Shown in pieces: positions 1 through 45,448 of a stretch of 45,448 nucleotides of DNA; position 1 is the first letter of the stretch, and each line of letters starts with the position of its first letter. Made by a program: the position numbers and the translations under genes. This DNA comes from a virus: IMG/VR virus record IMGVR_UViG_3300034110_000387, positions 1-45,448 of that record; one strand, 5' to 3'. The notes below the pieces were generated by a model. It saw nothing but the letters and a program-made list of their open reading frames with translations, ran no database searches and had not been told where the DNA came from.

Positions 1-2033
1 ACTGTATGACTGAAAGTATATCCTTTCTTTTCATACTTTGCAATATCTACAGCAGAAGAAATTGTAACTTCTTCCATTGTCAGATGATTCACCCACACTT
101 GTTCTTCCTTGAACTCAGCTAATGGTGGCATCACCTTAACCAAATCACCACCTGACTTAGACACGTAGTAACGACAAATGTTTTGTGTCTGATGGTCAAC
201 ACCTTCTTCATCTACGATTACGAGTTTACTACTACGTGGTACCTTCGTACGACTACAAAAGTCAAACTTATTATCGTGTGTTCGGATGTAGTCTTCCGGT
301 AAAATACCATCAACCAAATACTTCTCTGCCATGATCTTAACAATCAGCGCTGAGTGATTTTTATGATTAGGTAAATCCTTCCATTCGTAACGACCTTTCT
401 GTTTCAAACTACCGTCCAATTTAACAGCGGTATAGCTGTTTACATCAGCTACAACAACCTTACTGTAATCACAGCGCTCGAACAGTAACTTGGTGATAGC
501 TTCAAACTCTTTAATCTTTTGAGTGAAAAGTTCCTCATCTTTCCGCTTACAACGGAATGTGATACCATCAGTATTCACAGCGATAATCTGCATATTAGGA
601 ATACTCAGCAATCGCTCCACCATCATATAGATACACAGTTGACCATTGACTGTGATAGTCATCGTAAACTTCGGGTCGTAAAACGGATGATACTCACTGT
701 TAGAATTTCCGTACGATCCATTCAAAGCGAGCTTAATCATCGCGTTCTCAGCAGATTTCTTGTCAAATGTCTTACGTAGCTCGAACAATTGCTGGTATAT
801 GTCACAAAACTCAACACCTAAATGTTCTGGATAAACTTTGTTCTGGATTGAGATCGACGGGTACATGCTCTGGATATCAATGTCCACAATCATATATTCG
901 TCATCAGCTACAACAACTTGCTTCTCTAATGAAGCGTGAGCACCACCAGTTCCTGATACATAACATAACCCATCAATCACTACGTTCAGTGCTTCAGCAA
1001 TGCGATAATTAAACCAATAAGCTTTCTTGAACCCACCACCATCTTTCTTAGGTAGCTTAGCTTTCAGTTCAATTTCTTCTACCCAACCCAAAGGATACTG
1101 CTTTAACATCTCATCAATTTCTTTCTGAATTGGTTTGTTCTTGAACTTAATACGCTTGGTTGTCATTAGAGCATACTTGGCAACATCACCAAGCTCATGT
1201 TCAGGAATATCTGAGAACACACCTTTGGTTTCTGTAATACGCTGCCGCTTCAACCATTCAAGAATAGCGTTGAATTCTGGGCGCGCAAACTTAATGTATG
1301 GAAAAATACAATCCACTAAATCAATGTATGTACGCTTTGTCTTACGAGCTTTTCCTTGACCATCATAGCAGTTGATACCAGCTTTCTCCAGCTCCATAAT
1401 GAAGAACTCACTACCAATCTTGGTGTCGTTCCAGTTCAGAGCATTGAACCCATACTTCTTCTGTAAGTCTAAACGGAAGTCAATCTGAGCTTTACAATTC
1501 TCAAAGAACTTCACTGTTTCCTTTACGTCATGGCAGTTATACTTACACAGCACATCCATTTCAGCAGATGTCAAATACTTCCCAACAGGGAAAGGTAGAT
1601 CTTCGATGTTGTTTGCGCGTGAATTAAACTCAATCATCTTCAAAGATGTAGCCTTTGCCTTGTTGTCGAAATGGTTCATTTTAAACAAATCGAGCTGTTG
1701 TAATAATCGATCTTTCTCTCTGATTTGATACTGCCATTTATTATCACCATAACCTGACTGAATAACTTTCATAGCGTAGTTGTAAATCTCACCAACTGTC
1801 ATGGTTTTATTCTTCAACAACTGCTGCAACACTGGCTCGTCAAAGCCTAAGTTATTGAATCCAGTGAGAATACCGTTCTGTCTACGAATACCACGCAAAT
1901 ATTCAAACATTTCATTACGTTGATCTTTACGTGAAGAAATCTCAAACAGTTTCATCTTACGTGTCTGCATGTCTGCGATACAGCACAGGTAACAGTTCGG
2001 GTAGGTCTCGAGGTCATAAACAAACCAATTCAT
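1..2033 (-). CDS. DNA polymerase, family B, with 3'-5' exonuclease (3' end cut by window)
   Basis: This is the phage replicative DNA polymerase. The protein starts MNWFVYDLETYPNC and runs off the left edge after about 677 codons, so the thumb/C-terminus is missing. The exonuclease domain shows ExoI (D-x-E at about residues 7-9), ExoII (FNNLGFD, about 59-65) and ExoIII (YNCHD, about 165-169). The polymerase palm has motif A (DIDIQSMYPS, about 384-393), motif B (KLALNGSYG, about 434-442) and motif C as VNTDGI (about 486-491) instead of the common YxDTDS. The start codon follows a GGAGATATA-type site, 9 bases past the primase-helicase stop. Gene order (helicase then polymerase) fits a replication operon. 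The family assignment is secure; the phage subgroup is not. Confidence 0.93.
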   Translation of the reverse strand, partial: MNWFVYDLETYPNCYLCCIADMQTRKMKLFEISSRKDQRNEMFEYLRGIRRQNGILTGFNNLGFDEPVLQQLLKNKTMTVGEIYNYAMKVIQSGYGDNKWQYQIREKDRLLQQLDLFKMNHFDNKAKATSLKMIEFNSRANNIEDLPFPVGKYLTSAEMDVLCKYNCHDVKETVKFFENCKAQIDFRLDLQKKYGFNALNWNDTKIGSEFFIMELEKAGINCYDGQGKARKTKRTYIDLVDCIFPYIKFARPEFNAILEWLKRQRITETKGVFSDIPEHELGDVAKYALMTTKRIKFKNKPIQKEIDEMLKQYPLGWVEEIELKAKLPKKDGGGFKKAYWFNYRIAEALNVVIDGLCYVSGTGGAHASLEKQVVVADDEYMIVDIDIQSMYPSISIQNKVYPEHLGVEFCDIYQQLFELRKTFDKKSAENAMIKLALNGSYGNSNSEYHPFYDPKFTMTITVNGQLCIYMMVERLLSIPNMQIIAVNTDGITFRCKRKDEELFTQKIKEFEAITKLLFERCDYSKVVVADVNSYTAVKLDGSLKQKGRYEWKDLPNHKNHSALIVKIMAEKYLVDGILPEDYIRTHDNKFDFCSRTKVPRSSKLVIVDEEGVDHQTQNICRYYVSKSGGDLVKVMPPLAEFKEEQVWVNHLTMEEVTISSAVDIAKYEKKGYTFSHT

Positions 2034-2042
2034 TATATCTCC

Positions 2043-3923
2043 TTAAAAATCTGATTCAAACACCTCACTCTCATCATAAGGAGGTTCTGGTTCTGCCGTG
2101 TCTGGGTCGAATGGTGGGATAGGTATTTCATCCAAAACAACTGGTTGTTGCACGTATTCAGGATTTACTTGTCTACTCTGACTAAAGAAGTCATCTCTGT
2201 CATACACTTGTCGTGTGGCACCATCATAATACCATACACCGGCATCGCCTGTTGTTCCTCTACGACACTTTGGCATCTCTACGTATGTAGAATTCTTCTC
2301 TATGTCATCAGGGTTAGTCTTATCACGATTAATCACAATGTTAATGTGAGCTGACTGTACAAATGTTCCACTTCCTAAAGCACAATATTCTGTTGTCTTG
2401 CGAAGCTTACCATCCTTATCCCGTTCAGGTTTCTTCGTGTGTAATACGTTAACAATACTCACACCAGACTTAACGAAGTTCTTTTCCCACGCTAAGAACT
2501 TCTCCTGCTCGTCCATTGGTAAGAAACGAACCAAGTCTGTCAATACGTCAATAATTACAATATTACAATCGTATTGCTTCACACCACGCTCAATCAACTT
2601 CTTCAGTGATTCAATATTACCTTCACGGTCATCAAGAATACGAAAGCGCTCGTTATATTCATCGTCATGGAATAGATTCTCGTTCAACGCTTTAACATCA
2701 TCGCGTTGTAAGTAGTTCCAAGCATCCATACCGTCATCAAACCAATCAAGGTTCTTCTGCATGTGTAATGATAATAGATCTACAGCATACTCACCAGCAG
2801 TTGCTTCGAGAGAGATGATTAGCGGTTTCATTCCTTCTGCAAAAATCCAGTGGTAGATCATGTTGTTTACGTGTGTAGACTTGCCGCAACTCGTAGAACC
2901 TATGATGTTGACAATCCTACCGTTTGTAGAGAATGCCCGTTTCATCATCTTTTCCATTCGCCACATATACGAAGGTAATGTGATTTTCTGTGCAGTCAAC
3001 ACTTCTTCCACATCAGCCATGATTTCATTGGATGACTTCAAACCCGCTTCCACATATGATTTAGCATTAAAGAAGTCTTTGATGATTTGATCACCACTAC
3101 CATCCTCTAACAACTTGTGCGGGTCTTTAGCTGACCAGTATACAATCTTCACCTTCTCTGACGGTAGAATCTTCAGCATATTCTCTGTAGCTTCTTTACC
3201 TGCAACATCGTTGTCTAAACCGACATAGATTTCCTCATAACGATCTAAGAAATCGTAGTTGTTCTGGCACTGACTTGCTGCACTACCTTCGCCGCAAGTA
3301 GGACTAACTACATGAACACCGTACTTCTTCAGTAATCCGTATGCGGCAACCATATCACCTTCGCCACCAACAATCAAAACTCGCTTACCTGCTGACTTAT
3401 AGATGAACTGACCAGCTAACTGTGAATGTTTACCTGTGCGCCCAACCTTACCGAATGACTTAGGAAGATAACGAATCTTAAACCCCGTTACTTTGCCTTC
3501 TTCCGTTTCTGGATAGTAAATAGAAACGGGTTCACCGTATTTGTTACGCTCTACCATGTGACCAAAGAAACGCAACCATTCAGGCTGTAAGCTACGATAT
3601 GGGCGATCTGTAAATCCAATAGACTTCTTTAATTGACCAATCTGTTCGCCTGTCAGTGGTTCAGCCTTAGCCACTAACGCAAAAGAATGTTTGTGTACTA
3701 CAACACCTTCTTCCACACCAAGCTCTTTAGCGTGACTACTATTATGAACATGATTAGCACTAAATCCTTGACCACAGCTAAAGCAGTAACCGTTGTATGT
3801 TACGTTTCCTTGTTCATCTTCTTCCTGATAAATACTCAGAGCATCAGAACTATTACAAGGTTTCTTATCATCAAATTCACTGGCAATACAGTGAAACGTT
3901 CTATTAATTCGATTACCACTCAA
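2043..3923 (-). CDS. T7 gp4-like primase-helicase
   Basis: A bifunctional replication protein that would make primers and unwind DNA ahead of the polymerase. The N-terminus carries a zinc-binding-like region ending in CFSC (residues 49-52 counted from TTG 3929), with earlier Cys at 25 and 14. The first Cys pair is not the usual CxxC, so the zinc ligand set is atypical. A TOPRIM domain shows GGEGD (about 188-192) and GLDND (about 237-241). The C-terminal RecA-like helicase has Walker A GSTSCGKST (about 344-352) and a Walker B-like CNIVIIDVLTDL. No ATG lies near the start: TTG at 3921-3923 has the better spacing from AAGGAG, and TTG at 3927-3929 is the alternative. It is immediately upstream of the polymerase. 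Confidence 0.92.
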   Translation of the reverse strand: MSGNRINRTFHCIASEFDDKKPCNSSDALSIYQEEDEQGNVTYNGYCFSCGQGFSANHVHNSSHAKELGVEEGVVVHKHSFALVAKAEPLTGEQIGQLKKSIGFTDRPYRSLQPEWLRFFGHMVERNKYGEPVSIYYPETEEGKVTGFKIRYLPKSFGKVGRTGKHSQLAGQFIYKSAGKRVLIVGGEGDMVAAYGLLKKYGVHVVSPTCGEGSAASQCQNNYDFLDRYEEIYVGLDNDVAGKEATENMLKILPSEKVKIVYWSAKDPHKLLEDGSGDQIIKDFFNAKSYVEAGLKSSNEIMADVEEVLTAQKITLPSYMWRMEKMMKRAFSTNGRIVNIIGSTSCGKSTHVNNMIYHWIFAEGMKPLIISLEATAGEYAVDLLSLHMQKNLDWFDDGMDAWNYLQRDDVKALNENLFHDDEYNERFRILDDREGNIESLKKLIERGVKQYDCNIVIIDVLTDLVRFLPMDEQEKFLAWEKNFVKSGVSIVNVLHTKKPERDKDGKLRKTTEYCALGSGTFVQSAHINIVINRDKTNPDDIEKNSTYVEMPKCRRGTTGDAGVWYYDGATRQVYDRDDFFSQSRQVNPEYVQQPVVLDEIPIPPFDPDTAEPEPPYDESEVFESDF

Positions 3924-4210
3924 CTGCAATACTCCTTAACCAATTTACAATATAACCAGAATGCACCCTTCACTTTCTCAAAGTCATCACTACGAATACC
4001 CGATAGGTTGAAATCGTAAGCATTACCATTCTCTGATTCCAGTATAGAAAAATAACCACCATGATTATTACCATAACCGTAATTGATGTGGCATGTGGCA
4101 TATGTTTTATCTGCAACCATTACAGCAGCAACGTCATTACTGAACACCAAATTAAATCCGAAATATTCTAAGATGTCAAGAATCTCTTGACGTTTTTCTT
4201 CAATTGTCAT
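3920..4210 (-). CDS. hypothetical phage protein
   Basis: A 96-residue soluble protein that I do not recognise. The start MTIEEKRQEI is an ATG overlapping the end of the upstream gene; a GTG at 4219 is the alternative. The C-terminus (WLYCKLVKEYCS) reaches into the primase-helicase start, so the genes are translationally packed in one operon. Aromatic and glycine residues (NYGYGNNHGGYFS) suggest a small beta-rich domain, but no motif is diagnostic. Confidence 0.75.
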   Translation of the reverse strand: MTIEEKRQEILDILEYFGFNLVFSNDVAAVMVADKTYATCHINYGYGNNHGGYFSILESENGNAYDFNLSGIRSDDFEKVKGAFWLYCKLVKEYCS

Positions 4211-4577
4211 TTGACACACCCTGTGATTTTACCGTACCAAGTCTTGCTGCTGCATGAACTATTGCTCTGCGTGTAGCCGCATATGGGTCATCTCCGTGAT
4301 CTTCAATCAATTGACGTTCTTTAAAGAAACCGAAAGTAACATAAGTGCGTTTGCCCATAAGGTCAACATCTACACTAATATCTAATTTAATAGCCAAACG
4401 CAGTGCATTACCATCATCTTCTAGAGGGTCCCATCCAGTAGCTAAAAGCTCTCCTTTGTCATAAACAACCAGTGCGTCAACGACAGGTTCTAACAATAAC
4501 CGGTCTTTGTTCCATTGATGTTTGGTGTTGTACCCAGCAGCTAAAGCCGCTAATTCTAATAAATCACGATTTGTCAT
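4200..4577 (-). CDS. phage ABA-sandwich (DUF2591/NinX-like) protein
   Basis: About 125 residues, starting MTNRDLLELAALAAGY. The layout resembles the small phage domain family DUF2591 (NinX-like): an N-terminal LLELAA helix, a W-x-P-L-x-D-D-G-x-A-L-R-L-A motif in the middle (WDPLEDDGNALRLAIKL) and a C-terminal RRAIVHAAARLG helix. Family members are accessory proteins of unknown role. The ATG at 4575-4577 sits 7 bases after GAGGAG; upstream ATG/TTG codons are too close to that site. A second, more diverged protein of the same general design lies at 17762-18088. Confidence 0.82.
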   Translation of the reverse strand: MTNRDLLELAALAAGYNTKHQWNKDRLLLEPVVDALVVYDKGELLATGWDPLEDDGNALRLAIKLDISVDVDLMGKRTYVTFGFFKERQLIEDHGDDPYAATRRAIVHAAARLGTVKSQGVSNDN

Positions 4578-4737
4578 TTTCATACTCCTCAAGTTCTGCT
4601 TCGTAGATCCTGTCCTCTAAGTCTGTAGCGGAACAGCCATCATCCCATTTTAAATCACAATCACGACAACCAACAGTGTTGCATGTGTTAGTGATTACAT
4701 CACGTAAGCGAATGCGAAGTTCGTCTGAATATTTCAT
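4564..4737 (-). CDS. small cysteine-rich protein
   Basis: 57 residues starting MKYSDELRIRLRD. Four cysteines (NTC, GC-RDC, GC) in residues about 20-37 suggest a small zinc-binding fold, followed by an acidic helix (LEDRIYEAELEEYEN). The ATG overlaps the stop of the upstream gene (GAATGA). The function is unknown. Confidence 0.7.
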   Translation of the reverse strand: MKYSDELRIRLRDVITNTCNTVGCRDCDLKWDDGCSATDLEDRIYEAELEEYENDKS

Positions 4738-4901
4738 TCTGCACCGCATTGTCGCTTGGCAGCTCTAAGCTGTTCGTTTTCTTCCTCTAGTTCATCCGTG
4801 CGCTGCATTAGCCTTCTGAATGCGGCAAGTAAACCAGCTTTATTTTTTCGCAATCGGTTTAGTGCCTCTAGCACGTCAAAATAGTCATCATTCAAGGCCA
4901 T
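4734..4901 (-). CDS. hypothetical coiled-coil protein
   Basis: 55 residues starting MALNDDYFDVLEALNRL. The rest is a charged, helical stretch (RRLMQRTDELEEENEQLRAAKRQ) of leucine-zipper type. A longer frame exists to 4988, but the first part would overlap the upstream gene by 82 bases, so I place the start at ATG 4899-4901, five bases after that gene's stop. Confidence 0.65.
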   Translation of the reverse strand: MALNDDYFDVLEALNRLRKNKAGLLAAFRRLMQRTDELEEENEQLRAAKRQCGAE

Positions 4902-4905
4902 GTTA

Positions 4906-5127
4906 TCAATCCCACTCAAGTCGGCGCTGTCTAAGTAGAGAATTTGCAATTTCTGCGGCCTTCTCTGCAATTTCATCAGAATTATCACTGCACTTTGCTG
5001 CTACAGAAAAAGCTGCAATTAGATATAAATCCCACGCGGACTTTTCCTCGTCTTCGCGCCTTTGTTTTGCTGACCGATATGCTGCTTCCGCTCGCCCTGC
5101 GTCTAAATGATCTGTCGTATGCCTCAT
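4906..5127 (-). CDS. hypothetical helical protein
   Basis: 73 residues, MRHTTDHLDAGRAEAAYRSA, alanine- and arginine-rich and predicted helical. A strong GGAGG site precedes the ATG, which overlaps the upstream stop (TAATG). The DNA here is visibly more G+C-rich than its neighbours, as is the next gene upstream, which hints at recent acquisition. Confidence 0.72.
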   Translation of the reverse strand: MRHTTDHLDAGRAEAAYRSAKQRREDEEKSAWDLYLIAAFSVAAKCSDNSDEIAEKAAEIANSLLRQRRLEWD

Positions 5128-5516
5128 TATTCCACCTCCTGCCGGATGCGCTCTACATACTGCTTTGCGTACTCGCTCAAATTGAAATGCAAATAGTCAT
5201 TGCCAGTGAATGGGCGCGCGGCGAACTTCTCAACGGCATCAGCCCGCACCTGCGCCAAGCAGGCGACCGGTGTTGCTGCCATTACATCTTGGAGCCGACC
5301 AAAGCTTTTGAATTCCGGCTCTGATGGACCATGAGCTATTTCAAAACTAAGCTGTTGCGCGGAGGCTTTCAACATCCCAACCTGTGCGGCCAGTGCAAGA
5401 TAATCTTCATACTTGACATAAACACCTTTAGAATTCTCAATGATACCGTACTCCACAATACCATCACCAAACCCAAGCATTGTACACTTCATGCCATAAT
5501 CATAACGCTGCACCAT
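5127..5516 (-). CDS. ead/Ea22-like phage protein
   Basis: 129 residues. The C-terminal half (TPVACLAQVRADAVEKFAAR ... EYAKQYVERIRQEVE) resembles the ATPATDAFLAEVRAQGVE ... YAKQLR signature of enterobacterial prophage ead/Ea22 proteins, which are accessory proteins of unknown function. The start ATG follows GGAGGTCTGTGA. The G+C-rich codon use in this gene and its downstream neighbour differs from the surrounding A+T-rich genes, suggesting a segment imported from another phage. The family call is by eye. Confidence 0.72.
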   Translation of the reverse strand: MVQRYDYGMKCTMLGFGDGIVEYGIIENSKGVYVKYEDYLALAAQVGMLKASAQQLSFEIAHGPSEPEFKSFGRLQDVMAATPVACLAQVRADAVEKFAARPFTGNDYLHFNLSEYAKQYVERIRQEVE

Positions 5517-5717
5517 TCACAGACCTCCATCAATCAAAATAATAGGTTCATTAAACCACTGACTTTTAACTGGATCAACAAAATTATCAACAGCTACACA
5601 GATTTCCTCTGCACCTTTATCCACTAAGACTAGATAACGTTTTCCGTCTGGATGCTTTCTGTCTGTACATATACATCTCCAGTGTTTACCGCAAGTAGTA
5701 ATTCCGTTGATGTTCAT
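5517..5717 (-). CDS. hypothetical protein
   Basis: 66 residues starting MNINGITTCGKHWRC. Three cysteines and a histidine near the N-terminus (TCGKHWRCICTDRKH) could bind a metal. The ATG at 5715-5717 overlaps the TGA of the upstream gene (GTGATGA), so the two are probably translationally coupled. I do not recognise a family. Confidence 0.7.
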   Translation of the reverse strand: MNINGITTCGKHWRCICTDRKHPDGKRYLVLVDKGAEEICVAVDNFVDPVKSQWFNEPIILIDGGL

Positions 5718-5887
5718 CACTTATCCTCCAATTCTTTTCTCAGCTTCAACTCATGGTCAATCAGATCAATCTCTGTCAACACATCATTCAACTCTTTAGA
5801 CAAATCACGAGCTGTATCGCAACGTAATGCTCGAAGACTCAACAGGGTTTGTACAGATAGTTCTTTAATACTATTCACTTCCCACAT
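5717..5887 (-). CDS. hypothetical small helical protein
   Basis: 56 residues (MWEVNSIKELSVQTLLSLRA ... ELEDK). The protein is helical and charged. The ATG follows AGGAGAACAACT and the stop overlaps the next start, matching the packed operon around it. No family is recognised. Confidence 0.65.
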   Translation of the reverse strand: MWEVNSIKELSVQTLLSLRALRCDTARDLSKELNDVLTEIDLIDHELKLRKELEDK

Positions 5888-5897
5888 AGTTGTTCTC

Positions 5898-6125
5898 CTA
5901 AGAAATGAAAGCTGCTACAATACCGCTATGGTCGTCAGTAATAGGTAAACCTTTGGCAAATAAATATCCTGCAATCGTAGATCGTAATTCTTGTGCTGTA
6001 ATGAATTTGTTTTCAAATAAATCTGAAACAGTGATGTTGTGTCCATCTTTATTCACTTCAGTAACAATAACTTCCATCAAGCGTTTCATATCTTCAATTA
6101 CAACTTGCTCTAATTCTTTGTTCAT
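5898..6125 (-). CDS. hypothetical protein
   Basis: 75 residues starting MNKELEQVVIEDMKRLMEV. It has an amphipathic N-terminal helix and a C-terminal stretch LPITDDHSGIVAAFIS. GAGGAG lies 8 bases before this ATG and only 2 bases before the upstream in-frame ATG, which is why I take the shorter form. Function unknown. Confidence 0.7.
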   Translation of the reverse strand: MNKELEQVVIEDMKRLMEVIVTEVNKDGHNITVSDLFENKFITAQELRSTIAGYLFAKGLPITDDHSGIVAAFIS

Positions 6126-6127
6126 AA

Positions 6128-6367
6128 TCATTTCTCCTCAATCATTAATTGTTTAGGAAAGCCCACACTACCACGTTCTTTCCATGACCATTCATCTGTA
6201 GACAATTGATGATAAACGTAAAACACTTTACCCTTACAACTGATCTGATACTCTTTGTAAGCACCATCACCATCTACAGCAGATATGGCAGCAATCTTAT
6301 ACTGCTTATTCAGTTCTGTCAAGAACTTCTGTAATATTTCTGGTAAGCTGTTGAAGTCAATCATCAT
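6128..6367 (-). CDS. hypothetical protein
   Basis: 79 residues starting MMIDFNSLPEILQKFLTEL. It overlaps both neighbours by a few bases. The C-terminal part (VFYVYHQLSTDEWSWKERG) is aromatic and beta-like. No recognised family. Confidence 0.7.
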   Translation of the reverse strand: MMIDFNSLPEILQKFLTELNKQYKIAAISAVDGDGAYKEYQISCKGKVFYVYHQLSTDEWSWKERGSVGFPKQLMIEEK

Positions 6368-6573
6368 TGTTTCCTACCGGACGAGTCTGCGTAAAAAATC
6401 AGCGTGGCACCTACTGTAATAAACTCAAAAACACCGTACCAAATGTAATAGCCATGCACTTCAGGCATATCTGGATTAGGGAACGTAAAGTTAAACCCTG
6501 ATACAGCCATGATGACAGCAACCATCACATTCATAATTAAGAAGAACACTGCACTATAAGCTAAATTCTTCAT
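6364..6573 (-). CDS. small membrane protein
   Basis: 69 residues with two hydrophobic segments (about residues 5-26 and 43-60), separated by a proline-rich loop (FPNPDMPEVHG). It is likely an inner-membrane protein of unknown role. It is nested by start/stop overlaps between two other operon genes. Confidence 0.72.
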   Translation of the reverse strand: MKNLAYSAVFFLIMNVMVAVIMAVSGFNFTFPNPDMPEVHGYYIWYGVFEFITVGATLIFYADSSGRKQ

Positions 6574-7040
6574 TTCAAGCTCTCCAATTCTTTCTCAATA
6601 TCAACTAATTGCTTAGCCAACTGTTCTTTCTGTTCCAGAAGCTTTTGTGATTTCTTCTGAATCTCTTGTGACTTCAGTTGGTCGTATGTATTTTCTACGT
6701 ATTGGTAGATGTCTGCTGATCCTACAAGCGCACATATATCTCCGAAGATACAAATATCGCCTGAGTCGTTTAAATCTATACTAGAGCTGATAGTATAATC
6801 TTTCGCTAACACATGAGCCAACTTATCCAACCAAGCTATGATGATTTGTTGTTCTGATGGCACAAGTGCCACATCCTCGACAAGTTCAAAGTTCTCCGTG
6901 TGGTAGTCATAGTTATCTCCAACTAAAAAGATGTTATTACCTTCGCATTCTGATACTGAATAAGTTTCACCTACAAAGCAGTTCGCCCAAGAACCATTGA
7001 TCCGCTTTACCTTATCACCAGCTTCAAATTTATTCATCAT
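6570..7040 (-). CDS. SH3-like plus coiled-coil protein
   Basis: 156 residues. The N-terminal 50 residues (FEAGDKVKRINGSWANCFVG, then a YSVSECEGNNIFLVGD stretch) look like a small SH3/KOW-type beta barrel of the sort common in phage accessory proteins. The last 35 residues form a lysine/glutamine-rich coiled coil. An ATG-ATG pair marks the start, overlapping the upstream gene. Role unknown. Confidence 0.75.
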   Translation of the reverse strand: MMNKFEAGDKVKRINGSWANCFVGETYSVSECEGNNIFLVGDNYDYHTENFELVEDVALVPSEQQIIIAWLDKLAHVLAKDYTISSSIDLNDSGDICIFGDICALVGSADIYQYVENTYDQLKSQEIQKKSQKLLEQKEQLAKQLVDIEKELESLK

Positions 7041-7242
7041 TGTTCTCCATTAATTCAAAAGCCATATCACCAGCACGTTTAAACTTCTGCCACTCATCTT
7101 TATCCATTACAGGTAGAGTGACTACAGTGTGACTATCGTTGCAACTGATTTCTAGAAGACCTGAGATTTCGGTCCATTCAGCGAAAGTATAAACCGTGTC
7201 ACCATTACTAAATTCAATACTCAAACTTTTAAAACACATCAT
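7030..7242 (-). CDS. hypothetical protein
   Basis: 70 residues, MMCFKSLSIEFSNGDTVYTF. A predicted beta-rich first half is followed by a helix (DEWQKFKRAGDMAFELMEN). It overlaps both neighbours. No family recognised. Confidence 0.7.
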   Translation of the reverse strand: MMCFKSLSIEFSNGDTVYTFAEWTEISGLLEISCNDSHTVVTLPVMDKDEWQKFKRAGDMAFELMENNDE

Positions 7243-7505
7243 TATTCCCCTTTCTTAAATACGTTACCAATCTGTTGACAGCAATGTTCGCACACTTTAA
7301 CTGTAGTTGTCAACTGCTTTTTACCTGTAGCAGACATAACATCTTTATCAATGTCAATACGACGAATGTTATCTTCAGCACCTTCTACGTTGATGTATTC
7401 TTTTCCACATACGTCACAGTTCCAAGCTGTGCGTTTAGGGATACATTCATGTCCAATCACTTTACGTGTACCACGGAAGTCTACTGCGATAATTGTTGCT
7501 GGCAT
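7242..7505 (-). CDS. zinc-ribbon-like protein
   Basis: 87 residues with two CxxC knuckles, NCDVCGK (about 29-35) and VCEHCCQ (about 72-78), spaced as in zinc ribbons. It probably binds one Zn2+ with four cysteines. The target (DNA, RNA or protein) cannot be read from the sequence. It is the second gene of the operon that ends in the DNA polymerase. Confidence 0.75.
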   Translation of the reverse strand: MPATIIAVDFRGTRKVIGHECIPKRTAWNCDVCGKEYINVEGAEDNIRRIDIDKDVMSATGKKQLTTTVKVCEHCCQQIGNVFKKGE

Positions 7506-7508
7506 GTG

Positions 7509-7724
7509 TTATTCCTCCACTTGAATGAAATGTTCATCAACAACACTCTTATACATGTAATGACAAGATTGTTGATTGTTTTTAGGTGTATACATCTCAG
7601 GGACGTAGGCAGATTCTTTTCCTACGTAGAAATCATACACATCTCCAGCATTAAACGCTGGAATATTCCCACGTTCTCCAGACTCATTAAGTATCCAGAC
7701 ATCCTTAATACATTTAAACTTCAT
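7509..7724 (-). CDS. first gene of replication operon, hypothetical
   Basis: 71 residues starting MKFKCIKDVWILNESGERG. The pattern (a charged start, then PAFNAGDVYDFYV) suggests a small beta barrel. It has a good ribosome site (GGGAGATAAACA) and lies just after the consensus promoter at 7756-7783, so it leads the transcript that runs through to the polymerase. Confidence 0.75.
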   Translation of the reverse strand: MKFKCIKDVWILNESGERGNIPAFNAGDVYDFYVGKESAYVPEMYTPKNNQQSCHYMYKSVVDEHFIQVEE

Positions 7725-7755
7725 TGTTTATCTCCCATGTGATTCAATAATGTCT

Positions 7756-7783
7756 ATTCTACACGAATGAGTGAGGATGTCAA
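7756..7783 (-). promoter_or_regulatory. sigma70 promoter
   Basis: On the minus strand, TTGACA (7778-7783) is followed after 16 bases by TAGAAT (7756-7761). It lies between the terminator of the NAD unit and the gene at 7509, so it starts the 7.7 kb to left-edge operon. Confidence 0.82.
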
Positions 7784-7796
7784 TATTTAATTGCAG

Positions 7797-7827
7797 ATAA
7801 AAGAAAGCCCAGCGAATGCTGGGCTTG
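7797..7827 (-). terminator. rho-independent terminator of the NAD unit
   Basis: A 9-bp hairpin AAGCCCAGC-loop-GCTGGGCTT is followed on the minus strand by TTCTTTTATC. It ends the transcript of the NAMPT-like gene. The 22-base hairpin is identical to that at 11976-11997. Confidence 0.85.
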
Positions 7828-7835
7828 TGTGTGTG

Positions 7836-9341
7836 TTACATCTGGTCTAACTGTTCACGTACAAGTTTACGAATTTCAGCAAGACTTGTTTCTTTAACAA
7901 GTTTACCGTCTTCAAATACAACTTCCAGTAAACCTTGTTGTTCTTGTTCACGAGTTTGTTGATCGTATTGAACAAGTTTACCATCAACACGTTCGATACG
8001 CAATAGGCCACAAGCAGATTTCTTCTTACTATCTGTTGCTGGGTCTTTAAATACGTTTACACCTTTGCCGTCTTTTTCTACGTAAGTGGTCTTGACAGCG
8101 CTTGAGTGCGTATCACGAGTAACATACTGATAAGAATAGCTCCCTACACCAAGAACCACAACCCCAGCGAAACCTTTAGCTTCTAACCGTTCGATAATTT
8201 GTTGCTGACGCTCCAATGTAATACTGTCACCAAAGATTGCACCAATGTTGTCGTGCAATAACTTCAATCCTGTAGGAGACAATGAGCCACCAAAGATGTC
8301 CCATAAACATTCAATCAAGCCTTTACGTTCAGCTTCGTTAGTTGAATTTTCATCCCCTGTCAACACTTTAACCGGATCACCTGAATCTGGACGAATTACC
8401 AACTTACCGTTTCGTGCTAGGATTTCATCTTTCAGCGCAGGTAATCCTTCTGTTACGAATTTCCAGAAATCAAAGCTATCCGATACGTGACTGAGAATAC
8501 CTGTCGGAACCACCGACATCAGGTAACGAACATAATCAATCTCCGCTCCTAATTTACTAATACCTTTTTCCTCTACTAAGCTCAGAATAAAGCTTGTTGT
8601 AGTGGAGTGTTCTGTTGCGGCACAAGAGGCACCAACAAGTTCTGTATCAACATTTGCATTGTAGTATTTTTCAGCAAAAGCTAGAGCTGATATGGTATCT
8701 GTTCCGGCGAAACTACACAAATGACCAAACCCACTCATTGCTGCTGCTTGACGACCAAACATACCTCGCGCTGAAAAGTCATGGCACATGAATGGCACTA
8801 AATCTAAAGCCAATCCAGCCCGTTTAAAAGCACCTACAGTATTCTTTAAATATGCAAAGCTTGTGGTAGCACTTGTTTGAATAGGCCAATTTTCATTAGA
8901 AAACACAGTCTCTAAATAGTTTGGTAGCCACTGGAAACCCTCCACAGTATTTGTAAAAGTTACCGGAGAAACACCGTAAGGGACTAAACTACCTTCAGGT
9001 AATGCTTTTACTTGTAAGGGTAAATAACCTAAATCATGCAGTGCTTCAAAATGTGAAGCATCGTAGCTGACCCCGATGGCGCTATCAACATATCTTTTTA
9101 TGTTAGAAATAGCTTTCTCTTTAGGTAAATTGAAGAATGTTTCATTCCACTCATTAATTAAAAAGTCCTTGATAAAATATTGTAAACCGACAAACACCAC
9201 TTCAGCCCCTGATGGTACATTACTCAGTTTACCATTACGTGATGTAAAATTGCTATACACTTTAGTAATAGCAGGATGGTAAGCCATCTTGTGAAAAGTC
9301 TTGTAGTAGTCTGTGTGAACTGTTGCATTAAACACTGTCAT
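7836..9341 (-). CDS. NAMPT-like nicotinamide (phospho/ADP-)ribosyltransferase
   Basis: 501 residues, the usual NAMPT length. Family landmarks are present in order: HDFSARGMFG (about 187-196, cf. the conserved HDFxxRG), ATEHSTTTS with the phospho-histidine at about 245, RPDSGDP (about 317-323), IFGDSIT (cf. the QGDGVD loop) and LGVGSYSYQYVTRDT near the C-terminus. Classic enzymes join nicotinamide to PRPP to give NMN. In phage NARP1 systems, homologues (Namat) use ADP-ribose pyrophosphate and make NAD+ directly. Pairing with the PRPP-synthetase-like gene upstream favours that pathway (inference). It is the last gene before the terminator. A homing-endonuclease-like gene separates it from its partner. 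Confidence 0.93.
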   Translation of the reverse strand: MTVFNATVHTDYYKTFHKMAYHPAITKVYSNFTSRNGKLSNVPSGAEVVFVGLQYFIKDFLINEWNETFFNLPKEKAISNIKRYVDSAIGVSYDASHFEALHDLGYLPLQVKALPEGSLVPYGVSPVTFTNTVEGFQWLPNYLETVFSNENWPIQTSATTSFAYLKNTVGAFKRAGLALDLVPFMCHDFSARGMFGRQAAAMSGFGHLCSFAGTDTISALAFAEKYYNANVDTELVGASCAATEHSTTTSFILSLVEEKGISKLGAEIDYVRYLMSVVPTGILSHVSDSFDFWKFVTEGLPALKDEILARNGKLVIRPDSGDPVKVLTGDENSTNEAERKGLIECLWDIFGGSLSPTGLKLLHDNIGAIFGDSITLERQQQIIERLEAKGFAGVVVLGVGSYSYQYVTRDTHSSAVKTTYVEKDGKGVNVFKDPATDSKKKSACGLLRIERVDGKLVQYDQQTREQEQQGLLEVVFEDGKLVKETSLAEIRKLVREQLDQM

Positions 9342-9344
9342 AAT

Positions 9345-10109
9345 TTATTTCTCCTGTTTTCTATTAAAATTAAAATCTAAAAGTAAGTTAAGAGTTTCTT
9401 CGTTTATTTCATTTCTATCATAAAAGTATTTAGCTAAAAAGTCAAGCTCGTTCTTTTTAAAACTAAAGAACATGTCTGCACCTTTCTCTAAGTTAGATGT
9501 ATAACCTATCACGGCTCTTTTTCCGAAACGGTCTGCTCCACGAACTTCATAACGCTTAAATACCCCTTTTACATAAACAGGACTAACACCAATCACACCT
9601 GTTTCGGAGTTAGGTCTGGCTTTCTCGCAGTTTATGAATTGGTTTAATTTTCTTGGCAACCATACGCAAGTATTTTCCGAGTATAGAATTCCTGATTTTA
9701 GGTCTTTATCTAGCTGATAACCTTTTAAATTGTCAAGGTCTGGGTGGGTCTTTAAACACCAATCCTCAAAGACAGAGAAATTATACCAGCTAGGGTCTAC
9801 TTCGACATCGATGTATGTCCGATACTTTTCTGTTAATTGTGAGGCGTAACACCTGTGCATCATGTTTCCCCATACTGATTGGAACGGAGAGCGCTTATGA
9901 TACTTTTTCCCCATAAAACCCCTGCCTAACACGGAAGGGGTCATCGGATTCTTGAATTCACCTCTTGCTAAATTAACGATGTAAAGTACCTCTTTATTAC
10001 CTGTATCGAACTCAACCAGAACTCTATTTTTGGAAAGCATTTCAATAACCTTACCTCCAGATTTAGTGAGGTTATCCTTCCAAACTTCTTCGATTAAAAT
10101 TTCTGTCAT
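9345..10109 (-). CDS. homing-endonuclease-like protein (HNH/AP2 type)
   Basis: 254 residues. The central block has the layout shared by all three such proteins in this window: W-x-N-M-M-x-RC-Y, then DPSWYNFSVFEDW, LDKDLKSG, and YSENTCVWLPRKLNQ. The C-terminal part (TGVIGVSPVYVKGVFKRYEV) looks like an AP2-type DNA-binding repeat. Such genes usually encode free-standing homing endonucleases. Its ATG lies inside the last 38 bases of the PRPP-synthetase-like gene and its stop is 4 bases before the NAMPT-like gene, so it sits exactly between two genes that act together. Relatives are at 19502-20098 and 26257-26946. Confidence 0.8.
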   Translation of the reverse strand: MTEILIEEVWKDNLTKSGGKVIEMLSKNRVLVEFDTGNKEVLYIVNLARGEFKNPMTPSVLGRGFMGKKYHKRSPFQSVWGNMMHRCYASQLTEKYRTYIDVEVDPSWYNFSVFEDWCLKTHPDLDNLKGYQLDKDLKSGILYSENTCVWLPRKLNQFINCEKARPNSETGVIGVSPVYVKGVFKRYEVRGADRFGKRAVIGYTSNLEKGADMFFSFKKNELDFLAKYFYDRNEINEETLNLLLDFNFNRKQEK

Positions 10110-10941
10110 TGAATTTCCTTACTTCTTCTGTTGTCATGTAACCGCAAACACAATGGTAACAATACACTTTAGATACCAAGTGTTCTAAATTACTTAACTT
10201 GTTTGGCGCAATAAGATGTGTAACATATAGGTCAACCTCTTTAGCTTCTTTTCGTAATAACTCCTTAGTTAACTGTGCAAAAGTATTATTGTAGTCCCCA
10301 ATATCATCTACAATCAACAACTTAAGTCCGGCTACATCACCATTCACTACAGGATTACTAAGCTTTCCTGTTGCTGGGTCACGTTGTTTTGTACAGACAA
10401 TCAATGGAAGCCCGTAGTAATCAGCAATCTCTTGTGCTTTAGATACAGCTCCTTTATCGGGCGCAACTATAGCATCATATTGGTCAATGTCAATATGTAA
10501 TTGTTGTATAGCTACAGCTAACGCTTGGCGCTGTGTAACAATTTCAATTTCAGCATCGCAAAATGAAATTTTCTTGAGCAGTGCATTAGGATTATGTGGA
10601 TCTACAACAACGATTTTGTCAAAAAGAAAACCATTAATATTGAGTAGAAATGTATGTAATCCAGAATTACCTGTGTTAGAGAACTGTCTATCTGCTCTAC
10701 CGTAAGGTAAATACGGAATGAACAGAGTTCGTTCTGCAAATGGATACAGTTCCTCAGCAATGGCGTCATTCAACTGATAAAGCTCATCCAAAATAGTATT
10801 CACCTTCGTAGAAGGATCAACACTAAACACAATACGGTTTGCTGTCTCAGGTAAATCTTTTAAATCAAACCCAAAAGCCCCGTCACTGAAGGTAATACGT
10901 CCAGTGTCAATCTTCTTGTTGTCAATAAATAAATCAATCAT
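10072..10941 (-). CDS. PRPP-synthetase-like protein (possible ADP-ribose pyrophosphate synthase)
   Basis: 289 residues with the ribose-phosphate pyrophosphokinase layout: PYLPYGRADRQ (about 76-86, cf. PYxxYARQDR), VVVDPHNP, VAPDKGAVSKAQEIA (about 159-173) and the PRPP loop VDDIGDYNNT (about 211-220). Ordinary enzymes have VDDMIDTGGT in that loop; here the Thr-Gly-Gly that cradles the 5-phosphate is replaced by Tyr-Asn-Asn. That change could suit a bulkier substrate such as ADP-ribose, as in NARP1 Adps (inference). The ATG overlaps the stop of the macro-domain gene and the 3' end overlaps the homing-endonuclease-like gene. Confidence 0.88.
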   Translation of the reverse strand: MIDLFIDNKKIDTGRITFSDGAFGFDLKDLPETANRIVFSVDPSTKVNTILDELYQLNDAIAEELYPFAERTLFIPYLPYGRADRQFSNTGNSGLHTFLLNINGFLFDKIVVVDPHNPNALLKKISFCDAEIEIVTQRQALAVAIQQLHIDIDQYDAIVAPDKGAVSKAQEIADYYGLPLIVCTKQRDPATGKLSNPVVNGDVAGLKLLIVDDIGDYNNTFAQLTKELLRKEAKEVDLYVTHLIAPNKLSNLEHLVSKVYCYHCVCGYMTTEEVRKFNDRNFNRRSLEG

Positions 10942-11396
10942 ACACCCTCCAACGAATACACAGTAATATCAAAATCTTTCAGGACGAATGCTACCATTTC
11001 TAAAACAATATTCCAATCCCCACCAGCACGATCAGCGCCCATTTTGTATGGTAATCCAATCTTTAATGTTTTATTTAAGTGAGATACTTTTTGTAAACAA
11101 GAAGCCAACGCACCATAATTTAAATGACGAACACCTTGACCATAACCATTTTGAGCTACCATGTTAACAACCATCCCAGAGCGTCTATTTGTCTCGCTCG
11201 TCCAACCGAAAGTGATCTGACTAAGTTCCGCAGGAATTTCTTTATACGCAACAAAAGCATCAGGAATACGATTCTTAATCTCTAAAGCAATCCCACTACC
11301 CATAACACCTTTGTTGTTACACACATGAATAAGGACATCCACTTCCCCATCAATTAACGCTGATACAGCATTTCCTTTCTTAAATTTAATACTCAT
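10938..11396 (-). CDS. macro-domain (ADP-ribose-binding) protein
   Basis: 152 residues, a single macro domain. The glycine-rich CNNKGVMGSGIALEIKNR segment (about 26-43) and GADRAGGDW (about 119-127) match the ADP-ribose pocket of the Poa1/ALC1-type branch, which removes the 1''-phosphate from ADP-ribose-1''-phosphate or deacylates ADP-ribose derivatives. It is directly upstream of, and overlapping, the PRPP-synthetase-like gene, so it probably feeds or protects the same ADP-ribose/NAD+ pathway (inference). The ATG follows TAGGAGGTTTTAA at the end of an inverted-repeat leader. Confidence 0.9.
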   Translation of the reverse strand: MSIKFKKGNAVSALIDGEVDVLIHVCNNKGVMGSGIALEIKNRIPDAFVAYKEIPAELSQITFGWTSETNRRSGMVVNMVAQNGYGQGVRHLNYGALASCLQKVSHLNKTLKIGLPYKMGADRAGGDWNIVLEMVAFVLKDFDITVYSLEGV

Positions 11397-11496
11397 TTAA
11401 AACCTCCTACAATCAATTATCAACGCAAGTTGATACCAACACACCACTTCATCTAAATAATCGCTTAGAATGTCTCCTAGAGCGTTTTAGAGATGG
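11397..11496 (-). repeat. inverted-repeat leader element (copy A)
   Basis: Read on the minus strand, this stretch starts AAAACGCTCTAGGAGACATT, CTAAGCGATTATTT and ends ATAATTGATTGTAGGAGG, the ribosome site of the macro gene. An internal hairpin TATCAA-CTTGCG-TTGATA is visible. The same building blocks occur at 15692-15818, 15961-16060, 39308-39440 and 42600-42682. Confidence 0.6.
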
Positions 11497-11682
11497 TTAC
11501 ATCTTCTCTTGTGAGATAGCTACAATGTCTGCCAAGAACTTTTCTTCTAACCTCTTTTTCATATTAACGTGATTCAGGATGTTGGCTAAGTTAGTTAAGA
11601 TATTGTCAGTGACAGGTAATGTATCTGATAACAACTTACTGTCTTCTTTATACCGTTGCACACGTTGTTCAATTTTGTTCAT
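11497..11682 (-). CDS. hypothetical small helical protein
   Basis: 61 residues, MNKIEQRVQRYKEDSKLLSD, helical and charged. The ATG follows GAGGATAGAAAATA. It is the second gene of the NAD unit transcript. No family recognised. Confidence 0.65.
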   Translation of the reverse strand: MNKIEQRVQRYKEDSKLLSDTLPVTDNILTNLANILNHVNMKKRLEEKFLADIVAISQEKM

Positions 11683-11708
11683 TATTTTCTATCCTCATTC
11701 TAGAGCGT

Positions 11709-11882
11709 TTAAACACAAGGTATCATACGTAAGCTATATTTGTAATGGTCTAAATTAATAGATGCGCCGTTCATAATACGTTCCGCTTTATTTTTAGTTA
11801 CACCTTTACCACCACAAATGGTGTGAATAACTTTACCAGTAGAATCTTCAACCACAATTACAACATATTTAGGTTCGTTCAT
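11709..11882 (-). CDS. hypothetical small protein, first gene of NAD unit
   Basis: 57 residues (MNEPKYVVIVVEDSTGKVIH ... YSLRMIPCV). A beta-type start is followed by a lysine-rich helix. A strong GAGGAG site precedes the ATG, and a consensus promoter ends 31 bases upstream, so this is the lead gene of the 11.9-7.8 kb unit. The stop TAA is inside the TTTAAACGCTCTAG motif found in the leader elements. No family recognised. Confidence 0.72.
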   Translation of the reverse strand: MNEPKYVVIVVEDSTGKVIHTICGGKGVTKNKAERIMNGASINLDHYKYSLRMIPCV

Positions 11883-11912
11883 CTCAATCTCCTCATTTGT
11901 TTCAATGAATAC

Positions 11913-11941
11913 ATCTTACACTGTTCGAGTGCTTATGTCAA
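11913..11941 (-). promoter_or_regulatory. sigma70 promoter of the NAD unit
   Basis: TTGACA (11936-11941), a 17-base spacer and TAAGAT (11913-11918) on the minus strand. It sits between a terminator and the first gene of the NAD unit. Confidence 0.85.
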
Positions 11942-11966
11942 TGATTATTTTAATTTATTTGTGTTA

Positions 11967-11997
11967 GAAATGAAAAAGCCCAGCGAATGCTGGGCTT
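11967..11997 (-). terminator. rho-independent terminator
   Basis: Hairpin AAGCCCAGC-loop-GCTGGGCTT followed by TTTTCATTTC on the minus strand. It ends the 12.0-12.9 kb unit. The hairpin is the same 22 bases as at 7806-7827, so the NAD unit is flanked by two identical hairpins. Confidence 0.82.
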
Positions 11998-12003
11998 AGT
12001 GTA

Positions 12004-12438
12004 TCAATCTGTCCAGACTGTAACATCTGCTGATTGTAATGAGTCGTAATTCATCACCAAATCATTTCTGATGAAAGATACAAAATATTCATACTTCAAC
12101 GGGATTACAGTCGCTTGTAGATATTCGTTTGTTTCCAACACCAAAGCAACTCTATAGTAATCTTTGTGTTCAAAGTAAGCAGTGAAATCTGTATCATACA
12201 AATCATTACCATCTTTGTCGTAAATGTAAGGACTAATCTCAATCATCACACCTGAGTAATCTGGCGTCATTAAGCTACTACCGGCTTCAACACGAACATA
12301 TTTCTTAAGCGTCTTGAAGTGAATGCAATACACTCCTGAATCATAACCTACACGAATTTCACTGTGGTCAAAGATATGTTCTAATTTCAAATCTGGATTG
12401 CGTGTAAAGAATCTGTCTACGTGGATCTTATACATCAC
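12004..12438 (-). CDS. hypothetical protein
   Basis: 144 residues, MMYKIHVDRFFTRNPDLKLE, rich in aromatic and acidic residues and predicted mostly beta. No signal peptide. It overlaps the upstream membrane-protein gene by 4 bases and is followed by a terminator. Function unknown. Confidence 0.78.
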   Translation of the reverse strand: MMYKIHVDRFFTRNPDLKLEHIFDHSEIRVGYDSGVYCIHFKTLKKYVRVEAGSSLMTPDYSGVMIEISPYIYDKDGNDLYDTDFTAYFEHKDYYRVALVLETNEYLQATVIPLKYEYFVSFIRNDLVMNYDSLQSADVTVWTD

Positions 12439-12884
12439 TTCTTCTCCTCTACTGTAACAACAGGAACCTTAACACCTTGTTGTTCTAATTGTTTTAATAA
12501 CTTCTCCACTTCACCGTTATCTTCAGCCCATACAGCTAACTGATTCAATACGGCTTTCCCTGCAAGAGTTCCAGCTTGCTGTACAAATTCAGATTGATAT
12601 GTCTCTTGGATAATGTAAGCGCCTGCCATATACTGAATTGTCTTTTCATCTGGGATCACCCAACTAATAATTAGTGACATAATCAGAAGCTTGGGCCATA
12701 AGCAGTATTTGTACATCACACTGCGCCAGTCTGACCACGTACCCTCATGGTCACTGTAGTATATGGCAGTGAAAAATCCACCGGCAGTGGCTAAGAAAAA
12801 CATAATAACAACAACTCCGTTGAAGAAGTCATCAATGTTTACCAACAAGTTTACAACGTACACCAATAAAGCTAATTCCATCAT
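12435..12884 (-). CDS. membrane protein
   Basis: 149 residues with three to four hydrophobic segments (about 3-20, 24-42, 64-80 and a weaker one near 86-100) and a charged C-terminal tail with a coiled-coil look (EVEKLLKQLEQQGVKVP). It is probably an inner-membrane protein. It has its own promoter at 12913-12941. Role unknown. Confidence 0.78.
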   Translation of the reverse strand: MMELALLVYVVNLLVNIDDFFNGVVVIMFFLATAGGFFTAIYYSDHEGTWSDWRSVMYKYCLWPKLLIMSLIISWVIPDEKTIQYMAGAYIIQETYQSEFVQQAGTLAGKAVLNQLAVWAEDNGEVEKLLKQLEQQGVKVPVVTVEEKK

Positions 12885-12912
12885 TTCTCTCCTCTGTGTT
12901 CAAGTTGTGTAT

Positions 12913-12941
12913 AGATTACACGGAATGAATTCTGTTGTCAA
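12913..12941 (-). promoter_or_regulatory. sigma70 promoter
   Basis: TTGACA (12936-12941), a 17-base spacer and TAATCT (12913-12918) on the minus strand, upstream of the membrane-protein gene at 12435. Confidence 0.82.
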
Positions 12942-12948
12942 GGGTTAT

Positions 12949-13281
12949 TTAATACAAATTCTCAGAGTAAAGTTCATCTGAATAATCTTCATCACGAATC
13001 CATCTACCGTTTGTTTTCAAAACAAACAAAGCTTCTTCACGATTCATGTAATTACCCCATTGGTCTACGAACCCTTGTTCTCTGGTGTATCCATCAATAC
13101 CAGCTAAGTCTAACATCTTATTCATCAGAGGGCAATGGTGTCTTACTCCAAGAATAATTACTTTCTCACCATTCACTACATAACGGTTAGCAGCACATAC
13201 CACTTGACGTTTAGCATAACCACTAGGTACAAATACTTCAGATAAGTTATCTGGGTTAGGTTTAAACATTAATTCTTTCAT
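12949..13281 (-). CDS. conserved-looking phage protein behind a long structured leader
   Basis: 110 residues. Notable segments are VCAANRYVV, ILGVRHHCPLMNKML, and GFVDQWGNYMNREEALFV. The paired histidines with Cys (HHC) and the conserved look of these motifs suggest a real phage family, but I cannot name it. The nearest promoter is 430 bases upstream at 13710-13737, so the mRNA would carry an unusually long structured 5' region. Confidence 0.8.
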   Translation of the reverse strand: MKELMFKPNPDNLSEVFVPSGYAKRQVVCAANRYVVNGEKVIILGVRHHCPLMNKMLDLAGIDGYTREQGFVDQWGNYMNREEALFVLKTNGRWIRDEDYSDELYSENLY

Positions 13282-13705
13282 TTCACTCTCCTCAATTCAT
13301 TCTGATCACTAATCTAATACAGTAATATATGGATATATACTCTTTCTTTGGTGAACTATCCTGAAGGCAAAACTACCCCATACCCATCAAGAATGTAGTT
13401 AAACATTAACTCGATAGGTTGGTTTAGTTGCCTTCAGGAAGACTCTTTCTTTGGAGCCACTGACCCTGCCGTATGCATACGGAAATACGATTTCTCATAT
13501 TCATGCAATCCTAACGATTCTCCGATGAAGGAGTATGCACTATTCGTTTCGGACACGAGGGACATTAACTACGTGCTGTAGCCACAGTCTCAGGCTCCCT
13601 CAGAGGATCTTTAATCCCCACTACCGCCTGTTTGGTCATAGACATCTTCTTACCTTAAACACTGAGCCGGTGAGTATTCAGCCATATCTCTCTCAGTGCG
13701 AATAA
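13282..13705 (-). ncRNA. long structured leader or stand-alone RNA
   Basis: No gene covers this 424-base stretch, and its G+C content and hairpins differ from neighbouring intergenic DNA. On the minus strand it starts just after a promoter. Visible stems include CACTGAG/CTCAGTG, CTGT-GGCT-ACAG, CTCC/GGAG, CCGTAT/ATACGG and CCTGAAGGCAACTA paired with TAGTTTTGCCTTCAGG. It could be the leader of the 12949 gene, a riboswitch-like control element or an independent RNA. It matches no RNA family I know. Confidence 0.55.
13339..13454. repeat. direct repeats flanking a long inverted repeat
   Basis: The 13-base sequence ACTCTTTCTTTGG occurs at 13339-13351 and 13442-13454. Between them lies an inverted repeat (CCTGAAGGCAAAACTA at the left, TAGTTGCCTTCAGG at the right) enclosing about 50 bases. 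This resembles a small insertion with target duplications, or a duplicated RNA loop motif. Confidence 0.7.
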
Positions 13706-13709
13706 CACT

Positions 13710-13737
13710 AATCTACCACACTTCTTCTAGTTGTCAA
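13710..13737 (-). promoter_or_regulatory. sigma70 promoter of the structured leader
   Basis: TTGACA (13732-13737), a 16-base spacer and TAGATT (13710-13715) on the minus strand. The -35 box overlaps the TGA stop of the upstream gene (13734-13736). Confidence 0.75.
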
Positions 13738-13910
13738 GCCTTCTCAACAAAAGTAATTACACCATTGTCAATAATCACATCGTAAATGTGGGATAAGGAA
13801 ATCACTTCTTCCATCACCGACTTCATTTGTGCTGAATCTATAACACTGTTTGTATCAAAGCTTCGACGAATCCAGTGACTTTGATAAGGCCATTCTACTT
13901 GTAATTTCAT
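13734..13910 (-). CDS. hypothetical small protein
   Basis: 58 residues (MKLQVEWPYQSHWIRRSFDT ... GVITFVEKA). The ATG follows a strong GGAGGAAATT. Its stop codon forms part of the -35 box of the next promoter. No family recognised. Confidence 0.7.
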   Translation of the reverse strand: MKLQVEWPYQSHWIRRSFDTNSVIDSAQMKSVMEEVISLSHIYDVIIDNGVITFVEKA

Positions 13911-13970
13911 AATTTCCTCCTACCCCATAATTCTATCATGGTTATTGTTAAATGGAAGCCATATGGACGG

Positions 13971-14255
13971 CTATTCACCTTCTACACTCAAAATTTCCCA
14001 ATAAATTTCTGTGTTATCCTTGAATCGTTCATCAATGTAATACTGCACTCTTTGTTCTAAATCATCTTTACGCAACAATACACTACCCGCATCAATCTTA
14101 CACCCCAGAGCATCATAGTAGTGCATCTTAACCATCGTTAATGTGACTGTTTCTGCTTCGTAATCCCAACAACAGGTGACAATGACACCAACAACACAAA
14201 TCACTACCACAATCACACCTATCACCATAAAGATAAGCTGTAACAATTCTTGCAT
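13971..14255 (-). CDS. single-pass membrane protein
   Basis: 94 residues. One strong N-terminal hydrophobic segment (about 5-29, IFMVIGVIVVVICVVGVIVT) is followed by a soluble domain of about 60 residues (DYEAETVTLTMVKMHYYDAL). Probably anchored in the inner membrane. Function unknown. Confidence 0.75.
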   Translation of the reverse strand: MQELLQLIFMVIGVIVVVICVVGVIVTCCWDYEAETVTLTMVKMHYYDALGCKIDAGSVLLRKDDLEQRVQYYIDERFKDNTEIYWEILSVEGE

Positions 14256-14264
14256 AACTCCCTC

Positions 14265-14477
14265 CTATTTAAACAAATATTCCTCAATGTTACAAGTGAA
14301 CAAATCACAAAGATAACTCTTAATCTCTGTCATCTCACTCCACAACTTCTTAGCTTTATGTTTATCATTAGCTAAAATAGCCCCTGAAAGCTTAGCCACC
14401 AATCCAAGCTGTACTCTGTACATCCCAGACAGGATAATTAGTTCTTCCAATGCTTCAGCAGGAGCTTTGTTATTCAT
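14265..14477 (-). CDS. hypothetical helical protein
   Basis: 70 residues, MNNKAPAEALEELIILSGMY, mostly helical. It starts 8 bases inside the upstream gene's end. No family recognised. Confidence 0.72.
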   Translation of the reverse strand: MNNKAPAEALEELIILSGMYRVQLGLVAKLSGAILANDKHKAKKLWSEMTEIKSYLCDLFTCNIEEYLFK

Positions 14478-14745
14478 TAAATGTATTCTCTAATTGCTCA
14501 ATCTGTTCAAGAGTATACATATCTTGGTCGTAGTTGTCAACTCTCATCAAATAACTTTCTCGTTGATGGTGAATAATCTTACCAAACTTAGTCACCATAG
14601 GTGTATCCACTTCCCAAGCATCCTCACCAAGTATACCTTCAATCTTACCGATGAAGTTACCAACAGTGACAACCTTACCTAAGTTCTCTGAGCGAGAGCT
14701 ATTCACAACAATAGCCAAACAACCTTTCTCGATTTTGTTATTCAT
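14470..14745 (-). CDS. KOW/SH3-like small protein
   Basis: 91 residues starting MNNKIEKGCLAIVVNSSRSE. The first half (GCLAIVVNSSRSENLGKVVT) has the beta-barrel pattern of KOW/SH3-like phage proteins; the C-terminus is acidic (TLEQIEQLENTFNE). I chose the ATG at 14743-14745 because GAGGATTCAA precedes it; the frame itself opens at 14763. Confidence 0.75.
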   Translation of the reverse strand: MNNKIEKGCLAIVVNSSRSENLGKVVTVGNFIGKIEGILGEDAWEVDTPMVTKFGKIIHHQRESYLMRVDNYDQDMYTLEQIEQLENTFNE

Positions 14746-14926
14746 TTGAATCCTCTTTTGCATTTAAGTAAAGAAAGAAACCTTCCATATCTTCTGCCAT
14801 TTGCGTGAATACACCATCATCGGGATTCTGTTCTTCCCATTTCTTTACCCAATCTTTCATGTCTTGTTCTGACATAGCATCTAATTTAGTCAAAGCCTTT
14901 TGTAAAATTTCACTATGTTGTGTCAT
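14738..14926 (-). CDS. hypothetical acidic protein
   Basis: 62 residues starting MTQHSEILQKALTKLDAM, helical and acidic. The ATG follows GGAGAAATTAC. The frame extends upstream to 14974, but that extension lies in the promoter region. It is the first gene of the minus-strand run that goes down to 13.7 kb. Confidence 0.72.
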   Translation of the reverse strand: MTQHSEILQKALTKLDAMSEQDMKDWVKKWEEQNPDDGVFTQMAEDMEGFFLYLNAKEDSNE

Positions 14927-14957
14927 GTAATTTCTCCATACGTTTGAACATGCAGCT

Positions 14958-14986
14958 ACTTTACACACATACACTTCTCATGTCAA
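14958..14986 (-). promoter_or_regulatory. sigma70 promoter (minus side of divergent pair)
   Basis: TTGACA (14981-14986), a 17-base spacer and TAAAGT (14958-14963) on the minus strand. Together with the plus promoter at 15021-15049 it forms a divergent control region. Confidence 0.82.
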
Positions 14987-15020
14987 GCAGAATCGTTTAT
15001 CAATTTATCTAAAATTCTTG

Positions 15021-15049
15021 TTGACACAGGAAACGGATGAGGGTAGGAT
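15021..15049 (+). promoter_or_regulatory. sigma70 promoter (plus side of divergent pair)
   Basis: TTGACA (15021-15026), a 17-base spacer and TAGGAT (15044-15049), driving the HNH gene and the plus-strand genes behind it. Confidence 0.82.
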
Positions 15050-15080
15050 GTAACACATCGAAGCGAATGAGGATTTACCG

Positions 15081-15458
15081 ATGACTACAAAGACGCCTGC
15101 AAAGAAAACCACTAACCGGCATTCTGGTGACGATGTTAAGATTGCTACGGCTTACTTAAATAAAGCACGTTCCAGTAAAGATCGTGGTATTGATTTCAAT
15201 ATCTCTTTTGTTAGCTTTAAGAATATGTGTAAGGCAAAGAAATGTTATTTCACAGGGTTGACATTGACAGCAGATACGTTTACAATCGACCGTATTGATA
15301 GCAACAGGCCTTACGAAGCAGGGAATGTTGCAGCTTGTCATACAACGTTCAATAGTTTAAAGAGCATGATTGAGAATCCTGTAAATGACTTAGATTTAGC
15401 TAAAACATTAAGAGGATTACAACGTACAGCGAAGCGGATTAAGGAGAATAAACAATGA
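15081..15458 (+). CDS. HNH-type nuclease-like protein
   Basis: 125 residues. After a basic N-terminal tail (TKTPAKKTTNRHSG) come the elements of an HNH-like fold: CKAKKCYFTGLTL, then FTIDRIDSNRPYEAGNV and AACHTTFNSLKSM. In this branch the first His of HNH is replaced by the DRIDS segment, and the conserved Y-x-x-GN and C/H-x-x-x-N-x-x-K pattern is kept. It may be a nicking enzyme or homing relative, or a phage host-takeover nuclease. First gene after the divergent promoter. Confidence 0.82.
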   Translation: MTTKTPAKKTTNRHSGDDVKIATAYLNKARSSKDRGIDFNISFVSFKNMCKAKKCYFTGLTLTADTFTIDRIDSNRPYEAGNVAACHTTFNSLKSMIENPVNDLDLAKTLRGLQRTAKRIKENKQ

Positions 15459-15685
15459 AATTAGTAGAATTTTATGAATACTCGCAACAAGCTTGGAAAG
15501 AAGTTGAAGAAGGTAAACACTACCACTACCGTTATGGTCAGGCTTTGTTCAACATCCTTCCAGAAGAAGTGACAAAAGCTATCTACTTATCTGATAATGA
15601 CTTCTTTCACTGGGATAACGAAAGATGGCAAGAGATTAATGACATTTGTTATTCATTGTGCGATGAATACAAGAATAGCATTTAA
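15455..15685 (+). CDS. hypothetical acidic protein
   Basis: 76 residues, MKLVEFYEYSQQAWKEVEEG, rich in aromatic and acidic residues. The ATG overlaps the stop of the HNH gene. No family recognised. Confidence 0.75.
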   Translation: MKLVEFYEYSQQAWKEVEEGKHYHYRYGQALFNILPEEVTKAIYLSDNDFFHWDNERWQEINDICYSLCDEYKNSI

Positions 15686-15691
15686 ACACTC

Positions 15692-15818
15692 TGTAATCAA
15701 TTCTAAGACGTTTTACAGCCTAAGCTATACGTTGGCTTAGGATAACATAAATAATCGCTCATAGGGTGTTGCAGCAACGTTTGCTGCCAGCCTATCGGCT
15801 GTTGTAGGAGGAATAAAC
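15692..15818 (+). repeat. inverted-repeat leader element (copy B)
   Basis: Starts TTTAAACACTCTGTAATCAA, TTCTAAG, then three hairpins in a row: CCTAAGC/GCTTAGG, GCAGCAA/TTGCTGC and CAGCC-TATC-GGCTG. It ends at TTGTAGGAGG, the ribosome site of the next small gene. No protein frame of note lies here. Confidence 0.6.
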
Positions 15819-15965
15819 ATGATTACATTTACATGGATTCTAATGATTGCAAATTTTTGGGTATCTTTAATACCTGAGAACACTTCCGTGACCTTAAAAG
15901 TTGTTAACTTAATATGTGGGTTAAATTGCATGGTGATGTTACTAAGCCATTACAAATTAATTTAA
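15819..15965 (+). CDS. tiny membrane protein
   Basis: 48 residues (MITFTWILMIANFWVSLIPE ... LLSHYKLI). Two hydrophobic stretches suggest a membrane protein. A strong TAGGAGGAATAAAC site precedes the ATG. The stop lies inside the TTTAAACGC motif that begins the next leader element. Confidence 0.65.
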   Translation: MITFTWILMIANFWVSLIPENTSVTLKVVNLICGLNCMVMLLSHYKLI

Positions 15966-16060
15966 ACGCAATAGGAAGCATTCTAAGCCACGATAATATT
16001 ACCCGATACATTCGGATAGGATTAAGGAGAAAGTGGCTTAGGATTGATTGTAGAGCGTTA
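15961..16060 (+). repeat. inverted-repeat leader element (copy C)
   Basis: The clearest copy. TTTAAACGCAATAGGAAGCA begins it; CTAAGCCAC (15983-15991) pairs perfectly with GTGGCTTAG (16033-16041); CCGA/TCGG (16003-16015) forms an inner hairpin; and it ends GATTGATTGTAGAGCGTTATA, whose reverse complement repeats the opening motif. The gene at 16090 follows. Confidence 0.65.
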
Positions 16061-16089
16061 TACGCGATGTTTGAATGAGAGGAGGAACT

Positions 16090-16362
16090 ATGTTTAATGT
16101 AACTAATGTAAAAGGTGGAGACACTACTGTTAATTTCAACAGTGTAGCGGGAACATTAATGAAATCTTGCCCCGAGAGCAGGGTTGTGAGGTTTCATACC
16201 AACTCTCCTATGGCAAAAACTTATTTCGACGAAGTTAATCCTCATCGAACTATTGGGTACACTAAGAAATCAATCATGGTTTTGCAAGTAATGCTTTGTG
16301 CAAATGAATTTGTTTTAGTTGAATTTATTGATTTGTCACAGGATGGTACTAGCAATGATTAA
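16090..16362 (+). CDS. hypothetical protein
   Basis: 90 residues starting MFNVTNVKGGDTTVNFNSVA. The start follows GAGAGGAGGAACT; an in-frame upstream ATG at 16075 would put that site inside the gene. Probably a small beta-rich soluble protein. No family recognised. Confidence 0.72.
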   Translation: MFNVTNVKGGDTTVNFNSVAGTLMKSCPESRVVRFHTNSPMAKTYFDEVNPHRTIGYTKKSIMVLQVMLCANEFVLVEFIDLSQDGTSND

Positions 16363-16555
16363 ATTCATTGTAATGTCTATAGCATTATTAACAACATTCA
16401 TGGCAAGCACAGCAACAACAGATTTTAAATATAAGAAAGTGGTTGATCATAAAGCAAGAATGGTGTATTATCGTGAATGTAAATTAGATAAGGGTGAAAA
16501 CTGCCATATGTTTTCATTCAACAAAGCTGTTAAACTTGAAATTGTGGAGGGATAG
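16355..16555 (+). CDS. small exported protein
   Basis: 67 residues starting MIKFIVMSIALLTTFMASTA, a good signal peptide with likely cleavage after ASTA. The mature part has two cysteines (YRECKLDKGENCH) that could form a disulfide in the periplasm. The ATG overlaps the upstream stop. Role unknown; periplasmic phage proteins of this size often act in superinfection exclusion or lysis control. Confidence 0.72.
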   Translation: MIKFIVMSIALLTTFMASTATTDFKYKKVVDHKARMVYYRECKLDKGENCHMFSFNKAVKLEIVEG

Positions 16556-16556
16556 A

Positions 16557-16955
16557 TTGAAGAAAGATAAACTGATTGCACTCTTACAACAGATTGACGG
16601 TAATCCTGACATCTACCTGTGGAATGGTTTTGTGGATGATTGGGTGGACATCGAACCAAGTCTTGTTAAAACAGAATTTGTCAAGCACAGTAAGGCTCAC
16701 GTTGCTGGATTAATTCGGTTTCAGTATATGCAACAAGTTGGGACGTTTGAATTAACTGAGCAACAAGAAGTGAAAGTATCCGCTATTGTGGAGAATAGTT
16801 ATAATAAACATTACAAAGCTTGGGATCTACCTAATCGTTTTGTAAGTGATGAACAGTTCAAACAGTGGTACGATAAAAAGAAAGTTGTCTATTTGATGAA
16901 TACTAAAACCAAAGGTGTTACATATTCCGATAGGATTGGAGACATGAGTTATTAA
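16557..16955 (+). CDS. hypothetical phage protein
   Basis: 132 residues. No ATG fits; a TTG at 16557-16559 lies right after GGAGGGATAGA, giving LKKDKLIALLQQIDGNPD as the N-terminus. The IDGNPDIYLWNGFVDDWVDI segment looks like a conserved phage motif. The frame stays open upstream to 16494, but that part overlaps the exported-protein gene. Function unknown. Confidence 0.7.
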   Translation: MKKDKLIALLQQIDGNPDIYLWNGFVDDWVDIEPSLVKTEFVKHSKAHVAGLIRFQYMQQVGTFELTEQQEVKVSAIVENSYNKHYKAWDLPNRFVSDEQFKQWYDKKKVVYLMNTKTKGVTYSDRIGDMSY

Positions 16956-16970
16956 ATTGTGGAGGGTAAA

Positions 16971-17171
16971 ATGGAAACAACAGCATGTGGTTTTATTTTA
17001 GGTGTAATTTTGGCAGCAATTTTAGCCGCTGCCATACACGATAGCAATGTTAGGAAATACTCATACAACGCACAAGATATGTTAATCTCTGAATGCGAAA
17101 AAGCTTTACCACGTAATCAGAAGTGTGTTATTGTATTGTCTACACGAATTGAGAATGTTGAGGAGAAATGA
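16971..17171 (+). CDS. small membrane-anchored or exported protein
   Basis: 66 residues starting METTACGFILGVILAAILAA. One hydrophobic N-terminal segment is followed by a short soluble part with a Cys pair (ISECEKALPRNQKC). The GTGGAGGG site before this ATG decides the start over 16959. The Cys spacing is like that of the exported protein at 16355. Confidence 0.7.
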   Translation: METTACGFILGVILAAILAAAIHDSNVRKYSYNAQDMLISECEKALPRNQKCVIVLSTRIENVEEK

Positions 17172-17172
17172 T

Positions 17173-17544
17173 ATGAACGTAGCAATTATCGTGCTAGTAG
17201 TTTTATCAGTGGTTTTATTATACATAGGTGTAAAAATGGCAGCAATGTCTGGTATTTTTGGAAGCACAGTCAGATACGTTTTAGGCAATATCTATAAATT
17301 CAGTAGTGAACATGATACTAAAATTTCAAGTTATTTGGACGGATTGGAGTCTGGTGATATTACAGTGACACGCTTCCACAAATACTACTTGAAATTATCA
17401 AATGGTGAGGAAGTGTGGACAGCGAACTATCCATATGCTTGCTATAATACTGAAAACAGTAAGTATCGTGTGTCTGCTAAAACATTCAAACGTTTTACTA
17501 AATGGTACAAAGACACTTATAAAATTATGCCGATGGGGGATTGA
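17173..17544 (+). CDS. single-pass membrane protein
   Basis: 123 residues starting MNVAIIVLVVLSVVLLYIGV. One N-terminal transmembrane helix, then a roughly 95-residue domain with many Tyr and Lys (VTRFHKYYLKLSNGEEVWT). GAGGAGAAATGAT precedes the ATG. Role unknown. Confidence 0.74.
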   Translation: MNVAIIVLVVLSVVLLYIGVKMAAMSGIFGSTVRYVLGNIYKFSSEHDTKISSYLDGLESGDITVTRFHKYYLKLSNGEEVWTANYPYACYNTENSKYRVSAKTFKRFTKWYKDTYKIMPMGD

Positions 17545-17546
17545 TT

Positions 17547-17765
17547 ATGAACTTTAAAGAAATTTACGACAAATATAATTCTTATGGTATTCTTACAGAT
17601 GATGAGTTGACTTATTTGATTCTAGAATACTCAATTTTGGATCATGCGGTAAGAGACAAAGCTTGTTTTCTTGGTACACCAACAGTCTGTGTTGTTGGGA
17701 TTGAATTACGAAGATTACAAGATATGCAATCTGCAAGAGACTATCACAAGGAGCAATCAAAATGA
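17547..17765 (+). CDS. hypothetical protein
   Basis: 72 residues starting MNFKEIYDKYNSYGILTDDE, helical. A TTG six bases upstream is a possible alternative start. It overlaps the next gene by 4 bases. No family recognised. Confidence 0.72.
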   Translation: MNFKEIYDKYNSYGILTDDELTYLILEYSILDHAVRDKACFLGTPTVCVVGIELRRLQDMQSARDYHKEQSK

Positions 17766-18088
17766 CCTACACACGCGAAATGCTTGAGAAGATGAGTGAC
17801 ACCGAAGTCAATCTAGAATTGGCAAAGTTACTGTATTCAGACCAAGCACAAGATTGCATCGTCTTTGGATTTAATTATGAGGATTGGGGCGTAATCATGC
17901 CGCTGGCTGTTGAGTATGATGTATTTTTAGATAACGGCGCTGTAATCAATGAATGCCACAAAAAATATGTAGCTTATTCAAGTCTTATTTATAACTACTC
18001 TGAGATTGTATGTGCTTCGTATTACTTTTCTGATGATAGCCCACAACGCGCAATAGCCTGCTGCTTGCTTACGATGGAGGTTAAATGA
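17762..18088 (+). CDS. DUF2591/NinX-like protein
   Basis: 108 residues. The N-terminal TREMLEKMSDTEVNLELAKLL helix, central W-x-x-IMPLAVEY and C-terminal SPQRAIACCLLTMEV match the general plan of the phage ABA-sandwich family, also seen at 4200-4577. Function unknown. Start and stop overlap the neighbours (ATGA). Confidence 0.75.
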   Translation: MTYTREMLEKMSDTEVNLELAKLLYSDQAQDCIVFGFNYEDWGVIMPLAVEYDVFLDNGAVINECHKKYVAYSSLIYNYSEIVCASYYFSDDSPQRAIACCLLTMEVK

Positions 18089-18261
18089 ACAGAAAGAACA
18101 CGCTCAAATACGTTGACTCTGTAGTGGGAGAAATCTGGATAGATAAGAATACTAAAGCACACGAATTCTACATCAACAAAGAACGTGAGAAACTTAGTGA
18201 ATTGATTCAGATAGAATACAAGAAATGTTACGGGAACTTGGTTCCTGTTGTTGAACGATAG
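18085..18261 (+). CDS. hypothetical small basic protein
   Basis: 58 residues (MNRKNTLKYVDSVVGEIWID ... NLVPVVER), with a helical basic middle. The ATG overlaps the upstream stop (AAATGA) after GGAGGTTA. No family recognised. Confidence 0.7.
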   Translation: MNRKNTLKYVDSVVGEIWIDKNTKAHEFYINKEREKLSELIQIEYKKCYGNLVPVVER

Positions 18262-18289
18262 AATTATTATTTAAACGAAGGAGAACATT

Positions 18290-18919
18290 GTGAAACCATT
18301 TAATACATTAACCCAAATCGAACTGGCTACCCTGACAGATGAGCAAGTGCAGGAATATGTTGACTACGCTTGTGCTGAGAAAGGAATTCCGTTAGTGTTT
18401 ACAGTGATTGAACAACCAGAATCGTTGAAATCTCAGTCTGATATTACACTGATGAGTTTTTCGGAATTTGTTGTTGATGAAGAAACTGGTAAGAAAATCG
18501 CTCAAATCTTGGCTGACTCCAATCAGTATAAGAAAGAATACAATAGTAATGCCTATGAAATCTGCACATCAGATTATTACATGGTGAAACCAAAGCTGAT
18601 TCGTACTAAGTCACCACAGCTTGTTGCTAAAGAGGCTGTTGAAAATGCTAAACTTACTCGTGAGTGGAAAGCATATAACGAAGCGTCTGAAGTTCAGAGC
18701 CAAGCTATGAATGACCGTCAGAAATTGATTGATGAATTATACGATACGATTTACGAAGCACGTTCATTTGTCAATAAGAAAGACTCACTGATTTCTGCAT
18801 ACGATAAGTATCTGTCTATGGCAGGCGGTGATCGAGAAATCGCTACACGGTTCTTTGAGAACACATATAGTGCTACACAATATGAGCTGATCCGAGATTA
18901 CATCTTAGGAAACGTTTAA
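18290..18919 (+). CDS. hypothetical protein, GTG start
   Basis: 209 residues starting at GTG 18290 (VKPFNTLTQIELATLTDEQV) after AAGGAGAACATT. The protein has an acidic N-terminus, a basic centre (MVKPKLIRTKSPQLVAKEAV) and helical C-terminal half. It is the last gene of the 15.1-18.9 kb unit, followed at once by a terminator. No family recognised. Confidence 0.8.
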   Translation: MKPFNTLTQIELATLTDEQVQEYVDYACAEKGIPLVFTVIEQPESLKSQSDITLMSFSEFVVDEETGKKIAQILADSNQYKKEYNSNAYEICTSDYYMVKPKLIRTKSPQLVAKEAVENAKLTREWKAYNEASEVQSQAMNDRQKLIDELYDTIYEARSFVNKKDSLISAYDKYLSMAGGDREIATRFFENTYSATQYELIRDYILGNV

Positions 18920-18940
18920 ATTTATATTCAATATTCCAAT

Positions 18941-18965
18941 AGCCCGCGTTAGCGGGCTTTGTTTT
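18941..18965 (+). terminator. rho-independent terminator
   Basis: AGCCCGC-GTTA-GCGGGCT followed by TTGTTTTA. Ends the plus-strand unit from 15.0 kb. Confidence 0.85.
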
Positions 18966-18974
18966 ATGTAGGAA

Positions 18975-19228
18975 ATGATCAATCCGTCATTTCAATCTGC
19001 ACTGATAAATTTAGAACCAGAGACAGAATTCAGCGTAAAGTCGTTAGGTGTAAGTAGAACTTATTACTCGATTCATTTCAAAGTCAGGACGTTAGGGTAG
19101 GAATTGATAATAAAATCAGTGCATTTCTCGCAGATGTAATCAAGGATCGTCAACGAAACTATTCAATTTTTCATTGGAAAATCAAGGACTTGAGCAAAAC
19201 CTCATTCAATATCCTAAGCCATCACTAA
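18975..19228 (+). pseudogene. frameshifted small gene
   Basis: An ATG after GTAGGAA opens a 41-residue frame (MINPSFQSALINLEPETEFS ... HFKVRTLG) that stops at 19100. Another frame overlapping that point continues as RVGIDNKISAFLADVIKDRQ and ends at 19228. Joined, they give a plausible protein of about 83 residues. It is either a decaying gene, a programmed frameshift or a sequencing indel. No family recognised. Confidence 0.35.
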
Positions 19229-19279
19229 CACACTCAATCAATGCAACAATTGATGCACAGCAATAAAATTCCAGCAAAC

Positions 19280-19304
19280 GCAAATGAGAATGATTCTCAA
19301 TAGC
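19280..19304. promoter_or_regulatory. Fur-box-like palindrome
   Basis: GCAAATGAGAATGATTCTCAATAGC contains the perfect 15-base palindrome TGAGAAT-G-ATTCTCA and matches the gammaproteobacterial Fur operator (GATAATGATAATCATTATC and its GCAAATGAGAAT form). It is not placed over an obvious promoter. Confidence 0.5.
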
Positions 19305-19443
19305 CCAGGAATGTGTCAATAAATTTTACACACGCTGTAAAGAAAGCTGACATACGCTGTCGAAATAATTTACACGATAAATAAATTTATAAAAGCTATT
19401 GACAAAGCTTGTTAGCTTGTGCTACTCGCGCACTAATAATTGC

Positions 19444-19472
19444 TTGACAAGGTGCAATATCTGAGTTAAAGT
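19444..19472 (+). promoter_or_regulatory. sigma70 promoter
   Basis: TTGACA (19444-19449), 17 bases, TAAAGT (19467-19472). The -10 box is the left arm of a TAAAGT-GG-ACTTTA inverted repeat. Drives the homing-endonuclease-like gene. Confidence 0.75.
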
Positions 19473-19501
19473 GGACTTTAATTTTTTAAGGGGGTTTGTG
19501 T

Positions 19502-20098
19502 ATGAGGAATAAAAGATCGCGCAAAAATGTTTTCAATGTTGGTGTAAATGATGTAGGTTACTCAGTACACCAGACAACTGTTTTAAATGGTAAACAAGTC
19601 ATAACTTGGTCGTGCCCATACTATAAGAAATGGTACAATATGCTAAGGCGTTGTTATGATAGTAAATTTCTAGTCAAAAATCCAACGTATATTGGCTGTT
19701 CTGTAGATCCAGACTGGTTATATTTAAGTAACTTCATCAAATGGGTAGATCGACAACCAAACAGAAATTGGGAAAAATGTGATTTAGATAAAGATTTACT
19801 TGTTAAAGGTAACAAATTTTATAGCGAAAACACTTGTATATTTATAACAAGCACTCTAAACAATTTTATAGTTAATATTTCAAAGGACGTGAAAGGTTAT
19901 TATTTTAAAGACGGTAAATTTTACGCTAGATGTAGAAACCCTTTAACTAAAAAGACAGAGCATTTAGGAGCTTTTTCTTGTGAAGCCTCCGCAAAATCAC
20001 GCTGGAAGTCTCGAAAAACAGAGATCGGTTTGCTTTTATGTTTAGATGAGTGTGCGGAGGTTAGACCTGCTCTTTTGAAACTTATAGATCAGCTGTAA
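19502..20098 (+). CDS. homing-endonuclease-like protein (HNH/AP2 type)
   Basis: 198 residues starting MRNKRSRKNVFNVGVNDVGY after AAGGGGG. It has the same order of motifs as its two relatives: CPYYKKWYNMLRRCYDSKF, a YIGCSVDPDWLYLSNFIKW block, LDKDLLVKGNKFYSENTCIF, then an AP2-like C-terminal repeat (GKFYARCRNPLTKKTEHLGA). It has its own promoter and sits between units, as expected of a selfish insertion. Confidence 0.8.
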   Translation: MRNKRSRKNVFNVGVNDVGYSVHQTTVLNGKQVITWSCPYYKKWYNMLRRCYDSKFLVKNPTYIGCSVDPDWLYLSNFIKWVDRQPNRNWEKCDLDKDLLVKGNKFYSENTCIFITSTLNNFIVNISKDVKGYYFKDGKFYARCRNPLTKKTEHLGAFSCEASAKSRWKSRKTEIGLLLCLDECAEVRPALLKLIDQL

Positions 20099-20161
20099 TG
20101 CTATATAAGGCCGTCATACCTGACAGCACAGAAAATAATTTAAAAATATTGCTTTTAGCGC

Positions 20162-20190
20162 TTGCAATCTGTTTTTAGGTATGGTAGATT
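20162..20190 (+). promoter_or_regulatory. promoter with inverted repeat around the -10 box
   Basis: TTGCAA (20162-20167), 17 bases, TAGATT (20185-20190). TAGGT (20176-20180) and ACCTA (20194-20198) flank the -10 box as an inverted repeat. First promoter of the run of tiny genes. Confidence 0.65.
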
Positions 20191-20229
20191 TACACCTATC
20201 GAAGCAACACAAAACAAGGTAGAAACAAG

Positions 20230-20400
20230 ATGACAATTGCAGAACAAATTAATCAATTACCATTCTATCAAGCTTGCCGTGAAGCTGACCAGCTTTGTGT
20301 GCGTAGTAAAAAGATTGAAGATGATACAATCTGGAAATTTGCAGACGGTTCTCAATTAACTAGCTATACCTTCGAGAATAAAACGGAAATATTAAAATGA
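20230..20400 (+). CDS. hypothetical tiny protein
   Basis: 56 residues (MTIAEQINQLPFYQACREAD ... FENKTEILK). Starts the 20.2-25.1 kb run of very small genes, whose ribosome sites are AAGG/AGGG-type rather than GGAGG. The stop overlaps the next ATG (AATGA). No family recognised. Confidence 0.65.
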   Translation: MTIAEQINQLPFYQACREADQLCVRSKKIEDDTIWKFADGSQLTSYTFENKTEILK

Positions 20401-20495
20401 AATTATCAAATCAAACAGTTGACAACCTGATTTACCTTGGTGTAAGCTTTACGTGTTCTTTAATTGGTGGCTGGCTGATGCTGGCTAGATTCTAA
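20397..20495 (+). CDS. tiny single-pass membrane protein
   Basis: 32 residues (MKLSNQTVDNLIYLGVSFTC ... WLMLARF) with one hydrophobic helix. It overlaps the upstream stop. Small but set neatly between two other genes. Confidence 0.5.
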   Translation: MKLSNQTVDNLIYLGVSFTCSLIGGWLMLARF

Positions 20496-20507
20496 AAGGG
20501 AAATAAA

Positions 20508-20687
20508 ATGAACCGTTTGCAATTAATCGCACAAGCTGCTGAAGTAGTTCAATCTGAGAACAAAAACAGCTTTAAAGGGGCAAACTCTTTGAGTTTAGAA
20601 AGACAAGTCCTATCAATCGTTGATCGGGAATACGTCAATAAACAAAAAGATGTTGACACAATCAACGAATTAGATTTTAATAACTGA
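20508..20687 (+). CDS. hypothetical small protein
   Basis: 59 residues (MNRLQLIAQAAEVVQSENKN ... TINELDFNN) after AAAGGGAAATAAA. The last codons contain TTGACA, which serves as the -35 box for the next gene. No family recognised. Confidence 0.62.
   Translation: MNRLQLIAQAAEVVQSENKNSFKGANSLSLERQVLSIVDREYVNKQKDVDTINELDFNN
20653..20681 (+). promoter_or_regulatory. probable promoter inside the end of a gene
   Basis: TTGACA (20653-20658), 17 bases, TTTAAT (20676-20681), lying in the 3' end of the gene at 20508 and reading to the gene at 20715. Confidence 0.45.
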
Positions 20688-20714
20688 GTAGTAAACAACA
20701 AAGGATATACAATT

Positions 20715-21038
20715 ATGTCAAAGTTAAATCAAGCTGTAATTCTCTTTTGTGATAGTTCAAGCGGTCAATATATTCCACAACGTTTTGCCGCTGAAATTGT
20801 ACCGCAATATTTAACCGGTGTCACACAAGATCAGTTAAACGAATTAGCAGATCCAGACAATGAATTTTACTGGGATACTTGGAATGATGTTTTAATCAGT
20901 GCCGTTGTTGTTGACAATAATACAGGTCAAACTTACACTTTATGGCACGATGTGGACTTATGGTTATTAGATTGGGATAACATGACAAAAGAGGAAAAGC
21001 TTAACTTTGATCCAGAATATGGTCAATTAGACGATTAA
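20715..21038 (+). CDS. hypothetical acidic protein
   Basis: 107 residues, MSKLNQAVILFCDSSSGQYI, strongly acidic with several Trp in the second half (YTLWHDVDLWLLDWDNMT). Its negative charge and size recall DNA-mimic or anti-defence proteins, but nothing more specific can be said. Ribosome site AAGGATATACAATT. Confidence 0.72.
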   Translation: MSKLNQAVILFCDSSSGQYIPQRFAAEIVPQYLTGVTQDQLNELADPDNEFYWDTWNDVLISAVVVDNNTGQTYTLWHDVDLWLLDWDNMTKEEKLNFDPEYGQLDD

Positions 21039-21043
21039 AAATC

Positions 21044-21085
21044 TTGTTTCTTTATATACTACTGGCTTATAATTTGAGTCAGTAG
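21044..21085 (+). promoter_or_regulatory. promoter with -10 box in a hairpin loop
   Basis: TATAAT (21068-21073) lies in the loop of the inverted repeat CTACTG (21059-21064) / CAGTAG (21080-21085). The -35 box TTGTTT (21044-21049) is weak, 18 bases upstream. Drives the gene at 21134. Confidence 0.6.
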
Positions 21086-21133
21086 CAATAAGCGAACAAC
21101 GGCAATAATGCCAAAACAAAAGAGAATGTAATT

Positions 21134-21415
21134 ATGAACAAATACACTGAAGATAGCCTTACCCGAGTAAATAACGATGTTAACGGCAATCCACGATATG
21201 TTATTCACTTCCTTGCGCTATTGACTGAAGAAGAAAAAGACTACAACGGGTTAAGTTTAGACAGTCGCTATGGTGTAGCAATTGCAAGGGCTAAAAAGCT
21301 TTTTGGTGGTAAGAAGTTCCACAATAAAAAATATGGCGGTGGAATTGTTTTTCAGTCTTATAATGTCAAAGTAGAATTAGCATTGATCAATGCGATTCAC
21401 GAAAAGCAAAATTAA
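21134..21415 (+). CDS. conserved-looking small basic protein
   Basis: 93 residues. The segments GNPRYVIHFLALL, ARAKKLFGGKKFHNKKYGGG and IVFQSYNV give it the look of a small protein family found on plasmids and phages, function unknown. The Lys/Gly-rich centre could bind nucleic acid. Confidence 0.75.
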   Translation: MNKYTEDSLTRVNNDVNGNPRYVIHFLALLTEEEKDYNGLSLDSRYGVAIARAKKLFGGKKFHNKKYGGGIVFQSYNVKVELALINAIHEKQN

Positions 21416-21418
21416 TTG

Positions 21419-21456
21419 TTGACAGGCAACAAAAGAGCGCTTTATAATTAGCGCTC
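21419..21456 (+). promoter_or_regulatory. promoter with -10 box in a hairpin loop
   Basis: TTGACA (21419-21424), 18 bases, TATAAT (21443-21448). The -10 box is the loop of GAGCGC (21435-21440) / GCGCTC (21451-21456). It starts 4 bases after the stop of the upstream gene. Confidence 0.78.
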
Positions 21457-21485
21457 AATTCAAACAAAACTTAAGGTATATTAAA

Positions 21486-22043
21486 ATGCGTACAATTCCT
21501 GAACAAGATCTACAAGTAGCTGAATTTTTGAAGTCAATTAATGTCAACTATTCCGTAAAATGGGTTGGTATTGCTGGTGAAAAGACAAGCTTTTCTGGAT
21601 CTGACCAATGGCAGATCACATTTAAAAAAGCTGGTAAATTCTCAGAATCTTTTGATTTTTACACTGGCTCAGGACATCGGATCAACAATATAGGTTTATC
21701 TTTATCACCGGCAAACAAACGGTATATAGAATCTGTAAAAGCTGTTACTGGTTTACTTTTGGGTATTGAAAGGGATAGTAAACGGGAAAAGCTGGTAAAA
21801 AATGTTTTTGTTCAAAGCTATGCTGTGACGCCAACACAAGCCAGCGTTTTGTATTGTCTGCTATTGGATGCTGAAAGCGGATCGTTATCTTTTGATGATT
21901 TTTGTTCTGACTTTGGTTATGATAGTGACTCAATATCTGATTTTAAAACTTATCAAGCTTGTATGGCAATTACAAAGCAAGTGCAAAAACTTTTCACAAG
22001 CTCAGAACGCCAACAATTGCAAGAATTATTACAGGATTATTAA
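21486..22043 (+). CDS. conserved phage/plasmid protein of unknown function
   Basis: 185 residues. FDFYTGSGHRI near residue 60, then TPTQASVLYCLLLDAE, FDDFCSDFGYDSDSISDFKT and YQACMAITKQVQKLF. These blocks look like a family seen in many proteobacterial phages with no assigned role. It is the largest gene in the 20.2-24.6 kb run. Ribosome site TAAGGTATATTAAA. Confidence 0.8.
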   Translation: MRTIPEQDLQVAEFLKSINVNYSVKWVGIAGEKTSFSGSDQWQITFKKAGKFSESFDFYTGSGHRINNIGLSLSPANKRYIESVKAVTGLLLGIERDSKREKLVKNVFVQSYAVTPTQASVLYCLLLDAESGSLSFDDFCSDFGYDSDSISDFKTYQACMAITKQVQKLFTSSERQQLQELLQDY

Positions 22044-22045
22044 TT

Positions 22046-22297
22046 ATGATCTCAATTATTCAAGCTATCGAAGCAACAGCGCAATCTGATCTTGATCTTA
22101 TTCTGGCAATCAAAGCTTTAAGCTTTGAGGAAATTGAACAATTGACAGACCATTTGATTATCTGTCATAAGACAGGAAACCAATTTGCTGTGAAAGCAAC
22201 ACGCAAAAGCTTTATAAATATCCTGTCTGAGCTGTTGACAGGTAAATTAAAAAGCTGTTACTCTTTACGCGTTGAACGGTTTCAGTATAAATTCTAA
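22046..22297 (+). CDS. hypothetical protein
   Basis: 83 residues starting MISIIQAIEATAQSDLDLIL, helical with a basic C-terminus (TGKLKSCYSLRVERFQYKF). The frame is open further upstream, but that part overlaps the previous gene. A TTGACA near 22235 may form a weak promoter for the next gene. Confidence 0.65.
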   Translation: MISIIQAIEATAQSDLDLILAIKALSFEEIEQLTDHLIICHKTGNQFAVKATRKSFINILSELLTGKLKSCYSLRVERFQYKF

Positions 22298-22311
22298 TTA
22301 AGGGCTATAAA

Positions 22312-22554
22312 ATGAAAGTAACTATTAAACGTGAAATTTACAACCACACTGTTACAATGTCACAAATTGGTGATTACTCTTTATCCGGTTGTATGCAATA
22401 CCTGCAAAGCTTTTGTGGTGGTTTTGTCTGGTCAGAAGTTGAAACAACGGAACAAGAATTACCAAAGTATGCAAAATATGTTGACACGTATTATGGCATC
22501 AATGTATACTTTGATTCTGTTACTGAAACATTTTTATTTGAAGATTTTAATTAA
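22312..22554 (+). CDS. hypothetical protein
   Basis: 80 residues, MKVTIKREIYNHTVTMSQIG, beta-type with acidic C-terminus. Its 3' part contains a promoter for the gene that follows. No family recognised. Confidence 0.7.
   Translation: MKVTIKREIYNHTVTMSQIGDYSLSGCMQYLQSFCGGFVWSEVETTEQELPKYAKYVDTYYGINVYFDSVTETFLFEDFN
22481..22510 (+). promoter_or_regulatory. promoter inside a coding region
   Basis: TTGACA (22481-22486), 18 bases, TATACT (22505-22510), inside the gene at 22312 and pointing at the tiny genes 22566-22978. Confidence 0.6.
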
Positions 22555-22565
22555 TAGGTGAAATT

Positions 22566-22715
22566 ATGGTTATTTGGTACAATCTGTATTACAACGGAAC
22601 TTTCGTTAAACAATTCGGCGCAAGTAATCAAGCGGATGCAAATAAAGAATGCCGCTTATTTGAACAAGATTACAAATTAACAAAGTATTCTATCAAAGCA
22701 ATTGAAAGGGTTTGA
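22566..22715 (+). CDS. hypothetical tiny protein
   Basis: 49 residues (MVIWYNLYYNGTFVKQFGAS ... IKAIERV). Follows TAGGTGAAATT. No family recognised; the tight spacing with neighbours supports it. Confidence 0.6.
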   Translation: MVIWYNLYYNGTFVKQFGASNQADANKECRLFEQDYKLTKYSIKAIERV

Positions 22716-22718
22716 CAA

Positions 22719-22862
22719 ATGGGTAAAACTTACAAATGGGAAGAACGCACCGATCCACGTTCAACTAAACAATCCGCCAAGCTCAAAGCAAAAGAGCAAG
22801 GAAAGCAAACTAAGCAATTTTGGCGCAATGTAGCAAGCCAACAACACAAGGACGCAATCTAA
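22719..22862 (+). CDS. hypothetical tiny basic protein
   Basis: 47 residues (MGKTYKWEERTDPRSTKQSA ... QQHKDAI), very basic, so probably nucleic-acid-binding. It starts 3 bases after the upstream stop; its own stop overlaps the next ATG (TAATG). Confidence 0.58.
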   Translation: MGKTYKWEERTDPRSTKQSAKLKAKEQGKQTKQFWRNVASQQHKDAI

Positions 22863-22978
22863 TGGTTATTTACTTCCGTACAAGAACACAAGCTCGGGTT
22901 CATGCTGTAAAGACAGGTAACAAAGCCCCTACAGCTAAAGCGGATAAAGGCTGGGCCGTTAGCTTGAAAAAGAATTAA
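22862..22978 (+). CDS. hypothetical tiny basic protein
   Basis: 38 residues (MVIYFRTRTQARVHAVKTGN ... WAVSLKKN). It shares the MVI-Y/W start with the gene at 22566 and is basic. Followed directly by a terminator. Confidence 0.52.
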   Translation: MVIYFRTRTQARVHAVKTGNKAPTAKADKGWAVSLKKN

Positions 22979-22989
22979 AATAATTTATA

Positions 22990-23020
22990 AAAAGGGCTTT
23001 ACAGCCCTTTTGTTTTGTTC
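22990..23020 (+). terminator. rho-independent terminator
   Basis: AAAAGGGCT-TTAC-AGCCCTTTT then GTTTTGTTC. Ends the 22.3-23.0 kb group. Confidence 0.85.
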
Positions 23021-23081
23021 TAAGATTCGTTTTGTGAATTAGCGGCAATTGTGCTGCTAGTCAGGTGAAAAGGTTATAAAC

Positions 23082-23303
23082 ATGAATAAGCCAAGAATCC
23101 GCATTAAGAACAACGATACACCAACTATTACATTTTTGAACCCGTCTAACCGTCGGGGTTGGCAAGTTGTACACCACAATGACATCAAAAAAGCTGAAAG
23201 CTTTTTCAGTTTAATGCAAGATAATCACAAGCGCTTTTTGCGTATTGGTGGACTTTGTGCAAAAAATGCGGATCTTTGGTTAGACTTGATCAAATTAAAA
23301 TAA
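23082..23303 (+). CDS. hypothetical basic protein
   Basis: 73 residues, MNKPRIRIKNNDTPTITFLN, basic and probably mixed alpha/beta. The 5' region has an 8-bp hairpin (TAGCGGCA/TGCTGCTA) before an AAAAGG site. No family recognised. Confidence 0.68.
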   Translation: MNKPRIRIKNNDTPTITFLNPSNRRGWQVVHHNDIKKAESFFSLMQDNHKRFLRIGGLCAKNADLWLDLIKLK

Positions 23304-23306
23304 AGT

Positions 23307-23334
23307 TTGACAGGCTTAGTCAATAGACTATAAT
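23307..23334 (+). promoter_or_regulatory. promoter with inverted repeat at the -10 box
   Basis: TTGACA (23307-23312), 16 bases, TATAAT (23329-23334). TAGTC (23317-23321) and GACTA (23326-23330) form an inverted repeat entering the -10 box. A second hairpin (AGCGGCAA/TTGCCGCT) lies in the leader of the next gene. Confidence 0.78.
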
Positions 23335-23384
23335 CGGATCTGAAAGCGGCAACAATTGCCGCTATAACGTGAAAGGGTAACATT

Positions 23385-23678
23385 ATGGCATTTTTCTCAA
23401 AATTGAACGCTAATAGACAAGCTGAAATTTACGCAGAATTACAAGTGAAAGTCAGTGAAGAAGCAAACGCAATGTATAACGCCAACAGTAAAAAAGCCGG
23501 TCAATATAAAGGCTTATGGTTTGAACTGTTGGATTTATGGATGCACGATAAAATCCCAAATTTTCACGTAACCGACTGTTTACGTATTAATTCTGTTTTG
23601 ACCTACGATTTGCAAGATGCGATTGAATTGCATAAGGCTTGGGAAAAACAGCAAGCCAAAACGCCGAAATTTAATTAA
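23385..23678 (+). CDS. hypothetical protein
   Basis: 97 residues, MAFFSKLNANRQAEIYAELQ, helical, with a Trp-rich centre (GLWFELLDLWMHDK). Ribosome site AAAGGGTAACATT. No family recognised. Confidence 0.7.
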   Translation: MAFFSKLNANRQAEIYAELQVKVSEEANAMYNANSKKAGQYKGLWFELLDLWMHDKIPNFHVTDCLRINSVLTYDLQDAIELHKAWEKQQAKTPKFN

Positions 23679-23684
23679 TACCTG

Positions 23685-23720
23685 TTGACAGCATAAAGCC
23701 CGTATTATAAGATGCGGGCT
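23685..23720 (+). promoter_or_regulatory. promoter with -10 box in a 9-bp hairpin loop
   Basis: TTGACA (23685-23690) is followed by AGCCCGTAT-TATAAG-ATGCGGGCT (23697-23720). The six-base loop TATAAG is the -10 candidate (15-base spacer). The stem alone looks like a terminator for the upstream gene. Confidence 0.65.
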
Positions 23721-23747
23721 ATTCCTAACAAAACAGAGTAAAACAGC

Positions 23748-23957
23748 ATGACAAACCAGCAATTCAAATCAGCACAATTAAATAGCTTTACTGCTCGCAA
23801 ACAATATCCATCAATTGAAATCGCCTTAGAAGTGCAACAATTCAGAATCAAAAGAGATGAATTCTACACGGCACAAGGTTTTGACTGGATTGAAAGCGCT
23901 GAAAAAGCTCAGACGGATGTTGATAATAAATACGGTTATTTGTTGGCTGTAAGATAA
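23748..23957 (+). CDS. hypothetical protein
   Basis: 69 residues, MTNQQFKSAQLNSFTARKQY, helical and polar. The leader carries GCTATTCCTAACAAAACA, repeated before the gene at 24017. No family recognised. Confidence 0.66.
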   Translation: MTNQQFKSAQLNSFTARKQYPSIEIALEVQQFRIKRDEFYTAQGFDWIESAEKAQTDVDNKYGYLLAVR

Positions 23958-23967
23958 ACAACATAAC

Positions 23968-24002
23968 GCCAGCATTTTAAAATGCTGGCTATTCCTAACA
24001 AA
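23968..24002 (+). repeat. palindrome plus repeated leader block
   Basis: GCCAGCATTTT-AAAATGCTGGC (23968-23989) is a perfect 22-base palindrome. It is followed by GCTATTCCTAACAAAACA, the same 18 bases found after the hairpin at 23697-23720. The two leaders look like copies with different hairpin arms. Confidence 0.65.
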
Positions 24003-24016
24003 ACAAGGGCTTTAAA

Positions 24017-24148
24017 ATGAAAATCGACAACGCATTAATCGTTTTATCTGTTGCACTGGGTACGTTTGGTATCTATAGCGTAGAATCTGCAATTACTTGG
24101 TTTTGTGGTGCTGTAATGGCTGGCGTTTTAATTGCTTTAAATGATTAA
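24017..24148 (+). CDS. tiny membrane protein
   Basis: 43 residues (MKIDNALIVLSVALGTFGIY ... AGVLIALND) with two hydrophobic segments. Follows AAGGGCTTTAAA. Could be a holin-like or host-membrane-modulating peptide; nothing decides this. Confidence 0.58.
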   Translation: MKIDNALIVLSVALGTFGIYSVESAITWFCGAVMAGVLIALND

Positions 24149-24160
24149 GGGATAGAACCA

Positions 24161-24268
24161 ATGACAACAAACGATTATATCATCTTAGGGATGATCATCT
24201 ATGCGGTAGTGCTGGCATTCTTAATTGGTGCTATTGCTAATTCAGTGCGTAATAGCGATAAGGATTAA
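24161..24268 (+). CDS. tiny single-pass membrane protein
   Basis: 35 residues (MTTNDYIILGMIIYAVVLAF ... SVRNSDKD), one transmembrane helix and a charged tail. Follows AAGGGATAGAACC. Confidence 0.55.
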   Translation: MTTNDYIILGMIIYAVVLAFLIGAIANSVRNSDKD

Positions 24269-24273
24269 AGATT

Positions 24274-24573
24274 ATGAGAATTTTAAGACCGCAACAGTTA
24301 ACGAATACACAAGGCATAGCACTATCTTTTGTAGCATATGAGGAATATTGCACAAAGACGGTATACATTGGTGAATCTGACCAAGGTTATACAGCAATCA
24401 ATTGTGTAGACGGTGAATTTGCAAAACAGTATTATGTATACAATACATTGCAAGAATTGATCCATGATTACTATGTCAATATGCTTTACATGGTCAATTA
24501 TTGTCATGATGCGACAGCTAGGCAGATTCTGGACAGCTTAAGAGATGAAAGAAAAGCTGCAATTAGTAGTTGA
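24274..24573 (+). CDS. hypothetical protein
   Basis: 99 residues, MRILRPQQLTNTQGIALSFV. Beta-rich start, helical end (ARQILDSLRDERKAAIS). AAGGATTAAAGATT precedes the ATG. The stop TGA is part of the next promoter's TTGACA. Confidence 0.7.
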   Translation: MRILRPQQLTNTQGIALSFVAYEEYCTKTVYIGESDQGYTAINCVDGEFAKQYYVYNTLQELIHDYYVNMLYMVNYCHDATARQILDSLRDERKAAISS

Positions 24574-24597
24574 CAAGATAAACCAATAGTCTAGAAT
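24570..24597 (+). promoter_or_regulatory. sigma70 promoter overlapping a stop codon
   Basis: TTGACA (24570-24575), 16 bases, TAGAAT (24592-24597). A hairpin GGGTGGC/GCTACCC lies between it and the gene at 24650. Confidence 0.75.
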
Positions 24598-24649
24598 TAT
24601 GGAAAAGGGTGGCGCTGTTGCTACCCTAGTCTGGTAGGTAGGTGATAAA

Positions 24650-25072
24650 ATGGCTAAAGGTAAAACGTATGTTTGTTCTTGCTGTGGTTCTGAAGTAACA
24701 GCTCCCTATTTCTTCAAAGGTGGCGTATACGGTTATACCTGCATCAAAAAAGTGAACCCTACCGCTAAGAAAGTGAAAGACGCTGGTTTGTGGGCTACTT
24801 ACCAAGAATTAGTCATTGAACAACCTGAAGCAGATAGACAACGTTTTGCAGTATCCGTTGTATCTAATGGTAAACCGTTTTTCATTGGTTATGGTTATTC
24901 GGAAGACGGTAAAGACGTGAAAGGTGTTGCTACTTCATCTAAACTGTTTCAGATTGCTGAACAAGCTAACGGATGCAAGCCGTTATTTAAAAGCCCTGTA
25001 ATTGTCACAGAACAACAAGATAACGGTAGTCATGTTGTAACTAATGTTCTTATCAACGGTTTACCAGCATAA
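24650..25072 (+). CDS. zinc-ribbon-like phage protein
   Basis: 140 residues. N-terminal CSCCGSEVTAPYFFKGGVYG and YTCIKK provide a CxxC knuckle with a further Cys about 20 residues later, like a treble-clef or zinc ribbon lacking one visible ligand. The C-terminal 60 residues are beta-type (GKPFFIGYGYSEDGKDVKGV). Ends the run of small genes, followed by two terminators. Confidence 0.76.
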   Translation: MAKGKTYVCSCCGSEVTAPYFFKGGVYGYTCIKKVNPTAKKVKDAGLWATYQELVIEQPEADRQRFAVSVVSNGKPFFIGYGYSEDGKDVKGVATSSKLFQIAEQANGCKPLFKSPVIVTEQQDNGSHVVTNVLINGLPA

Positions 25073-25100
25073 GGTATAAACATCCAATATGACGCAACAC

Positions 25101-25130
25101 AAAGCCCTATACGGGCTTTTGTTGTTTCTA
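25101..25130 (+). terminator. rho-independent terminator
   Basis: AAAGCCC-TATAC-GGGCTTT then TGTTGTTT. First of two terminators ending the 20-25 kb run. Confidence 0.82.
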
Positions 25131-25258
25131 GGCTACCAATATAGCCAGAATTGATAAAACGCAATACAGAGCTTTACAGAGCGTTATACGGTATAGGAAA
25201 TAATTAGAAATAAGATTAAAAATCAGGTTGACAGCCTGTAAGAATCATTATCAACAAC

Positions 25259-25290
25259 AAAGCCCCTTAATAGGGGCTTTTTCTTTGTCT
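25259..25290 (+). terminator. second rho-independent terminator
   Basis: AAAGCCCCT-TAAT-AGGGGCTTT then TTCTTTGTC. The 130 bases between the two terminators contain a TTGACA at about 25229 without a convincing -10 box and an AGAGCGTTATA fragment like the leader elements. Confidence 0.82.
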
Positions 25291-25628
25291 GTTATCTTTA
25301 CATTATCCTGTCAATAAACTTTACAGCGCTAGAACGCGTTATTCACTGCTATCCCTTGCTCTAGTATCTCTTTTTATAGCGTCGATTGTAGGCTGTTCTA
25401 GGTGGCTTATATTAAGAATAGCTATTCCTACAACATGGAATAATTTAGTGTTTTGCATAGATATGCGGTTATTCTTACATAAAAATAATCTTATGCAAGC
25501 TCTGTTTTATGCAATATATAGGCCAATATGTTTAGCTATTCAGCTATGATGAATAGCGTATAAATACAAATGATAATTATTCTTATTAGACGAATGACAG
25601 CTAGGCTGGCATGAGGCGTTAGTGTAAC

Positions 25629-25878
25629 AAGTATTAGTACAATAAAGGTTATCTCAGTAAATGTTATTACACTAAGTATTAGTACAATAACTGTTATTGC
25701 GGGAGTGGTTGACAAATGGTAATTTGTCTAACACGAAGCAAAGCTTATTACACTAACTATTACTGAACTAATCTTTACCCTAATACTTCTATACCAAGTA
25801 GTACATAAATGTAGTACATAACTATATCTTTAATTCTATACTGACTAGTACAATACTATTATGTACCAAGTAGTACAT
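25629..25878. repeat. iteron-like AGTACA repeats
   Basis: AAGTATTAGTACAATAA occurs identically at 25629-25645 and 25674-25690. TACCAAGTAGTACAT occurs identically at 25792-25806 and 25864-25878. Further AGTACA copies lie near 25813 and 25847. TTATTACACTAA also occurs twice (about 25665 and 25747). Confidence 0.7.
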
Positions 25879-25946
25879 TATTCAGTAAATATAAATACTA
25901 ATCTAAATAATAACTATTCTTATTCAATCTGAAATTTTCCTACAAT

Positions 25947-25985
25947 GCAAATGATAATAGAAGTACAAATGAGAATTATTATCAG
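25947..25985. promoter_or_regulatory. tandem Fur-box-like sites
   Basis: GCAAATGATAATAG at 25947-25960 and CAAATGAGAATTATTATCAG at 25966-25985 resemble adjacent Fur operators. A further one, AAATGATAATTATTCTTATT, is at 25568-25587. No gene starts directly downstream. Confidence 0.4.
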
Positions 25986-26207
25986 TGATATTTGAGATCT
26001 TTCGGAGGTTTTAGTTGGGAGGTAGCTGAGGTGTTAAGCAACGATATTTGTCTAAACTGATTTTAGAAAGGGTGGTATGGTATGTTTTAGGAGGTATATT
26101 TTAGTTAATAAAAATTAACAGGAGATGTTGATATTTGCCAGCAGATATTTTGATTAGAAATTTATAAACTAAGGTGTTGATTTTACAGTTGATATTTTAT
26201 TTGAGCA

Positions 26208-26240
26208 GATAAAAGAAAGCCTGACATAGTTATCAGGCTT
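26208..26240 (-). terminator. rho-independent terminator
   Basis: AAGCCTGA-loop-TCAGGCTT followed on the minus strand by TCTTTTATCTGC. Ends the homing-endonuclease-like gene at 26257. The tail TTCTTTTATCTGC is the same as after the terminator at 7806. Confidence 0.82.
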
Positions 26241-26256
26241 GTTTCAGGAGTATTGT

Positions 26257-26946
26257 TTAAAATCTTAAGGTTTTAGTTACCCTACCTTCAAGTAAATCAG
26301 TCTCAAGTAATAGAGCTTTTTCTTTCAACCTTTCATACACTCTCAAGGATATTTCACCCAACCACAGATACTTCTCAGCTATGCTATGTAGGGCAATTGC
26401 TTTGTGTTTTTGGTAATACTGATGGGCTTCTAGTTCCGTATTAAAAGTTTTTATTTTTGCTATGTACTTCCCTTCACAAGCTACGCTTGATTGGTATTTA
26501 CAATTGCTTTTGGACACCCCTATAAGCTCTCCGTTTGTCTTATCGGAGCTTCTACTGTGCAGACACATATTTATTACATTAGGTACAAACTCACAATTAT
26601 CGGGAGAGTAATGAGTACCATCTCCAACTATATCCTTGTCTAAATGATTACCTAAATAGTTCTTAGTTAAAGCCCATTCTCTGAACTGCATGAAGGATAA
26701 CCAATCCTCACATACCGATACTCCTATATAACTTTCATTATGATTGTCAGCATATTCGTATGAATATTTACCGTCTTGACTAGTACACCTAGTCAGCATA
26801 TTTGACCAGTGTCTGTAGATAGGACAATGCCAAACTTTACCATCACCTAACCTTAGAAACACAGGATAGTCTGCATCATTTATACCAACACATCTAGTTA
26901 GTTTATTACCTTTTGGACCAACCTTACCTTTACTCTTTCTACTCAT
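26257..26946 (-). CDS. homing-endonuclease-like protein (HNH/AP2 type)
   Basis: 229 residues starting MSRKSKGKVGPKGNKLTRCV. Motif order as in its two relatives: CPIYRHWSNMLTRCTS, YIGVSVCEDWLSFMQFREW, HLDKDIVGDGTHYSPDNCEF, then an AP2-like repeat (IGVSKSNCKYQSSVACEGKY). A strong AGGGGGAAGTAA site and its own promoter and terminator make it a complete, self-contained unit inserted against the direction of the flanking plus-strand genes. Confidence 0.82.
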   Translation of the reverse strand: MSRKSKGKVGPKGNKLTRCVGINDADYPVFLRLGDGKVWHCPIYRHWSNMLTRCTSQDGKYSYEYADNHNESYIGVSVCEDWLSFMQFREWALTKNYLGNHLDKDIVGDGTHYSPDNCEFVPNVINMCLHSRSSDKTNGELIGVSKSNCKYQSSVACEGKYIAKIKTFNTELEAHQYYQKHKAIALHSIAEKYLWLGEISLRVYERLKEKALLLETDLLEGRVTKTLRF

Positions 26947-27000
26947 TTACTTCCCCCTTTTTTTTATAGTTCCTCTATTCTACATTAAATAGATTACACA

Positions 27001-27028
27001 ATTTTAGCATAAATACTCCCAGTGTCAA
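27001..27028 (-). promoter_or_regulatory. sigma70 promoter
   Basis: TTGACA (27023-27028), 16 bases, TAAAAT (27001-27006) on the minus strand, for the homing-endonuclease-like gene. Diverges from the promoter at 27072. Confidence 0.78.
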
Positions 27029-27071
27029 GATATTTGATGCGGAAATTACGGAAGATTCTCAGATATTTGTG

Positions 27072-27099
27072 TTGACTTGTATATTAATCGTGGTATACT
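27072..27099 (+). promoter_or_regulatory. sigma70 promoter
   Basis: TTGACT (27072-27077), 16 bases, TATACT (27094-27099), for the RepL-like gene. Confidence 0.75.
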
Positions 27100-27138
27100 A
27101 CAAGCTACTATTATTTTATGGAGGTTTATTAGAATCAG

Positions 27139-27837
27139 ATGCGTAAATGTATACACTTTGAAGACGGGTGTGTAGATGAGATGACAGGAGAGCTTTTGTT
27201 CTACGAATCAGTTAAGTCTACACACTCTGATATTTGTGTCAACCCTAGGCACTACTATGAGGCCAGAGATATTGATGAGTTATTAGATATTGTCAGTAGG
27301 TATGGTGAGAAAAGGTATAGCAATGTTGTGTATTACTTAGATAAAGCGTTTCTTGATAAGTGGTATATCCCTATCCTTACCCTATGTTCTAAAGTGGTGT
27401 ACTTCAATGTTGGATTTTATGACAGAGAGTACCTTTGTACTTTGTTCAAGGTGAAAGAATCTAACCTTAATAAGACCTTGAATAAGTTGGTTGGTATGGG
27501 ACTACTGAGATATTCTGGTAAAGGGTTAACTAAACCTCACTCTGTTAGAATTATATGGAATCCTATCAATGTATGGAAAGGTTGGGAGGATAGTAAGACT
27601 AAAGCTGTGGCTATACAGAGTTGGTATAAAGGTTATTTTGGTGGTGTAGAAACTAAAGATGTTCCTGTGTTCTGTGACCCCAATACTAAGAGTTTAGAAG
27701 GTATTGTTTATGAGAATAGAATATCCCCAGACCCTTATGTTTCTCCTTATTTTCATGCTTATGAAAAAGATAGGTTTAGGAAATTAATGAGTTTGACTGA
27801 TGCTGAATTTGAGTTATTCCTACTCAATATACACTAA
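27139..27837 (+). CDS. RepL-like winged-helix protein
   Basis: 232 residues. The middle (FYDREYLCTLFKVKESNLNK, then TLNKLVGMGLLRYSGKG) reads as a winged helix-turn-helix, followed by VRIIWNPINVWKGWED, which resembles the Y-x-INP-x-x-x-x-G signature after the wing in RepL/plasmid replication initiators. It could initiate replication at the nearby repeats or act as a regulator (inference). TGGAGG lies 15 bases before the ATG, longer than usual, and a stop codon rules out an earlier in-frame start. Confidence 0.62.
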   Translation: MRKCIHFEDGCVDEMTGELLFYESVKSTHSDICVNPRHYYEARDIDELLDIVSRYGEKRYSNVVYYLDKAFLDKWYIPILTLCSKVVYFNVGFYDREYLCTLFKVKESNLNKTLNKLVGMGLLRYSGKGLTKPHSVRIIWNPINVWKGWEDSKTKAVAIQSWYKGYFGGVETKDVPVFCDPNTKSLEGIVYENRISPDPYVSPYFHAYEKDRFRKLMSLTDAEFELFLLNIH

Positions 27838-27928
27838 AGAAGTCTATTTGTTTAAAGAGAATAAATTGACCCCTTGGGGCACTAAGGCTGCAAGGATTTT
27901 TATCGTAGAAAAATGGAGAAAACATACT

Positions 27929-28060
27929 ATGAAAAGCTCTAGAGAATTAACACCTGTAGAAAAAGCTATAGAAGCCTACCGTAAGCTCTACCCCGCACAA
28001 TCTACAGAGGCTATTGGTAAGAGGTTAGGTATACCAGAAGATTACAACAAAGCCCCTTAA
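27929..28060 (+). CDS. hypothetical small protein
   Basis: 43 residues starting MKSSRELTPVEKAIEAYRKL after TGGAGAAAACATACT. The C-terminal half (STEAIGKRLGIPEDYNK) looks like the recognition part of a helix-turn-helix. The stop codon lies in the loop of the following terminator. A longer frame opens at 27800 inside the RepL-like gene but lacks a ribosome site. Confidence 0.62.
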   Translation: MKSSRELTPVEKAIEAYRKLYPAQSTEAIGKRLGIPEDYNKAP

Positions 28061-28072
28061 CGGGGCTTCTTC
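28050..28072 (+). terminator. terminator overlapping a stop codon
   Basis: AAGCCCC-TTAAC-GGGGCTT then CTTC. The TAA of the gene at 27929 is in the loop. On the minus strand the tail is TGTTGTAATC, so it may stop both converging units. Confidence 0.7.
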
Positions 28073-28106
28073 ATAGCTGCTTCAAATGTGCCTGTTTGTT
28101 CTTGTG

Positions 28107-28286
28107 TCATTCCTTCTCCACCTCCCTACAAATAAACTCATCAGCTAATGTTGTACAGACAATCTTTCCTTCTGTATACATCTTGATAATCACTGCGTGT
28201 CTAGTATCCACTGGCCAAATAACCAGCACAATCGCTAGTATCACTCCATATATGAATACTAAGATATTGGTTATAATGTCTTTCAT
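28107..28286 (-). CDS. small membrane protein
   Basis: 59 residues (MKDIITNILVFIYGVILAIV ... CREVEKE): one N-terminal transmembrane helix, then a short soluble tail with two Cys. The ATG follows GGAGGGAATTT and overlaps the upstream stop. It is the last gene of the long minus-strand arm. Confidence 0.66.
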   Translation of the reverse strand: MKDIITNILVFIYGVILAIVLVIWPVDTRHAVIIKMYTEGKIVCTTLADEFICREVEKE

Positions 28287-28525
28287 AAATTCCCTCCATC
28301 AATAACCCTCTTAACATAATCCAACATCTTCTCTTGTGTCTCTACACCACTCCAGAAGATTTCATCTGTATTGAAATACCGTTCATACACAACTGTTCTA
28401 TATTTATCCCACACCATCACTTGCTGACTGTATGTATCCTCACATCGTAATGTCTGTTCAATAGGATAGAAGCATATTTGGTAATCCTCATACCAATGGG
28501 ACTCTTGATACTTGTTGTTAGCCAT
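28283..28525 (-). CDS. hypothetical protein
   Basis: 80 residues, MANNKYQESHWYEDYQICFY, rich in Tyr and Trp. It is one base from the upstream stop. No family recognised. Confidence 0.72.
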   Translation of the reverse strand: MANNKYQESHWYEDYQICFYPIEQTLRCEDTYSQQVMVWDKYRTVVYERYFNTDEIFWSGVETQEKMLDYVKRVIDGGNL

Positions 28526-28762
28526 TTAATCTTTCCCTCCGAGTTCTAAAATACGTTTATTGTAATAATAACTTTCTTCTCCTACCCACGTATTCCCATT
28601 GAAATCTGTGTAATCGTAATCATCAAATCGCTCTCCTTTGAACTTCTCATATACTACTTCACCATAAGGACAATACGATGGTGCCGATTGTTGAATTCCT
28701 ACATGAATCTCTGTGTCTTCTGGAAATTGTTCTAACCATTGTTGAAAGTCTTTTCTATTCAT
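28526..28762 (-). CDS. conserved-looking phage protein
   Basis: 78 residues. FPEDTEIHVGIQQSAPSYCP and DYTDFNGNTWVGEE look like a conserved pattern of phage accessory proteins. Function unknown. It overlaps the next gene by 4 bases. Confidence 0.74.
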   Translation of the reverse strand: MNRKDFQQWLEQFPEDTEIHVGIQQSAPSYCPYGEVVYEKFKGERFDDYDYTDFNGNTWVGEESYYYNKRILELGGKD

Positions 28763-28959
28763 TTATTCACCCTCCGACTTTCAGACCAACAATCCCACAA
28801 TCTTTGTGTAAGGCTGTTCAAGTAGAACCCTTCTTCATCTGTGGATAAATCATAGTTCCACTTCTTAGCAAATTCTTCAAATTGTTTATTGCTAAGAAAA
28901 TGTTGCTGTGCTGAAGATAAATCAATACCTACTGTGTGTATTTCAGATAGATCACTCAT
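28759..28959 (-). CDS. hypothetical phage protein
   Basis: 66 residues. The pattern F-x-x-x-W-x-Y-D-L-S ... Y-x-x-x-x-T-x-x-x-W-x-x-W is a common layout in small phage proteins of unknown role. It ends one base before the next unit. Confidence 0.72.
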   Translation of the reverse strand: MSDLSEIHTVGIDLSSAQQHFLSNKQFEEFAKKWNYDLSTDEEGFYLNSLTQRLWDCWSESRRVNK

Positions 28960-29187
28960 TTATTCACCTTCCTTTCTTGGTCTAATAGTAATACCTCTAG
29001 CTTTTTCAAAAGCTTCCCCGTAGTACCACTTTTTAGCTTCTTCGTTGTCGAACTCAACCCTCCAACCGCCACGTTCAGAGATCTCTATTCTAACACCACG
29101 ATCATTTAATTCTTTTATCTGGTTCATAATATGTAACTCCCTCGGTGTTAATGGTGGGAATAGTTTATTTAAAAGCCATTTGAACAT
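28960..29187 (-). CDS. hypothetical protein
   Basis: 75 residues, MFKWLLNKLFPPLTPRELHI. A short amphipathic start, then a charged mixed domain ending in basic residues (ARGITIRPRKEGE). No family recognised. Confidence 0.72.
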   Translation of the reverse strand: MFKWLLNKLFPPLTPRELHIMNQIKELNDRGVRIEISERGGWRVEFDNEEAKKWYYGEAFEKARGITIRPRKEGE

Positions 29188-29522
29188 TATTCACCTCTAG
29201 CCTTAGCTAATACAAATTCATTACGTTTGATTTGTTCTTTCAGGGCAGTAATGTTGTGTCCACATTCCCACAAAGTATCCGCTAAAGCTAACATACAATC
29301 ATTACTTTCTTCTAGTTGTTGGTATAGGTCTGGAGACATCACAATCAGATTAAGATTAGCCTCTGATTGTTCACATCCAGAAGCGTCATCATCCACTCCC
29401 CAAACAGAGCACACTTCAAATAATTCACCATCATAATTACATTTAGCATCTACACAGAATGGTGCATGGTCAAATGGTTTACCTGACACCCACGGACCTT
29501 TTGTAAATTTTGTATTACTCAT
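29187..29522 (-). CDS. conserved phage protein (EANLNLIVMSPDLY type)
   Basis: 111 residues. FTKGPWVSGKPF at the start and EANLNLIVMSPDLYQQLEES in the middle match the GPW ... EANAxLIAaAPELYxxL layout of a widespread phage protein family of unknown function. The C-terminus is helical. Confidence 0.82.
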   Translation of the reverse strand: MSNTKFTKGPWVSGKPFDHAPFCVDAKCNYDGELFEVCSVWGVDDDASGCEQSEANLNLIVMSPDLYQQLEESNDCMLALADTLWECGHNITALKEQIKRNEFVLAKARGE

Positions 29523-29597
29523 ATTTCCCTCCTAAAATTTAATCACTATTATTAACCGGAATCACCCTACCGTTTTTCTGAATAATTCGGTAGATTT

Positions 29598-29819
29598 TTA
29601 CTGCTTCTTTGACCAAAGTATTTTACTATACACATTAAACTGAGTATCTAAATAAATCAGAACCATTATTAAATTAAATATAGGAACTAGCGTTAGAATT
29701 GTATAGACACATAATTCTCCGACATCTAGATGTTTTTGCACATAAACTGTCTTATGATAACAACAAACTGTCGCTATAATTATTGAGAATATGTACCCAA
29801 ATAAAATAAATAAATCCAT
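29598..29819 (-). CDS. membrane protein
   Basis: 73 residues starting MDLFILFGYIFSIIIATVCC. Two hydrophobic segments (about 1-20 and 36-57). The start is the ATG after GGGGAGTGATT; the frame opens further upstream inside the neighbour. The 75 bases after it hold a CTACCG/CGGTAG hairpin. Confidence 0.68.
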   Translation of the reverse strand: MDLFILFGYIFSIIIATVCCYHKTVYVQKHLDVGELCVYTILTLVPIFNLIMVLIYLDTQFNVYSKILWSKKQ

Positions 29820-29821
29820 AA

Positions 29822-30154
29822 TCACTCCCCTATCAGTTCTTTCCAAGTGTAGATTTTATATTGTGTTCCAGCGGCTTCCTTGAATTCTGCACGAGATGTA
29901 ATGTCGTAGCATTCGCTATACAACATAGTCCCGCATCTTCCACCATCGAGATATTTGTACACTGTGTTAGAACCAACAATCACTGGATAATCTTCACCAT
30001 ATCCAAGTACCCAGTACCACAGACAATCAAATTGAGGATTGGGTACTTTACCTATCACTATCAGAGAATAAGTTCTACCGTTCTTAGCACATGGTTGATA
30101 ACCACCCAAACCTTGTCTTGCTCGTTTACATCCGTCACAGTTGCACACAATCAC
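29822..30154 (-). CDS. cysteine-rich protein
   Basis: 110 residues. Cysteines at the N-terminus (CNCDGCKRARQGLGGYQPC) could form a zinc site of four. The rest is aromatic (FDCLWYWVLGYGEDYPV). Function unknown. Confidence 0.74.
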   Translation of the reverse strand: MIVCNCDGCKRARQGLGGYQPCAKNGRTYSLIVIGKVPNPQFDCLWYWVLGYGEDYPVIVGSNTVYKYLDGGRCGTMLYSECYDITSRAEFKEAAGTQYKIYTWKELIGE

Positions 30155-30330
30155 TCCCCCACATCAATAATCTTTAAAATTTTATTATAATCATCTTCAT
30201 TGATCCAAACAATATCTCCGGTAATTAATAATATACTGTAGTTCTCAAGTGATTCTTTACTCAACATGACTACATGAGTTACATTTACTACTTGAAACAG
30301 ACCTTCACCCATATTAACTTTTACGAACAT
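30151..30330 (-). CDS. hypothetical protein
   Basis: 59 residues starting MFVKVNMGEGLFQVVNVTHV, beta-type first half and acidic end. An ATG six bases upstream is an alternative start. No family recognised. Confidence 0.66.
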   Translation of the reverse strand: MFVKVNMGEGLFQVVNVTHVVMLSKESLENYSILLITGDIVWINEDDYNKILKIIDVGE

Positions 30331-30332
30331 AA

Positions 30333-30530
30333 TCACTCCTCCTCTTGCTCAAATACTACCTCAAAGTCTTCTTCCGTTTCATCACAAATAACAAAAGCTC
30401 TTTCAGCAGCCTCCATAGAATAATAAAATGACGCATCCTGCTTTAGACAATCTCTAAAACATAGATAGGTGGCATATAATATACCTTCTCGTTGGTAAGC
30501 CCCCGTGTTTTTATCTTTCACATACCACAT
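30333..30530 (-). CDS. hypothetical acidic protein
   Basis: 65 residues, MWYVKDKNTGAYQREGILYA, with a very acidic C-terminus (CDETEEDFEVVFEQEEE). No family recognised. Confidence 0.7.
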   Translation of the reverse strand: MWYVKDKNTGAYQREGILYATYLCFRDCLKQDASFYYSMEAAERAFVICDETEEDFEVVFEQEEE

Positions 30531-30539
30531 ATCTACTCC

Positions 30540-30962
30540 TTAATTGACCTTATGACCATTCTTACGCCAATAGTCAAGAACATTAGACTGTTGTTGTGTC
30601 AACAATAACTCGCTACCGGATTTACTCAGTTGGTAAATGTTTCTTAACGTGTACCATTTCTCTGTATAACCAATGTAAAACACCTCACTTGGTGGTATAT
30701 CACTGAAATCAGGATAAAACCAAGGGTAACTAGGTTCTAACCATTCAGAGATTTCATCTTTCAGAACACCAGTTACATCTACGTATTCTTCTTTACATAG
30801 CCACAGCGTCCACCAAACTCTCACTTGTTTGTACGTCTGAATAGTTTCCCAAATAGAAGCGCATGTGGTTAGTTCTTTTGTCTTTTCTAAGAACTCTTTA
30901 ATGCGTTGCTTTTCCAGATCAGACATCACAACTTTTACAGCTCCAGCAAAACAATCACTCAT
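30540..30962 (-). CDS. hypothetical protein
   Basis: 140 residues. Helical N-terminus (DLEKQRIKEFLEKTKELTTC), a Trp-rich centre and a proline-rich WLEPSYPWFYPDFSDIPP. No family recognised. The start overlaps the upstream stop. Confidence 0.75.
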   Translation of the reverse strand: MSDCFAGAVKVVMSDLEKQRIKEFLEKTKELTTCASIWETIQTYKQVRVWWTLWLCKEEYVDVTGVLKDEISEWLEPSYPWFYPDFSDIPPSEVFYIGYTEKWYTLRNIYQLSKSGSELLLTQQQSNVLDYWRKNGHKVN

Positions 30963-31168
30963 TAGTTAGTCTCCTTCTCAATATCATTAGGCCAAGCAAT
31001 AAGATTGTCTGTATTCCAAGCATATTCGTTTGGAGCTTTCTCATCTGTTTTGATGATGTACAACAACCCACCAAGTCCTGAATTCATCGCTTTCAGAACA
31101 TATCCATTAGACAGGAAAGGTTTATCTTTCCATTTCACTCTATCACCTACTTTGAATTTAGGTTTCAT
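30962..31168 (-). CDS. SH3/KOW-like small protein
   Basis: 68 residues. KPKFKVGDRVKWKDKPFLSN, then LLYIIKTDEKAPNEYAWNTD is the typical pattern of a phage SH3-like barrel (FKVGDRV start). Role unknown. It overlaps the i-spanin gene by 4 bases. Confidence 0.75.
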   Translation of the reverse strand: MKPKFKVGDRVKWKDKPFLSNGYVLKAMNSGLGGLLYIIKTDEKAPNEYAWNTDNLIAWPNDIEKETN

Positions 31169-31695
31169 TGTTTCTCTCCATTAATAATTGCTTTCACTGA
31201 GTTATACTGCTCTTGACAACTCAATCCTGAGTTGATTGCTCTTTGAGCTTCAAAAGCCATTCGTTCGTATCGTTCTGCACAGTGAGCGAGCAAGACTGAA
31301 AGCATAAGTCTGTCGGTAGCAGCGTTTGCTGCCCTTGCAATGTCAGAGGTGGTACTTTCGCTGGCTCCACGTTTAGTGAGCAAATCTTTGAGTTGTTGCT
31401 TGAGCATCCCAACAGACTTGTTAGCACTATCAGCGGCAATAGCCAATTCTTGATTACGTTTTTCATCTTTAGCATTCTGTTTCTCCTGTTGTGTCAATAA
31501 CTGAGTTTGTTTATCAAGTTCTTTCTTCTGTTCTTCAATTGTCGATTTTAAGGCATCTACACGAGCCTCAGACCACTTCAATTCCCAAGCTGTATTCACA
31601 TGCAAGGATGTTCGCTGATATGTCGCTACGTTCGTTAGAACGAGTAATAGCACGATAGCGATAGTTTTCCAGTAGTTCTTAATAAACAGTAACAT
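31165..31695 (-). CDS. i-spanin (Rz-like, DUF2514-type)
   Basis: 176 residues starting MLLFIKNYWKTIAIVLLLVL, an uncleaved signal anchor, followed by a long periplasmic coiled coil (STIEEQKKELDKQTQLLTQQ). This is the inner-membrane half of the lysis spanin that joins inner and outer membranes in the last step of Gram-negative lysis. A complete lipoprotein frame lies inside it at 31221-31475, the hallmark of Rz/Rz1 pairs. The start is the ATG after GGAGGGAGTA. Confidence 0.85.
   Translation of the reverse strand: MLLFIKNYWKTIAIVLLLVLTNVATYQRTSLHVNTAWELKWSEARVDALKSTIEEQKKELDKQTQLLTQQEKQNAKDEKRNQELAIAADSANKSVGMLKQQLKDLLTKRGASESTTSDIARAANAATDRLMLSVLLAHCAERYERMAFEAQRAINSGLSCQEQYNSVKAIINGEKQ
31221..31475 (-). 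CDS. o-spanin lipoprotein (Rz1-like), nested in the i-spanin gene
   Basis: 84 residues in another frame of the i-spanin gene. A basic start, a hydrophobic run and a lipobox LTSLLGC with Cys at residue 24 predict an outer-membrane lipoprotein. The remainder is proline- and glutamine-containing (EPAKVPPLTLQGQQTLLP), as in other o-spanins. A start at the fourth codon (ATG 31464-31466) is equally possible. It would bind the i-spanin across the periplasm. Confidence 0.82.
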   Translation of the reverse strand: MLKMKNVIKNWLLPLIVLTSLLGCSSNNSKICSLNVEPAKVPPLTLQGQQTLLPTDLCFQSCSLTVQNDTNEWLLKLKEQSTQD

Positions 31696-31903
31696 TACTC
31701 CCTCCATCAAACAAGCAACCATCAAATATAGTTGATCGTATTAGTTCTGCAAAATTCACAGAAAGACTATCTTCAGCAATGAATGATAAATCTTCATCTA
31801 TTAGAAGATAATCTTTCCCACCCTTTTCTACTACATACATATCCATACCAACCCAGTAAACTACTTTATATCCGTGGTATTCCTCTCCAATAATTGGTAA
31901 CAT
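31679..31903 (-). CDS. hypothetical protein
   Basis: 74 residues, MLPIIGEEYHGYKVVYWVGM, beta-type, ending just inside the i-spanin gene. No family recognised. Confidence 0.7.
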   Translation of the reverse strand: MLPIIGEEYHGYKVVYWVGMDMYVVEKGGKDYLLIDEDLSFIAEDSLSVNFAELIRSTIFDGCLFDGGSNVTVY

Positions 31904-31905
31904 TA

Positions 31906-32067
31906 CTATCTCCCAAGTTTATCCCAAATACGGCAATTTATTTCTGCGAGAATGGTAAACGCTAATCCACCTACCACTGATAGACCTAAGTTAATATCTA
32001 CAGCAAACAAGAACCATAATGTTGAACCAATCCACCAAATTAACCAAGTTTTAATAAATAATAACAT
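31906..32067 (-). CDS. small membrane protein (holin candidate)
   Basis: 53 residues starting MLLFIKTWLIWWIGSTLWFL after GAGGAGAAACGA. Two hydrophobic segments with a charged tail (EINCRIWDKLGR). Position two genes before the spanins, its size and topology would suit a holin, but no sequence motif proves it. Its first six residues are the same as those of the i-spanin. Confidence 0.62.
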   Translation of the reverse strand: MLLFIKTWLIWWIGSTLWFLFAVDINLGLSVVGGLAFTILAEINCRIWDKLGR

Positions 32068-32078
32068 TCGTTTCTCCT

Positions 32079-32327
32079 CTATTGTACTCGATACCATTTC
32101 TTCCACTTTTTAGCTTCAGAGTTTCTTGTAAATACCCACACCTTACCGCGAATGTTTACAAGCTTTGTGTAGAACCAAGCTTTATCAGATGAGGGTACTT
32201 TCACTTGACTATTAACTAGTAAATTTGCTAATTGTTTCTTAATATCTTCTTTTAACTTGTATACCTTTCTACACAGTTCTACTTTATATCCCATTTTCTT
32301 CTGATGATATTTAATTATCTTTTTCAA
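32079..32327 (-). CDS. hypothetical basic protein, TTG start
   Basis: 82 residues, very lysine-rich (KKIIKYHQKKMGYKVELCRK). TTG at 32325-32327 follows GGGAGAATAGAAC; an internal ATG 11 codons in is the alternative. It comes right after the hairpin promoter at 32362-32390. Perhaps nucleic-acid-binding. Confidence 0.66.
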   Translation of the reverse strand: MKKIIKYHQKKMGYKVELCRKVYKLKEDIKKQLANLLVNSQVKVPSSDKAWFYTKLVNIRGKVWVFTRNSEAKKWKKWYRVQ

Positions 32328-32341
32328 GTTCTATTCTCCCA

Positions 32342-32390
32342 AATAATTAAGCCGTAAAGACATATTAATCTTTACGGCTATTGTTGTCAA
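32342..32390 (-). promoter_or_regulatory. promoter with -10 box in an 11-bp hairpin loop
   Basis: On the minus strand, TTGACA (32385-32390), 17 bases, TAATAT (32362-32367). The -10 box lies in the loop of the perfect stem AGCCGTAAAGA / TCTTTACGGCT. The -35 box overlaps the stop codon of the upstream gene. Confidence 0.8.
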
Positions 32391-32563
32391 GCGTTATCTT
32401 TCTTAAATTCTTCCCATTGAGCTTTTGTGCTATAAAACTTAATCACTTGATACAAAGCTTTCTTCACTTTATCATCCTCTACAGGACAACGATACATCTC
32501 AATTAACTCATTACGAACAATTGCTTCCACTTGGTCTGGATCTAATTTTAAAAATACGTTCAT
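32387..32563 (-). CDS. hypothetical small protein
   Basis: 58 residues (MNVFLKLDPDQVEAIVRNEL ... FKKDNA), mostly helical. Ribosome site GGAGACACAA. The stop TGA is inside the following TTGACA box. No family recognised. Confidence 0.7.
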   Translation of the reverse strand: MNVFLKLDPDQVEAIVRNELIEMYRCPVEDDKVKKALYQVIKFYSTKAQWEEFKKDNA

Positions 32564-32772
32564 TTGTGTCTCCTAGTTTGTCGTTTAATAAATCTAATTA
32601 ATCTTCCAGTCAATATCAGCACGGTGAGCCACCAAGTAGCTAAGTTGATTAGTAAGTATCGCCAATATGCTTTTGGATTGTCAGCATCCTCTGACCACTC
32701 GTGATCAATAACACTGACAAATACCGCACAGCTAAAATAGAATGCAATTATGGTTAGATTAGAAATCAACAT
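32560..32772 (-). CDS. membrane protein
   Basis: 70 residues with two hydrophobic segments (about 4-22 and 39-57) and a very basic tail (RLIRFIKRQTRRHK), a topology also typical of small holins. Overlaps both neighbours. Confidence 0.7.
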   Translation of the reverse strand: MLISNLTIIAFYFSCAVFVSVIDHEWSEDADNPKAYWRYLLINLATWWLTVLILTGRLIRFIKRQTRRHK

Positions 32773-32959
32773 GGTTGTAGTACCCTGTCTCTAATCTGTG
32801 TTCAGCCAGAATTGTAATATCATCCTCACTCAGATGTGGATTCTCTTGTCGAATTAAACTCTCAGCCCATTCTTGTAAGAATATGGCATCCCATGCTAGT
32901 TGACCAACTACGTCTGTTGTTAACCAATCATCATATACATCAATATTAAAACTACCCAT
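32759..32959 (-). CDS. hypothetical acidic protein
   Basis: 66 residues starting MGSFNIDVYDDWLTTDVVGQ after AAGGAGTAGTA. Acidic, helical. The frame opens upstream at 33013 inside the neighbouring gene. No family recognised. Confidence 0.68.
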   Translation of the reverse strand: MGSFNIDVYDDWLTTDVVGQLAWDAIFLQEWAESLIRQENPHLSEDDITILAEHRLETGYYNHVDF

Positions 32960-32961
32960 TA

Positions 32962-33093
32962 CTACTCCTTCTCTAAACTTAACAAAGCTAATGCTGCACC
33001 CAAAGCAGCCCAACCTGAGTTATGCTCGAAACAAAACCACGTAAGACCTAAGCATACCACAGCACAACATAGATTGTAAACACTGTTTTTCAT
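32962..33093 (-). CDS. tiny membrane protein
   Basis: 43 residues (MKNSVYNLCCAVVCLGLTWF ... LALLSLEKE), two hydrophobic stretches, four Cys near the start. GGAGAGAAATT precedes the ATG. The stop is just before the next gene. Confidence 0.62.
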   Translation of the reverse strand: MKNSVYNLCCAVVCLGLTWFCFEHNSGWAALGAALALLSLEKE

Positions 33094-33407
33094 AATTTCT
33101 CTCCATACCAAATATTATTCCTAATTAATGTTTCAGCATCCCGCACAATAAACACAGGATACTGATTTGCTTTCACATCAAACAAACTACCAGCAGACAT
33201 CCTATCGTCCGTAATCAAGTGTGATAATAGCTTATGCTTGATGTTTTTGTCAATAACTAGCTTACATAGTTTATCAAATACTTCATCAGATAGAACAGAC
33301 TCATCTCGGATGTAATAGAGATATGAACTGAGAACGATAAAATATATCACACTGGAAGCAGATTCCTTATAAGCTTTTCGAGCTTGATTGTCGAGGTTCA
33401 CCTCCAA
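33090..33407 (-). CDS. DNA-ligase-Ia-like phage protein
   Basis: 105 residues. SSYLYYIRDESVLSDEVFDK and LCKLVIDKNI resemble the YY-x-x-D-x-P-x-x-SD-x-x-YD-x-L motif of the NAD+-dependent ligase Ia domain, which binds the nicotinamide half of NAD+. Only this small domain is present, so it cannot be a whole ligase. It may pair with a separate subunit outside the window or be a stand-alone adaptor. Of interest given the NAD module at 7.8-11.9 kb. Confidence 0.6.
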   Translation of the reverse strand: MEVNLDNQARKAYKESASSVIYFIVLSSYLYYIRDESVLSDEVFDKLCKLVIDKNIKHKLLSHLITDDRMSAGSLFDVKANQYPVFIVRDAETLIRNNIWYGEKL

Positions 33408-33997
33408 CCCCTAATCTGCTTAATTTCATCAAGACTGATTGGCTTATAATCTACTTGCTCGCACGACACACAGAAATAATTCAAATCTTCCTCAGTGTAC
33501 ACAGTGTTAAAGTAATCTCTATCAGTAAATCCAACTTTCTTATCGTGTGTATGACCATGAATATTCATACCGCGATATAGTTCGCATTCATGGATAGGGG
33601 CATGGCTGATCCACAAACCCCATCGACTTTCTATACCGTGAATACTCACGTTCTTGTGTTGTGCAGCATATCGCCAAGCTGAGCTAATATCATGGTTTCC
33701 AAGCACGTAATACACATGCTGGAATTTCTTAGCGTAAGCACTCAAGCGCCACAGTTCGCTCTCCTTAAAGAAGATGTCACCTAATAACCACAAACAATCA
33801 CATTTGTTCCCAGTATTCAGAATATTCTGGTGAATCGTTTCGTTGTGTTCTTCTTGTGAATAAAATTCTTTACGAAATTTCATGTGAATATTACTGTGAC
33901 CAAAATGTGCATCAGCAATAAAATAATGTTTTGCTTTTTGTGGTTCCGCTTTACGGCTAAAACCACTTTCTACTAAAACAGGCGTTTCTCCGCTCAC
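33398..33997 (-). CDS. metallophosphoesterase
   Basis: 199 residues from GTG 33995-33997, which has GGGAGG at the right distance; the frame opens at ATG 34033. All calcineurin-like motifs are seen: FIADAHFGHSNI (D-x-H), WLLGDIF (GD), YVLGNHDISS (GNHD), ISHAPIH and NIHGHTH (GHxH). It hydrolyses phosphoester bonds using two metals; the substrate may be a nucleotide, cyclic nucleotide or nucleic-acid end. Phage members are often single-domain, as here. Confidence 0.9.
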   Translation of the reverse strand: MSGETPVLVESGFSRKAEPQKAKHYFIADAHFGHSNIHMKFRKEFYSQEEHNETIHQNILNTGNKCDCLWLLGDIFFKESELWRLSAYAKKFQHVYYVLGNHDISSAWRYAAQHKNVSIHGIESRWGLWISHAPIHECELYRGMNIHGHTHDKKVGFTDRDYFNTVYTEEDLNYFCVSCEQVDYKPISLDEIKQIRGWR

Positions 33998-33998
33998 A

Positions 33999-34208
33999 TC
34001 ACACCTCCCGAATTTTATAACGACCAGTACCATAATCTTTATCTGCTTGCTGTTGAGCTAAATCTCGCTTGCTCGTTTTGAAGAAGACATATTCACCCAT
34101 AGCATTCCTGATACAATAACGAGAAGGGAATTCAAAATCTGGATGATGGAAATCTTGCAAAGTCACAACAACAGTCTCAATCACTTTCTCTTTCTTTTGC
34201 TTAGTCAT
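33999..34208 (-). CDS. hypothetical protein
   Basis: 69 residues, MTKQKKEKVIETVVVTLQDF, ending in TGRYKIREV. A basic start and a Q-rich helix. First gene behind the promoter at 34238-34266. No family recognised. Confidence 0.74.
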   Translation of the reverse strand: MTKQKKEKVIETVVVTLQDFHHPDFEFPSRYCIRNAMGEYVFFKTSKRDLAQQQADKDYGTGRYKIREV

Positions 34209-34237
34209 TCATTACTCCTTCCTGATAAGATGAAACA

Positions 34238-34266
34238 AGTGTACAGGTGATTCGATATGGTGTCAA
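34238..34266 (-). promoter_or_regulatory. sigma70 promoter
   Basis: TTGACA (34261-34266), 17 bases, TACACT (34238-34243) on the minus strand, directly after a terminator. Confidence 0.82.
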
Positions 34267-34270
34267 CATA

Positions 34271-34307
34271 AATTTTAGACAAAACAAAGCCCGCATTTAG
34301 CGGGCTT
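34271..34307 (-). terminator. terminator with a stop codon in the loop
   Basis: AAGCCCGC-loop-GCGGGCTT followed on the minus strand by TGTTTTGTC. The TAA of the upstream gene (34297-34299) lies in the loop. Confidence 0.84.
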
Positions 34308-34485
34308 TTTCATTTGTATCATATGTACCGGTATAAATACCTTTATAAACCTCTTGTATACACTCCTCAATCTCTTTAGGAGACAGAAAGCTACATAAGA
34401 TGACATACAATGCGTTACGTTCTGCTAGTAGATCTGGAACGCGCATGGGCGGTCTATCGTCGATGTCTGTATAGTGGTAGCTCAT
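34297..34485 (-). CDS. hypothetical protein
   Basis: 62 residues, MSYHYTDIDDRPPMRVPDLL, helical C-terminal half (SPKEIEECIQEVYKG). It overlaps the upstream membrane-protein gene by 4 bases and ends in the terminator hairpin. Confidence 0.72.
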   Translation of the reverse strand: MSYHYTDIDDRPPMRVPDLLAERNALYVILCSFLSPKEIEECIQEVYKGIYTGTYDTNEKAR

Positions 34486-34760
34486 TCTGTATCCTTATTG
34501 AGTCTGTTGAACAAAGCCATCCCAATCAAGCATCCTACACCGCCACCAAGACCAGCGGGAACAAAAGCCCAATACGATTGCGTAGCAATAACCATCGTCG
34601 CTATTGTCGCCACCATGAACGTTTCGCAAGCTGCCATCGCCATAGACGTAGGGACAATAAACAACTTCTTATCAGCTACTACGCTTTTCTGTTGCATGGC
34701 TTTTAGCATGATGTAGACAAAATTCACTGCGAAAATTGCTATGAATAAAGGTAATGTCAT
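34482..34760 (-). CDS. membrane protein
   Basis: 92 residues with three hydrophobic segments (about 3-19, 39-60, 63-83). The KSVVADKKLFIVPTSMAMAA segment looks like a conserved phage motif. Probably inner membrane; role unknown. Confidence 0.76.
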   Translation of the reverse strand: MTLPLFIAIFAVNFVYIMLKAMQQKSVVADKKLFIVPTSMAMAACETFMVATIATMVIATQSYWAFVPAGLGGGVGCLIGMALFNRLNKDTE

Positions 34761-35623
34761 TTTGATTCTCCGCTTGTCCCACTAATCCCAACAATATCAT
34801 CTACTATACTTCCCACTTTATTCAAGAACTGTTCCAGTGTTCCGTTGTTCTCCACTAAGAATGTCTTATACAGTGGTGATGTTGGTAGATAGTTACGACT
34901 ATCACCGGCAAACGTATAACCCTCTCGTTCAATACGGAATACGTATACATCATGTCCAGCTTCCAGTAAAGGAATAATTTCTGACTCGAAGCCCCCATCA
35001 CTACAAACCACCAAATCAGATGTGATTGACTGAGCTAATTGTTTACCAAAGAAGTCTTTACCTAATAATGGTTTTACAATATTCTCAGAGCAGTGAATTA
35101 ACCATTGTCGAGGACTTACAAACTCACCACCTACTGAGAAATAATGAGATGGTGTTTCCTTGGTTGGTCGGAATGTAGCCAATTGCTTCATTTGAAACTC
35201 GGTAATTCCTGCCACCATAGCAGCAACTTTGTATAATCCATCTTTGAATCGAAGATGCTGTGCATTATACTTAAGGTCAACATACTCTGCTGCTGTGTCC
35301 TTCCCAGAGTTCGGACAACCATTCATTACAATAATTTTAGCCATTTTATTCTCCTCTCTGATCATACTATTTAAAGCCTCATTTAAATCACCGTCAACAT
35401 ATCCTGCCAGATTCGTAACTCCGTACCACTCTCTACCACGTAGCTTAGGAATACTTGACCAATGATTATTGATGTAAATATATTTCACTTGCTTTGTTAA
35501 ATCAACAATTGTTTCTGAAACAGTTTTATATCGTAGATTATCTTTAGACAATGTGAACTGTAATGTATCTACAAACAGTCTCCATTCCTTCTCGTTGTTG
35601 CACACAACAGCAATATTCTTCAT
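34757..35623 (-). CDS. deoxynucleoside-monophosphate-kinase-like protein with N-terminal extension
   Basis: 288 residues from ATG 35621-35623 (MKNIAVVCNNEKEWRLFVDT). The C-terminal two thirds begins MAKIIVMNGCPNSGKDTAAE, a P-loop (GCPNSGKDT) of the phage dNMP-kinase class, which phosphorylates dNMPs for DNA synthesis. The first 93 residues form a separate small domain. A second ATG at 35342-35344, right behind AGAGGAGAATAAA, would give the kinase domain alone, so two products may be made from one gene. Confidence 0.8.
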   Translation of the reverse strand: MKNIAVVCNNEKEWRLFVDTLQFTLSKDNLRYKTVSETIVDLTKQVKYIYINNHWSSIPKLRGREWYGVTNLAGYVDGDLNEALNSMIREENKMAKIIVMNGCPNSGKDTAAEYVDLKYNAQHLRFKDGLYKVAAMVAGITEFQMKQLATFRPTKETPSHYFSVGGEFVSPRQWLIHCSENIVKPLLGKDFFGKQLAQSITSDLVVCSDGGFESEIIPLLEAGHDVYVFRIEREGYTFAGDSRNYLPTSPLYKTFLVENNGTLEQFLNKVGSIVDDIVGISGTSGESK

Positions 35624-35636
35624 ACACTTTTCTCCA

Positions 35637-35701
35637 CATAAAATAAAAGCCACTCCGTGTTAGCGGGTGGCTATCTTATCAAACTAATTGTTCATTGTCA
35701 A
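35637..35701 (-). promoter_or_regulatory. promoter running into a terminator-type hairpin
   Basis: On the minus strand TTGACA (35696-35701), 17 bases, TAAGAT (35673-35678), then the stem AGCCAC(T/C)... / GTGGCT (35648-35672) and TTTTATTTTATG. The start site would fall within the 5' arm, so only transcripts reading through from clpP form the whole terminator. The -35 box overlaps the stop codon of the ClpP-like gene. Confidence 0.72.
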
Positions 35702-36444
35702 TGTAATTTTGGAGGTTCTTCATCTTCGATTTCGATAATCTCAAATGTCTCACCATCCTCTTTAACATCAACAATAATATCACCCTGAATATAAGCAATC
35801 AATTGAAGCTTAGTGAGCTTCTTCAGAATTGCTTCTGGTAGTTCATCAACTTCCATTGAGGCTAGGAAGTCTTGCTGAGCTTTATCTATAGCATCTTTGT
35901 GTTGTTTCTGAAGTTTATCAGCACGAGCTTCAAGTCGTTTGATAATTTCCGGATCATTCAGCCAAAAGTCTTTACCTTCTAACACAGCATCAATTTCTTC
36001 CTGCGTCAAGAAGAATTCGAAAACATCGTTGTATAAACTCTTAGTTCTTGCCAACTCTGCTTGAATACGGGAAGGTGCATCACTGAGCTTCCCATAATTT
36101 CCTCCAATTGCTTGGTGGATCATTAACATTGTATGCTGACCAACTTCCTGAGAATGGCAAGCCATGAAGATAATACCCGCAGCACTACATGCCTCGCCAG
36201 CGAGAACACCAATTACATGACCTTTACATTCACGAATTGTATTCACAATCTGAACACACGTACCGGCTTCACCACCGTAGTTATTGATAATGATGCGAAT
36301 TGTATCATTCTCTGTGGCTGTATCAAGAAGCTGTAAGAATTCGTGGTACTCGTGAGAGTCTTGCACGATGTCAGACAGGTAATACGTGAACTCGAAAGCT
36401 AAAGGTTTAGCGTATACAATATCTTTATTTGGTTTATCACTCAT
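35698..36444 (-). CDS. ClpP-like serine protease
   Basis: 248 residues. The ClpP/crotonase-fold triad is present: Ser87 in GEACSAAGIIF, His110 in LMIHQAIGG, and Asp159 in LEGKDFWLNDPE. NNYGGEAG provides the usual strand before the catalytic Ser. The acidic C-terminal 70 residues go beyond host ClpP. In phages such proteases may process capsid proteins or degrade host factors; far from structural genes here, the latter or regulation is more likely. It overlaps the PhoH-like gene by 4 bases. Confidence 0.9.
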   Translation of the reverse strand: MSDKPNKDIVYAKPLAFEFTYYLSDIVQDSHEYHEFLQLLDTATENDTIRIIINNYGGEAGTCVQIVNTIRECKGHVIGVLAGEACSAAGIIFMACHSQEVGQHTMLMIHQAIGGNYGKLSDAPSRIQAELARTKSLYNDVFEFFLTQEEIDAVLEGKDFWLNDPEIIKRLEARADKLQKQHKDAIDKAQQDFLASMEVDELPEAILKKLTKLQLIAYIQGDIIVDVKEDGETFEIIEIEDEEPPKLH

Positions 36445-37247
36445 TGTGTTTCTCCTTCTTCCCAGTGATTAGCATAATTACCTGTATCGTTCTCACGAGC
36501 CTGCACAATGCGTTTAACGAACTCTGAACGAACAATATCTTCGCTATCACCTTCAATGAACTCTACTGTGTCCCAAAGGTTGTGTCTTGCTACAAATTCA
36601 CGTAACCAAGTAAGGCCGTCTTTACCTTTCACATCAGATTGTGTCTTATCACCAAGAAGAATCAGCTTACCGTCTTCGGTAATACGTGTAAGAATTGAAT
36701 ACAGTTCTGTAGCACTACACCCTTGTACTTCATCAACTACAGCCCAGCCTGAGATATTGCGCCCACGTAGGTATTCAAAAGGTAGTAGTTCAATCGTTCC
36801 TGTGTTTAAACCCGATTCATATACGCCAATACCGTATCGGTCTTTAACAACCTCAATCAACGGCATTAGATATGGTTCATACTTCTGACGTAAATCCCCT
36901 TTAAGGAAACCTAAAGTATTTCCCATACCAACAGCAGGACGGGCGAGGAACAGCTTGTTTGTCTTACCCTGCATTAAAGCGTCAGATGCTGTAGCAACAC
37001 TTAGTAAACTTTTACCGGTTCCTGCTGGAGAGCTAATTACAATGACTTGTTTCGTAGCCAACGCACGAAGAACTTTCTTTTGGAATTCGTTCTTGGCTTG
37101 AACAGGTTTCACTTGTTTACGTTCTTCCAAGAACTTTTCCTTAATCTGACGATTACCCTCATTCACTCGGTCTGCACGAACATCATCTTTGGATTTACGT
37201 GTACGACGAACACGTTGTTTAGCATTCGTGCTATGCTCTAAAGTCAT
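36441..37247 (-). CDS. PhoH-like ATPase
   Basis: 268 residues. Walker A SSPAGTGKS (about 72-80), Walker B WAVVDEVQ (about 168-175) and LLGDKTQSD (about 196-204) are standard for PhoH. The first 50 residues are basic. PhoH proteins are RNA/ATP-binding helicase-like enzymes common in phages. It is in one operon with the ClpP-like protease. Confidence 0.92.
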   Translation of the reverse strand: MTLEHSTNAKQRVRRTRKSKDDVRADRVNEGNRQIKEKFLEERKQVKPVQAKNEFQKKVLRALATKQVIVISSPAGTGKSLLSVATASDALMQGKTNKLFLARPAVGMGNTLGFLKGDLRQKYEPYLMPLIEVVKDRYGIGVYESGLNTGTIELLPFEYLRGRNISGWAVVDEVQGCSATELYSILTRITEDGKLILLGDKTQSDVKGKDGLTWLREFVARHNLWDTVEFIEGDSEDIVRSEFVKRIVQARENDTGNYANHWEEGETQ

Positions 37248-37258
37248 TCAACTACTCC

Positions 37259-37429
37259 TTATTTGAAATAAATATCTTCTTTCATTTCTGATACCAAATG
37301 TTTTGCGTAGGTGATAATTGATTCTCTGTCACTCCACAGAATCAACTTAATAAGTAGCCCAGCAGGTACGTATACAAATAACACCAATAAAACACATAAA
37401 GTAAAACGTAGATGATTTAACCACATCAT
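37259..37429 (-). CDS. small membrane protein
   Basis: 56 residues (MMWLNHLRFTLCVLLVLFVY ... KEDIYFK): one long transmembrane segment and a charged tail. CAGGAGTTTTT precedes the ATG; the stop overlaps the ribosome site of the PhoH gene. Confidence 0.68.
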   Translation of the reverse strand: MMWLNHLRFTLCVLLVLFVYVPAGLLIKLILWSDRESIITYAKHLVSEMKEDIYFK

Positions 37430-37656
37430 AAAAACTCCTGTAACGTTTCTAATTCAAAATCAGATAACAAAACTTTATTTGGTTTTGTCTTAGCTCGCAA
37501 CACTGATTCATATTGTCTTGATAAATGAACATAAGCTAAATAATCTGGGTCAATTTGTGTTAACAAATTATCATCCACAGGATTATTTCCACGAAATTGC
37601 TCAAGCCATTTTTCTACAGCAAGAATAAATGAATCTGTTTGATATTCATAGAACAT
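37426..37656 (-). CDS. hypothetical protein
   Basis: 76 residues, MFYEYQTDSFILAVEKWLEQ, helical. It shares a short NLLTQIDPDYL stretch with NLLSQIDPKQL in the next protein upstream, suggesting duplication of a small module. No family recognised. Confidence 0.72.
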   Translation of the reverse strand: MFYEYQTDSFILAVEKWLEQFRGNNPVDDNLLTQIDPDYLAYVHLSRQYESVLRAKTKPNKVLLSDFELETLQEFL

Positions 37657-37987
37657 TGTATTTCTCCCACAACTCTGTTAATTTAACTTCCAGTTGCTTA
37701 GGATCAATCTGGGACAGTAAGTTCTCTGTCAAGACACCATCTAATGCTAAGATACGTTGTAAGTACTTCTGTTGATAGTTTACAATATCTTGAATTTCAT
37801 CTTCGTTGAACTCTTTAGTAAACCCTGCAACATAAGCATCACGAATACCACAAGTAGCAATAGACCAGTTCATAAACTCAGTAGCCATTTCTTCAGGGAT
37901 ACCTTCACCCATAATCTGCTGCACCATCTTCGGTAATAAGATACCTAATGATGTGTCTGCTAATAATTCATAATTGTTTGTTGTCAT
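37646..37987 (-). CDS. hypothetical helical protein
   Basis: 113 residues starting MTTNNYELLADTSLGILLPK. All-helical look. The ATG overlaps the upstream stop (TAATG); an ATG six bases earlier is the alternative. See the shared NLLSQIDP motif with its downstream neighbour. Confidence 0.75.
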   Translation of the reverse strand: MTTNNYELLADTSLGILLPKMVQQIMGEGIPEEMATEFMNWSIATCGIRDAYVAGFTKEFNEDEIQDIVNYQQKYLQRILALDGVLTENLLSQIDPKQLEVKLTELWEKYNVL

Positions 37988-38121
37988 TAACATTTCTCCC
38001 CAAATTCAGCCCCAAGAAAGTACGCCGCACCGACTACCATTCCGGCAACAAAATACCAACCCAGTTTTATTGCCATCCCTTGTACAATAGCCAGTGTAAC
38101 GATAATAAGTAAATCTTTCAT
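37987..38121 (-). CDS. small membrane protein
   Basis: 44 residues (MKDLLIIVTLAIVQGMAIKL ... GAEFGEKC): two hydrophobic stretches. First gene after the promoter at 38154-38181. Confidence 0.66.
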   Translation of the reverse strand: MKDLLIIVTLAIVQGMAIKLGWYFVAGMVVGAAYFLGAEFGEKC

Positions 38122-38153
38122 CATTTCTCTCCTCAATAGTTAATCATCATTCA

Positions 38154-38181
38154 ATATTACCACTAATTTTCTATTTGTCAA
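38154..38181 (-). promoter_or_regulatory. sigma70 promoter overlapping a gene end
   Basis: TTGACA (38176-38181), 16 bases, TAATAT (38154-38159) on the minus strand. The -35 box lies in the last codons of the gene at 38171. It leads the transcript into PhoH and ClpP. Confidence 0.82.
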
Positions 38182-38395
38182 GACTTATGCATCCGAAATT
38201 ATCCAGATATGCTTCCAGATCATCGATAATCTCTTGTCTACAACGCTCTCCATTCCAACGTATTGGTGTCTTGTATTTAAGATTATTCTTATAATACACA
38301 TACCCGACATAAGCTGTTTCTTCGTAGTTACCTACAACTTCTACAACAAGGTCAAATCCGTTGTGATTGTCGTAGGAATAAATGTTGTCTTGCAT
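38171..38395 (-). CDS. hypothetical protein
   Basis: 74 residues, MQDNIYSYDNHNGFDLVVEV, beta-type with many Tyr. Its last codons hold the -35 box of the next promoter. No family recognised. Confidence 0.72.
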   Translation of the reverse strand: MQDNIYSYDNHNGFDLVVEVVGNYEETAYVGYVYYKNNLKYKTPIRWNGERCRQEIIDDLEAYLDNFGCISLDK

Positions 38396-38424
38396 GTTAG
38401 GCTCCTTATTCTATTCCAAAATAA

Positions 38425-38661
38425 TTACAATAATCCTGCTTTGATAACTTTCTTTTCTTCTTTGTCTGATTCCCATACAACTTTCTCAGGCTCTTTAACT
38501 TTCTTCTGGCAATATTCGATTGCGTAATCTTCCGTGAAGAACGAAAACGGTTTAGTACCATATCCCCAATCTTCTTTAAAGCTTCTCCAGCCAAATGTCC
38601 ACCAACTTTTATACTGAGGAACATAATTCTGTTCTCCTACCTTCAGCACTCTGTATTTCAT
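38425..38661 (-). CDS. hypothetical protein
   Basis: 78 residues. YKSWWTFGWRSFKEDWGYGT, then FSFFTEDYAIEYCQKK is a distinctive aromatic pattern seen in small phage proteins. An overlapping frame at 38406-38624 is less protein-like and is left out. Confidence 0.74.
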   Translation of the reverse strand: MKYRVLKVGEQNYVPQYKSWWTFGWRSFKEDWGYGTKPFSFFTEDYAIEYCQKKVKEPEKVVWESDKEEKKVIKAGLL

Positions 38662-38990
38662 TCTAATTCCTCCAATAGTTCTGTCAGTAATTCCATCTGA
38701 CGTTTAATTCTCGCTACAGGACATTTAGGGTTAGGTATAGTAGAGAAACCTGTAAATGTTACTTCCTTGCACCACCAATCAGCAATATCAAATAATTCAA
38801 TGACTTCGTTCTCAGTCAGTCGCATTACATTGCCGAAATCAGTTAACACATGGAACAAGTGGAATGTTTCTACACCACCGTAATTCTCATCTTCTTCTTT
38901 AATAATAAAAGCATTCCCACAACGCTGACCATCTTTAGTTGCTAAAGCCATACCTACTTCTGGGGTAAATTTACGATTAATTGGTTTCAT
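38658..38990 (-). CDS. hypothetical protein
   Basis: 110 residues starting MKPINRKFTPEVGMALATKD. Beta-rich first part, helix at the end (KRQMELLTELLEELE). The start follows GAGGGGGATGAGA; the frame opens 15 bases upstream. No family recognised. Confidence 0.74.
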   Translation of the reverse strand: MKPINRKFTPEVGMALATKDGQRCGNAFIIKEEDENYGGVETFHLFHVLTDFGNVMRLTENEVIELFDIADWWCKEVTFTGFSTIPNPKCPVARIKRQMELLTELLEELE

Positions 38991-39001
38991 TCTCATCCCC
39001 C

Positions 39002-39307
39002 TCAAAAACTTGGTTTCTTAAATTTAATAGTCAAGCGTTCATACTCGGCTTTCTCTTTTTCTTCTAGCATTTTAACATAATACGCTTCTCTCCCCAGTCT
39101 CCCTTGATATTCTTCATCAGTTTCTTCTCTGTTGTGATAAACTACAAATTCTTTATACTCATCACCCCAAGAATACCGTGTTTCAACCTCGTAGTCCAAT
39201 GTGTTACCGTACTGTGTAACTAACTCTTGCAGTTCAAGAATTAAATCCGGAACATTGCCCTCTGTTTGAAGTGTTGTCAGCTCTACTCGAACCATCTGTT
39301 TACTCAT
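39002..39307 (-). CDS. hypothetical protein
   Basis: 101 residues starting MSKQMVRVELTTLQTEGNVP after AGGAGGATTGAGGTA. Ferredoxin-like alternation of strand and helix is suggested, with a charged C-terminus. It lies behind an inverted-repeat leader element. Confidence 0.74.
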   Translation of the reverse strand: MSKQMVRVELTTLQTEGNVPDLILELQELVTQYGNTLDYEVETRYSWGDEYKEFVVYHNREETDEEYQGRLGREAYYVKMLEEKEKAEYERLTIKFKKPSF

Positions 39308-39440
39308 TACCTCAATCCTCCTGTTAAAATCAATTATAACCGCCCTATAAACGCCTACAATCAATTATATTCATAAAGTCATACATACGTAGCCATAAAT
39401 AAAATAATCGCTTATAATCGTTCCTAGAGCGTTTAAATGT
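39308..39440 (-). repeat. inverted-repeat leader element (copy D)
   Basis: On the minus strand: TTTAAACGCTCTAGGAACGA, TTATAAGCGATTATTT, then ATAATTGATTGTAGG followed by GCGTTTATA (pairing with TATAAACGC) and a second TATAATTGATT before the AGGAGG of the next gene. No protein frame. Confidence 0.6.
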
Positions 39441-39448
39441 GGATTACG

Positions 39449-40090
39449 TCAGTATCCACTACTACAACTAACTTTACGCGGTTTAATCTTACGATAAACA
39501 CTGCTGATAACTTCGATTGGTGATTCGATGAAGTCATTAAACCCAACCGTAGGTTTACCAACACACTTAAAGTCTGGAAACTTACGTTGCATTCTGTCAA
39601 ATCGTTCAATCATGCGGTATTTGTCGTACTTATGATAACAGCGGATCTCTTTAGCTGCAACATCTTTCTTAAAATTCTCAGATACGTAGAATTTACCAGA
39701 GAAAATGTGATACATGATTTGACAAATACCAATATCCATGTCTTCAGTGAGTTCTTCTGCTGTCAACGTTGTCCCATACACGATAAACTGAAGCTCAGGA
39801 ACCACTAACGATGGAGTTTTGAAGCCGATCAGTTGTTCAACACCTCGTTGATACAGAGATTGTGTCTCATTTGTTTCCATTCGATAACTATACTGTAAGT
39901 TACGATGTGTGTCATATAACAAGTATTGAGGTGCATTCTCAACTGGGACAAAGAATAAATCAATGTCCTTTGGTTTTACACCAAGATACACATCGCGGCA
40001 AAGACCGCCCCCAAGATACACTTCGTAACCAATCGTATTCTCAGCAATACTCTCAATTGTCGCTAAGATGTCTTCATCAATTTTGATCAT
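39449..40090 (-). CDS. nucleotidyltransferase (poly(A)-polymerase/CCA-enzyme head-like)
   Basis: 213 residues. YLGGGLCRDVYLGVKPKDID near residues 25-45 is the class II nucleotidyltransferase motif (GGxxRD ... G ... KDIDL) of tRNA CCA-adding enzymes and poly(A) polymerases. Phage versions are short and may edit tRNAs or other RNAs, or nucleotidylate proteins. The C-terminus (YDKYRMIERFDRMQRKFP) is basic. A start overlap links it to the upstream gene. Confidence 0.84.
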   Translation of the reverse strand: MIKIDEDILATIESIAENTIGYEVYLGGGLCRDVYLGVKPKDIDLFFVPVENAPQYLLYDTHRNLQYSYRMETNETQSLYQRGVEQLIGFKTPSLVVPELQFIVYGTTLTAEELTEDMDIGICQIMYHIFSGKFYVSENFKKDVAAKEIRCYHKYDKYRMIERFDRMQRKFPDFKCVGKPTVGFNDFIESPIEVISSVYRKIKPRKVSCSSGY

Positions 40091-40677
40091 TTTAATAACT
40101 CCTGTAGTTCTAACTCTGTTGCTGCTCGACGTTTTTCTTCATTTTCTTCACATAAGGTTCTCAGACGATAGTGGAAATACTGACTAATCCAGAAATGTTC
40201 GTCTTGCGTTAAGAAATTCAAACTTTCTGGAAATCGAACAGGACAGTTTGTATACACTAAGTCATTACTGAAACGCAGGCACTGGGATTCTTCACTAAAC
40301 ACCAAATCTAACAACCGTTTCGATCTGTACTTTGCAGTGACTGTTCTAGTTTCCAGATCTCTTGTTGGAAAGTAAATACCGCCATCGTCAAAAGCTTGCT
40401 TGATTACTCTCAGCAGTGTAGCTACTGGGACATTAAGTTGTCTATCAAGTAATTCATTATTGTTACCATATAGACTGAAAGTATCCACACCTAGTTTAAT
40501 GCGTAAATAAAATTCCTCACCTTTGAGACTACTACATAAATATTGAGATTTAGTTAGTACATTCTCAGGTAAATCTGGTAGTGCAGCTTTAACACTCACA
40601 TCTTCCTGATATTTAATCTGATTCTCCCCTTCAGCAAGGAATTGATTTTTCCACCACGAAACAATTGATTTAAACAT
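40087..40677 (-). CDS. hypothetical protein
   Basis: 196 residues starting MFKSIVSWWKNQFLAEGENQ after GAGGAGAAAATTA. Mixed fold with a charged helical C-terminus (CEENEEKRRAATELELQELL). First gene of the 40.7-38.2 kb minus unit. No family recognised. Confidence 0.76.
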   Translation of the reverse strand: MFKSIVSWWKNQFLAEGENQIKYQEDVSVKAALPDLPENVLTKSQYLCSSLKGEEFYLRIKLGVDTFSLYGNNNELLDRQLNVPVATLLRVIKQAFDDGGIYFPTRDLETRTVTAKYRSKRLLDLVFSEESQCLRFSNDLVYTNCPVRFPESLNFLTQDEHFWISQYFHYRLRTLCEENEEKRRAATELELQELLK

Positions 40678-40710
40678 TAATTTTCTCCTCATATGTGTTA
40701 ATGTCTGCAC

Positions 40711-40739
40711 AGATTACAGCGTTGTTGATTGGTTGTCAA
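40711..40739 (-). promoter_or_regulatory. sigma70 promoter (minus side of divergent region)
   Basis: TTGACA (40734-40739), 17 bases, TAATCT (40711-40716) on the minus strand. Confidence 0.82.
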
Positions 40740-40774
40740 TAGGTATTTGTGGAATTTGTCAAATGAGAAATAGG

Positions 40775-40803
40775 TTGACAACATTAGTTATCCAGTGTAA
40801 TGT
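40775..40803 (+). promoter_or_regulatory. sigma70 promoter
   Basis: TTGACA (40775-40780), 17 bases, TAATGT (40798-40803). First of two plus promoters before the HTH gene. Confidence 0.72.
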
Positions 40804-40870
40804 GTATAGTTGTTGAGGTAAACGCAATTTTAGAGATTTGCGTTTTGGTCTTGTGTTAGTAGGTAATTAC

Positions 40871-40898
40871 TTGACAACATACAGGTTCGTGTTATACT
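40871..40898 (+). promoter_or_regulatory. sigma70 promoter
   Basis: TTGACA (40871-40876), 16 bases, TATACT (40893-40898), just upstream of the HTH gene. Confidence 0.82.
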
Positions 40899-40916
40899 TA
40901 TGGAGTAGGAGGTGTT

Positions 40917-41147
40917 ATGAATAAAACAATTACGACTAAAGAAGAAGTACAGAAATTAATTCTGTATAAATTAGAAAGCACAGAAACTTCTCTGTCAGTT
41001 TTTGCTAAAGAGTTGGGTGTTAGTAGGCAGTCTGTTAATCAATGGCTTAAAACTGATTCTGTGACGTTTGATAAGCTGTTTGATTTGTTACATGCCTTGG
41101 GTGCAGATTGGGAGATTTCTGTTAGGATTTGGACTCGTCCCATTTAA
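40917..41147 (+). CDS. helix-turn-helix DNA-binding protein
   Basis: 76 residues. SLSVFAKELGVSRQSVNQWL (about 25-44) is a clear XRE-type HTH. After GGAGTAGGAGGTGTT. It sits in the divergent control region, so it may repress the promoters at 40711-40898 (inference). The polymerase-like gene follows 6 bases later. Confidence 0.85.
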   Translation: MNKTITTKEEVQKLILYKLESTETSLSVFAKELGVSRQSVNQWLKTDSVTFDKLFDLLHALGADWEISVRIWTRPI

Positions 41148-41153
41148 CGTAAT

Positions 41154-42557
41154 GTGACTTTCAACACATACAAAACTGCTCTGTATCCAGCGTGGTTATT
41201 GGGTTTCTTTATTTTTGTCCGTCTTAATGGAGATGTGAGGTATTATGTGTATTGGATAGATTATAAGATTAGTAAATTATTGAGTAAAGTTAGTAGTAAG
41301 TATTATGATGAATATATTCTCTATCTAAAGTCTTTCTCTGCTATTAAATTAACTGAGAACAGACTAACTAAACTACGTCATGTTGTTGATTGCTTCTTCT
41401 ATAACGTCCAATACTCTTTGACTGATGATAATTGTTTAATCATCACCAGAGATGAGAATGATTTTAGTAGACCATTAATCTACAACGGAAGGAAGGTAGA
41501 TCGTAAAGTAAGTTACGAATACACCATGTCTTTCTTTGCTTGGATGCACAGCGTAGGTTATGTCGTTTCGGAGATAGGTTATATAGGTGGTTGGGTAAAG
41601 AACACCGACACTGGCTGGAAACCAACTGTAGTAAAGCAGAGTAAGTTGATTATCTCTGAGAAAGTTATTGAGGACTTTAGATCGGTAATTAAATCTAAAT
41701 CTGATATAGACCCTGTCGGTAATGTGATCAGGGTTAAAGATAAAGAAAAGAAGTTGACAACTAAACGTCTTGAATCAGAACAGCAGAAGCTATGTAAATT
41801 GTTGCAAGAGTATAACAAGAAATCTAAAGCTTTTAATATTCGTGCCGGTGAAAAAGAATTTGACGTTCAGGTGGTAAAGGTATATAATGAGAGTTCTTTC
41901 AACAAAGGTGGTAGAACTTATGTTGTCGGTAAAGACAGTTGTGTGTTGGAAAAGGAGAATAGAAAAGTGTTGACATTTAACGATGAACATACGGTAGAGT
42001 GTGATTTTAAGTCTCTACATCCTCGATTAGTTGCAACAATTGTTGGTACGCATATTCCACTGAACCATGACCCATATGGTTTAGATGTAGACGGGTATAC
42101 CAGTAAAGCTCTAAGAACTATCTGCAAGCTTATTGTGTTATGTGTGTTTAATGCAAAAGACATGTACTCTGCTATGAAGGCAGTGAATAATGAACTTAAT
42201 AAGATGACACACGTTGATGATAACGGCAACGAAGTTAGTCTTGTTAGTTATTGGAAAGATGCTAAGTTAGTCCCAGAGTTTTTAGAGTTGAAGTATTTGT
42301 GTAATAAACTACTTGACCATAACCCTTATATGAGGGAGTATGCTTTTACTGGATGTGGATTAGATTTACAAAACCTAGATTCTCGTATCATGGACATTGT
42401 GATTGAGCATTTCACATTTAAAGGAGAATTCGTATTACCTGTGCATGACAGCATTGTTATTCGAGAATCATTGAAAGATGAAGCTGTTGAGGTTATGACA
42501 AGAGCATTTGCTCAAGTTATGGGTAATGCAGATAATTGTATTGTTGAAGTAAAATAG
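41154..42557 (+). CDS. polymerase-like protein with family A/single-subunit-RNAP-like palm
   Basis: 467 residues from GTG 41154, without a good ribosome site, so likely translated by coupling to the HTH gene. The C-terminal half has a polymerase palm layout: motif A-like VECDFKSLHPRLVA (Asp at 284), motif B-like RTICKLIVLCVFN (R321, K325), a helix LQNLDSRIMDIVIEHF and motif C VLPVHDSIVIRES (H431, D432). HDS rather than HDE recalls T7-type RNA polymerases; the motif A and the pre-C helix recall family A DNA polymerases. The N-terminal 200 residues match nothing I know and no exonuclease is visible. A second polymerase next to a complete family B enzyme is unusual. Confidence 0.6.
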   Translation: MTFNTYKTALYPAWLLGFFIFVRLNGDVRYYVYWIDYKISKLLSKVSSKYYDEYILYLKSFSAIKLTENRLTKLRHVVDCFFYNVQYSLTDDNCLIITRDENDFSRPLIYNGRKVDRKVSYEYTMSFFAWMHSVGYVVSEIGYIGGWVKNTDTGWKPTVVKQSKLIISEKVIEDFRSVIKSKSDIDPVGNVIRVKDKEKKLTTKRLESEQQKLCKLLQEYNKKSKAFNIRAGEKEFDVQVVKVYNESSFNKGGRTYVVGKDSCVLEKENRKVLTFNDEHTVECDFKSLHPRLVATIVGTHIPLNHDPYGLDVDGYTSKALRTICKLIVLCVFNAKDMYSAMKAVNNELNKMTHVDDNGNEVSLVSYWKDAKLVPEFLELKYLCNKLLDHNPYMREYAFTGCGLDLQNLDSRIMDIVIEHFTFKGEFVLPVHDSIVIRESLKDEAVEVMTRAFAQVMGNADNCIVEVK

Positions 42558-42560
42558 TTC

Positions 42561-42589
42561 TTGACAACAACACAAACATAGCTTAATAT
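42561..42589 (+). promoter_or_regulatory. promoter with inverted repeat at the -10 box
   Basis: TTGACA (42561-42566), 17 bases, TAATAT (42584-42589). The box lies between AGCT arms (AGCTTAATATTAGCT). It starts 3 bases after the stop of the polymerase-like gene. Confidence 0.82.
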
Positions 42590-42599
42590 TAGCTCATAG

Positions 42600-42682
42600 G
42601 ACACACGGAGAGCCATTTTAGATATTAATTGATACATTGAGACACAATGATTTCTAAAGTGGCTTAGAATTGATTATAGGAG
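42600..42682 (+). repeat. inverted-repeat leader element (copy E)
   Basis: AGCCATTTTAGA (42611-42622) pairs with TCTAAAGTGGCT (42653-42664) with one G-U; an inner CATTG/CAATG hairpin fills the loop. It ends TTAGAATTGATTATAGGAGG, the ribosome site of the gene at 42689. Confidence 0.68.
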
Positions 42683-42688
42683 GTTTAA

Positions 42689-42979
42689 ATGTATAAGAGT
42701 AAGACGTTAGCTATGCCGTTTGGCCCTGACAATTGGGATATTACTTCTTTTGAAGTTAACATCCCAATCAATATATGTAAACTAATTTCTGGATATTATG
42801 TTGGCCCATATCAGGTCATTCCTGTTACTGAAATAATTCATAGAAACAACACCAGAGCTTTCTTGGTTATGGTAGAAACACACATAGATGATTACTTTGA
42901 CTGCATCACTGAGTCAGATCTAGTATCGGATGACTTAGGTAAATTAAAGCTTTTAATGAAAAAGTACTTGAAGTTATAG
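42689..42979 (+). CDS. hypothetical protein
   Basis: 96 residues, MYKSKTLAMPFGPDNWDITS, mixed fold with a lysine-rich helix at the end. Preceded by the structured leader of copy E. No family recognised. Confidence 0.74.
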   Translation: MYKSKTLAMPFGPDNWDITSFEVNIPINICKLISGYYVGPYQVIPVTEIIHRNNTRAFLVMVETHIDDYFDCITESDLVSDDLGKLKLLMKKYLKL

Positions 42980-42988
42980 GAGAGAATA

Positions 42989-43264
42989 ATGAACACAAAA
43001 CAATTAGCTTTATACGAATTGAACAAGAAGTCTACTGGTGTAGCGTATGTATTAGGGTTTCTATTCGGCGTGGTAGGCTTACACTGCTGGTATGTAGGAG
43101 AAGAAACACATTTTGTATTTCGAGCATTAGTGTTTGTATTAGGTTTGTTCGTTCCACCTCTGGTGGTGATTAGTGCAATCATCTATTTCGTAGATTTCTT
43201 CCTGACATATGGTTGGGTGAAGCAATACAATCGGAAGATGTTAGAAGTTTACGGAGATGAATAA
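42989..43264 (+). CDS. TM2-domain membrane protein
   Basis: 91 residues. KKSTGVAYVLGFLFGVVGLH and the second helix (PPLVVISAIIYFVDFFLTYG) make a TM2 domain: two membrane helices joined by a short turn, with the G-x-x-G-x-H motif in the first. TM2 proteins are bacterial membrane proteins of unclear role and appear in some phages. Confidence 0.82.
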   Translation: MNTKQLALYELNKKSTGVAYVLGFLFGVVGLHCWYVGEETHFVFRALVFVLGLFVPPLVVISAIIYFVDFFLTYGWVKQYNRKMLEVYGDE

Positions 43265-43443
43265 TGATTAAAATGTATTTTCGTGTGGAGTTTGATGGTT
43301 GCGACTTGTCCCGCAACAATTACAGTGGGTTCACTAACGAAGATGAAGCACTAGAGTACGTTAAAGATATCTGTGAAAATTACTTATGGAGAAAATTCGT
43401 TAAGTTTGAAGTAATCAAATATTATGAATGGTCAAAAGAATAA
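43264..43443 (+). CDS. hypothetical small protein
   Basis: 59 residues (MIKMYFRVEFDGCDLSRNNY ... KYYEWSKE). Its ATG overlaps the TM2 gene's stop (TAATG). A beta-alpha-beta look. No family recognised. Confidence 0.68.
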   Translation: MIKMYFRVEFDGCDLSRNNYSGFTNEDEALEYVKDICENYLWRKFVKFEVIKYYEWSKE

Positions 43444-43463
43444 AAATAATTTCAAATTAGCTA

Positions 43464-43505
43464 TTGACAAATAGCGGATATGGTGTACTATATGTTCATA
43501 TAGTA
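43464..43505 (+). promoter_or_regulatory. promoter with a 20-bp operator-like palindrome
   Basis: TTGACA (43464-43469), 16 bases, TACTAT (43486-43491). TACTATATG-TT-CATATAGTA (43486-43505) is a perfect palindrome covering the -10 box and start site. Confidence 0.78.
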
Positions 43506-43519
43506 AATAAGGAATACCA

Positions 43520-43750
43520 ATGGACGTTAAAAAGCTAAGCAAGACACAGATTCGTAAGCTTGCAAATAAAATTAGAATGTTGTTGACACATCCATCATAT
43601 CAACGATACAATGAACATAATTGGGGAATTGAACATAACGAAATGATTGCTCGTGTATGTTCTCTCAATTATGAACAATTGCGTGAAGTGCTTAATTTGC
43701 ATTATCGTAATCAGTGTGGTAGTTATTTTAAAGTAAAATTTGGAATGTGA
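43520..43750 (+). CDS. hypothetical protein
   Basis: 76 residues, MDVKKLSKTQIRKLANKIRM, basic and helical. Controlled by the palindromic promoter upstream. No family recognised. Confidence 0.74.
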   Translation: MDVKKLSKTQIRKLANKIRMLLTHPSYQRYNEHNWGIEHNEMIARVCSLNYEQLREVLNLHYRNQCGSYFKVKFGM

Positions 43751-43753
43751 AAT

Positions 43754-43782
43754 GGGACTGACGTCCCCCGACATTAGTCGGT
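43754..43782 (+). other. two tandem hairpins
   Basis: GGGAC-TGAC-GTCCC followed immediately by CCGAC-ATTA-GTCGG and TTTGATT. They come right after the stop of the gene at 43520. The second may be a weak terminator. CCGACAT can alternatively pair with ATGTCGG in the tRNA-like region below. Confidence 0.55.
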
Positions 43783-43798
43783 TTGATTAAATAATACT

Positions 43799-43873
43799 CG
43801 TAGGTCTGACACGATGTCGGTTGTGAACTGATCAGCATGACCCAAATGTGGTTTGATTCCACGCCTACGACCA
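43799..43873 (+). ncRNA. tRNA-like structure (75 nt, encoded CCA)
   Basis: CGTAGG (43799-43804) pairs with CCTACG (43864-43869), then A and CCA. Before the 3' arm is a T-arm-like GTGG-TTTGATT-CCAC. Total length is that of a tRNA. The D and anticodon arms are not normal: the best folds are GACA-CGA-TGTC and a 7-bp stem with a 10-base loop, so no anticodon can be read. It may be a degenerate tRNA or a tRNA mimic in the leader of the next gene. Confidence 0.35.
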
Positions 43874-43893
43874 ACTACAAGAAGGATAACAAT

Positions 43894-44145
43894 ATGACAA
43901 ACAGATCAATCACAGGCTTTATAAGCCGCTGTATGGCTTGTAATCGCTTATTAGATACAGGCGAACAGAAACGTACATACCCCAATTCAGATGAGCTTGT
44001 AGGGCTTTGTAATAGCTGTATCAACGCATCAAAAGAAAAGCAATACTCTCCTACGTTTACATTAGAAAATTGCTCTGAAGGAGCAAGCCCATCGTTACAT
44101 TCTGAGAGTCATTCTGACTTCTATTATTCATATTTTGATAATTAA
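43894..44145 (+). CDS. zinc-knuckle protein
   Basis: 83 residues starting MTNRSITGFISRCMACNRLL. Two CxxC pairs (RCMACNR and GLCNSCIN, about 26 residues apart) predict a zinc ribbon. The polar C-terminus has many Ser. The ATG after AAGGATAACAAT is used; the frame opens at 43837 inside the tRNA-like region. Confidence 0.78.
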   Translation: MTNRSITGFISRCMACNRLLDTGEQKRTYPNSDELVGLCNSCINASKEKQYSPTFTLENCSEGASPSLHSESHSDFYYSYFDN

Positions 44146-44157
44146 ATTAAATATCTC

Positions 44158-44186
44158 TTGACAAATCAAGAAGTCAATGATACATT
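44158..44186 (+). promoter_or_regulatory. sigma70 promoter
   Basis: TTGACA (44158-44163), 17 bases, TACATT (44181-44186), for the small-terminase-like gene. Confidence 0.78.
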
Positions 44187-44209
44187 AGTGGATGTAAGAG
44201 GAATATAAT

Positions 44210-44581
44210 ATGACAGACGAAATTCGTGATGACAAAGGCAAGTTCCGCAAAGGAGTTAGCGGAAATAGAAATGGGAGACCTACTGGCAGTAAAGGTAAGC
44301 ATTCTAAGGCTAAATTAGAATCTATGTTGTCACTAGCCGGTCCCCAATCCTTAAAGAAATTACAAGAGCTTGCCGCTACGTTAGAAGAACGTGGTGATGT
44401 TGGAGCAGCTATTAAGATTCACGTTTACCTCAGTGGTAAATGGTTTGAGCTTCTTATCCACAATGAGAAAGTGGAGCTTCAACGAGCTAAACAATCAGAT
44501 GTCGATGACATGGCTGATACACAAGAAGAAACATACGAAGGTGTAGTTGTTAAATTTGGTCCTGTAGCTAACGGCAACTAA
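44210..44581 (+). CDS. DUF5681-like protein, possible small terminase subunit
   Basis: 123 residues. FRKGVSGNRNGRPTGSKGKH at the N-terminus is the F-x-x-G-x-SGN-x-x-GRP-x-G signature of DUF5681, often found in small phage proteins next to the large terminase. The middle helices (SLKKLQELAATLEERGDVGA) and acidic C-terminus fit a DNA-binding packaging subunit. If so, the large terminase should lie beyond the right edge. The role is inferred. Confidence 0.68.
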   Translation: MTDEIRDDKGKFRKGVSGNRNGRPTGSKGKHSKAKLESMLSLAGPQSLKKLQELAATLEERGDVGAAIKIHVYLSGKWFELLIHNEKVELQRAKQSDVDDMADTQEETYEGVVVKFGPVANGN

Positions 44582-44603
44582 ATTCAATTACATTCCCTCA
44601 AGT

Positions 44604-44677
44604 AAGTAATTTTAATTACTTCTCTCCTCCAGCTATCACCATAAGATAGCGATTAAAATAAAACACAGTGATGTGTT
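44604..44677 (+). other. three tandem hairpins
   Basis: AAGTAATT/AATTACTT (44604-44621), GCTATC/GATAGC (44632-44650) and AACACA-GTGA-TGTGTT (44662-44677) follow one another in the gap between genes, ahead of a strong terminator. Confidence 0.65.
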
Positions 44678-44685
44678 CCCTCCTT

Positions 44686-44750
44686 CCCCGTTACGATGGT
44701 GCATCCTCCTCTGCACACCTCTCCTCGTCGTAACGGGGCTTTTATTTTTA
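44686..44750 (+). terminator. strong rho-independent terminator
   Basis: CCCCGTTACGA (44686-44696) pairs perfectly with TCGTAACGGGG (44728-44738), then CTTTTATTTTTA. Ends the unit with the small-terminase-like gene. Confidence 0.85.
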
Positions 44751-44779
44751 TAGAGAATGTAATTTACACAGGAAACACA

Positions 44780-45217
44780 ATGAAGAATTTAACTTATCAT
44801 GGCGTGAGTAGCTTCTTGCCAGCAATTTATGAAGCAGTGAAGAATGGAACATATGCTGATTTCTGGAAAGAAATTAATGGAAAAATGTTTACCAATGTTA
44901 GCACCGATTATAGTGTTGGTGGTAATACTGTTCGATTTGCTCAGTTACATGAAGTGATTGACTACGTTGTAGCCAATGCAAAAGATTTGACAGAAGATGA
45001 TGTTCGTAGTATTGTTAGCACATTGCTTCGTGTAACATTTATCTTCGATAGAAAGTATGTATTTATGATGTCTATTGTAGAAAAGCAGTTGACAGATGTA
45101 GCGGAAGCAGCTACAATTGAAGCAGAACAGGAAGTAGTTGTTGAAACAACAGTAGAAACTCCTGTTCAAGAAGCTAAGCCTGTCGTGAAGAAGGCTGCGG
45201 CTAAAGCTAAGAAATAA
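44780..45217 (+). CDS. hypothetical protein with Ala/Lys-rich tail
   Basis: 145 residues starting MKNLTYHGVSSFLPAIYEAV after CACAGGAAACACA. A helical core is followed by a tail of Glu/Val/Thr and a basic end (KPVVKKAAAKAKK), the type of tail seen on some abundant or DNA-bound phage proteins. The frame opens at 44696 inside the terminator, so the internal ATG is the start. Confidence 0.74.
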   Translation: MKNLTYHGVSSFLPAIYEAVKNGTYADFWKEINGKMFTNVSTDYSVGGNTVRFAQLHEVIDYVVANAKDLTEDDVRSIVSTLLRVTFIFDRKYVFMMSIVEKQLTDVAEAATIEAEQEVVVETTVETPVQEAKPVVKKAAAKAKK

Positions 45218-45448
45218 AAGAATTCAGCATCCTCACATGGGATGTGGTTTGCTGATAGCCCTCGAATAAGTTCCCTAGGGCTTTAAATACAGATGGAATC
45301 CGTGCAAGCGCCATAACACATGGACAACTATAAGAGTGAATAATGTGTTGGTCTGGTAGCGGCAGACTCCCTAATTTAGCATTCTGTAGATTCCACTAGG
45401 AATGAATACCGGTGTTAACAAAACAACTAGCCGTCCCTAACACATAAA
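45218..45448 (+). other. structured non-coding region running off the window
   Basis: No protein frame of note. Stems seen: CAGCA ... TGCTG and CACAT-GGG-ATGTG within 45223-45255, AGCCCT/AGGGCT (45257-45282, a weak terminator), and GTCTG-GTAGCGG-CAGAC. AACACAT occurs near 45318 and again near 45439, and either could pair with ATGTGTT near 45342, so two alternative folds are possible. It may be the leader of a gene beyond the edge. Confidence 0.5.

Follow-up and report, generated by a model that had tools for sequence, protein, structure and literature searches.

A probable phage NARP1 operon with a macrodomain protein as candidate accessory hydrolase

The window, a 45,448-base viral fragment, encodes a primase 59% identical to the primase of Rheinheimera Barbavirus phages. 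Six minus-strand open reading frames lie in one direction at the place where an earlier, sequence-only reading had put them, in the order ORF1, ORF2, macro, adps, HNH and namat, and its proposal of a single six-gene transcript bounded by a promoter and a terminator was borne out (Table 1). That reading had also described the macro gene as overlapping the synthetase gene, and the macro stop and adps start do share the letters ATGA, a 4-nt overlap; the HNH start overlaps the adps 3' end by 38 nt. The promoter form is enriched throughout the window, with 27 sites against 8.7 expected and none of 100 shuffles reaching 27. The 22-nt terminator stem occurs only twice in the window, where no copy is expected by chance, and the two identical stems thus flank the operon as a short direct repeat. 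A search of Rfam gave one sub-threshold sRNA match, which lies over the upstream terminator. Domain calls within the operon are NAPRTase/NAMPT (5.5e-34), Pribosyltran (1e-8) and Macro (0.011 in Pfam).

Table 1. Genes and signals of the operon and its immediate flanks, with positions in the window
Feature	Position	Strand	Remarks
Terminator stem of the preceding unit	11976..11997	-	Identical to the 7805-7826 stem; just upstream of the operon
Sigma-70-type promoter, TTGACA-17-TAAGAT	11913..11941	-	10/12 match to consensus
Lead ORF1, 57 aa	11709..11882	-	No relatives found; system membership unsupported
Lead ORF2, 61 aa	11497..11682	-	No significant relatives; system membership unsupported
Macrodomain protein (macro), 152 aa	10938..11396	-	BT1257/SCO6735-like ALC1/TARG1-class fold; predicted ADP-ribosyl hydrolase
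Adps (ADP-ribose pyrophosphate synthetase) homologue, 289 aa	10072..10941	-	Start overlaps macro stop
Free-standing HNH homing-endonuclease-like gene, 254 aa	9345..10109	-	Overlaps adps 3' end; probably a passenger
Namat (nicotinamide ADP-ribose transferase), 501 aa	7836..9341	-	Signature GSYSYQYVTRD (PMC12774641)
Intrinsic terminator closing the operon	7805..7826	-	Next promoter at 7783-7756

NARP1 is a known counter-defence against NAD+-depleting immunity (PMC12774641, PMC11559045, PMC13232231), and sequence comparison makes us very confident that the enzyme pair of this operon is NARP1 (Adps plus Namat) rather than a pair for ordinary salvage. The earlier reading had proposed as much for a synthetase-like and a NAMPT-like protein, and the Namat signature, the Namat tree and the conservation of the partner all support it. 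Namats are told from NAMPTs by the diagnostic motif GSX-(S/T)-X-(Q/N)-X-(N/V)-TRD, a selectivity clamp (PMC12774641), which the window Namat carries with aromatic residues at positions 3 and 7; F392, Y396, T398, R399 and D400 (numbering of PMC12774641) map onto the aligned SPbetaL1 motif. Compared with solved structures, the window protein matches SPbetaL1 Namat (9w5x) at E 6e-120 and human NAMPT at 1e-52 to 1e-53. A tree with KVP40 NadV as its root places it with the Namats of Vibrio phages; the same group includes ICP1 NrsB and, at greater distance, SPbetaL1 Namat and the enzymes of Felixounavirus and mycobacteriophages. By structure scores and tree alike it groups with characterised Namat and not with NadV or NAMPT.

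Of 72 Namat loci, 70 have an Adps homologue no more than about 1.5 kb away, and the neighbour of the window Namat retains the catalytic residues: K185, R187, H116 and D212-D213 are invariant across the aligned homologues and correspond, in PRPP synthetases, to the catalytic Lys/Arg and the residues of the metal site. The ICP1 system NrsAB, which restores NAD+ in infected cells and defeats SIR2-HerA (PMC11559045), is 60% identical to the window Namat (NrsB) and 30% identical to the window Adps. The NARP1 systems of SPbetaL1 and Bas63 and ICP1 NrsAB resemble the window operon in gene pair, order and compactness, in the Namat clamp motif and in the Adps catalytic residues. The window differs from all three in the macro gene overlapping adps, in the HNH gene between the pair and in its DYNNT loop.

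That loop had been taken to fit an ADP-ribose-using enzyme (VDDIGDYNNT), an argument that proved weak. Across about 70 Adps homologues the PRPP loop varies; it mostly reads DDICDGGxT, with DDICDGAAS in ICP1 NrsA, DDLLDAGGT in the closest relative of the operon (L068) and DDIGDYCGT in an Alteromonas phage. Since most Adps homologues, including that of ICP1, carry a different loop, we reject it as a sign of ADP-ribose use; judged from these alignments, DDIGDYNNT is a local loop variant that says nothing clear about substrate.

The remaining genes of the transcript are less readily tied to the pair. Two relatives of the HNH gene lie elsewhere in the window (19496-20098 and 26257-26946), and different HNH genes occupy or adjoin the same junction in PT11-V22, L068 and Vibrio 1.063, as expected of homing genes. 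The HNH gene is probably a homing passenger, and its membership of the system is not supported. The suggestion that the two lead genes might be further members did not hold up, as no relatives of ORF1 or ORF2 appeared in Pfam, PHROGs, NCBIfam, the fetched loci or the phage records; an apparent ORF2-like gene before macro in L068 is unsupported (E 0.74).

The macro gene accompanies NARP1 repeatedly, and the partnership is genuine. In a whole-record search, 18 of 50 macro-bearing contigs carried both macro and NARP1, and in nine of these 18 viral contigs the two lie less than 1.5 kb apart (P about 5e-6), against 1.65 expected under uniform placement, a null that is too generous because accessory genes cluster in phage genomes. 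Some of the named phages were chosen after their macro matches were known, and the fair test is therefore the sample of 83 loci fetched by macro alone: thirteen of them have a NARP1 gene within 8 kb, at a distance of 1.5 kb or less in 11 of the 13 (P 2.5e-4, or 1.6e-3 once near-duplicates are removed). The earlier reading had proposed searching other phages for macro genes joined to the pair. Eight lineages of named phages have one within about 1.5 kb of it, and the gene order differs among them: before adps in Barbavirus 19A, before namat in Vibrio 1.063, between the pair genes in Vibrio K408, JSF12 and Thalassa, and after namat in Otagovirus, Pakpunavirus and Saclayvirus. NARP1-linked macros are scattered over a tree of 90 macro proteins, along which the state changes at least 12 times. 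The sequence patterns used found no close macro relatives in bacterial genomes. In phage PATM (L067) a macro gene overlaps an 'orotate phosphoribosyltransferase' gene; this partner is not Adps, and the locus is not NARP1.

The association is also optional, and the description of the module as self-contained is not supported, since macro occurs without NARP1 and NARP1 without macro. In Barba25A macro occupies the same position but NARP1 is missing, and immediately after macro come the genes found downstream of namat in Barba19A; macro and the pair thus come and go separately, and a macro kept without NARP1 must have a use of its own. Conversely, the records of ICP1, qdvp001, PT11-V22, Kayvirus, Vetrix and DAC15 contain NARP1 but lack a macro of this kind. 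In L068 macro is truncated, starting at about residue 79 and so lacking H24 and N27. The L068 Namat belongs to another type, yet over about 53 residues at its C-terminus it is 91% identical to the window Namat, which points to recombination inside the gene.

These observations bear on the strongest alternative, that macro is an independent counter-measure, either a hydrolase or sponge of ADP-ribose-type immune signals or a reverser of ADP-ribosylation, which shares an accessory site with NARP1 without metabolic coupling. Such independence agrees with the 32 of 50 macro-bearing contigs that have no Namat match (many being fragments), with the Barbavirus site that holds macro with or without the pair, with the truncation of macro in L068 while NARP1-type genes persist, and with a survey arguing that phage macrodomains act mainly on small ADP-ribose derivatives (PMC9503650). 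However, clustering within 1.5 kb in three gene orders and many lineages (9 to 11 events) is more than the sharing of a broad accessory zone would give, and in the window macro is coupled to adps by the 4-nt overlap. We regard full independence as rather unlikely, though a serious contender.

As for the macro protein itself, its macrodomain family is present in over 1,700 phage records, including relatives of T4-like Tk.4. The window protein matches PHROG 335, annotated as a phosphatase, at 5.6e-37 and DarG at 4.8e-10, and its structure model (pLDDT 94) matches solved macrodomains at Z 16-21, which confirms the assignment. VIA-align ranks BT1257 first (Z 21.1), followed by TARG1 (18.7), SCO6735 (18.6), DarG (17.8) and Poa1p (16.6), and a profile of 65 phage macro sequences likewise places BT1257 and SCO6735 first (84-93 bits) and Poa1p lower (60-71 bits). 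SCO6735 strips ADP-ribose both from thymidine modified by DarT and from acidic residues in proteins; its Q85A variant loses activity on both DNA- and protein-linked ADP-ribose, and Asn27 holds Gln85 in place (PMC9411070). The window macro shares the fold and has the equivalents of Gln85, Asn27 and His24 as Q82, N27 and H24, with V25 also common to it and SCO6735/BT1257; within the phage family Gln82 is conserved in 65/65 sequences, Asn27 in 65/65 and His24 in 63/65.

The likeness has limits. Identity to SCO6735 and BT1257 is 27-28%, hydrolase activity being predicted only, and the DNA-positioning lysines of SCO6735, K34 and K89, are replaced in the window by S34 and G86 (Lys occurs at position 34 in 1/65 and at position 86 in 0/65 sequences), so that the substrate of macro may not be DNA. 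The Lys84/Asp125 dyad of TARG1 is absent as judged at the Lys84 position, which is Gln82 here (residue roles, PMC9411070). DarG catalytic Lys80 is also replaced by Gln82, and the NCBIfam DarG model reaches 39 bits where its cut-off is 250. Taken with the gene neighbourhood, the fold and active-site residues suggest that macro is probably a hydrolase of ADP-ribose adducts.

The earlier reading had macro freeing ADP-ribose from blocked forms such as ADP-ribose-1''-phosphate. Release of ADP-ribose stands as a sensible role; the specific phosphatase does not fare as well, both sequence and active site being nearer to those of BT1257/SCO6735. A Poa1p-type ADP-ribose-1''-phosphatase would recycle ADP-ribose-1''-phosphate, or decayed ADPR-pyrophosphate, to ADP-ribose as metabolite repair for NARP1. 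Shared residues led to this proposal for phage Adele (PMC12846349), PHROG 335 carries the phosphatase annotation, and Poa1p is a clear structural relative of the window protein; by our own reasoning, such an activity would also explain why the gene is tied to Adps, which makes a 1''-pyrophosphate. Against it, Poa1p trails BT1257 and SCO6735 in the profile comparison, and of Poa1p His23, Asn26 and Ser30 only the His and Asn are kept, Ser30 being replaced by Val31. The invariant Gln82 takes the place of a Lys in TARG1 and DarG, and the alignment shows nothing equivalent to it in Poa1p. We therefore consider a Poa1p-type function distinctly unlikely. An ordinary PRPP synthetase and NAMPT for NMN-type salvage is highly improbable: NCBIfam names both proteins so and SPbetaL1 Namat still yields NMN from PRPP in vitro (PMC12774641), but the Namat clamp motif is intact, solved Namat is much closer than NAMPT, the Adps homologue scores 88 bits against the ribP_PPkin cut-off of 113, and searches of the operon with Pfam, PHROGs and NCBIfam identified no NMN adenylyltransferase.

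On balance, we favour reading the locus as a phage NARP1 operon in which a macrodomain hydrolase serves as an accessory enzyme. Gene identities, association and fold come from comparison, and we infer catalysis, substrate and coupling as follows. Adps would transfer pyrophosphate from ATP onto free ADP-ribose, and Namat would join the product to nicotinamide, rebuilding NAD+ from the products of TIR, SIR2 or SEFIR NADases; these steps are known in homologues and, by analogy, very probably apply to the window pair. Macro, co-translated with Adps, would most likely take ADP-ribose off an ADP-ribosylated target, which may be a small ADP-ribose adduct, or else DNA or protein that a toxin or defence enzyme of the host has modified. 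Its reaction would both reverse the modification and supply free ADP-ribose to Adps. That macro sits there to feed NARP1 is a suggestion we make tentatively, from its fold, active-site residues and gene neighbourhood. Further still, and unlikely as a complete account, the three proteins may form a closed repair loop in which macro strips ADP-ribose from DNA (of the DarT type) or protein and Adps and Namat remake NAD+ from it with nicotinamide, undoing the modification and recovering the spent NAD+, a loop that unrelated phages would have assembled repeatedly.

An accessory enzyme able to deliver ADP-ribose has a precedent in the NARP1 operon of mycobacteriophage DyoEdafos. RyDEP, encoded inside that operon, converts cyclic ADP-ribose to ADP-ribose, from which purified Adps and Namat make NAD+ (PMC13232231). 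RyDEP is an RyR-domain glycosidase of 2'/3'cADPR, whereas the window macro has an unrelated fold. A macro freeing ADP-ribose for NARP1 is itself already in print for phage Adele (Pakpunavirus), which has the same three components (PMC12846349). In Adele, however, macro lies downstream of namat with one gene between, and the comparison drawn was with Poa1p; in the window it lies upstream, overlaps adps and compares with SCO6735/BT1257. What this analysis adds is a quantified association that recurs in varying gene order, a site that holds macro with or without NARP1, and an active site of the SCO6735 type.

NARP1 acts only on free ADP-ribose, and many defences leave ADP-ribose on DNA, protein or small signals. 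If the proposed role is true, a recurrent hydrolase partner would broaden the set of defences that NARP1 can answer, and would give the phage macrodomain family its first testable role.

Comparison of namat, which encodes one of the paired NARP1 enzymes, with its counterpart in the operon's closest relative (L068) revealed 39% identity over the first 440 residues and 91% over the ~53 C-terminal residues. The clamp motif, the Namat selectivity signature, is GSWGFLDRSSRD in L068, unlike that of the window, and is common to L068 and a further locus, L084. Together, this uneven identity and the different clamp motif are a sign of recombination inside namat. HNH genes adjoin namat in this comparison.

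The 45-kb phage fragment carries three mutually related HNH homing-endonuclease-like genes, and the adps-namat junction in other phages holds HNH genes unrelated to these. In L041-L043, Namat is broken into two ORFs separated by ~560 bp, as would be expected if an intron or other inserted sequence lay between them.

Uncultured phages L024, L092 and L145 place macro between adps and namat. In phage PATM (L067), a macro gene overlaps a phosphoribosyltransferase gene annotated as orotate PRTase; this partner is a phosphoribosyltransferase other than Adps, and the two genes may form a second macro-PRTase pair.

Each of the two small lead genes, ORF1 and ORF2, has the 11-nt motif AAACGCTCTAG after its stop codon. 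Three exact copies occur in the window versus 0.6 expected by chance, and a fourth site has one mismatch. The consensus sigma-70-type promoter TTGACA-17-TANNAT is strongly enriched across the whole window (27 sites versus 8.7 expected).

Positions of the genes and motif copies compared
Feature	Source	Positions
namat	window	7836-9341
namat	L068	9861-11495
Related HNH genes	window	9345-10109, 19496-20098, 26257-26946
macro and PRTase genes	PATM (L067)	1884-3450
11-nt motif, exact	window	11477-11487, 11700-11710, 39424-39434
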